From an uncultured Bacilli bacterium (GTDB lineage Bacteria > Bacillota_I > Bacilli_A > RF39 > UBA660), in NCBI GenBank assembly GCA_944351765.1, contig CALVPR010000013.1, positions 1 to 37,908 on the forward strand: 37,908 nt of DNA. Reading direction: 5' to 3'. Below the pieces are notes generated by a model, which ran no database searches, was not told the origin of the DNA, and worked only from the letters and a program-made list of their open reading frames with translations. The translations under genes and the position numbers were made by a program. Below, piece by piece: positions 1 to 37,908 of this stretch. Within the stretch, counting starts at the first letter, position 1; the number at the start of each line of letters is the position of its first letter.

Positions 1-84
1 ACTTATCTTTCAAACAAAGGTCACCTTTGTTTGTTATCAATATTATAAATCGGTGAAATTTTAACTAATGTTTAACAATAAAAG

Positions 85-108
85 AAGATAATAAACATTT
101 ATTATCTT
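85..108 (-). terminator. Candidate terminator after infB
   Basis: An 11-base inverted repeat (85-95 with 98-108) forms a hairpin that contains the infB stop codon. On the minus strand it is followed by a T-rich stretch (TTCTTTTATTG). A second inverted repeat, CAAACAAAGGT/ACCTTTGTTTG, lies further downstream at about 11-33 and has no T-run. Nothing else is seen in the first 100 bases. Confidence 0.5.
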
Positions 109-2219
109 TTTATTTCACATATTTCATATGCTTCAATAATATCTTTTTCTTTAATATCATTAAAGTTTTCTATAGTAATACCACATTCTAATCCTTGTTT
201 TACTTCCTTGACTTGATCTTTTTCTCTTGCTATTGAATTGATATTACCATCATAAACAATAACACCATCTCTAATTACTCTAGCTTTAGCATCTCTTTTT
301 ATAATACCATCAGTTACATAAGAACCTGCAATTGTTCCAACTTTAGAAAATTTAAATAATTTTCTAACTTCTGCTGATCCAATTACTTTTTCTTCATATT
401 CTGGATCTAACTCACCTTTCATGGCATCTTCCATTTCTTCCACTACTTTATAAATAATATTATATAATCTAATATCAATATTTTTTTCTTTAGCATATTC
501 CATAATCTTATTACTTGGTCTAATATTAAATCCAATAATTATTGCATTTGAAGCAGATGCTAATACAATATCACTTTCTGTTACAGTACCTATTCCACTT
601 CTTATAACGTTAATTTTTACACCTTCAACATCTAGTTTTAACAAAGAATTTTTAACAGCTTCTTCGCTACCTTTAACATCGGCCTTTAATACAACATTAA
701 TCTCTTTGCATCCAGAATTAATTCTAGAAAATAAATCATCTAAACTAACAGAAGTTGTAGTTTTATTATTCTTTAATTTTTCATTTGTTTTTCTTTGTTC
801 AGCAATATTTCTAGCTTTCTTTTCTGTTTCAAATACCATAAATTTATCACCAGCTGAAGGGCTTTCATTTAATCCTGTGATAGTTACTGGCGTTGAAGGA
901 TCTGCTTCTACTAAATTTTCTCCTTTATCATTTTTTAAAGTTCTAACTCTTCCATGAGCAGTACCTACTACTATATTATCCCCAAGTCTTAATGTTCCAT
1001 TTTGTATTAATAAAGTTGCTACTACTCCTAAATTTTTGTCCATTTTTGATTCAATTACAGTTCCTTTGGCATAACGATTAGGGTTTGCCTTTAATTCTTG
1101 TATTTCACTTATTAATAATATTCTTTCTAATAAATCGTCTATTCCCATACCTGTTTTAGCAGAGATATTTACAAACATAACATCTCCACCCCATTCTTCA
1201 GGGGTTATTCCATTTTGTGCCATTTCAGTAAGTACTCTTTCTGGATTTGCATCAGGTTTATCCATTTTATTTACTGCTACAATAATTGGAACATTGGCAG
1301 CTTTAGCATGATCAATTGCTTCTTTAGTTTGAGGCATTACACCATCATCTGCTGCTACAATAATAATTACTATATCTGTAACACTAGCTCCCCTTGCACG
1401 CATTTCTGTAAATGCAGCATGACCAGGAGTATCTATAAACGTTATTCTCTTACCATTATAACTTATTTGATAAGCCCCAATTGCTTGAGTTATTCCTCCT
1501 GCTTCACCACTAGCTACATTAGTTTTTCTAATAGTATCAAGCAAAGTAGTCTTACCATGATCTACATGTCCCATAATCGTTACTACCGGTGCTCTTTCTA
1601 CTAAGTCTTCTTCTTTTTCTTCAATTTCTAATTCTTCAAAATTAACTTCATCCCTTGTTGTATCACTTTTTAAAGTTTTGCTATAATCTGATACTATTAT
1701 TTCTGCAGTATCAAAATCAATTGCACTATTAAGTGTTAACATCATACCAAGTCCCATTATCTTTTTCAAGACTTCTCCTACTCCAACATTAAGTAAACTT
1801 GCTAAATCAGAAACACTCATACCGTTACTATAAAGTATAACATTTTCATCATCTTCTACTTTATTTTCTTTTAGTTTTTCTTTATGCTTATACATTTCTT
1901 TTCTTTGTTTACGAAAATCTTCTTTATCTTCTTTATTTACATCATTATTTTTTTTCTTTTTCTTTGTTATATTTTCTTTACGTTCTTCTATTTCATCTAA
2001 TTCTTCTAAATAACTATCTTCAAATTCTTCAGAATCAAAATCATTATCTACAGTTTCTTCTTCACTTATATTTGCAATTTCATTATCTAACATAATTATT
2101 GCATCATCATCTAACATATCATCTTCATTTGTTGCATTTATATTTAAAGTTTTACATAAATTTAATATTTCTTCAATGCTCTTATTAACATCTATTGAAT
2201 ATTCTTTTACACTCATCAT
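102..2219 (-). CDS. infB: Translation initiation factor IF-2
   Basis: GTPase that places initiator fMet-tRNA on the 30S subunit and promotes 50S joining. About 705 residues. The order is a charged low-complexity N-terminal part rich in Glu and Lys (about residues 45-125), an IF2N domain (about 130-180), and a G domain with P-loop [13 protein letters not shown] and NKMD. It ends with the beta-barrel and C-terminal fMet-tRNA-binding domains. I chose the ATG at 2219 because a strong GGAGGTG lies 8 bases upstream; an in-frame TTG five codons earlier overlaps that ribosome site. A second ATG follows at 2216. It is the last gene of the rimP-nusA-ylxR-infB operon. No ylxQ (L7Ae-like) gene lies between ylxR and infB, unlike in B. 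subtilis. Confidence 0.97.
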
Positions 2220-2237
2220 ATAAATCACCTCCAAAGT

Positions 2238-2498
2238 TTATTTATTTATAATATTTCTTAGCTCCTCATACACTTCATTGGGTATTTCTACTTCTAGTTT
2301 TTTTCCTAAAATATTACTTTTAATTGCTTTCTCTAATACTTCATTATCTTTTTTAATATATGCACCATGTCCATTAACTTTTCCTGTTAAATCTACGACA
2401 ACATTTTCTTTAGTTCTAACAACCCTAATTAACTCCTGTTTAGGTAATTGCTCTTTAGAAACAATACAAGTACGCATTGGTATTTTTTTTTGTTTCAT
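2238..2498 (-). CDS. ylxR: YlxR-family nucleic-acid-binding protein
   Basis: Small basic protein of 86 residues (DUF448/YlxR family), encoded between nusA and infB as in most Firmicutes. The family signature is visible as RTCIV near the start, then ELIRVVR, and NGHGAYI in the middle, which corresponds to the usual NGRGAY. Family members have been linked to transcription or RNase P regulation. The molecular role here is inferred only from family and position. The start codon immediately follows the nusA stop (TAGATG), so translation is probably coupled to nusA. Confidence 0.92.
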   Translation of the reverse strand: MKQKKIPMRTCIVSKEQLPKQELIRVVRTKENVVVDLTGKVNGHGAYIKKDNEVLEKAIKSNILGKKLEVEIPNEVYEELRNIINK

Positions 2499-3548
2499 CT
2501 ATTCTTCTACATCCTCAGCTTTTTTTACATCTATTTTATAATGAGTAAGTCTAGACGCTAGTTTAACGTTTTGTCCCTTTTTACCAATTGCTAATGAGAA
2601 ATTATCATTGTCTACAATGGCAAGAGCTTCTTTTTTCTTTTCATCTAATATACGTACTTCTATATTTTTAGCAGGAGATAAAGCATTTGCAATAAATGTA
2701 GCAGGATCTTTATCATATAATATTATATCTATTTTTTCTCCATTTATTTGTTTTAAAACTCTATTAATTCTACTTCCTTTTTCACCAATTATTGCTCCAA
2801 GTGGATCTATATTACTAAATTCTGAATATACAGCAATTTTACTTCTTGAACCTGCTTCCCTTGCTACAGAATATAGAATTACAGATCCATCACTTAATTC
2901 AGGTATTTCTAACTCTAATAATCTCTTTAAAAATCCATAATGCTTTCTAGATAGTAATATAAATACTCCTTTAGTACCAATATCAAGTTTAGATACATAT
3001 ACCTTTACTGAAGAACCCATTTCTAATTTTTCTCCTGGAATTATTTCATCTTTAGGTAAAATACCATGAGTTCTTCCTAAATCTACATAATAGTTATTAG
3101 CATCTTCTCTAGATAAGATACCTACTAATAACTCATCTTGTTTATCTTTAAATTCTTCTGTTATATTATTTTTTTCTGCTTCTTTAATTCTTTGAACTAC
3201 TACTTGTTTAGCAGTACCTGCAGCTACTCTACCAAAATCAGTTAATTCTTCATCTTTTTCAATTGTTTCTCCAATATTGATATCAGGCACTATTTTTCTA
3301 GCATCTTCTAAACTAATTTCAATTCTATCATCATTTACTTCTTCTACTACTGTTTTAAATGAGCATAATCTAATTTCTCCAGTTTCTGGATTTACTGTAC
3401 ATTTTCCATTAGGGTTTCCTGTTTTCTTTTTAAAAGCTGCTACCATTGCCTGTTCCATTGCTTCAATTACAATAGATTTGTCTATTCCTTTTTCTTTAAT
3501 AATACTATCTAATGCTGTTAAGAATTCCTTAATTTGTTTACTATTCAT
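2499..3548 (-). CDS. nusA: Transcription termination/antitermination factor NusA
   Basis: RNA polymerase-binding factor that controls pausing, termination and antitermination. 349 residues: an N-terminal RNAP-binding domain (about 1-130, with the EAMEQAMVAAFKK helix), an S1 domain (about 135-200), then two KH domains (about 200-345). The second KH domain carries the AIGKKGQNVKLASRL motif. It ends just after KH2 and has no acidic repeat extension, which is the usual Gram-positive form. The ribosome site AAGAGGAG lies six bases before the ATG. The gene starts one base after the rimP stop and is in the same transcription unit. Confidence 0.97.
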   Translation of the reverse strand: MNSKQIKEFLTALDSIIKEKGIDKSIVIEAMEQAMVAAFKKKTGNPNGKCTVNPETGEIRLCSFKTVVEEVNDDRIEISLEDARKIVPDINIGETIEKDEELTDFGRVAAGTAKQVVVQRIKEAEKNNITEEFKDKQDELLVGILSREDANNYYVDLGRTHGILPKDEIIPGEKLEMGSSVKVYVSKLDIGTKGVFILLSRKHYGFLKRLLELEIPELSDGSVILYSVAREAGSRSKIAVYSEFSNIDPLGAIIGEKGSRINRVLKQINGEKIDIILYDKDPATFIANALSPAKNIEVRILDEKKKEALAIVDNDNFSLAIGKKGQNVKLASRLTHYKIDVKKAEDVEE

Positions 3549-3549
3549 T

Positions 3550-3801
3550 TTATACTCCTCTTTCCTTTGAAGAAATATCTAATATATAACTTTCTTCAAT
3601 AATATCATTTTCATCTAATATTGGATTAATAATATTTGTTACTTCTACACAAGTATCAACATCGATAGGTACTTCTCTATCAATAGTTATTCTAAGAAAA
3701 TTATTATTTCCTTCTTTTTCATAGATAACACTATCAATAGTTACACCAATTTCATTTACCTTCTCTTCTACTAAATCTCTTACTTTTTTCTCTATGTCCA
3801 T
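3550..3801 (-). CDS. rimP: Ribosome maturation factor RimP, single-domain form
   Basis: RimP assists 30S subunit maturation. The product is only 83 residues, against about 150 for typical family members. It covers the N-terminal alpha/beta domain, ending at the segment that corresponds to the usual YxLEVSSPG (here YILDISS). The C-terminal SH3/Sm-like domain is absent, and nusA begins immediately afterwards, so the loss is not an obvious frameshift. I chose the ATG at 3801 because GGAGGT lies six bases upstream; the longer open frame to 3852 has no ribosome site and runs through the leader hairpin. Identification rests on position as the first gene before nusA and on the N-domain pattern. It is the promoter-proximal gene of the operon. 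Confidence 0.85.
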   Translation of the reverse strand: MDIEKKVRDLVEEKVNEIGVTIDSVIYEKEGNNNFLRITIDREVPIDVDTCVEVTNIINPILDENDIIEESYILDISSKERGV

Positions 3802-3820
3802 ATATACCTCCAATAATAAA

Positions 3821-3841
3821 GAGTGGTACTTTGTGCCACTC
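3821..3841 (-). promoter_or_regulatory. Leader hairpin upstream of rimP
   Basis: An inverted repeat (3821-3829 with 3833-3841, loop of three) lies in the 5' leader between the predicted transcription start and the rimP ribosome site. In the minus-strand RNA it forms six pairs, then one mismatch, then two pairs. It is followed by TTTATTATT. It could act as a weak attenuator, possibly under NusA autocontrol, but that is inference. Confidence 0.3.
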
Positions 3842-3861
3842 TCCTTCCTCAAGATACTTGT

Positions 3862-3890
3862 ATTATAGCATATATTATTAACAAAAACAA
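3862..3890 (-). promoter_or_regulatory. SigA-type promoter of the rimP-nusA-ylxR-infB operon
   Basis: On the minus strand, TTGTTT (3890-3885) and a perfect TATAAT (3867-3862) are separated by 17 bases. This places the start of transcription about 55 bases upstream of the rimP ATG. Confidence 0.7.
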
Positions 3891-3909
3891 GTAAATTTCA
3901 TATAAATAG

Positions 3910-3938
3910 TTGAATTTTATAAAAAATTAGTATATACT
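3910..3938 (+). promoter_or_regulatory. Promoter of tRNA-Arg
   Basis: TTGAAT (3910-3915), a 17-base spacer and TATACT (3933-3938) lie about 20 bases before the tRNA. The promoter is divergent from the rimP promoter, whose elements lie within 20 bases. Confidence 0.7.
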
Positions 3939-3958
3939 ATTAAATGTATTTATGTGAT

Positions 3959-4035
3959 GCGCCCATAGCTCAATTGGATAGAGCGTTTGGCTACGGACCA
4001 AAAGGTTTGGGGTTCGAATCCCTATGGGCGCGCCA
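3959..4035 (+). tRNA. tRNA-Arg(ACG)
   Basis: The complete cloverleaf can be read. Acceptor GCGCCCA pairs with TGGGCGC. The D arm is GCTC...GAGC. The anticodon stem TTTGG/CCAAA holds loop CTACGGA, giving anticodon ACG. The T arm is GGGG-TTCGAAT-CCCT-like. The discriminator is G, and CCA is encoded (4033-4035). The wobble A is expected to be deaminated to inosine to read CGN arginine codons. Confidence 0.96.
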
Positions 4036-4047
4036 TTTATGTTTATT

Positions 4048-4070
4048 AAGACACTTATGTGTCTTTTTTT
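4048..4070 (+). terminator. Rho-independent terminator of tRNA-Arg
   Basis: The stem AAGACAC/GTGTCTT (4048-4054 and 4059-4065) with loop TTAT is followed by an uninterrupted T-run to 4070. Confidence 0.85.
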
Positions 4071-4124
4071 ATGATACATTTATATATGTTAAGTTTACAG
4101 AATTTTTCTTAACGAATTGAATTT

Positions 4125-5153
4125 TCACTTACAATTTTCTATTTGTTTTGTTTCATTTAACAATTTATCAAAATCAGAAATATAATTTTTATCTTGAATC
4201 ACTTTATATTTTTCATATTCATTTTCAGCCTTTTCTACTGCTTGTTTATGCGAAATCTTTCCTTTTCCTTCTAATACTTCATAATGAAATAATTTTAAAG
4301 CATTTTCTACTTCATTTTTCCAATCATTCATATACATTGTAATATTTCTTTCAGCATTATTTTCAGCAATATCTAAAAACAAATTTACTAAATTATTTAA
4401 TTTTTTTATTTCTCTCTCATCTAAATAATTTTTAGCAATTATACAATCAGATTTTAATATCTTACCATCAGGAGAATTTTCCCAAGTAGTAAGTCCCATA
4501 TTTTTCTTTTTAGAATCTACTCTATTGTAAATAATTTCCGCTGCTGTTTGTCCTGTAATTGCATAATGAAATTTATTTTGAATTGTTTTATAAAATGTTA
4601 TAGCCATATCACTATTTCTATCATAATCAATAGAACATTCTGCAAAAATATCAGTAATTTTTTGATAAAACATTCTTTCACTTGTACGAATTAATTTAAT
4701 TCTTTCAAGTAATCTTTTAAAATATTCTTGATCTGATTTTCTTGCTTTCATAAATCTTTCATCATTTAAACAAAAACCTTGTACCATATAGTCTTTAATT
4801 ATTTTATTCGACCAAATTCTAAACTTTATTGCCTTTTTAGAATTAACTCTAAATCCAATAGAAATAATCATATCAAGATTATAGTATGGATAAATTCTTT
4901 TAACTTCTCTATTTCCTTCTTTTTGAACTTGTGCAATTTTTGCACAAGTTGAATTTTCTTCTAATTCTTTATCATTATAAATATTTTTAATATGTCTAAT
5001 AACACCACTTCTATCAATATTGAAAAGTGTAGCAATAGCTTCCGTATTTAACCAAACATCTTCATTTTCTAATAGTACTTCAACCTTTACATTTCCTTCT
5101 TCATCATTATAAAATAAAATATTTTTTTCATTTCCAATTAATTTATCTTGCAT
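4125..5153 (-). CDS. rhuM: RhuM-family protein
   Basis: 342 residues, matching the RhuM 'virulence protein' family in length and pattern. The N-terminal DNA-binding-like half has VWLNTEAIATLFNIDRSGVIRHI, with the invariant STCAKIAQVQ segment at about residue 67 and YNLDMIISIGFRVNS followed by a WSN segment. A conserved C-terminal half follows, with YHYAITGQTAAEII-like text. Biochemical function is not established for the family. It is often found with Fic genes, restriction systems or mobile islands. Here it stands alone behind a tRNA gene, a common integration site, with its own promoter and no partner. The family assignment is firm; the role is unknown. Confidence 0.88.
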   Translation of the reverse strand: MQDKLIGNEKNILFYNDEEGNVKVEVLLENEDVWLNTEAIATLFNIDRSGVIRHIKNIYNDKELEENSTCAKIAQVQKEGNREVKRIYPYYNLDMIISIGFRVNSKKAIKFRIWSNKIIKDYMVQGFCLNDERFMKARKSDQEYFKRLLERIKLIRTSERMFYQKITDIFAECSIDYDRNSDMAITFYKTIQNKFHYAITGQTAAEIIYNRVDSKKKNMGLTTWENSPDGKILKSDCIIAKNYLDEREIKKLNNLVNLFLDIAENNAERNITMYMNDWKNEVENALKLFHYEVLEGKGKISHKQAVEKAENEYEKYKVIQDKNYISDFDKLLNETKQIENCK

Positions 5154-5189
5154 TTTTACACCTCTTCTAATTACTCTGCTTTTTTCAAC

Positions 5190-5217
5190 ATTATATCATG
5201 CACATCTTAATGTGTAA
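5190..5217 (-). promoter_or_regulatory. Promoter of the rhuM gene with a small palindrome
   Basis: On the minus strand TTACAC (5217-5212), 16 bases and TATAAT (5195-5190) are followed by GAAGAGGTG and the ATG at 5153. The spacer contains CACAT-TAAG-ATGTG, a perfect five-base inverted repeat that could be an operator. Confidence 0.5.
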
Positions 5218-5284
5218 ATTAATAAACATCTATAAGTAACAATAATTTATAACATTATTTAAAATAATTAAAAAATTGTATTGA

Positions 5285-5311
5285 CAAAAAAAGAACTATA
5301 ATCAAGTTCTT
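5285..5311 (-). terminator. Rho-independent terminator of uvrA
   Basis: On the minus strand the stem AAGAACT/AGTTCTT has a seven-base loop and is followed by T7 then G. It lies about 60 bases after the uvrA stop. Confidence 0.8.
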
Positions 5312-5326
5312 AATTAAGATTATACT

Positions 5327-5365
5327 GTTTATAACTATTTTTAAATAACTTGTATAGTTATAAAC
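5327..5365. repeat. 12-base inverted repeat between uvrA and its terminator
   Basis: GTTTATAACTAT (5327-5338) and ATAGTTATAAAC (5354-5365) are perfect inverted copies, 15 bases apart. There is no T-run on either side. It may protect the 3' end of the uvrA mRNA; its role is unknown. It is in the 220-base gap between rhuM and uvrA. Confidence 0.6.
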
Positions 5366-5373
5366 AAGCTATA

Positions 5374-8187
5374 TTAATTTAATATTTCTTTTAAAAATTG
5401 TCCTGTATAACTTTCTGCTACTTTACTTACTTCTTCTGGAGTTCCTGTACATACTATATTTCCTCCTAAATTACCTCCTTCAGGTCCTAAATCAATAATA
5501 TAGTCTGCCACTTTAATTATATCTAAATTATGTTCAATAACTATAACAGTATCGCCATTATCTACTATTCTTTGTAAAATAGAAAGTAATTTCTTAATAT
5601 CGTGAGAATGTAATCCTGTACTAGGTTCATCTAATATAAATAAACTTTTACCTGTAGGTTTCTTTTGTAATTCTTTAGCAAGTTTTACTCTTGCTGCTTC
5701 TCCTCCTGATAAAGTTGGAGCACTTTGTCCAAGTTTTATATAACCCAGTCCTACATCTTGCATTACCTTTAACTTGCTTAATACTTTTGGATGATTTTCA
5801 AAAAATGTAATTGCCTCATCTACACGCATATCAAGTACTTCACTAATATTTTTACCTTTATATTTTATATCCAAAGTTTCTCTATTGTATCTTGTACCAT
5901 GACATACTTCACAAGGGACATAAACATCAGGTAAGAAATGCATCTCTATTTTCTTAACTCCATCTCCCCAGCATGCTTCACATCTTCCACCTTTAACATT
6001 AAAACTAAATCTTCCTTTATCATATCCTTTGATCTTAGCATCTTTGGTTTCAGCAAATATATCTCTTATATCATCAAATACCCCAACGTAAGTAGCAGGA
6101 TTACTTCTAGGAGTTCTACCAATTGGGTTTTGGGTAATTTGAACTACTTTATCAATGTTTTCAATACCTTTTATTTCTTTATGTTTTCCAGGTTTCTCTT
6201 TAAATACATACAAGTTACTTGCAAGTGCTTTATATAATATTTCATTTACTAAACTTGATTTTCCACTTCCAGATACTCCTGTTACACAAATAAACGTACC
6301 AAGTGGAAATTTAACATTAATATTTTTTAAGTTATTTTCTTTTGCACCTTTTATTTCAAGATATTTCTTGTTACCTTTTCTTCTTTTAGTAGGCACTTCT
6401 ATCTTTTCCTTACCTGTTAGATATTTACCTGTTAAACTATTCTCATTTTGCATTACTTCTTCTGGAGTTCCTGCTGCCATAACTTGTCCACCATTGTCTC
6501 CTGCATAAGGACCTATATCTATTAAATAATCAGATGCTAACATTGTATCAGTATCGTGTTCTACAACTATTAGTGAATTACCTAAATCACGCATTTCTAA
6601 TAACGAATTAATTAGTTTACGATTATCTCTTTGATGTAAACCAATACTAGGTTCATCTAGTACATATAAAACACCAGTTAATCTAGAACCTATTTGTGTT
6701 GCTAGTCTTATTCTTTGAGACTCTCCTCCTGATAAAGTTCCTGCACTTCTATTTAATGTTAAATAATCAAGTCCAACATTTATTAAGAAATCTAACCTTG
6801 ACATGATTTCTTTAACAATAATACTTGCTATTTCTTCTTGTTCTTTATTTAGTTTTAAATTACTAATAAAATCTCTTAATTCTCTAATAGATAAACAAGT
6901 TACTTCATAAATATTTTTCTTATTTATAAGTACAGATAACACACTTTCTTGAAGTCTTGTTCCATTACAAGTAGGACAAGGAAGTTCTGTCATATATTGT
7001 TCAATCCAATCTCTTATCCATCCACTTTTTGTTTCAATATATCTTCTTTCTAAATTAGTTATTATTCCTTCAAAGTAATTTTTACTCTTTCTTGTATTGC
7101 CATTTTTAGCAACATAATTAAACTCTAACATATCAGGAGATCCATATAATAATATATCTAATTTATCTTTTTCCAAATCTTTTATTTTTTTATCTAAATC
7201 AATATCATAATATTTACTTAAAGTTACAAGTTCTGTATTCATTATACTATTAGGGTCATCCAAATTAATTACCACAATTGCCCCTTCATTTACTGATTTA
7301 TTCTTATCAGGAATAATTAAATCTAAATCTAATTTATATTTAATACCAAGTCCTTTACAATCAGGGCACGCTCCATATGGAGCATTAAATGAAAATATTC
7401 TAGGCTCAAGTTCATCTAATGAATAATCACAATAAGGACAAGCAAAATTCTCACTTAAAAGAATTTCCTTATCTCCTACTACATCAATAATTACTTTACC
7501 GTGAGCAAGTTTTGTTGCAGTCTCCACTGAATCATATAAACGACTTCTTATATTGTCTTTAATAACAAGTCTATCTATAATAACTGATATATTATGTTTT
7601 TTAGTTTTAGAAAGTTCTATATCTTCACTTAAATCTAATAGTTCTCCATCTACTTTAACTCTAATATAGCCATCTTTTCTAAGACTTTCAAATAAATCTT
7701 TATGTGTTCCCTTTTCTCCTTTTACAACCGGAGCCATAACCATTATCTTTGTTCCATCTTCTAACTCCAGTACTTTATTAACCATTTCTTCAATACTTTG
7801 AGAAGTAATTGGTATATTATGTTCTGGACAGTAAGGAACACCAATTCTTGCAAATAATAGTCTTAAATAATCATATATTTCCGTAACAGTACCAACAGTA
7901 CTTCTAGGATTTTTATTAGTAGTCTTTTGATCAATACTAATTGACGGACTTAACCCTTCAATACTATCTACATCAGGCTTCTCTGAATTACCTAAAAACT
8001 GTCTTGCATAAGCACTTAAACTTTCAACATATCTTCTTTGTCCTTCAGCATATATTGTATCAAATGCTAAAGATGATTTACCACTTCCAGATACTCCAGT
8101 CATTACAACAAGTTTATTCTTTGGTATTTCAATATCAATATTCTTTAAATTATTTTCTCTAGCACCTTTTATTACTATTTTATCCAT
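5374..8187 (-). CDS. uvrA: Excinuclease ABC subunit A
   Basis: Damage-recognition ATPase of nucleotide excision repair, working with UvrB and UvrC. 937 residues, the usual full length. Two ABC ATPase halves are visible. The first has P-loop GVSGSGKSSLAFDT near residue 31, CPYC/CPDC zinc-binding cysteines and a LSGGESQRIRLA signature. The second has GVSGSGKSSL near residue 640, the CEAC...CEVC zinc module at about 745-775, LSGGEAARVKLA and LFILDEPSTGLH. uvrB is not adjacent, so this is a stand-alone gene. The start is the ATG at 8187, following a weak AAGGGTG site. No residues appear to be missing. Confidence 0.98.
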   Translation of the reverse strand: MDKIVIKGARENNLKNIDIEIPKNKLVVMTGVSGSGKSSLAFDTIYAEGQRRYVESLSAYARQFLGNSEKPDVDSIEGLSPSISIDQKTTNKNPRSTVGTVTEIYDYLRLLFARIGVPYCPEHNIPITSQSIEEMVNKVLELEDGTKIMVMAPVVKGEKGTHKDLFESLRKDGYIRVKVDGELLDLSEDIELSKTKKHNISVIIDRLVIKDNIRSRLYDSVETATKLAHGKVIIDVVGDKEILLSENFACPYCDYSLDELEPRIFSFNAPYGACPDCKGLGIKYKLDLDLIIPDKNKSVNEGAIVVINLDDPNSIMNTELVTLSKYYDIDLDKKIKDLEKDKLDILLYGSPDMLEFNYVAKNGNTRKSKNYFEGIITNLERRYIETKSGWIRDWIEQYMTELPCPTCNGTRLQESVLSVLINKKNIYEVTCLSIRELRDFISNLKLNKEQEEIASIIVKEIMSRLDFLINVGLDYLTLNRSAGTLSGGESQRIRLATQIGSRLTGVLYVLDEPSIGLHQRDNRKLINSLLEMRDLGNSLIVVEHDTDTMLASDYLIDIGPYAGDNGGQVMAAGTPEEVMQNENSLTGKYLTGKEKIEVPTKRRKGNKKYLEIKGAKENNLKNINVKFPLGTFICVTGVSGSGKSSLVNEILYKALASNLYVFKEKPGKHKEIKGIENIDKVVQITQNPIGRTPRSNPATYVGVFDDIRDIFAETKDAKIKGYDKGRFSFNVKGGRCEACWGDGVKKIEMHFLPDVYVPCEVCHGTRYNRETLDIKYKGKNISEVLDMRVDEAITFFENHPKVLSKLKVMQDVGLGYIKLGQSAPTLSGGEAARVKLAKELQKKPTGKSLFILDEPSTGLHSHDIKKLLSILQRIVDNGDTVIVIEHNLDIIKVADYIIDLGPEGGNLGGNIVCTGTPEEVSKVAESYTGQFLKEILN

Positions 8188-8214
8188 AACATCACACCCT
8201 TAAATACAAGTAGT

Positions 8215-8243
8215 ATTATATAGCAAACATTTGTTTATGTCAA
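8215..8243 (-). promoter_or_regulatory. Strong SigA promoter of uvrA
   Basis: Consensus TTGACA (8243-8238), 17-base spacer, consensus TATAAT (8220-8215) on the minus strand, about 28 bases before the uvrA ATG. No LexA/DinR-type box was recognised. Confidence 0.85.
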
Positions 8244-8250
8244 CATCTAT

Positions 8251-8820
8251 TTATAGCATTTCCTTTAATTTATTTTTTATTCTATAAATAATATTATATA
8301 CATATTTTATATCTTTATTTAATATATCCGCTATCTCACTATAACTATAACCACTTTTTAATAATTCAATTATTTCTTTTTCAGATTCAATCAATCCATC
8401 ATAATAACTTTCATAAGTATTTCCTTTGTCAAATACCATATATTCAATCATATCTTCTTCTTTATACAACTTATTTGAGTAATCTATTTCTTCATCTTCT
8501 AATGGAACTGATTCATTTAATATTTTATTTTTCTTTTTAGTAATAGATCTTTTATAAGTTTTTAATGCATTATTTAGATATGATACTAAAAAAGTATTAA
8601 AAGAAGCACCATTATCTTGATTATAATTACTTATTGCTTCTTCAAAACAAATATTTAATTCTAATAATACATCGTTAAAATCTACACCTTTATCACTATT
8701 TTCCATAACAAATGTTTTAGCATTAGCATACATTAAATTTTTATATTTTTGATATAACATTTCTTTTGCTTCTTCATTATTTTCTTGGGCTAAATATATA
8801 AGTTCATAATCATTATTCAT
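8251..8820 (-). CDS. sigH: Sigma-70 family factor, SigH-like
   Basis: 189-residue sigma factor of region 2 plus region 4 type. Region 2 lies at about residues 10-95 (NNEEAKEMLYQKYKNLM start). A C-terminal helix-turn-helix reads SGYSYSEIADIL at about 155-180. In Bacillus, sigH follows mrnC-rlmB(-yacP) exactly as here, so position supports SigH, the sigma factor of sporulation initiation. The sequence is shorter than Bacillus SigH (about 218 residues) and diverged; yacP is absent. The ATG follows the rlmB stop directly (TAAAATG), with an AAGGA site inside the rlmB tail, so the two are translationally coupled. The next genes of the Bacillus cluster (rpmG, secE, nusG) are not here. Confidence 0.75.
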   Translation of the reverse strand: MNNDYELIYLAQENNEEAKEMLYQKYKNLMYANAKTFVMENSDKGVDFNDVLLELNICFEEAISNYNQDNGASFNTFLVSYLNNALKTYKRSITKKKNKILNESVPLEDEEIDYSNKLYKEEDMIEYMVFDKGNTYESYYDGLIESEKEIIELLKSGYSYSEIADILNKDIKYVYNIIYRIKNKLKEML

Positions 8821-8821
8821 T

Positions 8822-9523
8822 TTATCTATCCTTCATTATATGAGACAATACTATTGCACAAGAAACAGAAGCATTTAAACTATTAATCTTACCTTTCATC
8901 GGAATAGACGCAATTATATCAGAGTTTTCACTTACCATTCGAGATATTCCCTTGCCTTCATTTCCTATAACTATACAAACAGGCATATTATAATCTATTT
9001 TACTGTAATCTTCTCCATCCATATCAGTAGCAATAATCCAATACCCATCATCTTTAAGTTTTCTTATTGTATCATTTAAATTAACTACTCTTATAATAGG
9101 AATATATTCAATTGCCCCTACTGAAGTTTTAACAACTGTAGAATTTACTTTTACACTTCTATCAGTAGGAATTATAATAGCGTCTACTCCTAGTGCTTCA
9201 CTAGTTCTAATAATTGCTCCAAAGTTATGTGGATCTTCCAAATGATCTAACATTACAATAACAGGATTTTCTTTTTTTATATTAGGAATTATTTCATCAT
9301 AACTATATGTTTTAACATCATCTATTTCCATTACTATTCCTTGATGAAGTCCTTCTACTTTTTTATCAAGTTCATAATTTTTTACAAAAGATACTTTAAT
9401 ATTATTCTTTCTAATTAAATCAAGTATTTCTCTATCATTAAATTTATCACTTAAATAAATTTTATTTATTTTACTATTATTATGTAATTTTTCTCTTGCC
9501 ACATTTTTACCATATATATACAT
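8822..9523 (-). CDS. rlmB: 23S rRNA 2'-O-ribose methyltransferase, RlmB/TrmH (SpoU) family
   Basis: SPOUT-class methyltransferase of 233 residues that methylates the ribose of a 23S rRNA guanosine (G2251 in E. coli). The N-terminal substrate-binding domain (about 1-75) starts with YGKNVAREKL. The catalytic knot domain shows the three SpoU motifs: DHLEDPHNFGAIIRT, IVIGNEGKGIS and IPMKGKINSLNASVS. The ribosome site GGGAGG precedes the ATG at 9523 in the 12-base gap after mrnC. Order mrnC-rlmB-sigH is conserved in Firmicutes. Confidence 0.95.
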   Translation of the reverse strand: MYIYGKNVAREKLHNNSKINKIYLSDKFNDREILDLIRKNNIKVSFVKNYELDKKVEGLHQGIVMEIDDVKTYSYDEIIPNIKKENPVIVMLDHLEDPHNFGAIIRTSEALGVDAIIIPTDRSVKVNSTVVKTSVGAIEYIPIIRVVNLNDTIRKLKDDGYWIIATDMDGEDYSKIDYNMPVCIVIGNEGKGISRMVSENSDIIASIPMKGKINSLNASVSCAIVLSHIMKDR

Positions 9524-9535
9524 ATTTATCCTCCC

Positions 9536-9904
9536 TTACACTTCTATTTGATTAAGTATTTCATTAAGTCTATCTTTATTAGTTAAATATAAATAACCAA
9601 TTAATGTTTCAAAACCTGTTGCATATTTATAAGTTACAATATCAGTATTTTTAGGATGAGCACTTCTTTTATAGTTTCTTCCTCTTTTTACAATGTCAGA
9701 TTCTTCTTCAGTAAGTATCCCAGTACTAATTAAATTATCAAGTATTTTAGCTTGTCCTTTTGCAGATACATACTTAACTGACTCTTCTTGCAATCTTTCT
9801 ACTTTATTTATTCCTTTATTTATTAAAGATTCTCTTATATACACTTCATATATTGCATCCCCTAAATAAGCAAGGACTATTACATTTATATTATTTATAT
9901 CCAT
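9536..9904 (-). CDS. mrnC: Mini-ribonuclease III
   Basis: 122-residue RNase III-like domain without a dsRNA-binding domain; the family matures 23S rRNA ends. The signature LAYLGDAIYEVYIRE lies near the start, with the metal-binding Asp in GDA. KRGRNYKRSAHPKNTD and the late YLYLTNKDRL Glu/Asp region follow. It usually acts as a dimer. It is the first gene of the mrnC-rlmB-sigH unit; the gap to yqeH is about 50 bases and contains no clear terminator, so read-through from yqeG-yqeH is possible. Confidence 0.93.
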   Translation of the reverse strand: MDINNINVIVLAYLGDAIYEVYIRESLINKGINKVERLQEESVKYVSAKGQAKILDNLISTGILTEEESDIVKRGRNYKRSAHPKNTDIVTYKYATGFETLIGYLYLTNKDRLNEILNQIEV

Positions 9905-9955
9905 ATTATCACCACTCGGTAGTATTCTATCATATTTTTATAAAGAAAAAAAGAG

Positions 9956-10900
9956 TTAAATCAAATTATCTCTTTCATAGACATTTATATTATTATTTGC
10001 GTAAATTTTTACTTTAAGTCCTTTAACAAACTTAATAAAACATAAATCTGTAATAACAATATCTTTATCATTTTCTAAATTAAATTCCCTCTTAGGCAAA
10101 TTTTTTAATCTAGGGTTTGCTTCACCTACTCTTAATATATTAACACTATTAGCAATATATATTGTCATACTATTATCATTAGTTTCATAATCGATTCTAA
10201 CTAAGTCTTCAATAACTAAACTACCTTTCCCTTTTATTTGATAAGTTCTTGGTTTTACTTCTTTTTTAGGGGTAATCTTCTTTAACATTTTAGAATCAAT
10301 ATAATTAATAACACTACCATTATCAATAATTCCCGGAGTATCAATAAACTCTATATCATTAATCTTTACTTCAATAGTATCCAGTGTAGTTGAAGGATAC
10401 ATACTAGTAGTTATATCAATATCTGATTCCGAATAATTTTCAATTAGTTTATTTAATAAAGTACTTTTACCAGAATTAGTATTTCCAATTAAATACACTT
10501 TCTTTTTATTATATTTTTCTATTTTTGATATTAAATTATCTAAATTATAGTTTTTAATACTACTAATTACTTCTATATCTTTAAAATTATAATGATTTTT
10601 TACATAATCTATTATTTTATTATCTTTAACACTTTTAGGTAATATATCTCTTTTAGTTAGAACTACTATTACATTATTAAATTTTGATAAATCCATTATT
10701 GTTAAATTAAGTAAACTAGTTACATATATTACTAAATCATTACTATCTATATTATTTATTATTTTTGAGTAATCACTATTATCTTTATTAGTTACATGAT
10801 ATTCTCCATAATGTTTAAGCCTAAAACATCTATTACATATATTATGTTCTAGTTCATCATCTTTAAGAATATTTCCGCATCCCATACATTTTCTATTCAT
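9956..10900 (-). CDS. yqeH: YqeH-type circularly permuted GTPase
   Basis: GTPase of 30S subunit biogenesis. 314 residues, somewhat shorter than B. subtilis YqeH. An N-terminal zinc finger (CxGC...CxRC at about residues 5-25) is followed by a permuted G domain. TKRDILP (G4) comes first, then P-loop GNTNSGKSTLLNKL near 140, a switch TTSMYPSTTL segment, and DTPGI (G3) last. A short C-terminal domain follows. The ATG overlaps the last eight bases of yqeG, the same gene pair as in Bacillus. aroE, yqeI and nadD, which follow in Bacillus, are missing here. Confidence 0.95.
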   Translation of the reverse strand: MNRKCMGCGNILKDDELEHNICNRCFRLKHYGEYHVTNKDNSDYSKIINNIDSNDLVIYVTSLLNLTIMDLSKFNNVIVVLTKRDILPKSVKDNKIIDYVKNHYNFKDIEVISSIKNYNLDNLISKIEKYNKKKVYLIGNTNSGKSTLLNKLIENYSESDIDITTSMYPSTTLDTIEVKINDIEFIDTPGIIDNGSVINYIDSKMLKKITPKKEVKPRTYQIKGKGSLVIEDLVRIDYETNDNSMTIYIANSVNILRVGEANPRLKNLPKREFNLENDKDIVITDLCFIKFVKGLKVKIYANNNINVYERDNLI

Positions 10901-11417
10901 AATACTGCCCCTTTGTAAATATTCCCCTTTTATGCATTTTTTTCATTAACCTTTTTTCAATTAATCTTGAAAACATTGTAGGAACTATATCTTCTTTTGA
11001 CACAGGATTTACTAAAATAGTTTTAATTCCTACTCTATTTCCCCCATATATGTCTGTAAGTAATTGGTCTCCGATTATTGCTACTTCTGATAAATCAAAG
11101 TTAAACATTTTTATAATCTTTAAGAGTTTATCTTTTCTTGGCTTTCTTGAATTAGCAGAACAATCCACAAGTAGCTTATTCTTAAATGGTTCTAATCTTT
11201 TTTTTGTATTATTTGAATATATTATTACTTTAAAATCCATATCTTTTAAGTCTTCAAATAATTCTATTAACTTACTTGTAGGTTCTTTAACTGAATATGC
11301 TGCACAAGTATTATCTAAATCAAATAGTAAACATTTTATACCATCTGCTTTTAATTTATCATAATTAATTGAATAAATACTCTTTTGATACATATCAGGT
11401 ATAAACTTATCTATCAT
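10893..11417 (-). CDS. yqeG: YqeG family HAD-type phosphatase
   Basis: 174-residue HAD superfamily IIIA hydrolase. Motif I is LLFDLDNTCA with nucleophile Asp near residue 33. Motif II is IYSNNT. Motif III/IV is PRKDKLL...IGDQLLTDIYGGN. It resembles phosphatidylglycerophosphate phosphatases, but the substrate in Firmicutes is not certain. GCGAGGTGG precedes the ATG. A TATAAT lies about 40 bases upstream (around 11447-11452), with TTGTCA 20 bases further. It is the first gene of the yqeG-yqeH pair. Confidence 0.92.
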   Translation of the reverse strand: MIDKFIPDMYQKSIYSINYDKLKADGIKCLLFDLDNTCAAYSVKEPTSKLIELFEDLKDMDFKVIIYSNNTKKRLEPFKNKLLVDCSANSRKPRKDKLLKIIKMFNFDLSEVAIIGDQLLTDIYGGNRVGIKTILVNPVSKEDIVPTMFSRLIEKRLMKKMHKRGIFTKGQYYE

Positions 11418-11461
11418 AATCCACCTCGCTTATATCAAGTATATTAATTATATCATAGATT

Positions 11462-11497
11462 TAAAAAAATAATGACAACTATTTCTATATTGTCATT
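11462..11497 (-). terminator. Terminator with an embedded stop codon, end of the 29-residue ORF
   Basis: The minus-strand stem AATGACAA/TTGTCATT (11497-11490 and 11478-11471), with an 11-base loop, is followed by a T-rich tail (A-run at 11462-11468 on the plus strand). The stop codon of the small ORF sits in the loop. Confidence 0.7.
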
Positions 11498-11574
11498 AAT
11501 ATTAAAGATATACAAAATATTATTATCATCGTAAGAAGAATTGCAATTAACTTATCTTTATCATTATCTAACAT
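11485..11574 (-). CDS. Small membrane peptide, 29 residues
   Basis: A short ORF reading MLDNDKDKLIAILLTM then a hydrophobic stretch to the end: a charged N-terminus of about 8 residues followed by one membrane-spanning segment. It is supported by a good AAGGTGAG ribosome site five bases before the ATG, and by a rho-independent hairpin that starts at its own stop codon. It lies between yqeG and the divergent sigK gene. No family is recognised. It might be a sporulation or stress micropeptide; a leader or toxin-like role is equally possible. Confidence 0.6.
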   Translation of the reverse strand: MLDNDKDKLIAILLTMIIIFCISLILMTI

Positions 11575-11755
11575 ATATCTCACCTTTCTTCTACTACATA
11601 TAGTAATATATTTATATAATATCATTATTACTCATATAGTGTAAAGATATATTTATTAACTTTTAAAATTAGTTTGATTAAATATTAATCAACAATTATT
11701 TTATTAATAAACATAATTTGACATTTTTTTTATAAGATTAATTAGAGGTGCTTAT

Positions 11756-12457
11756 ATGTTATTTAATATATTTAATTTTATTGCTAATAATTTAACTTTC
11801 TTTACAGGATCTTATTCTAATAATGTTTTTCCTGATCCTTTATCAAAGGAAGAAGAAGAAAAATATGTAATAAAGGCAATGAATGGTGATAAAGATGCTA
11901 GGGCTAAATTAATTGAACATAATTTAAGATTAGTGGCTCATATTGTTAAGAAGTTTGAATCTAATGTAAATGATGTTGATGATTTAATTGGAATTGGTAC
12001 AGTTGGTTTAATAAAAGGAATTGATACTTATTCTCCTGATAAAAATGTAAGGCTTACTACATATGTAGCAAAATGTGCGGAAAATGAAATTCTTATGTTT
12101 TTTAGAGGAGATAAAAAGAATTCTAAAAATGTTAGTCTAAATGAAGGAATTAGTTATGATAAGGAAGGTAATGAAATAACAATACTAGATGTTTTAAAGA
12201 CGCCTGATCCTGATTATGCTGAAGAAATTCAAAAGAATGACAATATTGCTTTACTAAAAAAATATATGAATGTACTTACTAAAAGAGAAAGAGATATTTT
12301 AGAAGCTAGATACGGACTTAATAATACTGATGAATATACTCAAAAAGAAATTGCTAAAAAATTAGGTATTTCTAGAAGTTATGTATCAAGAATTGAAAAA
12401 AGAGCGACTACTAAAATACTTAGAGAATTTATTAAAAATAACCAACATATTAATTAA
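11756..12457 (+). CDS. sigK: RNA polymerase sigma factor, SigK-like (late mother cell)
   Basis: 233 residues. The N-terminal hydrophobic segment before NNVFPDPLSKEEE corresponds to the cleavable pro-peptide of pro-SigK. Region 2 contains LIEHNLRLVAHIVKKFE and DDLIGIGTVGLIKGI. Region 4 contains LTKRERDILEARYGL and a helix-turn-helix QKEIAKKLGISRSYVSRIEKRA. These match SigK better than SigE. The gene is intact, with no intervening skin element. GAGGTG lies five bases before the ATG. It is divergent from the small ORF and is followed by rpmB, whose promoter overlaps the end of the sigK transcript. Its presence implies a sporulation programme with a mother-cell late stage. Confidence 0.9.
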   Translation: MLFNIFNFIANNLTFFTGSYSNNVFPDPLSKEEEEKYVIKAMNGDKDARAKLIEHNLRLVAHIVKKFESNVNDVDDLIGIGTVGLIKGIDTYSPDKNVRLTTYVAKCAENEILMFFRGDKKNSKNVSLNEGISYDKEGNEITILDVLKTPDPDYAEEIQKNDNIALLKKYMNVLTKRERDILEARYGLNNTDEYTQKEIAKKLGISRSYVSRIEKRATTKILREFIKNNQHIN

Positions 12458-12462
12458 AAATG

Positions 12463-12491
12463 TTGACTAACCTTATATTTTTTGGTAGAAT
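12463..12491 (+). promoter_or_regulatory. SigA promoter of rpmB
   Basis: TTGACT (12463-12468), a 17-base spacer and TAGAAT (12486-12491), 32 bases before the ATG. The -35 is only six bases past the sigK stop. Confidence 0.8.
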
Positions 12492-12523
12492 TAATATGCG
12501 ATTTAATTTGAGGAGGGATAATC

Positions 12524-12691
12524 ATGGCAATAAAAGTAACAAGTAAAAGAACAAAATCTGTAAATAATAGACCTAACTGTTTAAAAATAACTAAAAGAAA
12601 ACAAAAAGTAAATTTACAAAACATTACAGTTAATGGTGTTAAAATTAAAACTAGTGCTAGAGAAGCTAGAACTTTAAAGAAAGCTGCATAA
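12524..12691 (+). CDS. rpmB: Ribosomal protein bL28, zinc-free form
   Basis: A 55-residue, very basic protein. The pattern NNRPNCLKITKRKQKVNLQ, then ITVNGVKIKTSAREARTLKK, matches the bL28 core of NxR..H..KR.W..NLQ...VNGK..RISTR.LR. It is short and has only one cysteine, so the CxxC pairs of zinc-binding bL28 are absent. A strong GAGGAGGG ribosome site, a near-consensus promoter and its own terminator make it a monocistronic gene. In Bacillus rpmB lies near rsgA-rpe; here it is about 3.5 kb from rpe on the opposite strand. Confidence 0.8.
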   Translation: MAIKVTSKRTKSVNNRPNCLKITKRKQKVNLQNITVNGVKIKTSAREARTLKKAA

Positions 12692-12713
12692 GTGAGTTAA
12701 TCTCACTTTTTTT
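12691..12713 (+). terminator. Rho-independent terminator of rpmB
   Basis: Stem AGTGAG/CTCACT with a five-base loop, then seven Ts. It begins at the last base of the rpmB stop codon. Confidence 0.85.
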
Positions 12714-12720
12714 ATTTGAT

Positions 12721-12742
12721 AAAAAAAGAACTACTAGTCCTT
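12721..12742 (-). terminator. Terminator of the P-type ATPase gene
   Basis: On the minus strand AAGGACT pairs with AGTTCTT (one G-T wobble) and is followed by a T7 run. It overlaps the ATPase stop codon and is arranged tail to tail with the rpmB terminator. Confidence 0.65.
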
Positions 12743-15350
12743 ATTCATCTTTAAATAATTTTACTATAACTGGTTTTAATAATTCTATTATTATAAAAGC
12801 AAATACATTAACTATAACAACAAATAGCATTTGTGATATAGTAATACTTACAAGTCCAAATATTTTACCGATTGGTGTAAAAAATACAATTCCTTGAACA
12901 ATTAATAAAATTAGTATTCCCATATTTAAATATTTATTACTAAATAATCCTCTTTTGTATATAGGTTCTTTTAAAGAACGACAGTTATATGCAAAAACAA
13001 ATTCATTTATAATTATACTAAATAATGCTAATGTCTGAGCAACAGATACTCCTAAATCTAGATAATGATAATAGATATATAAACTAATTAAAGTTTCTAA
13101 TATAACAGAAACAATTAGAAACGAACTAAAGAAATTAGTAAATATTCTTTTATTTAATCCATTAGGTTTTCTTTTCATTATATCTTTTGAAGCATCTTCA
13201 AACGCTAGTGTTATTGAAGGAATAGTATCTGCGACTAAATCAATATATAATACATGGATTGCTGATATAATTGTATTTCCTGTTAACATTCCAAATAATA
13301 TTATTGCTATTTCTGTAAAATTACTAGATAAATTATATAATATGTTTGTTATAACATTATCATATATTCTTCTTCCTTCTGATATAGCAACTGTTATGGT
13401 ATTAAAACTATCATCAAGTAAAATAATATCAGCAGTATCCTTTGTAACATCAGTACCGCTTTTACCCATTCCAATACCAACATTAGCAAGTTTTATTGCA
13501 GGAGCATCATTTACTCCATCTCCAGTCATTGCTACTACTTTACCTATTTTTTGAAAAGACTCAACTATTTGTAATTTATTTTCTGGACTTACTCTTGCAA
13601 ATACAGAATATTTTTTTATATATTTAATTAATTCTTTTTGACTAAGTCCCTCTAGTTCTGTTGCATTTATACATTCTTCTTCACTTTTACATATTCCTAC
13701 TTCTTTAGCAATTGAAGTTGCTGTAGTTAAATTATCACCCGTTAACATAATTGGTCTAATATTAGCACTTAAACAATCTTTAATAGATTCTTTAATATTA
13801 TCACGAACAGGATCTTTTAATCCAATTAACCCTAGTAATATTAAATTATTTTCTTCTTCATTATATTTATCTTCATCAACGTTTGTATTATCAATTACTT
13901 TATAAGCAAATGCTATTATTTTAAGTCCAAAACTAGCCATTAAACTTTCTATTTCTAGATGTATATCTTTTACTTCTTTATTTATTTTAGTAACACTACC
14001 ATCAATTAAAATAGAATTACATTTATTTAATATAGCACCTAAACTACCTTTTGTATAAATTACTTTTTTATTATCTACTTCATAAATAATACTCATCATT
14101 TTTCTATCTGAATCAAATGGTATTTCAAATATTTTCTTATCTTTATTACTTTTTATATTATTATCTTTTAAATAATTTTTTAAAGCAACATCAACAGAGT
14201 CTCCAGTATAAGTATTTTTATCACTAATAACCGCAGAATTAGCATAATCAATACATTTAATAAATTCATTATTATTTTTTAATTCCATTATAGAAGTTTC
14301 TTTTAAATTAGAATATACTTTAATTACTTCCATTTTATTTTCTGTTAAAGTACCTGTTTTATCAGTACATATTACTTCAGTAGATCCAAGTGTTTCTATA
14401 GCGGCTAAATTTCTTACTATTGATTTTTTCTTAGCCATTTGACTAACACCAATAGATAGAGTTGCTGTTATTGCAATAGGTAAACACTCAGGAACACTAG
14501 CTACAATCATAGAAATACATAACATTATAATATTCATAAAAGTATAACCTTTAATTATTCCATAAAGTAAAACAAATGTAATTAATATAGAGGCCACTAC
14601 TAAAATAAACTGACTTGTCTTTTTTACTTTTACTTGAAGTGGTGTTAATGGTTCTTCTTTGTTATCCATAACAGAGGCAATTTTTCCTAGTTCTGTATTC
14701 ATTCCGGTTGCTACTACTACTGCTTCTACTTTTCCTGTAACAAGTACTGTTCCAGAATATACCATATTACTTCTGTTAGAAAGAAGTACATCATCATTAA
14801 TTACTTCATCATCTTTACTTACACTTTCACTTTCTCCGGTTAAAATGGATTCATCAGTTTTAGCAAAATAACTTTTTACTATTATAGCATCTGCAGGTAT
14901 TTTATCGCCTGACTCAAGTATTATATAATCACCCACTACTAAGTTTTTAGCATTGATTTCACTATGCTTATTATTTCTTTTAACAGTTACATAATTAGCA
15001 GAATATTTTTTTAATTTACCAATTGCATCTTCTGCTTTTGATTCTTGTAAAAATCCCATAAAACAATTAACTAAAGTTGTACCTAAAATAACTATTGGTT
15101 CTAAAAAATCTTCTTTATTAATTATTGCATATATTAAAGATAAAATACCTACCACTAAAAGAAGTATTATCATAATATTTTTAAATTGATCTAAAAATAT
15201 TTGTAATTTAGTTTTCTTATCTTTTTCTACTAAAACATTTTTGCCATATATCTTTTGTAATTTTTTTACTTTAGATAATGATAATCCACTATCTGAAGTT
15301 TCTAACTCTTTATATATTTCTTCAATACTTTTCTTATATGCATCTTTCAT
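12741..15350 (-). CDS. P-type cation-transporting ATPase, Ca2+-ATPase-like (P2 type)
   Basis: 869-residue membrane ATPase. An N-terminal cation-ATPase domain (about 1-70, KSIEEIYKELETS) is followed by transmembrane pairs near 55-100 and 245-300. The actuator motif is TGES. The phosphorylation site is ICTDKTGTLTENKM, with Asp near 330. A nucleotide-binding domain follows, then the hinge TGDGVNDAPAIK near 605 and six C-terminal membrane segments. PECLPIAITATLSIG in helix 4 is like the PEGLP of SERCA/PMCA-type pumps, which supports calcium or another divalent cation; the substrate is not proven. The nearest Firmicute relatives are YloB-like pumps, whose gene lies near rlmN-rsgA in Bacillus. It has its own promoter and terminator. 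Confidence 0.92.
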   Translation of the reverse strand: MKDAYKKSIEEIYKELETSDSGLSLSKVKKLQKIYGKNVLVEKDKKTKLQIFLDQFKNIMIILLLVVGILSLIYAIINKEDFLEPIVILGTTLVNCFMGFLQESKAEDAIGKLKKYSANYVTVKRNNKHSEINAKNLVVGDYIILESGDKIPADAIIVKSYFAKTDESILTGESESVSKDDEVINDDVLLSNRSNMVYSGTVLVTGKVEAVVVATGMNTELGKIASVMDNKEEPLTPLQVKVKKTSQFILVVASILITFVLLYGIIKGYTFMNIIMLCISMIVASVPECLPIAITATLSIGVSQMAKKKSIVRNLAAIETLGSTEVICTDKTGTLTENKMEVIKVYSNLKETSIMELKNNNEFIKCIDYANSAVISDKNTYTGDSVDVALKNYLKDNNIKSNKDKKIFEIPFDSDRKMMSIIYEVDNKKVIYTKGSLGAILNKCNSILIDGSVTKINKEVKDIHLEIESLMASFGLKIIAFAYKVIDNTNVDEDKYNEEENNLILLGLIGLKDPVRDNIKESIKDCLSANIRPIMLTGDNLTTATSIAKEVGICKSEEECINATELEGLSQKELIKYIKKYSVFARVSPENKLQIVESFQKIGKVVAMTGDGVNDAPAIKLANVGIGMGKSGTDVTKDTADIILLDDSFNTITVAISEGRRIYDNVITNILYNLSSNFTEIAIILFGMLTGNTIISAIHVLYIDLVADTIPSITLAFEDASKDIMKRKPNGLNKRIFTNFFSSFLIVSVILETLISLYIYYHYLDLGVSVAQTLALFSIIINEFVFAYNCRSLKEPIYKRGLFSNKYLNMGILILLIVQGIVFFTPIGKIFGLVSITISQMLFVVIVNVFAFIIIELLKPVIVKLFKDE

Positions 15351-15380
15351 TTACATCACCTGATTTTATTTTCTATAACT

Positions 15381-15410
15381 ATTATAACATTTTTTTATAT
15401 ATTATCACAA
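15381..15410 (-). promoter_or_regulatory. Promoter of the P-type ATPase gene
   Basis: TTGTGA (15410-15405), an 18-base spacer and TATAAT (15386-15381) on the minus strand, about 30 bases before the ATG, with a CAGGTGATG ribosome site. Confidence 0.6.
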
Positions 15411-15442
15411 AAAAAGAAGACTTTTTTAGTTATTAGTCTTCT
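15408..15442 (-). terminator. Terminator at the end of the rlmN-to-pentapeptide transcription unit
   Basis: Minus-strand stem AGAAGACT/AGTCTTCT (15442-15435 and 15422-15415) with a 12-base loop, followed by T7. The stop codon of the 45-codon ORF lies in the loop. It is the first clear terminator after rpe and the pentapeptide gene. Confidence 0.8.
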
Positions 15443-15563
15443 CTTTGTTCTCTTCTACTTCATTATAGTAATTAATCCCTTTTTCGTAACTTTGTTTTAC
15501 TTGTTTTTTTATATTATCATTAATTACTTTTTGCTCTAAGGCTTTTATTTCATCATTATTAAT
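15426..15563 (-). CDS. Small charged protein, 45 codons, probable ATT start
   Basis: An open frame of Lys/Glu/Asn-rich helix-forming sequence (NNDEIKALEQKVINDNIKKQ, later YEKGINYYNEVEENKEK). There is no in-frame ATG. A strong GAGGTG (15575-15570) lies six bases before an ATT codon at 15563, making ATT, as in infC genes, the likely start. The alternative is the GTG inside GAGGTG at 15572. It follows the pentapeptide gene by about 45 bases and ends in the unit's terminator. No family is recognised. It lies where spoVM/thiN would be in Bacillus but resembles neither. Confidence 0.5.
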   Translation of the reverse strand: MNNDEIKALEQKVINDNIKKQVKQSYEKGINYYNEVEENKEKTNN

Positions 15564-15608
15564 AGTAATCACCTCATATATATTATTTACAATATATATA
15601 ATGTTATA

Positions 15609-16238
15609 CTAATCTTTTACTTCTATGCCAAGTAAGCTAACTATAGAAATAGCTTGATAACTATTTACAATTACTCCTTTAATACTATTTATATCTACTT
15701 TTATATTATCAATATTAGAAGTAGATAAGTCTACTTTATTCATACAAGTATTATAAATATCTGCTCTTGTTAAATTACAATTATCAAAATTTAGATTTTC
15801 TATTTTTGTTTCTATTAAACTTAATTCTGTTAAATCACAATTTATAAAATTTATATTTTTTAATTTAGCATAAGATAAATTGCCATATCTAAAAGTAGTA
15901 TCAATAAACTCTATATTATTTGATGATGAAAAAGAAAAATCACATCCAGTTAATTTACAATCTTTAAATATTACACGATGAATACCACATTTATTAAATA
16001 CTTTATTAGATAAATTACAGTGTTCAAACATTACATCTACTAAACTTATATTAGATAACTCGATATTATTAAAATCAATATTAGTAAATTTACAACTATC
16101 AATAGTTATATTATTAAAACTTATATTACTTGTACTATTATCTTTAATACAAACACCACATAAGTCTTCACTTTTAATAAATTCTTCAAAAGTATTATCA
16201 ATTAAATTATTTATTTTAGGTTTAACTATTTTATTCAT
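15609..16238 (-). CDS. Pentapeptide-repeat protein, Qnr/MfpA-like fold
   Basis: 209 residues. From about 25 to 185 almost every fifth residue is a central Phe, Leu or Ile flanked by Asn, Ser, Asp or Cys (for example CDFSF, CNLTR, CDLTE, ADIYN, VDLST). This is a right-handed quadrilateral beta-helix. The C-terminal tail GVIVNSYQAISIVSLLGIEVKD resembles the capping segment after the repeats in Qnr-like proteins of Gram-positives, which mimic DNA and bind gyrase or topoisomerase IV. Its ATG overlaps the last eight bases of rpe, so it is translationally coupled in the rlmN-prpC-prkC-rsgA-rpe operon, in the place occupied by thiN in Bacillus. Topoisomerase binding is inference from fold. Confidence 0.8.
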   Translation of the reverse strand: MNKIVKPKINNLIDNTFEEFIKSEDLCGVCIKDNSTSNISFNNITIDSCKFTNIDFNNIELSNISLVDVMFEHCNLSNKVFNKCGIHRVIFKDCKLTGCDFSFSSSNNIEFIDTTFRYGNLSYAKLKNINFINCDLTELSLIETKIENLNFDNCNLTRADIYNTCMNKVDLSTSNIDNIKVDINSIKGVIVNSYQAISIVSLLGIEVKD

Positions 16239-16860
16239 TATTACTTCTTAATGTATCTATTTTTTCTTGATAATTAGTACTATTCGTAATATAAGAACCT
16301 ACGACTGCAATATCAGCATTATTTATAAGCTTTATAGTATTATTATTTATTCCACCGTCTACTGCTATTTTTATATTTCTATTACCTATAAGATTCTTTA
16401 TTTCACTTATTCTATCCACAGTACTGTTTATAAAAGTTTGTCCACCCATACCTGGTTCAACACTCATAACTAAGATTAAATCAATATCATCTAAATATTC
16501 TTTCAATACATTAATATCAGTATTAGGTTTAATAGATAATCCTACTTTATAGTTATTTTCTTTAATTTTATTTATTAAATATTTAACATTATCTAATTCT
16601 ACATGGAAAGTAAAATATTCTAAATTATACTCATTTAATTCATTTAGATATTTAATTGGATCATTCACCATAAAATGAGCATCTATTTTTTTATTAGAAT
16701 TATTTATTATATATTTAATTTCTTCTATACTATAAGAATTATTTGGTACAAACATTCCATCCATAACATCTAAATGTAAATAATCAGTATTTGTATTATT
16801 TACTTTATTAATTGCTTCTTCAATACTATTACATGATAATATTGATAAAGATATTTTCAT
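16231..16860 (-). CDS. rpe: Ribulose-phosphate 3-epimerase
   Basis: Interconverts ribulose 5-phosphate and xylulose 5-phosphate in the pentose phosphate pathway. 209-residue TIM barrel, slightly short. Visible motifs are SILSCN at the start (usual SILSAD), LHLDVMDGMFVPN with metal and catalytic residues, DAHFMV, LVMSVEPGMGGQTFI and the phosphate loop region VDGGIN...VVGSYI. The first catalytic aspartate area reads SCNS rather than SADF, a departure from the usual motif. Four bases separate it from rsgA; it overlaps the next gene. Confidence 0.92.
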   Translation of the reverse strand: MKISLSILSCNSIEEAINKVNNTNTDYLHLDVMDGMFVPNNSYSIEEIKYIINNSNKKIDAHFMVNDPIKYLNELNEYNLEYFTFHVELDNVKYLINKIKENNYKVGLSIKPNTDINVLKEYLDDIDLILVMSVEPGMGGQTFINSTVDRISEIKNLIGNRNIKIAVDGGINNNTIKLINNADIAVVGSYITNSTNYQEKIDTLRSNNE

Positions 16861-16864
16861 AGTA

Positions 16865-17698
16865 TCACTTTCTTTCTATAAAACTTTTATAATTATTATA
16901 TCTACTTTGTAATATTTCTCCAGTTTCTACTTTCTTTTTTACGGCACATCCATCTTCCTTAATATGCATACAATCTCTATATTTACAATCATCTAAATTA
17001 TCATACATTTCTTTCATATTATCTCTAATACCAATATTAGGAATATCAGATAAATCAATTGCCGAAAATCCTGGAGTATCAACGACCAAACCATCATATA
17101 TATGATATAGTTCTACATGTCTTGTTGTGTGTTTTCCTCTTCCTAATGCTTTAGATATTTCATTAGTCTTTAATTCTAAATTCTTATCTAATGTATTTAA
17201 TAAGGTTGATTTACCTGCACCTGATTGGCCTGTTATTACTGTAAGTTTATTTTTTAATATATCTTTTAACTCTTTTTTATCAGTATTTAAAATAACTTTA
17301 TATCCAATACTTTCATAATATTCAATATATTTTTTTATTTCTTTTAGTTCACCATCATTTAATAAGTCTAATTTAGTTAAACATATAATTGGTTCTATAT
17401 TATTATAAGTTATAACAACTAATAACTTATCTAATAAATTTGTACTAAAATCAGGTTCTTTTACACTAGTTACTATTAGTGCTTGGTCAATATTAGCAAC
17501 ACTAGGTCTAATTAACATATTTTTTCTTGGTTTTATATCTAATATATATTTATTATCAGGATCTATTACTACGGTATCCCCTACTAAAGGAGTTATTTTA
17601 TCATTACGAAATTTTCCTCTAGGTTTACATGTATATTCTCCATTTTTACATAATACTACATAATCATTACTTATATTTTTAACAATTATTCCTTCCAT
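16865..17698 (-). CDS. rsgA: Small ribosomal subunit biogenesis GTPase RsgA
   Basis: Circularly permuted GTPase (YjeQ/CpgA) that checks late 30S assembly. 277 residues. The order is an OB-fold (about 1-65), then G4 LTKLDLL near 113, P-loop GQSGAGKSTLLNTL near 155, the switch region GRGKHTTRHVELY, and G3 DTPGFSAIDL. A C-terminal zinc knuckle reads CKYRDCMHIKEDGCAVK. It sits after prkC in the same order as in Bacillus and is a known PrkC/PrpC substrate there. It has its own promoter in the gap after the prkC terminator. Confidence 0.96.
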   Translation of the reverse strand: MEGIIVKNISNDYVVLCKNGEYTCKPRGKFRNDKITPLVGDTVVIDPDNKYILDIKPRKNMLIRPSVANIDQALIVTSVKEPDFSTNLLDKLLVVITYNNIEPIICLTKLDLLNDGELKEIKKYIEYYESIGYKVILNTDKKELKDILKNKLTVITGQSGAGKSTLLNTLDKNLELKTNEISKALGRGKHTTRHVELYHIYDGLVVDTPGFSAIDLSDIPNIGIRDNMKEMYDNLDDCKYRDCMHIKEDGCAVKKKVETGEILQSRYNNYKSFIERK

Positions 17699-17718
17699 TT
17701 AACCACCATCACTATAAT

Positions 17719-17747
17719 ATTATAACATTTCATTTTATTTGACGCAA
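17719..17747 (-). promoter_or_regulatory. Internal promoter of rsgA-rpe
   Basis: TTGCGT (17747-17742), a 17-base spacer and TATAAT (17724-17719), about 20 bases before the rsgA ATG. Confidence 0.55.
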
Positions 17748-17754
17748 TTATAAC

Positions 17755-17778
17755 AAAAAGAGAATTATCAAATTCTCT
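17755..17778 (-). terminator. Terminator after prkC
   Basis: Minus-strand stem AGAGAATT/AATTCTCT with a four-base loop, followed by T5 then G. It touches the prkC stop codon and separates prkC from rsgA, which has its own promoter. Confidence 0.7.
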
Positions 17779-19547
17779 TAATCTTTCTTGTTATTATCTT
17801 CGTCTTTATCGTTTCCCGGAACTAAATCGTCTATAGGGTCTTCTTTACTTTTCTCTTTTGCTACTGTAACTTTAAGTGTTATTCCTTTTATAATAGTATC
17901 TCCTGCTGGTCTTCCTTGGGCTATTATTGTACCTGGTTCTTCTTCACTTTCTTTTTCTGTAATATCAAGTGTAAGTCCATATTCATCTGCAAATGCTTGA
18001 GCATCTTCTAAAGTCCATTTTTCTGCTACCATATCAGGATATACATCTACTATATTAGGAATATACAGTGTAATAGAATCGCCTTCTTCAAGTTTTAATT
18101 CTTCATCTTTATTATATTTAGGAGTTTGATCAATTATTTGATTTTCCTTTCCTTTATAGTCATCTGGATTATCAACATCTTTTTTCTCTACTAAAACATT
18201 TATTCCCATAAGTTCTAATTTAGCTTTTATCTCTACATAATTTTTACCTGTTAAATCTTCTACTGTATAGTATTCTCCTCCAATAGATTCAACAATGGTA
18301 ACTACTGTTCCTGCTTTTCTTGTAGATCCTGCTTTTGGACTTGTACTAATTACATGTCCTTCTTCTACTTCACTACTATTTTCTTCTTTAGTTGTATATT
18401 TAAAACCATGCTTTTCTAATTCCTCAATTGCTTCTTCGACAGTCATATTAGTTACATCAGGAACTTTTACATCTTCAACTTTTTTTCCCATAACTACAAA
18501 AGCAAAAACTATTGCAATAATAATAAATAAAACTAATACTGCTGATAAACCAATAATTATTTTATTTTTACCTTTTGATTCTACTACTATTGGCTCTTTA
18601 TCTAATATTTTTTCTTCTTCCTCTGTAGGTTTATCCACTACCTTTTTAGGTTTACTTACAGTATTTACTTTAGGTTCATCTAAATCATTTTCTGGATATT
18701 CAAATACTATTTTCTTTTCATTTTCTCTTTCCATTGCACTTACTATATCATCATGCATTTCTTTTACTGTATCATATCTATTTCTTGGATTTTTAGCACA
18801 TGCTTTAATAACTATATTTTCAACACTTTGTGGTATTAATGGATTCTGTTTTCTAATACTAGGTAATTTCTCTTTCATGTGTTTTAATGCTATTTCGACA
18901 GCATTATCACCTTTAAAAGGAACTGAACCAGTAAGTAATTCATACATTAAAATACCTAAAGAATATATATCACTTTTAACAGTTGCACCTTTACCATTAG
19001 CTTGTTCTGGTGGCAAATAATGAACTGTACCCATTACTGAATTTGTTTGTGTAAACTGTGTAGCATTAACTGCCATAGCAATACCAAAATCAGTTATTTT
19101 GACAGTACCATTATCTTCAATCATAATGTTTTGTGGTTTAATATCTCTATGGATAATATATGCTTCATGAGCATGTGAAAGTCCATCAGTAAGTTGTGTC
19201 ATTATATCTATTACTTCAGGTAAAGTTAGGGCACCTCTTTTATTTAATAGTTGCTTTAAGGTTTTACCTTCAATATATTCCATTACTATATAATATTGTC
19301 CATCTTCTTCTCCTACATCATATACTTCAACAATATTAGGATGTGATAAATTAGATACAGATAAAGCTTCTCTTTGAAATCTTCTTATGAATTTTTCATC
19401 AGTAGAAAGATCTCCCCTTAATACTTTAACAGCTACTTCTCTATCTAATATTGTATCATTAGCTAAATATACATTAGCCATTCCACCTTCGCCAATTGAT
19501 TTAATAATTTCATACCTGTCATTAATCTTTTGCCCCTTTGATAACAT
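17778..19547 (-). CDS. prkC: Ser/Thr protein kinase with PASTA domains, PrkC-like
   Basis: Membrane kinase that senses muropeptides and peptidoglycan and phosphorylates growth and translation factors; in spore formers it also triggers germination. 589 residues. The cytosolic kinase domain (about 10-270) has GEGGMANVY, VAVKVL lysine, HRDIKPQNIM and DFGIA. A charged juxtamembrane linker (about 275-330), one membrane helix (about 333-355) and three extracellular PASTA repeats (about 360-565) follow, then an acidic tail. The ATG overlaps the prpC stop by one base (TAATG), coupling kinase and phosphatase synthesis. Confidence 0.96.
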   Translation of the reverse strand: MLSKGQKINDRYEIIKSIGEGGMANVYLANDTILDREVAVKVLRGDLSTDEKFIRRFQREALSVSNLSHPNIVEVYDVGEEDGQYYIVMEYIEGKTLKQLLNKRGALTLPEVIDIMTQLTDGLSHAHEAYIIHRDIKPQNIMIEDNGTVKITDFGIAMAVNATQFTQTNSVMGTVHYLPPEQANGKGATVKSDIYSLGILMYELLTGSVPFKGDNAVEIALKHMKEKLPSIRKQNPLIPQSVENIVIKACAKNPRNRYDTVKEMHDDIVSAMERENEKKIVFEYPENDLDEPKVNTVSKPKKVVDKPTEEEEKILDKEPIVVESKGKNKIIIGLSAVLVLFIIIAIVFAFVVMGKKVEDVKVPDVTNMTVEEAIEELEKHGFKYTTKEENSSEVEEGHVISTSPKAGSTRKAGTVVTIVESIGGEYYTVEDLTGKNYVEIKAKLELMGINVLVEKKDVDNPDDYKGKENQIIDQTPKYNKDEELKLEEGDSITLYIPNIVDVYPDMVAEKWTLEDAQAFADEYGLTLDITEKESEEEPGTIIAQGRPAGDTIIKGITLKVTVAKEKSKEDPIDDLVPGNDKDEDNNKKD

Positions 19548-20287
19548 TATAAATCACCACTTTCTTTTTTTAAATAAGCAATTGAAATATTATCTGTGCC
19601 TCCTCTTGAATTACTTTTTCTGATTAATTTAACTACTGCTTCTTCAATTGATAAATTACTATTTAATATTTTTTCTATTTGTTCATCTGTTAACATATTT
19701 GTAAGTCCATCACTACATAGAAATAAACCTTTAACACTAGTATCTACATCAAATATATCTATTTCAATTGGATCATTTGCTCCAAGCGCTCTCATAAGTA
19801 CATTCTTTCTAGGATGATACTTAGCCTCTTCTTCTGTTAATTCTCCAGTAGATACTAAAAGATTTACTAGAGTGTGATCTTTAGTTACTTTATGTAATTT
19901 TTCATTTTTTATTACATATCCTGAACTATCTCCAATATTTCCATATAATATATAATCATTAGTTTTTATAGCTACTACTAATGTAGTTCCCATACCTTTA
20001 CTATCAGGATTTTTACTTGTATAATCAAATATCATATTATTTATTTCTACTACTATGTTTCTAAGCCAATCAATAGCATTTTCTTTTGTACCAAATGTTT
20101 CTAATTTATCAAATTCATCATGTAAATGATCTATGGCAATTGCAGATGCTACTTCCCCAGCTTTATGTCCTCCCATACCATCTGCTACTGCAAGTAAAAA
20201 TTCATTGTTATTATTATTTAATATTATTACATTATCTTCATTATGTGTCCTTACTTTACCAGGATCAGTTAAATAAAATGTTTGCAT
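19547..20287 (-). CDS. prpC: PP2C-type protein phosphatase PrpC (Stp1)
   Basis: 246-residue metal-dependent Ser/Thr phosphatase that reverses PrkC phosphorylation. Motifs include RTHNEDN at about residue 12, ADGMGGHKAGEVAS at about 35-48 with metal-binding Asp and Gly, GDSSGY, and the C-terminal GGTDNIS. AAGGTGGAG precedes the ATG. It lies between rlmN and prkC, the conserved Firmicute order. Confidence 0.96.
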   Translation of the reverse strand: MQTFYLTDPGKVRTHNEDNVIILNNNNNEFLLAVADGMGGHKAGEVASAIAIDHLHDEFDKLETFGTKENAIDWLRNIVVEINNMIFDYTSKNPDSKGMGTTLVVAIKTNDYILYGNIGDSSGYVIKNEKLHKVTKDHTLVNLLVSTGELTEEEAKYHPRKNVLMRALGANDPIEIDIFDVDTSVKGLFLCSDGLTNMLTDEQIEKILNSNLSIEEAVVKLIRKSNSRGGTDNISIAYLKKESGDL

Positions 20288-20303
20288 ATCTACTCCACCT
20301 TTA

Positions 20304-21323
20304 TTAATTCATATTGTTTGCCCTTAGTTGTCCACAAGCAGCATCTACTTTACCACCAAATTCTCTTCTTACGGTTACGTTTATACTACTTTTCTTAAGT
20401 ATATCATAAAATTTCATAATTTGTGCATTTTTTGTTCTTTTAAAGCCAATATTTTCAGTTTCATTGTAAGGTATCAAATTAACATAACAATTTATTCCCT
20501 TTAGTAATCTAGCAAGTTCATAAGCACACTCATTACTATCATTTACATTTTCTAATAAAATATATTCAAAAGTTACTCTTCTATTTGTCTTTTTTATATA
20601 TTCACGAATAACTTTCATTAATTCTTCTATTTTATACACTTTATTTATTTTCATTATTTTATCTCTTATTTCATTATTTGGGGCATGTAAACTAATCGCA
20701 AGATTAACTTGTCCTTCTTCATTCATAAATTTTTCTATTCCAGGGATTATTCCACAAGTAGATACTGTTATGTGTCTAGATCCTATATCTATTCCTTTAC
20801 CTTCATTTATTATCTTAATAAATCTCATAACATTATCATAATTATCAAAAGGCTCTCCAATCCCCATTACTACTACATGTGATATTCTCTTGCCTATATC
20901 TTCTTCAATTAAAAGTATTTGCTCTACTATTTCATAAGCTTCTAAATTTCTTACTTTTTTAAGTCTTCCACTTTCGCAAAAAGCACATCCCATATTACAT
21001 CCAATTTGGGAAGATACACAAATGCTAATACCATAATCATGATACATTAGTACCGATTCTATTCTTCCTCCATCAGATAATTCAAATAAATATTTAGATA
21101 CATCTTTATCACTTTGTTTTAGTACAAGTTTAATTTTAAACATATCAAAATCTTTCTTTAATCTTTCTTTTATATTATTTCCAACATTAATCATTTCATC
21201 AATACTTTTAACTCTTTTTTTATACAAAAAGTCATACACTTGTACTGCTCTAAATTTTTTATCACCAATACTAATAAAATAATCTTCTAATTCTTTTAAT
21301 GTTAAATCATATATATTTCTCAT
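20304..21323 (-). CDS. rlmN: Dual-specificity RNA methyltransferase RlmN
   Basis: Radical SAM enzyme that makes 2-methyladenosine in 23S rRNA (A2503) and in some tRNAs. 339 residues from the ATG at 21323. The open frame continues seven codons to a TTG, but an AGTAGGTG ribosome site supports the ATG. The cluster motif is CNMGCAFC near residue 110; GEPFDN, SLHAPN and the C-terminal VRREFGGKVDAACGQLR with the catalytic Cys are present. It opens the rlmN-prpC-prkC-rsgA-rpe operon. Confidence 0.96.
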   Translation of the reverse strand: MRNIYDLTLKELEDYFISIGDKKFRAVQVYDFLYKKRVKSIDEMINVGNNIKERLKKDFDMFKIKLVLKQSDKDVSKYLFELSDGGRIESVLMYHDYGISICVSSQIGCNMGCAFCESGRLKKVRNLEAYEIVEQILLIEEDIGKRISHVVVMGIGEPFDNYDNVMRFIKIINEGKGIDIGSRHITVSTCGIIPGIEKFMNEEGQVNLAISLHAPNNEIRDKIMKINKVYKIEELMKVIREYIKKTNRRVTFEYILLENVNDSNECAYELARLLKGINCYVNLIPYNETENIGFKRTKNAQIMKFYDILKKSSINVTVRREFGGKVDAACGQLRANNMN

Positions 21324-21343
21324 AAATACACCTACTTGTCTCA

Positions 21344-21372
21344 ATTATATCAAAAAGAACATATATTTTAAA
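21344..21372 (-). promoter_or_regulatory. Promoter of rlmN operon
   Basis: TTTAAA (21372-21367), a 17-base spacer and TATAAT (21349-21344). The -10 is good and the -35 weak. It overlaps the terminator hairpin of the upstream gene. Confidence 0.5.
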
Positions 21373-21380
21373 TATGTTCT
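21352..21380 (-). terminator. Probable terminator of the 461-residue surface protein gene
   Basis: Stem AGAACATAT/ATATGTTCT with a seven-base loop, followed on the minus strand by TTTTTG. It lies about 130 bases after the stop codon at 21508. Confidence 0.55.
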
Positions 21381-21424
21381 ACAATTTATTTACAATTATT
21401 AGAATTTATTTCCAACAAGGCTTA

Positions 21425-21453
21425 CCTAGAGAAGTATTTCATACTTCCCTAGG
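21425..21453. repeat. Stem-loop II downstream of the variable gene (no T-run)
   Basis: A 13-base stem (CCTAG.GAAGTAT against ATACTTC.CTAGG, with one G-T wobble) and a three-base loop. It is rich in G+C for this window. No T-run follows in either direction, so an intrinsic terminator is unlikely. It is one of two hairpins side by side. Confidence 0.75.
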
Positions 21454-21455
21454 AT

Positions 21456-21489
21456 GAGGAATAGAAGACTTACGCCTTCTATATTCCTC
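21456..21489. repeat. Stem-loop I downstream of the variable gene (no T-run)
   Basis: A 12-base-pair stem (GAGGAATAGAAG 21456-21467 against CTTCTATATTCCTC 21476-21489, with a two-base bulge) and an eight-base loop. It lies about 20 bases past the stop codon and two bases from stem-loop II. Paired DNA hairpins just beyond the 3' end of a variable gene recall the cruciform that aids DGR retrohoming in phage BPP-1; that link is inference. Confidence 0.7.
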
Positions 21490-21507
21490 TTTTGTTTTTA
21501 TTGTGTC

Positions 21508-22893
21508 TTATCCCAAAGTATATGGATTTTCAGAAGTTCCTTCTCCACCAGTAATTTCTACTGTTGATAATAGATAAAGGACTGGGGAAGCGGAGTAGTA
21601 GGAGAGGTACGCGTCGTAGTTGCTAACGTGACCAGTCGCGCGCACATTAAAGACGCCACGCGAGCGACTGGAGTACGGAGTAATGGTCCACTGGTATAAA
21701 CTAGAATTATATAAATAATCATTATTTTTACAATCACTATAACTGGAATTATTCCAATTATATAATTGTTTTGCTAAACAAGATGCTCTATTTGTGGTTG
21801 TTCCTCCACTTGTTGCATAGCCATAGTCAGATGGATACATTAATCCTATTTTACCTATCCAATATGTTGGATGACCACTATATACTGTTGTTCCTCTTTC
21901 ATATCCGTAAAAGTGACTAGCTAGTCCATTGGATGCGCTTGTAAATGATGCAGTTCCTCCTAGGTTCCAGACAGCATCTCCTATTAAAGATTTTGCTTCC
22001 TCTGTAAGCCCCGTTGCACTAAAATCACAACTCTTTGTAGCACCATTTTGTCCACTTGGACAAGTACCACTTGTTCTATTCCAGTATGCACCACTATTTA
22101 ATACTTCCATTAAAGCACTGTCAACCCAATTATTTTCTCCATTCGTTCCTTTATTATCCCAAGACATAGTACCTATTTGCTCATTTCTTATTATTTTTAG
22201 TCTTTTCTCAGTTGGGCCATCTTTAATAGATGCAACATCAAAAACACCAATTATTCGCCATAACTCATTATTAAATGATACATAATTATTAGGATCCGCT
22301 CCCATATATCTTACATTACCATCAGGGTCATCATTATTCATTGTTTCAGGATTACTTGCAAGTAATGATTCTATATATTCTGAAGCATTAACAGGTTCAA
22401 ACTTTACTTCAGTTATTAAAGTATGATTATTTGGCAATATCAAGTCCCCACCATTTTCATAACCTGCTATTGGTACTAATGTTAAAGTAATATCACTAGT
22501 ACTATTATTTTCTATTATTAAAGTTATTTGTTTTACTTCTCCTTCATTTATTTTACCGCTTACAGTATCTCTAGATGTAGACATTTGTGCTATAGTTATA
22601 TCATCTGTTTTTACAGATGATGGAGTATATGCTATTCCATATTTAACTGTGCCACTATTATTATTAGTTAAAAATATATCTAATATTTTTGTTACTCCTG
22701 CTTTAACATTAACTACTCTTCCAGTTTGATCTGTTATGTCAAAAGTATATGCTAAATCTGTTACAGTTGCAGTACCTTCACTCATTGTAATGTCTGTTGC
22801 TAATGTTTGATACAAACTTACTGTTATCAGAGCTATTACTAATAAAGATATTAAAATAATTTCTCTTTTTTTTAAATTATTTAATATAGCCAT
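21508..22893 (-). CDS. Surface-anchored or secreted protein with C-terminal lectin-like domain and putative DGR variable region
   Basis: 461 residues. The N-terminal signal anchor lies at about residues 11-31, after a KKRE charge cluster. A beta-rich Ser/Thr/Asn domain (about 35-165) follows, then a domain beginning NYVSFNNELWRIIGVF (about 205-450) and a constant tail PVLYLLSTVEITGGEGTSENPYTLG. Proteins ending in W.I.P......V...G......PVLYL are common in uncultured gut Firmicutes, and I read the end as a C-type-lectin/formylglycine-enzyme-like fold. Cysteines at about residues 286, 297, 370 and 387 could form disulfides. Residues 402-438 are encoded by anomalously G+C-rich, NNC-type codons. 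No sortase motif is seen. RBS AAAGGCGGG. Family naming is uncertain; the ORF is certain. Confidence 0.85.
   Translation of the reverse strand: MAILNNLKKREIILISLLVIALITVSLYQTLATDITMSEGTATVTDLAYTFDITDQTGRVVNVKAGVTKILDIFLTNNNSGTVKYGIAYTPSSVKTDDITIAQMSTSRDTVSGKINEGEVKQITLIIENNSTSDITLTLVPIAGYENGGDLILPNNHTLITEVKFEPVNASEYIESLLASNPETMNNDDPDGNVRYMGADPNNYVSFNNELWRIIGVFDVASIKDGPTEKRLKIIRNEQIGTMSWDNKGTNGENNWVDSALMEVLNSGAYWNRTSGTCPSGQNGATKSCDFSATGLTEEAKSLIGDAVWNLGGTASFTSASNGLASHFYGYERGTTVYSGHPTYWIGKIGLMYPSDYGYATSGGTTTNRASCLAKQLYNWNNSSYSDCKNNDYLYNSSLYQWTITPYSSRSRGVFNVRATGHVSNYDAYLSYYSASPVLYLLSTVEITGGEGTSENPYTLG
21580..21690 (-). other. Putative diversity-generating retroelement variable region (VR)
   Basis: By my count about 56 of the 95 bases at 21586-21680 are G or C, against roughly a quarter for the rest of the window. 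Read as codons (about residues 402-438) 19 of 35 end in C: tac, tcc, cgc, ggc, cgc, cac, agc, aac, tac, gac, ctc and others. Nearly all other codons in this gene end in A or T. A series of AAC codons in a template whose adenines are randomised to any base gives exactly this NNC set, while fixed codons (GTC, GCG, GGT) stay in between. The reverse transcriptase and template repeat are not in the window. Confidence 0.65.
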
Positions 22894-22969
22894 AATATCC
22901 CGCCTTTGTATTATATAATATTATTATATACTAAATACTTTAAATAAACAAGAATAATATCTAAAAAAT

Positions 22970-23689
22970 TTAATTATTATTACTAGAAGTAAATCCATTA
23001 AAATAATATTCAGGGACTTTTCCTTGTATTAATTTTATTACTATGGGAACTGTATTACTAACTGTTATTTGTTTTGATATAAAAGGCATATTTATTCTAC
23101 AAGCAACTTCTATATTTACACCAATTTCTAATAAAGCATTATTAATACCATATTCCTTTAAATCACTTCTAATACCACTTGTTACATCTCCAATTAAATG
23201 TAATTTAACAGGTATTTTAGGGCCTAAATTAGATAAAAAAGATATATTTGTAATAGCCCCAAAAGGTATTTCATATATTATTCCTTCTTTTAAATTATCA
23301 GTATTATAATTATCTGGTAATTCTAATAAATCAATATTACCTTCTTCAATTGCTTTTAAATTTAATTGAACTAAATTAGTAATAGAATTAAGTATTTTTG
23401 TAACAACAACAGAATTATAACTAACAATATTTATTTCATTATTATTATTAATCTCTATTTCATATAAATTATCTGGATCCATATTAAGTGCAATTTGTTT
23501 AGTAACAGCTTTATTTATAACTAGAGTAGTTAATTTTCTAGTTTCTGCTTCTGCATATGAAAGAAGAATAGGTTTTACCCTATTATCAAATATTTTAATT
23601 ATAAAATAAGATATAACTATTACAATAATAATTAATATAAATATTTTATTTACTATATTTTTTTTCTTTCTTCTTTTTAAATTCATCAT
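22970..23689 (-). CDS. yunB: Sporulation protein YunB
   Basis: 239 residues. A basic start (NLKRRKKKN) and one membrane helix (about 13-32) precede an extracytoplasmic domain. That domain contains the family's hallmark run PFGAITNISFLSNLGPKIPVKLHLIGDV and the following KEYGINNALLEI. In Bacillus YunB is made in the mother cell under SigE and is needed for efficient spore formation. ATG ATG at the start leaves 23689 or 23686 open. It is preceded on the same strand by a 38-residue membrane protein gene, probably co-transcribed. Confidence 0.9.
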   Translation of the reverse strand: MMNLKRRKKKNIVNKIFILIIIVIVISYFIIKIFDNRVKPILLSYAEAETRKLTTLVINKAVTKQIALNMDPDNLYEIEINNNNEINIVSYNSVVVTKILNSITNLVQLNLKAIEEGNIDLLELPDNYNTDNLKEGIIYEIPFGAITNISFLSNLGPKIPVKLHLIGDVTSGIRSDLKEYGINNALLEIGVNIEVACRINMPFISKQITVSNTVPIVIKLIQGKVPEYYFNGFTSSNNN

Positions 23690-23706
23690 ATTATCACTAT
23701 TATATT

Positions 23707-23823
23707 TTATTTAATAAAATTAATTATCATTACTATTATACAGATTATAAGTAGAATAATTCCCAATATAAATAAAGATATAAGAAAAGATAATATATAT
23801 CTATCTAATTCTTCTCTGTCCAT
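23707..23823 (-). CDS. Small membrane protein, 38 residues
   Basis: Charged N-terminus MDREELDRY followed by a long hydrophobic stretch (about residues 10-35, Ile/Leu-rich) and a final Lys. It has a strong GAGGTG ribosome site five bases before the ATG, with a TATAAT about 20 bases further up (23849-23844). It is 18 bases upstream of yunB and probably in the same transcript, which hints at a sporulation or envelope role. No family is recognised. It has the same layout (acidic start, one helix) as the 29-residue ORF beside sigK. Confidence 0.65.
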   Translation of the reverse strand: MDREELDRYILSFLISLFILGIILLIICIIVMIINFIK

Positions 23824-23918
23824 AATTCACCTCTACTAATATAATTATAACACCATTATTACATTGTGTGGTAGTATTATTTTTACAAATTATTAGATAA
23901 TATAAATAGGTGGTACAA

Positions 23919-24173
23919 ATGAGAGCAGAGAGAAAGAACGAAGAATATATTTATAAAATAGTAAGTAAAAATATTAAAAAATATAGAAAACAAAAAGGAT
24001 TAACCCAAGAACAGCTTGCAGACTTGGTTCCTTATAGTTATTCTACCATTATTTCTATTGAAGGAAATTATCGAAATAATTTTTCTTTAGCTGTTGTTAA
24101 TTCAATTGCTAATGCATTAGGAATAAAATTATATTTACTTTTTATTGATGAAGATGATAATGAAGAAAAATAG
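23919..24173 (+). CDS. XRE-family transcriptional regulator
   Basis: 84-residue single-domain repressor-like protein. The helix-turn-helix covers about residues 20-70 (KQKGLTQEQLADLVPYSYSTIISIE, then an NSIANALGIKL helix). No sensor domain is present. I chose the ATG at 23919 because AGGTGG lies five bases before it; the GTG three codons earlier overlaps that site. It is divergent from the yunB pair and convergent with ung. The target is unknown; self-regulation or control of the divergent genes is possible. Confidence 0.88.
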   Translation: MRAERKNEEYIYKIVSKNIKKYRKQKGLTQEQLADLVPYSYSTIISIEGNYRNNFSLAVVNSIANALGIKLYLLFIDEDDNEEK

Positions 24174-24200
24174 TGATAACTTATTAAAATCACTATTTTT
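24166..24200. terminator. Bidirectional terminator between the XRE gene and ung
   Basis: A perfect 12-base inverted repeat, AAAAATAGTGAT/ATCACTATTTTT, with an 11-base loop. A-runs on one side and T-runs on the other let it serve both converging genes. It overlaps both stop codons. Confidence 0.85.
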
Positions 24201-24868
24201 TATTTTACTGTCCAATTTATTTCTTTTAAATTATTTTTCTTTAAAAATTCATTTGTTTTGGAAAAAGGTTTACTTCCAAAAAAGCCATTATTTGCAGAAA
24301 ACGGTGATGGATGTGGTGACTCTATTATATAGTGTTTAGGATTTGTAATATATTTCTTTTTACTTCTTGCAAAATTTCCCCATAAAATAAATACTACAGG
24401 AGTATCTTTTTCATTTATTTTTTTTATTATTTCATCGGTAAAAGTTTCCCAACCAATATCTTTATGTGATGCTGGTTTATCTTTTTCTACTGTTAAAACG
24501 CTATTTAAAAGTAATACTCCTTCTTTAGCCCAACATTCTAAAGTTCCAACATTAGCTACAGGTATTCCTAAGTCGTTATATAATTCTTTATATATATTTT
24601 TTAGTGATGGTGGCAATTTTATTCCTAGTGATACCGAAAAAGATAATCCATTAGCTTCTCCATCTCCATGATAAGGATCTTGTCCTAATATAACTACTTT
24701 TACATCATTATAATCAGTAAGTTCTAATGCCCTTAATATTTTACTTTTGGGAGGAAATATAACTTTTTCTTTATATATCTTGTTTATATATAAAACTAAT
24801 CTTTTAAAGTAATCTTTACGATATTCTTCATCCAAGATTTCATCCCAAGTATTTCCCACTAATTTCAT
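24200..24868 (-). CDS. ung: Uracil-DNA glycosylase, family 1
   Basis: Removes uracil from DNA as the first step of base excision repair. 222 residues, full length. The catalytic motif is GQDPYHGDGEANGLSFSV near residue 62, with the activating Asp and His. VFILWGNFA and the HPSPFSA loop (usual HPSPLSA) are present. It starts within the stop codon of the pilin gene (TAATG), so translation is coupled. Its linkage to a pilin and a LytTR regulator is unusual. Confidence 0.97.
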   Translation of the reverse strand: MKLVGNTWDEILDEEYRKDYFKRLVLYINKIYKEKVIFPPKSKILRALELTDYNDVKVVILGQDPYHGDGEANGLSFSVSLGIKLPPSLKNIYKELYNDLGIPVANVGTLECWAKEGVLLLNSVLTVEKDKPASHKDIGWETFTDEIIKKINEKDTPVVFILWGNFARSKKKYITNPKHYIIESPHPSPFSANNGFFGSKPFSKTNEFLKKNNLKEINWTVK

Positions 24869-25320
24869 TAATTTGTACTCCCTAGATTACCATTTGGACA
24901 ATTACCACTTGACGTTCCTATAACTTCATATGTTACTTTACCAGTGTTTGTATCAGTACTTACATTAATAGTTATATTACAATCACTAATATCTTTATCT
25001 GTTTTAGGATCTTTTATAATTAACTTGTTTCCTTCATTAGTTCCCGTTACAAATCCTAACTTAACAAGATCTCCTAAAGTTAAATCTACACTGCTACCAC
25101 ATATTTTTTTACTACCATCACTATTTTTTATATCACCATATTTACATTCTTCATAATACATTTTAGATCCTGTTATTATATTATCTATCATCATGTTATA
25201 ATTAGCCTCATCACTATTTTTTAATATTCGCATAACTGAAGGAGTAATAATTGCTACTATTATTGCTAGTATTACTATAGCCCCTAATAATTCTACTAAA
25301 GTGAAACCTTTTCTATTCAT
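24868..25320 (-). CDS. Type IV pilin-like / pseudopilin protein
   Basis: 150 residues. The type III signal is MNRKGFTLVELLGAIVILAI: a short basic leader, the G-F prepilin peptidase site and Glu5 of the mature protein. A hydrophobic alpha1 helix and a small globular C-terminal domain with four cysteines follow, ending in a Ser/Gly/Asn-rich tail. It belongs to the class I (ComGC/PilA-like) pilins. No peptidase, ATPase or other pilin gene lies here, so the assembly machine must be elsewhere. I chose the second ATG (25320) because GAGGTG would be only one base from the first (25323). It is downstream of the LytTR regulator and upstream of ung. Confidence 0.88.
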   Translation of the reverse strand: MNRKGFTLVELLGAIVILAIIVAIITPSVMRILKNSDEANYNMMIDNIITGSKMYYEECKYGDIKNSDGSKKICGSSVDLTLGDLVKLGFVTGTNEGNKLIIKDPKTDKDISDCNITINVSTDTNTGKVTYEVIGTSSGNCPNGNLGSTN

Positions 25321-25329
25321 CATCCACCT

Positions 25330-26055
25330 CTATCTTATATTTAATAAACTTTTTTCAAACCATTTTCTTTTTCTATGCGATAACTTGTCTATAACTTCTC
25401 CATTAGTAAGTGTAATAGTATTACTATTATAATCTACAAATTTAACTTTATTAATATTAATAATACAAGACTTATGGGATAAAACAAATGATTCATCTAA
25501 CTTATCTAAAATATCTTGCATATTTCCCGATATTTCATATTCATGCCCTGTTTCCGTATATATAATACATTTTTTTGTTCCATTAATTCTTTCGATATAC
25601 AAAATATTATCAAGTTCTAATCTGTAAATTGTCCTATTATACTTATAACTAAAAACTCTTTTTTTACCTACTATTTTTGCGGCTTTTTCAATACTTTGTT
25701 GTAGTCTTTTATCGTATGTACTATATTTAGAGATATAATCATAAGCCATTAATCTTGCATAAAATATATCATTTTTGCATTCTGGATGTGATGTTACAAA
25801 AATTATTATACTATCCCAATCATCAGTCCTAATTTTATCTGCTATTTGTATTCCCGATATATTAGGAAGTTCTATATCTAATATATAAATTTTTTTATTT
25901 ATCTTATCATCTATATCTTTTTGCATTTCATCACAATAACTTAAATACTTACAAATTTTATATTCTATATCAAAATTACCTAATGCTTTATGTGTTGCAG
26001 ATATTGCTTTTTCTAAACATACAACATTATCTTCACATATAATTATCTTAAGCAT
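25330..26055 (-). CDS. LytTR-family response regulator (AgrA-like)
   Basis: 241 residues. The receiver domain (about 1-125) has CED acidic pocket, phospho-acceptor Asp in YILDIELPNISG near residue 58, and a conserved T/S position in FVTSHPE. The LytTR DNA-binding domain covers about 140-238 (YIERINGTKKCIIYTE...SHKSCIININ...HRKRKWFEKSL). No histidine kinase is adjacent, so it is an orphan here. It lies nine bases upstream of the pilin start and probably heads a LytTR-pilin-ung operon. A TATAAT is seen about 25 bases before its AGGAGTTG ribosome site. Confidence 0.92.
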   Translation of the reverse strand: MLKIIICEDNVVCLEKAISATHKALGNFDIEYKICKYLSYCDEMQKDIDDKINKKIYILDIELPNISGIQIADKIRTDDWDSIIIFVTSHPECKNDIFYARLMAYDYISKYSTYDKRLQQSIEKAAKIVGKKRVFSYKYNRTIYRLELDNILYIERINGTKKCIIYTETGHEYEISGNMQDILDKLDESFVLSHKSCIININKVKFVDYNSNTITLTNGEVIDKLSHRKRKWFEKSLLNIR

Positions 26056-26094
26056 ATTCTCAACTCCTATTATAAATTATATCATTTTTTCCAT

Positions 26095-26121
26095 AAAAAA
26101 AATAGTATATATATACCATTT
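26095..26121 (-). terminator. Terminator after ylmC
   Basis: The minus-strand stem AAATGGTATA/TATACTATTT (with a wobble) runs straight into a T-run. It begins at the ylmC stop codon. Confidence 0.65.
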
Positions 26122-26354
26122 TACTTATTTCTTGTATCTACTAAAATAATATCATCACCTATTTTTATTATTTGATTCCATGATAATTCGAGTTCTTCTC
26201 TAGGACTCATAAACTTTCTGCTTCCCCGTCTTTCTTCTAAAATAAAGCTTCTTATTTTGCCATCAGAATCTACTATAACATCAATTATCATTCCTACTCT
26301 TCTACCTGATGTTATGTTTATTACCTCTTTAGTTTGCAATTCTGATAAATGCAT
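26121..26354 (-). CDS. ylmC: YlmC/YmxH-family PRC-barrel sporulation protein
   Basis: 77 residues from MHLSELQTKEVINITSGRRVG, a single PRC-barrel domain, typical of the YlmC/YmxH family. In Bacillus it is encoded just downstream of the spoIIGA-sigE-sigG cluster, as here after sigG. The function is not well defined. I chose the ATG at 26354 with AGGTG six bases upstream; the frame opens at a GTG three codons earlier that is part of that ribosome site. Confidence 0.88.
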   Translation of the reverse strand: MHLSELQTKEVINITSGRRVGMIIDVIVDSDGKIRSFILEERRGSRKFMSPREELELSWNQIIKIGDDIILVDTRNK

Positions 26355-26387
26355 AAACATCACCTAATATAATATATTTATTTTTTT

Positions 26388-27161
26388 CTATTTTATTAAT
26401 TTTTTTATTTTAGCTATACTATTTTTTTCAATTCTAGATATTTGAGCTTGAGATATACCAAGTTCATTTGCTAATTCCATTTGTGTTTTTCCTATTATAA
26501 ATCTTTCATTTAAAATTTGTTTTTCTCTTTCTTTTAAATTATTAAATGCTTTATCTAAAGCAAGTTTATAATCCAAATCATAATTTTCTTTTTTATTAGC
26601 AATTTGATCGAATAAATAGATAGTATCTCCTCCATCATTATAAATTGGTTCATACATACTAACAGGTTCTCTCAAAGAGTCTAATGCTTGAGTCACCTCA
26701 AATTCTGTTACCCCAAGTATGTCTGCTACTTCTTTATTAGATGGTTCATTGCCACTACTGTCCATTAATTCTTCTTTTAGTCTTAATGTCTTGTATGCTA
26801 TATCTTTAATACTTCTGGAAATTCTAAGTGAAGAATTATCTCTTAAATACCTTTTAATTTCTCCAATTATCATTGGACATGCATAAGTAGATAGTTTTAC
26901 ATCATAAGATGTGTCAAAGTTATCTATTGCTTTAACTAGTCCTAAACATCCCACTTGAAACAAATCATCTAAATTATCAACTTTGTTATTAAATTTTTTT
27001 ATTATACTTAGTACTAATTTTAAATTACCATTTATTAAATCATCTCTTGCAAACGGATCTCCTTCTTTCATTTTTTTAAATAATTCACTTGTTTCTTCAT
27101 TCGTTAAAACTTTGATATTTGAAGTATTCACGCCACTTATTTCAACTTTATGACGTGCCAT
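26388..27161 (-). CDS. sigG: RNA polymerase sigma factor SigG (late forespore)
   Basis: 257 residues from MARHKVEISGVNTSNIKVL, an N-terminus diagnostic of SigG. Region 2 has GDPFARDDLINGNLKLVLSI and FQVGCLGLVKAIDNFD...VKLSTYACPMIIGEIKRYLRD. Region 3 follows, and region 4 has helix-turn-helix MELANELGISQAQISRIEK. GAGGAG lies five bases before the ATG at 27161; the frame extends five codons upstream. SigG drives forespore genes after engulfment. sigE and spoIIGA, its usual upstream neighbours, are replaced by parC. No clear SigF promoter was recognised. Confidence 0.94.
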   Translation of the reverse strand: MARHKVEISGVNTSNIKVLTNEETSELFKKMKEGDPFARDDLINGNLKLVLSIIKKFNNKVDNLDDLFQVGCLGLVKAIDNFDTSYDVKLSTYACPMIIGEIKRYLRDNSSLRISRSIKDIAYKTLRLKEELMDSSGNEPSNKEVADILGVTEFEVTQALDSLREPVSMYEPIYNDGGDTIYLFDQIANKKENYDLDYKLALDKAFNNLKEREKQILNERFIIGKTQMELANELGISQAQISRIEKNSIAKIKKLIK

Positions 27162-27207
27162 ATTTTCTCCTCTCATTTTATTATGGTAGTTATTTATATT
27201 AAATATT

Positions 27208-27238
27208 CAAAAAAAAGAAACAACTATAAATTTGTTTC
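27208..27238 (-). terminator. Rho-independent terminator of parC
   Basis: Stem GAAACAA/TTGTTTC (27238-27232 and 27223-27217) with an eight-base loop, then eight Ts on the minus strand. The first base is the last base of the parC stop codon. Confidence 0.85.
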
Positions 27239-29760
27239 TATTTTTCAATATTGTCAAGCAAATCATCGATTGTCATAAATCTATCATCTACTTCTTTTAA
27301 TGAAGTTTTATTATTTTGATTATCAGTTATAACTATTTCTTCATCATTAAATATATCTATATCATCTTTTCCTTTTATATTTTCTAACATATAGACATCA
27401 CTTACTTTATCTTTAACTACATAAGACCCATTACTATATCTATCCATTATTGGCATTTCATTTAATTTTACAGTTTTAATTCCTTTAGTAGTTATTATAT
27501 TTATTTCTTTTTTTGTATTAGCAATATATACTTTAACTATTTTACTAGGATTACTTTTTATTTCTTTCATAAGTAAAAGTCCTCGATTAGCTCTACTTCC
27601 TTTTTCAAAATCTGTTAATTTTAATCTCTTGCCTGTACCTTTATCAGTTATAATTGAAATATATTCTTCATTATCATCAAATAAAATACCACTTACTACT
27701 TCATCATTTTTTAAATTAATTGATTTAACTCCGGCGGCTTTTAGCCCAATTACACTTATTTCATTAGTATTATACCAAAGTCCATATCCATTTTTAGTAG
27801 CAATAAAGACATTATTTTTATTATCATAACTTACATCTACTACCAAGTCATCATCTTTTAATTTCATCATACTAATTGGTTTAGAATATCTTTGAACTTT
27901 AAATTCTTCTAATTTAGTCCTTTTTACCATTCCATTTTTACTAAATGTAGTTATATAGATATTATCATTAAAGTCATATACTGGCATTGCATTAATTACA
28001 GATTCACCACTACTTATGCTTATTATATTACTAATATGTTTTCCAAGTTCTTTCCATTTACATTCTGTTATTTCATATACTGGTATATATAAATAGTTTC
28101 CTAAATTTGTAAATACAAGTAATGTATCCATTGTATTCATATTATAAATACCTACTATATAATCATTTTCTTTTAGCATTGTATCTTCACCGTTTGCTGA
28201 AGCATAACTTCTTTGTGATACTCTTTTTACATATCCTTCTTTGGTTACTACTACTATTACATCTTCTTTTGGTAACATTATTGTATTATCTATTTTAATT
28301 TCTTCTATTTCATCTTGGATTAGTGTTTTTCTTTCTGTTCCATATTCTTTCTTAATTCTACGCATTTCTTCTTTTATTACAGCATTTAACTTTTCTGGAT
28401 CTTTTAAGATTTCTTCTAAAGCGGCAATTATTTTCTTTAAATTTGTTAATTCTTCTTCTAATACTACAACATCAGTATTTGTTAAACGATATAATTGTAA
28501 ATTGACTATTGCTTCTGCTTGTTCATTAGTAAAATCATACTTTATAACTAAATTTTCAATAGCATCTGCTTTATTTTTACTAGCTCTAATTGTTTTTATA
28601 ACTTCGTCTAGTATTGAAATTGCTTTAATAAGTCCTTCAACAATATGATATCTTGCTTTGGCATGGGCTAAATCAAACTCACTTCTTTTAAACATTACTT
28701 CTTTTTGATGAGCAATATAAGCATCAAGTATTCCTAAAAGTCCAAGTAACATAGGTCTTCTATTTACAATTGTAATCATATTAAAGTTATATGATATTTG
28801 TAATTCTGTATTTTTAAATAAATAATTTAATATAGTATTAGCATCAGCATCTTTCTTTAAGTCAATTGCTATTTGAAGTCCTGTTTTATCTGATTCATCC
28901 CTTACTTCACTAATGCCTTCTATTTTTTTATCAATTCTTATTTCGTCTATTTTTTTTACAAGATTAGCTTTATTTACTTCATAAGGAATCTCGGTAATAA
29001 TAATCTTATTCTTTTCAATTTTTGTCTTTGATTTAATTATTATTCTTCCTCTTCCTGTTTCATAAGCTTTTTTTATTTCATCTATTCCACAGGCTATACC
29101 TCCAGTTGGAAAATCAGGTCCCTTAATATAATTCATAATTGTATCTAATCTTGAATTAGGATTATCAATTCTAAATATTGTTGCATCAATTACTTCCACT
29201 AAATTATGTGGAGGTATATTTGTCGCATAACCTGCCGATATTCCGGTTGTTCCGTTTACTAGTAAGTTAGGAAATTTACTAGGAAGTACAGTAGGTTCTA
29301 ACAATGTATCATCATAATTAGGAGCCATTACAACGGTATTCTTATCTAAATCTTTTAACATCTCATTTGCTATTTTTGAAAGTCTTGCTTCAGTATAACG
29401 AGATGCTGCTGCCGAGTCCCCATCAATACTACCATTATTACCTTGCATATCCACAAATGGTTCTTTCATTTTCCAATCTTGGCTCATTCTTACTATTGCT
29501 TCATATATTGAGCTATCTCCATGAGGATGATATTTACCCATAACATCTCCGACTGCTCTAGCACTCTTTTTATATGGTTTATCATAAGTATTTTTTTCTT
29601 TATACATGGAAAATAAAATTCTTCTTTGAACGGGTTTTAATCCATCTCTAACATCAGGAATTGCTCTATCTTGAATTATATATTTTGAATATTTTCCAAA
29701 ACGATCACCCATTATTTCCTCTAATGAATAATCGTATATTTTCTTTAATACATCTTCCAT
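27238..29760 (-). CDS. parC: DNA topoisomerase IV subunit A
   Basis: Breakage-reunion subunit of the decatenating type IIA topoisomerase. 840 residues. DRFGKYSKYIIQDRAIPDVRDGLKPVQRRIL opens the winged-helix domain. The catalytic Tyr is in SRYTEARLS near residue 120, and the quinolone region HPHGDSSIYEAIVRMSQDW keeps the susceptible Ser and Glu. The coiled tower is at about 340-470, and the C-terminal blades at about 500-800. It lacks the QRRGGKG GyrA box, so ParC rather than GyrA. parE, normally directly upstream, is absent; the upstream neighbour is a divergent unknown gene. GGTGG precedes the ATG. Confidence 0.93.
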   Translation of the reverse strand: MEDVLKKIYDYSLEEIMGDRFGKYSKYIIQDRAIPDVRDGLKPVQRRILFSMYKEKNTYDKPYKKSARAVGDVMGKYHPHGDSSIYEAIVRMSQDWKMKEPFVDMQGNNGSIDGDSAAASRYTEARLSKIANEMLKDLDKNTVVMAPNYDDTLLEPTVLPSKFPNLLVNGTTGISAGYATNIPPHNLVEVIDATIFRIDNPNSRLDTIMNYIKGPDFPTGGIACGIDEIKKAYETGRGRIIIKSKTKIEKNKIIITEIPYEVNKANLVKKIDEIRIDKKIEGISEVRDESDKTGLQIAIDLKKDADANTILNYLFKNTELQISYNFNMITIVNRRPMLLGLLGILDAYIAHQKEVMFKRSEFDLAHAKARYHIVEGLIKAISILDEVIKTIRASKNKADAIENLVIKYDFTNEQAEAIVNLQLYRLTNTDVVVLEEELTNLKKIIAALEEILKDPEKLNAVIKEEMRRIKKEYGTERKTLIQDEIEEIKIDNTIMLPKEDVIVVVTKEGYVKRVSQRSYASANGEDTMLKENDYIVGIYNMNTMDTLLVFTNLGNYLYIPVYEITECKWKELGKHISNIISISSGESVINAMPVYDFNDNIYITTFSKNGMVKRTKLEEFKVQRYSKPISMMKLKDDDLVVDVSYDNKNNVFIATKNGYGLWYNTNEISVIGLKAAGVKSINLKNDEVVSGILFDDNEEYISIITDKGTGKRLKLTDFEKGSRANRGLLLMKEIKSNPSKIVKVYIANTKKEINIITTKGIKTVKLNEMPIMDRYSNGSYVVKDKVSDVYMLENIKGKDDIDIFNDEEIVITDNQNNKTSLKEVDDRFMTIDDLLDNIEK

Positions 29761-29775
29761 TTTACCACCATAACA

Positions 29776-29804
29776 ATTTTAGCATATTTTATTTTTTTTA
29801 ACAA
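29776..29804 (-). promoter_or_regulatory. Promoter of parC
   Basis: TTGTTA (29804-29799), a 17-base spacer and TAAAAT (29781-29776), about 16 bases before the ATG, which would give a very short leader. A palindrome, AAATAGA-CA-TCTATTT, sits immediately upstream at about 29807-29822 and could be an operator. Confidence 0.45.
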
Positions 29805-29874
29805 CAAAATAGACATCTATTTGTCATTTTTCTCTTATTTTAAAAGGTTTTATATATTTTTATACCTTTACAGT

Positions 29875-29903
29875 TTGTTAATCTTATTATTAAATGTTAT
29901 AAT
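29875..29903 (+). promoter_or_regulatory. Promoter of the 843-residue unknown gene
   Basis: TTGTTA (29875-29880), exactly 17 bases, then TATAAT (29898-29903). GAGGTG follows at 29910, with the ATG at 29921. Confidence 0.75.
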
Positions 29904-29920
29904 AGTATTGAGGTGCATCA

Positions 29921-32452
29921 ATGAAGTTTAATGTAAGTGAAATTAATAAATTATCGTTAGTAGACTTTTTAAAGTTATTTAACTCATTAACTGAACAAGA
30001 ATTAATAGACATTATAGATAGTAATGCCCTTTTCAATGTTAATGAAAACATTTTTAAAGCTTTCTTTTTAAGAAGTAATATTGAGGTAAAAAAACATATT
30101 TTAAAAAACGAAATTCTGTTTGATAAAGTTATGAATATAAAATCTAACGCAAATGGAAAAATTTTATTTGAATTAGTTGACACTCAAACTTTACGTTTAA
30201 TAATTAGTTCTCAATATATTATAAAATATGAGCAACTAATTATTAATTACTTAAAAAAAATTAATTACGAAACGTTTTCTAAAATTATAAATGAAATTGA
30301 TTTTTTACAAGCCTTTAATGTAAATAGTATTTATAAAAATAATAAATATTTATATGATTTTTTAGTTAACACATTAAAATATGATATTAATATATCAGAA
30401 CTTTTTATAAATAGAATTAAAAATGGATTAAATCCTCTTACATTACTTAGAACTTCTAATGAAAAAGAATTATTTATACTTGCAAAATTTAATTTAATTG
30501 TAAATATTAAAGATGAATCAAAAAATAGAATAACCTTATCAAATGGATATACTATTAACTATGATACTTTAAAAAAATTATATACTAAACATATATATAC
30601 GTTGTCAAATTTGTTATTAAGAAAAGGGAATAAAAATCACGAGGAAGTATTAATTGCTACACTAAAGTTATATGCAATTTTTGGCTTTGATAATTCATTT
30701 AAAATTATTAATAACTTCTTTACAAATATTACGGAAAGCGCCATTAATCGAATTAATGAAGTAGACTTTAAAGATTTAAGACGAGAATTTAGAATTAATA
30801 ACCAAAATAAGTTTTATTACTATGGAATAGAACAAGATGCTATTGAAGCCATTGCAAGAGTTAATATTGAATTTTTCTTACCATTTACATTTGAAAATAA
30901 TACAGAAAAAGCAATTAAAATAATGAAGGAATTAAGAGACCATATTAAAGGACTAACTCCTGCAGAAAGTGAAGAATATATTAAAGAACGTTTAATTGAA
31001 GCTATTAAGAAAAGAGAACAAGAATACAAAAAAATTAATATGCAAATGACTAGAAAACGCATAAATGGAAAAAATCCTAAACACATGATTACTGCCAAGG
31101 ACATTTTAAAAATATTCGGAGATGTTCATACATCATTTTGTTTGGATGAAAAAGGAAAAAGCATTCCTAATTTAGAAATACAAAAATTTTTACTTGGTAA
31201 TTTTAAAAAAGATAATGATTGCTTATTAAGATTAATTATAAATAATGAAGCATTTGGATTAAACGATACAATTAGTGAAGTTATCAATCAATTTGACGTT
31301 ATAAAACTAGCAGTTAATAAATCTAATGGTAAGTTATCTTTAAATTCAATTTTGGATATAATAGATATTTCTAAAGTTAATTTATATGATATGAAACCTG
31401 ATTTGCAAGATATTACATTAGCAACTTTATCTAAAATAATTAAATCTAAAGACTATTGCACAATTCCTGAAACAGAAGTAATAAGAGAAGTTTTCGAATT
31501 ACATAGAGAAAGAAAACATAAAGTTTATTCTACTATTCCTAGTATTAAAGGGCTATGTGATAATATTAAATATAAAGTTGCGCCATTTGATGCTGACTAT
31601 TTACTAACCGCTGGAATAGATGCTGATAATTGTTTAAAAATTGGTGCTTTAGGAGGGGACTTTTTAAAATACTGTTTAACTAATAAAAATGGAGTTATTG
31701 TGTATTTATATGATAGTCAAAATAACATTTATGTATGTCCTTTTGTAAGAAGTGGTAATACTATTCATTGTAATGGTATAGATCCTAAACCAGATGAAAA
31801 TATATTACCTGAATGTTTACAAGCATTAGAACAATTTGCTAAAGAAGTATGTGAAAAGTCAATTATTTCTGATAGAGAACATTATAGTAATATCGAAGCA
31901 GTTACAATTACTGATTTACATATTTTTGATTATATGAGTCATAGTAAATATGAAAAGTTTGAACTACAAGAATATTTACCTATAGATGAAGGTGTTTATA
32001 CTGATTACAACAAAAAAGAAATTCAAAATTACTTTTTATATAAAGCTAGTAGTTATAATGGTTCAATTTACTATGTATCAGATGATAAATTTTATCAAAA
32101 TAGAAATCCTGTATTTAAATATAATGTTTTAAAAGAATATGACAAAGAAAGAATAAATATTTTTGTAAATAATATTGCTTATTCATATATAGATTGTTTG
32201 CCTGTAAATGATGAAATGAAAAGAGCTCTAAAAGATAATTATCAAGGAATAGATGCTAGTAGTTATCGCTTTATTGTAGGTAATAAAGATTGGTTTATTG
32301 CTATAGATAATAGACTTAGTTTAATTACTTATTTACTACCTTATGATGAAAGAGCAAAAGATGAATATTTAAGTGCTTTAAGCAAAGTCAATGAATTAAT
32401 TAATCAGTTTACTAAAGATGATAATAGTAATTTAAGAAAAAAAAGTAGATAA
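29921..32452 (+). CDS. Large uncharacterised cytosolic protein, 843 residues
   Basis: Not recognised. No signal peptide or membrane segment is seen. The N-terminal two thirds are predicted mostly helical, with repeated Leu/Ile/Asn-rich units that could be an alpha-solenoid. A Lys/Arg-rich helix lies near residues 345-385 (IKERLIEAIKKREQEYKKI). The C-terminal third is different: at about 560-620 it reads TAGIDADNCLKIGALGGDF, then NGVIVYLYD and NTIHCNGIDP. This loosely recalls the PcfJ-like domain of mobile-element proteins; the resemblance is weak. The gene is monocistronic, with its own good promoter, GAGGTG ribosome site and terminator, and is divergent from parC. Base use matches the neighbours, so recent transfer is not indicated. 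Confidence 0.8.
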   Translation: MKFNVSEINKLSLVDFLKLFNSLTEQELIDIIDSNALFNVNENIFKAFFLRSNIEVKKHILKNEILFDKVMNIKSNANGKILFELVDTQTLRLIISSQYIIKYEQLIINYLKKINYETFSKIINEIDFLQAFNVNSIYKNNKYLYDFLVNTLKYDINISELFINRIKNGLNPLTLLRTSNEKELFILAKFNLIVNIKDESKNRITLSNGYTINYDTLKKLYTKHIYTLSNLLLRKGNKNHEEVLIATLKLYAIFGFDNSFKIINNFFTNITESAINRINEVDFKDLRREFRINNQNKFYYYGIEQDAIEAIARVNIEFFLPFTFENNTEKAIKIMKELRDHIKGLTPAESEEYIKERLIEAIKKREQEYKKINMQMTRKRINGKNPKHMITAKDILKIFGDVHTSFCLDEKGKSIPNLEIQKFLLGNFKKDNDCLLRLIINNEAFGLNDTISEVINQFDVIKLAVNKSNGKLSLNSILDIIDISKVNLYDMKPDLQDITLATLSKIIKSKDYCTIPETEVIREVFELHRERKHKVYSTIPSIKGLCDNIKYKVAPFDADYLLTAGIDADNCLKIGALGGDFLKYCLTNKNGVIVYLYDSQNNIYVCPFVRSGNTIHCNGIDPKPDENILPECLQALEQFAKEVCEKSIISDREHYSNIEAVTITDLHIFDYMSHSKYEKFELQEYLPIDEGVYTDYNKKEIQNYFLYKASSYNGSIYYVSDDKFYQNRNPVFKYNVLKEYDKERINIFVNNIAYSYIDCLPVNDEMKRALKDNYQGIDASSYRFIVGNKDWFIAIDNRLSLITYLLPYDERAKDEYLSALSKVNELINQFTKDDNSNLRKKSR

Positions 32453-32476
32453 CTTTTTACCAGTTATCTATTTTTT
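32446..32476 (+). terminator. Terminator of the 843-residue gene, shared region with the glycosyltransferase
   Basis: Perfect nine-base stem TAGATAACT/AGTTATCTA, loop of seven, then T6. The stop codon lies inside the stem. The glycosyltransferase gene ends within the same hairpin from the other side. Confidence 0.8.
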
Positions 32477-33651
32477 AATTTTTTGTAAACATCAATAACA
32501 TTATCTATTATTTTATCTTGAGAATATTTATCTTTAGTGCTTTGCGCAATAAATTTACTATCGAAAATCAGTTTATTATTAATAATATTTAAAATGTTTT
32601 GAGCTAATCCTATATAATCATTTTTATCAAATAATATACCTGTTTTAGGAGTTATTATATCAGGTATACCCCCAACATTACTACCTATTACTGGTGTTCC
32701 ACATGCAAGAGACTCTATTATTACAAGACCAAATGCTTCACTTCGAGAAGGGACAACAACTACATCACTTATATTATATATTTTTCTTAAATTTTCTTGG
32801 GTTTGATTCCCTATAAATTCTACATTTTTAAGTTTTAATTCTTTGGCCATTTTTTGTAAACTTTCTAATAAAACACCTTCTCCTGCAATTAAAGTTAAAA
32901 TATCTTCTCTTTGATATAGAGTGGCCGCCTTTAATAATATATCTATTCCTTTTACTTCAACAAGTTTTCCAACATAAGTAATTATTTTGTTATATTTTTT
33001 ATTTATTTTTAATTCTTTTAATACTTCTTCTTTATTATATGTTTGTAAAAAGAAAACTTTGTCATTATAGCCGTTAGGGATCAATACTGTTTTATTAGAT
33101 ACATTAGGAAACACCGTATTTAACAACCTATAATTATCTTTTGATACAGTAATAATTTTTTTTGCATTAGATAAAACATTTAATATCTCTTTATCATATT
33201 TTTTTGTTTTATTATATCCTATTAAGTCAGTTCCATGCATTGTAACAATTAATGGTTTGTCAAAATTTGCAGCAATACTAGATAATATCCAAATATGATT
33301 AGAATGAATTATATCAGGATTAAATGTATCTACTTCATCCTTAATTGCTTCAATAAATTTTTGTTTATATTGCTCTAATTCATTATTTGTTAAATCATAA
33401 AAAGTTTTATTACTATATGGATGAGTTGTGAAACAAGGAAAATTAAATAATAATTGATTAATTATTTCTTCTTTATCTTTAAAATATACTGGATGTAGTT
33501 TTATTTTTTCTATTTCTTTTATCTTTCTATTTTCTGGCATTATTATACATACTTGATGACCCTTTTTTGTTAAACTAGTAGCAATATTTTTTGTATATAT
33601 TCCACTCCCTGATCCTTCTAATGGAAAATGATTTATTAATAATATCTTCAT
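32464..33651 (-). CDS. Glycosyltransferase family 4 protein
   Basis: 395-residue GT-B fold retaining glycosyltransferase. The N-terminal acceptor domain has LINHFPLEGSGSGIYTKNIA, with glycine-rich loop. HGTDLIGYNK lies near residue 140. The C-terminal donor domain has ITYVGKLVEVKGIDILLKA and the E-x7-E motif SEAFGLVIIESLACGTPVIGS near 305. The order VGG(I/M)PDII near its end fits the PimA/BshA-like GT4 group. The substrate cannot be told; glycolipid, capsule or bacillithiol synthesis are options. It is monocistronic. AAAGGATTG precedes the ATG. The 195 bases upstream hold a TATAAT near 33715 and the terminator of the LysM gene, and nothing else I can name. Confidence 0.9.
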   Translation of the reverse strand: MKILLINHFPLEGSGSGIYTKNIATSLTKKGHQVCIIMPENRKIKEIEKIKLHPVYFKDKEEIINQLLFNFPCFTTHPYSNKTFYDLTNNELEQYKQKFIEAIKDEVDTFNPDIIHSNHIWILSSIAANFDKPLIVTMHGTDLIGYNKTKKYDKEILNVLSNAKKIITVSKDNYRLLNTVFPNVSNKTVLIPNGYNDKVFFLQTYNKEEVLKELKINKKYNKIITYVGKLVEVKGIDILLKAATLYQREDILTLIAGEGVLLESLQKMAKELKLKNVEFIGNQTQENLRKIYNISDVVVVPSRSEAFGLVIIESLACGTPVIGSNVGGIPDIITPKTGILFDKNDYIGLAQNILNIINNKLIFDSKFIAQSTKDKYSQDKIIDNVIDVYKKLKNR

Positions 33652-33818
33652 AATATCAATCCTTTACTTAAATATATAAATATAACTTAATTGTTATGAA
33701 TTATATTTTTATTATATAACATTAACTTTTTTAATTATTAAAATTATTTTAATGTGCACACCATAATCTGCCATAAAATTAATAATATCTTTTTTTCAGT
33801 ATATCATATTTTTTCCTA

Positions 33819-33851
33819 TAAAAAAATAAAGTGTTTAAAATTCACTTTATT
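33819..33851 (-). terminator. Terminator of the LysM gene
   Basis: Stem AATAAAGTG/CACTTTATT with a nine-base loop, then a T-run on the minus strand. It overlaps the stop codon at 33847. Confidence 0.8.
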
Positions 33852-34953
33852 CTATTATTAAAATTTGGCCTATACTAAGTAAGTTACTTGTTAAATTATT
33901 TAACTTTTTTAAATTATCTACGGTTGTATTAAATTTTCTAGCTATTGAATATAAATTATCTCCACTTTTTACAACGTAAGTAGTTTCTGTTACAGAAGTA
34001 GTAGGTATTTTTAATACTTGACCTATACTAAGTAAGTTACTTGTTAAATTGTTTTCTTTTTTAATAGCATCTACTGTAACATCATAGTTTTTAGCAATAG
34101 AATATAGACTATCTCCACTTTTTACTGTATATGTAATTGTATTACTAGTTTCTCCCTGATTACTATTTGGTACTTTTAACACTTGACCTATAGATAAAAC
34201 GTCACTTGTTAAGTTATTTGCACTTTTTAATTCAGATACTGTGGTTCCTAATTTATTTGCTATTCCATATAATGTATCCCCTTTTTGTACTGTATAAGTA
34301 TCTGCAGTTACTGTAGCACTAGGTAGTAATAGTGTTTGACCTATTGTTAATGTATCACTTGTTAAGTTATTAATTGTTTTTAATTCATTTACTGTTGTAT
34401 TATTATCTCTTGCTATTGAATACAAACTATCTCCTTTTTTAACTACATATATATTTTTTTCATCATCTTGAACATATTTTTCAGGTATTTTTAGTAGTTG
34501 ACCAACACTTAGTGTATTACTAGTTAAATTATTTAATTTCTTTAGTTCGTCTACAGTAGTACCTAATTTGTTTGCTATTCCATATAGTGTATCTCCTTTT
34601 TGCACTGTATAGGAATTACTAACAAATCCTTCTGGTGGTACATATTTAAATCCTTTATAATCTGCAACTGCTCTAATTACTGCTTCTGCTAATCTTTGAT
34701 AATTTTCTTTTAAAAATTGTACATTAGCATTACTATCATCTATAAAGCCATATTCTACTATTATTGGTTCTGTTTTACCAGTATTTCTATGAATAAAATA
34801 ATAATCTTTACTAGTATCAGAAGGTAATCTTCTTTGATAATATTTTCTAGTTGATTGACCTTCTGCTCCAATAGACTCTAATACTTTTTTAGCAAGAGTA
34901 TCAGTATTTCTAAGTGCATAAATTACTTCAGCACCGGTACCACCTCGCGATGG
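33847..34953 (-). pseudogene. 5'-truncated N-acetylmuramoyl-L-alanine amidase with five LysM repeats
   Basis: The open frame begins only after a TGA at 34954-34956 and has no start codon at the amidase end. Its first residues are GGTGAEVIYALRNTDTLAKK, the middle of an Amidase_3 domain. It keeps YYQRRLP and the catalytic Glu in IIVEYGFIDD, but the first 80-100 residues with the zinc ligands are missing. A linker and five LysM domains follow ([YT]VxxGDxLY[GS]IA at about residues 117, 167, 220, 275 and 325), ending at the final repeat. Intact relatives hydrolyse the peptidoglycan stem-peptide bond, often in spores. A GTG at 34605 could still start a LysM-only protein. The break coincides with the start of the neighbouring cassette. 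Confidence 0.8.
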
Positions 34954-34967
34954 TCAAAGTGTAACTA

Positions 34968-35636
34968 CTACATCCATTCAAAATGTACTCTTTTTTTCTC
35001 ATTTTCTGTTATAGTAATATCGTTTTCTTCAAAGTTTGATTTAAAATTAAGAGAGTCATTATAGAAAAAATTTAATATGAAATTAATAAAATTATAAAGA
35101 GAAAGAGACCCCATCATTGGAATTCTACACTCATCATAGTTGCTTATTGTCATATGTGTTATTGGGTGAACAATATCAATATGATTATTTATATCATAAT
35201 CAACACGTATTACTACTGGTATGCCAAGTTCTTCTTCAAACCAATCTATTTCAAAATTATACATGTCTTTATCTATAATTTCTTCTTTTGACCATAAATA
35301 ATTGTGCTTTTTTAGAAAGATCAATCGTTCTTTAATTATTTTACCATCCTCAATTATAAATTCATATTGAATTATACTTCTATCATATAAAAGTATATTA
35401 TATTCCTTCCTTTCAAGTAGCGTGTCCATAACTTTTTCTATAGGTAAATGTTTATCATATAAAATATTTGATTCATTTTCTCTACCACTACGAGAAATTT
35501 CGACTATCTTATCATTTTCTAAAACAGAGTGCATCTTTGAATCTCTAATCATATTTTTTTCATAAAGTTCTTTAATTATATTATTATAATCCTTCGAAAA
35601 CTTTTGAAGAAATTTTTTATTATTACTGTTCATCAT
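34968..35636 (-). CDS. DUF2290-like protein, partner of the helicase
   Basis: 222 residues, mixed alpha/beta, no membrane segment. The second half shows IRVDYD...HIDIVHPITHMTISNYDECRIPMMG, then a hydrophobic FINFILNFFYND stretch. This pattern (Asp, HP..H, SN..xCRIP, F..F[IL]..[NF]FY) is what I associate with DUF2290, a family of unknown function found beside helicases. The conserved His/Asp/Cys set might be a metal site or active site; that is inference. It overlaps the helicase stop by 14 bases, so the two are translated as a pair. A second ATG lies at 35633. Confidence 0.7.
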   Translation of the reverse strand: MMNSNNKKFLQKFSKDYNNIIKELYEKNMIRDSKMHSVLENDKIVEISRSGRENESNILYDKHLPIEKVMDTLLERKEYNILLYDRSIIQYEFIIEDGKIIKERLIFLKKHNYLWSKEEIIDKDMYNFEIDWFEEELGIPVVIRVDYDINNHIDIVHPITHMTISNYDECRIPMMGSLSLYNFINFILNFFYNDSLNFKSNFEENDITITENEKKRVHFEWM

Positions 35637-37698
35637 CTACTACAAAATCCCTTAGCCTGCGCTTGTATTCCTCTCCAAATAATTCTTTTAAAAGTATTTC
35701 CATATTACCTTGATTTTCATCAATATATTTTTTAGTATTTGTTAAGGCCTCAGAGTCATCTTTACTAATATCCTTATTCAATATTACCATTTTTTTTCTA
35801 TCTTCTTCAGTAGGATATTTTTTAAAAAATAATTTATAATCATTTTCTTTAACTTTATCGAATTCAAAACATAGTTTTTCCATTGAACTTCCATAACCAT
35901 AAACTCTTACCCATCCTTTACTACGAGTAATTGCAGTGAAAAGGGCATTTCTATCTTTTGTTCTGCTTAAAGTTTCTATACAACGCTGAGCATTCAATAT
36001 ATATACATAATATGCCTCATTTCCTTTTGCTCTAAAAATTGTACTATATACTATTGAATCATTTCTAAAAAAATCTTCAGGATTTGTAGAACCAGCTTGA
36101 TGAATATGTATATCTCCATACTCATCGAAATTAGAATTTATCAACAACTGAATTTTAGATAAATTATTAGATGCATTAATACCATCTAAATCAATAATCA
36201 TTATATCATTGGGATTTAAACTATCATTGACAATATTGGCTTTTATTGATTGAAGCAGTTTATTATAAACTTGATCTGAATCATCAAATTTCTCAATTTT
36301 TATCAAATCGTTAGGATCAGCATTTAAAAAATCTGGACTAGTACTTCTATCTCTATATAAAGTAACTGGCAATCCTTCAACTATATTTTCATCATTTTTA
36401 TAACCAATGCTCTGCCAAACATCAGTAGAATTTGGTATTTGTATCATACCTTCTTCTCTATATAGTCCCATACCTAATGCATGGGCTGTAACAATAACTC
36501 TTGACTGATTTCTATAACAAGTTACCAATGGTGTATCTTTACTAATATTAAACCCAAATATTTTTTCTGGAGAATCCATAGATAATTCATTCAATCGTTG
36601 TAACTCATCATAGGCATAGACTAATCTATTTTCGCTTCCCAACACTTTGCAGCACAATTTCAAAAATGAATCATTAAAATCCTGAGCTTCATCTATTAAT
36701 ATACAATCATATAGCTTAACAAATTCTTTTCCACAGTCTAACACCTCAGCACATAACAAATCAAAAGGTCTGCTTGCAAGAGGATATTTTCTCTTGGCTT
36801 GATAAAAAGTATATGATTGAATTTCCATATTTTTACATATATCGTAATATAATCCATCAGATGATGAAGATCCCCATGCATGCATTATTTTCAACTTATT
36901 GAAATCTGGATGTCTACCATCGTTTCTAGTCATATAAAACTTATCAATTAAATTATATAATTGATTCTTTAAAGTTCTAGTGTAATATGTAACAACAATA
37001 GTCCATTCAGGATGAACAGTATGTAATTCAACAGCTTTTCTTGCTAATACAACGGTTTTACCTGAACCAGCCATTCCTCTAATTCTTTGTATACCAATTG
37101 GATCTTCCATTATTGCATTCATTTGATTACAATCATGTTTTTCAATAATATCATTCATTTCATCAATTAATAACGCTTTTGAACCATCACGAGCGTTTTC
37201 ATGATAATTTTTCTTATTTAGTCCTTGTGCTTCTTGTAATCCCGATGAAATCATATCAACCTTTTGATTATCAATATTTTCTAAAGTATCATTAATATAT
37301 TTATTTATATCTTCGATACTAATAAATATAGGATAATCATCAATCTTTTCCATTTCAATTAATGAATAAGAACAAACATTTATTGAGAAAGAAAGTTGTC
37401 TTCTTTTAACTAAAAAACTACACCTTTTCAATTTAGACTCAATTTTATTATAAAGCTCATCTTGAATTTTACCATAATTTAGTATTTCTGTATCAATAAT
37501 ATTAATAACAAAAAAACCATAATTAGATACAATTGCTAGATCACATATTAATTGATCACTAGTATATTCGATTGAATATAATGGATATCCAATATAGGCA
37601 TCACCATATATATCTTCTTTTTCATTAAATATATTTATTATACTTTCAATAATATCTTTTTTTTCAACATTTTCAGTATTTCCTGAAATATTCAACAT
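35623..37698 (-). CDS. Superfamily 1 (UvrD-like) helicase with N-terminal nuclease-like domain
   Basis: 691 residues. Residues about 15-110 hold a NERD-like pattern (YSIEYTSDQLICDLAIVSNYGFFVINI), resembling the restriction-endonuclease-fold segment with Asp followed by a beta-hairpin. The ATPase core shows Walker A RGMAGSGKTVVLARKA at about 207-222, Walker B LIDEAQD at 334-340, RAKGNEAYYV near 556-565 and motif VI FTAITRSKGWVRVYG near 587. This set fits stand-alone UvrD/Rep-type helicases (COG0210/COG3972) seen in defence islands. It follows a fic gene (AGGAGG ribosome site) and is coupled to the DUF2290-like gene. The nuclease call is tentative; the helicase call is firm. Confidence 0.88.
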   Translation of the reverse strand: MLNISGNTENVEKKDIIESIINIFNEKEDIYGDAYIGYPLYSIEYTSDQLICDLAIVSNYGFFVINIIDTEILNYGKIQDELYNKIESKLKRCSFLVKRRQLSFSINVCSYSLIEMEKIDDYPIFISIEDINKYINDTLENIDNQKVDMISSGLQEAQGLNKKNYHENARDGSKALLIDEMNDIIEKHDCNQMNAIMEDPIGIQRIRGMAGSGKTVVLARKAVELHTVHPEWTIVVTYYTRTLKNQLYNLIDKFYMTRNDGRHPDFNKLKIMHAWGSSSSDGLYYDICKNMEIQSYTFYQAKRKYPLASRPFDLLCAEVLDCGKEFVKLYDCILIDEAQDFNDSFLKLCCKVLGSENRLVYAYDELQRLNELSMDSPEKIFGFNISKDTPLVTCYRNQSRVIVTAHALGMGLYREEGMIQIPNSTDVWQSIGYKNDENIVEGLPVTLYRDRSTSPDFLNADPNDLIKIEKFDDSDQVYNKLLQSIKANIVNDSLNPNDIMIIDLDGINASNNLSKIQLLINSNFDEYGDIHIHQAGSTNPEDFFRNDSIVYSTIFRAKGNEAYYVYILNAQRCIETLSRTKDRNALFTAITRSKGWVRVYGYGSSMEKLCFEFDKVKENDYKLFFKKYPTEEDRKKMVILNKDISKDDSEALTNTKKYIDENQGNMEILLKELFGEEYKRRLRDFVVDDEQ

Positions 37699-37710
37699 AG
37701 CTTTTACCTC

Positions 37711-37908
37711 CTACAATAACTCTAAATATTTTTTTAGAATTTCAACTTCTAATGTAGTAATTAATTTAACAAAATCTGTATAATTACCAGTCATATGTGC
37801 CTTATCTAACGCTTCATAATATTTTAATCTTGATTCTTTCTTTATAATTACAGGATTATATCCACTATTCATTAAATCTAAATTCATAAGTAATCTTGAT
37901 GTTCTTCC
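37711..37908 (-). CDS. fic: Fic-family protein, C-terminal fragment at window edge
   Basis: The last 65 residues of a gene that enters from beyond the window. It begins GRTSRLLMNLDLMNSGYNP, the end of the Fic active-site motif HxFx[DE]GNGR, then KESRLKYYEALDKAHMTGNY, typical of bacterial Fic proteins. Fic proteins transfer AMP (or other nucleotides) to target proteins; the catalytic His and any inhibitory helix are out of view. The stop codon is 12 bases before the helicase ATG, so it is in the same operon as the helicase and the DUF2290-like gene. Confidence 0.85.
   Translation of the reverse strand, partial: GRTSRLLMNLDLMNSGYNPVIIKKESRLKYYEALDKAHMTGNYTDFVKLITTLEVEILKKYLELL

Follow-up and report, generated by a model that had tools for sequence, protein, structure and literature searches.

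The locus examined here raises the question of why a short stretch near the 3' end of one gene is so much richer in G+C than the A+T-rich genome around it, and of where the machinery that might have written it resides. An earlier, sequence-only reading took the stretch for the variable region (VR) of a diversity-generating retroelement (DGR). We examined it in the window, which is the whole stretch of DNA that was analysed (37,908 nucleotides), in the assembly to which the window belongs (gut-type Bacilli genome G000; 1.29 Mb, 64 contigs, 92.7% complete) and in related genomes. The stretch is very probably the VR of a DGR target, where the C-type-lectin-fold tip of a surface protein has been rewritten by mutagenic retrohoming. 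In this process the adenines of a template are replaced at random while its other bases are kept.

Composition and extent of the variable region

The G+C content of positions 21580-21690 was found to be 57.7% as compared to 25.6% across the window, which bears out the high G+C that had been reported near the 3' end of the surface-protein gene. The maximum of the contig is formed by the 95-base stretches starting at 21579 and 21584 (60%), with the next separate one reaching 48%. Beyond the high-G+C stretch the gene ends in A+T-rich sequence, STVEITGGEGTSENPYTLG. The reported bias towards NNC codons was also recovered: C is the last base in 19 of the 35 codons 407-441, while codons 1-395 include 19 such codons in all (binomial P ~2e-16, calculated post hoc).

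A search of the whole assembly revealed two full-length relatives of the stretch, on contigs C7 and C11, each located at the 3' end of a long gene. When the window, C7 and C11 copies were aligned, 34 of 130 columns were observed to differ over the stretch, with 17, 14 and 3 of them at codon positions 1, 2 and 3 respectively. The window copy differs from C11 at 12 of 375 positions in gene bases 826-1200 and at 23 of 105 in the VR; in the comparison with C7, 17 of 225 positions differ in gene bases 976-1200, as do 24 of 105 VR positions. VR divergence from the two paralogues is thus 22-23% as compared to 3-8% just upstream, and together with the codon-position counts this indicates that the stretch evolves far faster than its neighbourhood, at amino-acid-changing positions. 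Adenine is present in some copy at 28 of the 34 variable columns, but this carries little weight in an A+T-rich genome and was left unused. Variation among the three copies spans codons 407-442 (21568-21675); residues of about 407-436, which had been proposed to be diversified, do vary, but the variable span is slightly wider. Upstream of codon 407 the C11 copy alone deviates, at codons 400, 403 and 404. In Table 1 the start of the VR (codon 404 on) was set by homology to the template of a related DGR, L127, and codons 407-442 by the variation in the own genome.

Table 1. Features of the variable-protein locus (positions in the window; residues of the encoded protein)
Feature	Position	Strand	Residues	Basis
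Variable-protein gene, 461 aa	21508..22893	-		ORF; AlphaFold model, pLDDT 86.3
5' part of gene, resembling the sister-species gene at the same place	22402..22893	-		Windowed identity; L083 synteny
N-terminal helix, presumed membrane anchor			9-36	AlphaFold model
Beta-sandwich			about 43-144	AlphaFold model
Predicted DUF6273-like C-type-lectin-fold domain with VR	21511..22401	-	165-461	Domain model, pLDDT 94.9, pTM 0.93
Variable region (VR)	21568..21684	-		Alignment of three own-genome copies; codon test with L084 template; alignment with L127 template
Hairpin H1, after stop codon	21456..21489	-		RNA fold; 2 of 14 pairs change on both sides
Hairpin H2, directly after H1	21425..21453	-		RNA fold; 4 of 13 pairs change on both sides, 98.1% of cells paired

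Homologous templates and the search for an own template

Relatives of the window protein were found at 33 loci, where 25 come from records titled uncultured Bacilli bacterium and the remaining eight from Candidatus Ventrenecus (3), Candidatus Caccenecus (1) and further MAG contigs (4). Locus L084 is a complete DGR that comprises a target, a template and a reverse transcriptase (RT) as well as MutS-like and Avd-like proteins with weak scores. Its target is 63% identical to the window protein over residues 164-460, and its template and VR differ at 21 of 38 A sites and at 1 of 64 other sites; the self-comparisons that yield this and the other template-VR pairs list only pairs that pass filters on G+C and mismatch number, and in some cases on A bias, and therefore give no unbiased count.

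Within codons 406-436, all 16 variable codons were found to be AAC or AAT in the L084 template as compared to 1 of the 15 others (Fisher P = 6e-8, conditional on the choice of this template, which belongs to a homologue rather than to the window gene and was picked by an adenine-tolerant scan). Codons were counted as variable if they vary at positions 1-2 among the three own-genome copies; codons 404 (positions 1-2, in C11 only) and 442 vary too but lie outside the tested range. Over codons 406-436, variation is therefore confined, with one partner of the comparison being the homologue's template, to adenine-rich template codons, in agreement with the earlier proposal that adenines are the targeted bases. 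The paralogue comparison and the AAY codons of the homologous template both support the assignment of the stretch as a DGR variable region.

Three places in the genome, on C32, C18 and C7, were identified with the RVT_1 profile. The cassettes on C32 and C18 are complete and consist of one or two targets, a small MutS-domain-I protein, an Avd-like protein, an RT and a template. Both have an adenine-specific template-VR pair: at C32, 22 of 33 A sites and 1 of 70 other sites differ, and at C18 the corresponding values are 10 of 24 and 0 of 50 for one target and 16 of 29 and 4 of 60 for the other. The Avd-like proteins of L084, L127, C18 and C32 score below curated cut-offs. The NF033474 (Avd) profile gave E values of 3e-11 at C18 and 9e-5 at C32, which we counted as Avd although both are below the curated cut-off, and Pfam bAvd matched C18 only, below its cut-off. 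In NCBIfam the best match of the C18 and C32 RTs is the group II intron RT, followed by a few other RT models, all far below cut-off.

Both templates were considered as trans donors for the window VR and rejected since they mismatch it at 25 of 60 (C18) and 25 of 66 (C32) non-adenine sites. The C7 copy was likewise rejected as a template as it sits within a 446-aa gene. The sequence-only reading had suggested a genome-wide search for a near-copy of the stretch and for a DGR-type RT with an Avd gene. RTs with Avd-like neighbours and adenine-specific template-VR pairs were indeed found, but no near copy that could act as template for the window VR was seen in the 92.7%-complete assembly, nor was a copy of the L127 template recognised there. 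With no own template found, the VR assignment rests on the paralogue comparison and on the homologous complete DGRs.

Fold of the variable protein

In sequence searches the window protein gave no match in Pfam, NCBIfam or the PDB. Of 31 domains aligned, 14 are matched by the DUF6273 profile at E<=0.1, but that of the window protein is not; the L127 target scores above the family cut-off. The model of domain 165-461 was found to match 9qa6, the N-terminal domain of the Thomasclavelia ramosa IgA peptidase, with a Z of 17.5 and an rmsd of 3.5 over 220 aligned residues. Other C-type-lectin folds match much more weakly, all with Z <8, where a match would show little taken alone; among them are the DGR variable proteins TvpA (2y3c, Z 4.9) and TaqVP (5vf4, Z 3.9). 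With the whole-protein model, 9qa6 is the one C-type-lectin-like structure recognised among the matches listed. In the available excerpts of two papers, this domain is called C-type-lectin-like by its authors (PMC12237041) and is described as DUF6273 (PMC12402451). It has the same fold as the window domain but is part of an enzyme and shares 18% identity with it. The C-type-lectin fold that had been expected of the carrier protein is thus supported by a predicted structure, and the domain is modelled as a DUF6273-like C-type-lectin fold, with the VR near the 3' end of its gene.

Strands 413-417 and 423-427 of the AlphaFold model fall inside codons 407-438. By analogy with other DGR targets, these codons probably form an exposed binding surface. 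The protein would be anchored outside the membrane and its lectin tip would bind variable ligands. The gene is located between rlmN-like and yunB-like genes. Elsewhere in the window, positions 33847-34605 encode a protein composed of five LysM domains.

Hairpins downstream of the gene

The two hairpins H1 and H2 follow the stop codon, and H1 lies 78 bases from the last variable codon. Over eight sequences, 96.3% of the cells in H1 and H2 pair and six pairs change on both sides as compared to 1.5 in shuffles and 0-1 when slid, although these sequences are related and the controls are therefore too favourable. Further pair types show no excess over the eight sequences (8 as compared to 8.8 in shuffles). 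Hairpin H1, used as a tag, gave nine matches in 4 of 386 family genomes, which were drawn from a larger group, and none with the reversed-pattern control. Target genes precede seven of the nine matches (three in G000, two in G005 and two in G212). Both remaining matches are in G086, one at a contig end and one next to which tblastn showed no target.

The G+C content of the VR was observed to fall as the downstream folding, computed as energy over the first 70 bases after the stop, weakens (rho -0.58, P 9e-6, n = 51 target genes, where the relatedness of the sequences makes the P value too favourable). These genes consist of tblastn matches (E up to 1e-20, reaching query residue 455 or beyond) together with L127, two targets of C18 and one of C32. 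L080, L088, L089, L103 and L106, which duplicate contigs already included, were left out, as were L126, which has no coordinates, and L110-L112, which failed the filter. Exceptions are L102, where a VR of 60% G+C occurs with weak folding, and L050 (29%), L100 (41%) and L096 (42%), where folding is stable. Genes without stable downstream folding tend to have A+T-rich VRs. This tendency is also followed by a fourth, distant target-like gene of the own genome, on C37 (L051:4210-5601). It is a decayed target: a TGA interrupts its reading frame, its VR is A+T-rich and a stable hairpin is lacking.

In the system of Bordetella phage BPP-1, a hairpin after the VR promotes homing (PMC3240598, in the sections available, which also underlie the comparisons made here). 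BPP-1 and the present DGRs are alike in having a VR at the 3' end, adenine-specific pairs, an RT, an Avd and an inverted repeat after the target. The geometry of the repeat is different: the BPP-1 hairpin is G+C-rich, 7-10 bp long and located 4-34 bases after the VR, whereas here there are two long hairpins, the first of them 78 bases away and with a stem that is not G+C-rich. The MutS-domain-I accessory proteins are another difference. The conserved and covarying double hairpin after the window gene is comparable to the homing hairpin/cruciform of BPP-1.

A related engine and its remains at C7

An intact DGR with the same downstream double hairpin was found at L127, in a genome of another genus (G212). 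Its order is target, hairpins, a divergent HTH gene, two MutS-like genes, an ORF, template, Avd-like gene and RT, and its template and VR differ at 18 of 35 A sites and 2 of 76 other sites. The two MutS-domain-I-like proteins are encoded at 3411-3770 and 4287-4670, the first scoring below the Pfam cut-off. An ORF of about 100 aa recurs in DGR cassettes (L027:2433-2723 and L127:4025-4336; 44% identical over 81 columns) and has no Pfam or NCBIfam match. HTH regulator genes are found divergent before the MutS-like, Avd and RT genes or their remains (L026:5033-5347, L024:5277-5582 and L127:4783-5088). An HTH_3 domain is present in the C32 and L127 copies of this small regulator, which may control the MutS-like, Avd and RT genes.

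At C7, only the 3' part of an RT is present, near a VR copy. This fragment is 83% identical to the L127 RT over 128 aa, the next of the seven RTs compared being that of C18 with 54%. C7 and L127 are 90% identical from the end of the target through the HTH gene, and identity resumes, at 88%, inside the RT gene. The alignments have an overlap of 21 bases, in which 16 of 21 positions agree with C7 in one alignment and 20 of 21 in the other. A 2.28-kb part of L127 that includes the template and the MutS-like and Avd-like genes is without counterpart in C7. To judge from these alignments, a simple deletion between imperfect repeats of 21 bases probably accounts for what is missing at C7.

RTs of the L127 type (68-85% identity) were found in four of the seven genomes of the genus, and each is incomplete: the C7 fragment, a fragment in G002, one in G004 that has no start and one in G003 whose frame is open but is cut at the contig start. 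None was found in the draft assemblies of the other three. In G002, a gene with a DDE transposase domain (L073:4749-5924, on contig C10) is located between a DGR target and the RT fragment. A search of the seven genomes with the L127 template gave six matches and no L127-type template was recognised among them. Two lie in target genes (G001:C27 and G005:C51) and four, including one at C18 of the own genome, are of 29-44 bases and fall, by their coordinates, in templates of other DGR types. We read this pattern as probable decay of the engine, with the provision that the assemblies are drafts and an intact copy may be missing from them.

Between the window VR and the L127 template, 20-22 of 76 non-adenine sites differ. 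Differences at A sites are in weak excess in the window copy (P 0.006), and for C7 (P 0.14) and C11 (P 0.09) the excess does not reach significance. L127 is therefore considered a cousin and not the template. Most likely, the window gene is a target located remotely from its engine, and this engine is either broken or unassembled. The gene would have been a remote target of a DGR with an L127-type RT. The core of that DGR, with the template, the MutS-like proteins, Avd and the 5' part of the RT, would have been deleted from the C7 locus, so that the diversity of the window VR would be recent but maybe now frozen.

Alternatively, the VR might still be diversified in trans by an intact DGR of the L127 type that is either unassembled or carried by coexisting strains. 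We consider this a serious candidate, although we do not favour it. An assembly in 64 contigs that is 92.7% complete leaves room for such an element, the RT in G003 is open up to the contig start, and the window hairpins are intact and its VR is still G+C-rich. There is also a precedent in Thiohalocapsa PB-PSB1, where some targets without a reference template had intact structural variants in long reads (PMC10907252, as excerpted). It is opposed by the genus genomes, where L127-type RTs are incomplete in four of seven and absent from the other three, and where the template was recognised in none of the seven.

A mosaic gene

The first 525 bases of the window gene are unlike C7 or C11, and likeness to these copies starts further 3'. 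Windowed comparison gave an identity to C11 of 91-100% for bases 826-1200. In a sister species (L083), the syntenic gene is flanked by the same genes as here, of which four were compared and are 93-99% identical. Its 5' part is similar to that of the window gene, whereas its VR and hairpin type differ. This syntenic gene (L083:7944-10325) codes for a target of 793 aa in which two lectin-like domains are arranged in tandem, both of them with a VR-like stretch. From these comparisons the window gene is a mosaic, and its domain, VR and hairpins apparently travel between genes as one block.

Such exchange could by itself be the present source of variation, with recombination between paralogous targets and no reverse transcription since the engine was lost. 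Both the mosaic structure, with its orthologue-like 5' part and C11-like bases 826-1200, and the different VR and hairpin type of the sister species speak for this. However, the differences among the three own-genome copies concentrate in the VR, at codons that are AAY in the template, and block exchange alone does not create that; we regard this explanation as improbable. Recent horizontal transfer, or contamination of the assembly, as the origin of the high-G+C block without any DGR link can be set aside almost entirely, as base composition is all that favours it whereas the same genome has paralogues of the same make with neighbouring bases only 3-8% divergent, related genomes have homologous blocks with templates beside RT genes, and the codon test contradicts it.

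Relation to known systems

The presumed remote target with a broken or unassembled engine can be compared with systems in print, as far as excerpts of the cited papers describe them. DUF6273 DGR targets are found in gut phages as tentaclins and as Faecalibacterium prophage targets (PMC10743442, PMC11792537). Like the window gene they have the VR within a DUF6273/C-type-lectin fold, but the window gene is located between rlmN-like and yunB-like genes and has an N-terminal helix and a beta-sandwich. No link to a mobile source was seen in our searches. The window protein had no match in phages, three stretches of viral contigs matched a pattern but none encodes a relative, the VR and hairpin patterns had no match in viral contigs, and the VR DNA had none in plasmids.

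Targets far from the RT and loci with parts of the machinery missing are described for the remote variable proteins of cyanobacteria and the degenerate loci of Thiohalocapsa PB-PSB1 (PMC7517822, PMC10907252). The present case differs from these in that the searches gave no template for the remote target and that simple deletion would account for the missing part of C7. MSL (PF01624) and HRDC have been named as DGR accessories (PMC10053308). As far as these excerpts go, published descriptions exist of remote targets and degenerate loci as well as of DUF6273 targets and MutS-like accessories. A large metagenome survey stated that its own approach would not detect remote targets (PMC8144416), and no paper that treats diversity-generating retroelements together with RF39 was found in the literature searched.

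Implications

The present case indicates that base composition alone can reveal a DGR target in an A+T-rich genome, far from any intact RT. In related genomes, targets and engines form a graded series from apparently live to decayed. One reading of this series, which we offer as a speculation and hold to be rather doubtful, is that targets outlive engines: DGR cores would decay repeatedly while the lectin-tip genes keep their hairpin-tagged VRs and exchange blocks. If so, diversity would be kept and reshuffled in these bacteria without an RT, or between the visits of one.

Follow-up and report, generated by a model that had tools for sequence, protein, structure and literature searches.

A divergent member of the antiphage system Helicase+DUF2290 appears to be the cargo of an integrative island, of the large-serine-recombinase type, that sits in a cell-wall amidase gene, with the adjoining Fic gene belonging to the island; we give this reading a probability of roughly 0.78. 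The DNA analysed (the window) is the entire contig G000:C13, 37,908 bases long, from a MAG of 1.29 Mb in 64 contigs; the Fic gene is accordingly truncated where the contig stops. The features concerned are as follows.

33847..34946 (end approximate), (-): C-terminal half of a broken N-acetylmuramoyl-L-alanine amidase gene (Amidase_3) with five LysM repeats, from comparison with the genes of relatives within the genus
34940..34946, (-): host-side GAGGTGG at the crossover, common to the intact amidase gene
34947..34964, (-): island-side arm of attR, TTACACTTTGACCATCGC, from a 16-mer search of the family genomes and a junction table
34968..35636, (-): DUF2290 protein, 222 aa, the proposed effector (Pfam PF10053 E=2e-21; PADLOC PDLC02999 E=1.6e-26; alignment A7; AF2 model)
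35623..37698, (-): SF1 (UvrD-like) helicase, 691 aa, motifs intact (PADLOC PDLC03002 E=1.5e-180; Pfam UvrD_C_2 E=7.7e-9; AF2 model)
37363..37668, (-): N-terminal domain of the helicase, residues about 11-112 (AF2 secondary structure; alignments A1 and A4)
37711..37908, (-): C-terminal end (65 residues) of a Fic-domain protein, an island gene open at the contig end (PADLOC PDC-S04 E=1e-7; SoFic E=0.0013)

A preliminary description of this DNA had given the coordinates of three close-packed genes, a 12-base gap between Fic and helicase and a 14-base overlap of helicase and DUF2290, all of which are exact. Its suspicion that the locus is defence-related is borne out by PADLOC and Pfam matches, far stronger than chance would give, to a named antiphage system. 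The combination, which it had not recognized as a named one, is identified as Helicase+DUF2290 by the PADLOC models, the DefenseFinder name and the published description (PMC9122126). On these matches the two genes are a divergent member of that system. The DUF2290 protein exceeds the curated cut-off of PF10053 (76.8 bits against 25) and scores 91.1 bits in PADLOC, while the cognate SF1 helicase model PDLC03002 is matched at 600 bits over residues 11-684, with intact motifs GSGKT, DEAQD, YDELQ, CYRN, RAKGNE and TAITRSK. The helicase lies directly upstream of DUF2290 on the same strand, the 14-base overlap included. The system was described by Rousset et al. 2022, and the published member specifically inhibits phage T7 (PMC9122126); DefenseFinder tracks it as Rst_HelicaseDUF2290, as cited in PMC12278908.

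The pairing of the two genes is conserved over long distances. In all 24 loci where sequence was available downstream of a distant helicase relative, ten of them on plasmids and 14 on viral contigs, DUF2290 follows directly, four more viral contigs ending too early to be informative; the adjacency of helicase homologues and the 222-residue protein that the preliminary description had proposed to check thus holds in every readable relative. These distant pairs share 26-39% identity with the window's and span Proteobacteria, Cyanobacteria, Actinobacteria and Bacilli; the nearest relatives, L002 and L003, are 79% and 63% identical. Occurrence nearer to hand is patchy and rare, at one of seven genomes of the genus and two of 386 of the family; when the phylum was sampled further, the window alone rose above the cut-off. 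No relative of either protein was found among 50,697 phage records. A scan of viral contigs with the single proteins found none, and the alignment-based scan yielded 18 loci. In two relatives the helicase frame is split into two pieces (L003:6001-8060 and L124:4302-5997), possibly through decay or sequencing error.

The third gene has a different history. The window's Fic fragment shares 91-93% DNA identity with Fic genes in four genomes (G001, G004, G115 and G153), where similarity ends at or just past the Fic stop codon and is followed by differing genes. Full Fic genes occur in 49 of 386 family genomes, a count that leaves out the window's own genome, whose fragment is too short, and DUF2290 in two of 386; the two occur together in the window's genome alone. 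The remainder of the window's Fic was not found elsewhere in the assembly. What is left of the active site in the window is the motif end, GRTSR; the whole motif is intact in 33 of 34 long relatives. An HTH-Fic gene of this kind is widespread in the family, in the 49 genomes counted above, often between housekeeping genes and with exchanged neighbours.

Fic therefore belongs to the island and not to the defence pair, a conclusion that rests on its neighbourhoods. That it acts with the helicase and DUF2290, as a toxin or a regulator of the pair, is quite unlikely. Such a partnership would fit the tightness of the 12-base gap, which makes co-transcription likely, and the PDC-S04/SoFic-like nature of a full-length relative (E=1.1e-35 and 5.7e-34), SoFic being a defence protein. 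However, the helicase adjoins Fic in one of 37 Fic neighbourhoods, that of the window, while in the 36 further loci the same Fic stands ahead of other cargo, a few of them ending at or near Fic. Nor was Fic found beside the pair in L002, in L003 or in the 24 distant relatives, and the co-occurrence of fic and DUF2290 that had been proposed as a check came to 0 of 49 family genomes with a full Fic. On this comparison of neighbourhoods in both directions we reject a Fic-helicase-DUF2290 module of three genes. Of the earlier proposal that the three act together, the part that stands is the unit of helicase and 222-residue protein; on neighbourhoods and co-occurrence alike, Fic lies outside it.

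The preliminary description had missed the setting of these genes, in which homology to an amidase breaks off about 20 bases beyond the stop codon of DUF2290. Here TTACACTTTGACCATCGC-GAGGTGG leads into an Amidase_3/LysM gene of which the C-terminal half is present; the intact form in G003 reads AATGCGG-GAGGTGG-TACCGG. Identity of this half to the genes of relatives within the genus is 92-97%; in the L002 relative LysM is matched at E=2.3e-84, with Amidase_3 in the N-half. A search of the window's assembly gave no N-half of the amidase. The 16-mer GACCATCGCGAGGTGG occurs in eight of 386 family genomes, against none for a reversed-pattern control. Inserts end at the same amidase codon in 15 different family genomes, and the window carries both the attachment arm and an amidase split at this common codon; in G004:C10 the gene is intact and unoccupied. 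Three loci (L029, L033 and L035) hold complete inserts that are flanked by both halves of the amidase and contain a large serine recombinase with Resolvase, Recombinase and Zn-ribbon domains. In five others (L076-L080) the recombinase lies just upstream of Fic; four of the five continue with cargo and then the amidase C-half, while in L077 the amidase is not reached. It could be argued that the junction is an assembly chimera and that the cassette does not lie inside the amidase gene, since the genome is a metagenome assembly and the contig ends in a gene nearly identical across genomes. We consider this very improbable: the junction recurs in the 15 separate genomes with differing inserts, and in L029, L033 and L035 a complete insert shares a single contig with the two halves of the amidase.

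A search of the genome for the amidase N-half, the missing part of Fic and the recombinase did not recover the left end of the island; this end and the recombinase are not seen because the contig ends inside Fic. In the window's assembly the best match to the island recombinase has 42% identity and no link to Fic. The host genome holds four further serine recombinases (G000 C31, C45, C2 and C10), 36-42% identical to the island type, so that other islands may be present. Among seven elements the likeness of the attachment arms tracks the relatedness of the recombinases (Mantel r=0.41, exact p=0.02), a correlation that from so small a test is suggestive, not strong. Junctions in which arm, core and arm follow one another were found within occupied sites at L032:2228, where the next element can be read, and at L038:3879, where the contig ends soon after, and they are consistent with serial insertion. 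The junction at L038:3879 joins two different arm types.

Many of the inserts at the amidase codon contain a large serine recombinase and Fic together with exchangeable cargo, the latter often of known defence genes. Cargo named by PADLOC includes, besides Helicase+DUF2290, a type II restriction-modification pair and an AbiL-like ATPase (L029), HamA/HamB of Hachiman with restriction-modification (L033), a type IIG restriction-modification system with AbiEi/AbiEii (L035), AbiEi/AbiEii (L042) and PDC-M43A/B (L036). For the cargo behind Fic in L031:648-2356 (two genes) and L079:5022-6701 PADLOC gave no match, and these genes are candidates for unknown defence genes. One locus, L042:3000-13000 (G003:C2), shows an amidase N-terminal fragment and AbiE and other cargo followed by a second, intact amidase, the N-terminal half of which is nearly identical; a duplication has perhaps restored the gene. 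We found no description of a serine-recombinase hotspot in this amidase gene in the open literature searched, which does not prove its absence there. The hotspot, with its core of recombinase and Fic and its swapped cargo, is a more interesting observation than the defence pair, which was already known, and its other cargo, several of which lack a family match (e.g. L031 and L079), offers leads to new defence genes.

The N-terminal domain of the helicase had been described as nuclease-like. The AF2 model of the helicase (pLDDT 83) matches UvrD and SLFN11/SLFN14 best among solved structures (Z 26-27, model core), the human Schlafen proteins tying with UvrD as its top solved folds. For the N-terminal domain the predicted order of secondary structure, alpha-beta-beta-beta-alpha-beta, is that of PD-(D/E)XK/NERD domains, and in this respect the earlier description stands. 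The catalytic D...(E/D)xK residues do not support it. D53 is kept in the window, on the second strand, and is missing in some of the aligned relatives, while the E-x-K pair of the third strand is absent throughout alignments A1 and A4 (N66 and I68 in the window). Because E-x-K is absent in the aligned relatives, the domain is probably not a nuclease. Missing nuclease residues together with housekeeping neighbours had been named in advance as evidence against the preliminary reading, and part of this, the absent E-x-K, is what was found. We reject an active nuclease domain on its residues in A1 and A4. The possibility that the helicase is itself the effector, in the manner of a NERD-helicase with an active N-terminal nuclease and DUF2290 as accessory or inhibitor, could draw on the predicted fold order with D53 in its typical place and on a weak PADLOC match to NERD+UvrD (E=1e-20). 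As that match is confined to the helicase part, and the third-strand residues and in some sequences D53 itself are lacking, we judge it improbable. Fic and a nuclease can thus be dropped from the list of likely components.

In the DUF2290 protein, alignment with 26 relatives (A7) leaves D85, R144, H157, H161, R171 and F183 invariant, plus the start methionine, a set with two histidines and a strand that bears arginine and aspartate. The patterns noticed earlier, HP..H and CRIP, correspond to H157-P158..H161 and C170-R171-I-P, and H157, H161 and R171 are indeed among the invariant residues. The polar ones among the invariant residues suggest that DUF2290 is an enzyme. No relative of DUF2290 with a solved structure was found. 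A fold search with the AF2 model (pLDDT 84) against solved and viral structures gave no match at E<=0.001, and the best row in VIA-align 2, a Mediator subunit (Z 7.8 over 99 residues), falls within the range of chance matches.

A further view, to which we give a rather low probability, is that DUF2290 is a translation toxin of the TumE type, for which the helicase serves as a conditional antitoxin or activator; TumE inhibits translation, as shown in E. coli (PMC10584680). Both proteins have the order beta hairpin, R-x-D strand, histidine-rich strand and helix, and TumE, in its own pair, is usually encoded downstream. An hhalign comparison of the DUF2290 and TumE/DUF6516 alignments scored 30.4, which none of 200 column shuffles reached (best 23.8), nor did the reversed profile (15.6) or unrelated natural windows (<=18.9). 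The hhalign probability is, however, just 37%, falling to 9% with a narrower TumE set; none of 12 DUF2290 proteins matches Pfam TumE (PF20126) at E<=10, and TumE was picked for comparison after the motif had been seen. We found no solved structure of TumE to set beside DUF2290. A TumE family search of eight plasmid records was empty, and the approximate, consensus-like queries of the plasmid search served solely to fetch annotated DUF6516/TumE proteins. The resemblance, weak but above background, suggests an attack on RNA or translation, and it remains a lead because the family search puts DUF2290 outside TumE.

Taking the island reading, the following course of events may be proposed. A recombinase, absent from the contig, would join the island attachment site to the GG core in the amidase codons and so split the gene; the window's copy of the island may be mobile. 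The helicase would bind and unwind phage nucleic acid, for example replication intermediates or ends, with its non-catalytic PD-(D/E)XK-like N-terminal domain as a putative binding or docking module. Once activated, it would release or switch on DUF2290, which would act as a toxic effector and stop phage growth, probably by enzymatic attack on RNA or translation. DUF2290 H157, H161 and R144 and helicase K214 are offered as residues for testing. A broader picture is more speculative and, taken as a whole, rather doubtful: that serine-recombinase islands across the family dock in one amidase gene with a recombinase-Fic core, swap defence cargo behind Fic and insert serially, and that DUF2290 is a helicase-controlled, TumE-like translation toxin. 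If true, docking-site islands that swap defence cargo would make the amidase gene a ready place to mine unknown defence genes.

Compared with the published Helicase+DUF2290, the window's pair is alike in both genes and in their order, orientation and overlap, in the helicase motifs and in the invariant residues of DUF2290. Its sequence is distant (30-38% helicase identity to proteobacterial plasmid copies), and its carrier, in an uncultured Bacilli lineage with small genomes, is an island of the serine-recombinase type, not a P4 satellite or prophage. The window's copy is a predicted antiphage system, and protection against T7 is the published member's, for which no mechanism had been worked out in the literature examined; a named, mechanistically unexplained defence system is now placed in a lineage far from the original one. 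With Hachiman (PMC12278908) and Gabija (the GajB helicase) it has in common a plan of helicase sensor and separate effector, and a HamA/HamB pair occupies the same amidase site in G005. However, Hachiman joins a nuclease, HamA, to the SF2 helicase HamB, whereas the window's helicase is SF1 and DUF2290 is unrelated to HamA in Pfam scans. In TumE/DUF6516 toxins the conserved R-x-D and histidine motifs come in a similar order, but the likeness is weak and comes without a significant family match. Full-length relatives of the window's Fic match both the SoFic and PDC-S04 models and carry the HPFVDGNGRTSR active-site motif and the SxxxEG inhibitory motif. Unlike SoFic, they have an N-terminal HTH_17, and their match ends before the last part of the profile, the C-terminal domain, so that the full layout is not reached (the best relative, L036, covers 42-265 of the 361 profile positions, preceded by HTH_17); Fic here behaves as an island gene with changing neighbours. 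SCC-type islands use serine recombinases, in Ccr pairs, and insert serially. The amidase-site islands resemble them in their serine recombinase, fixed chromosomal site, exchangeable cargo and tandem junctions (L032:2228 and L038:3879), but they sit inside a coding sequence and disrupt the amidase, and each has one recombinase in place of a Ccr pair, with a conserved Fic beside it.
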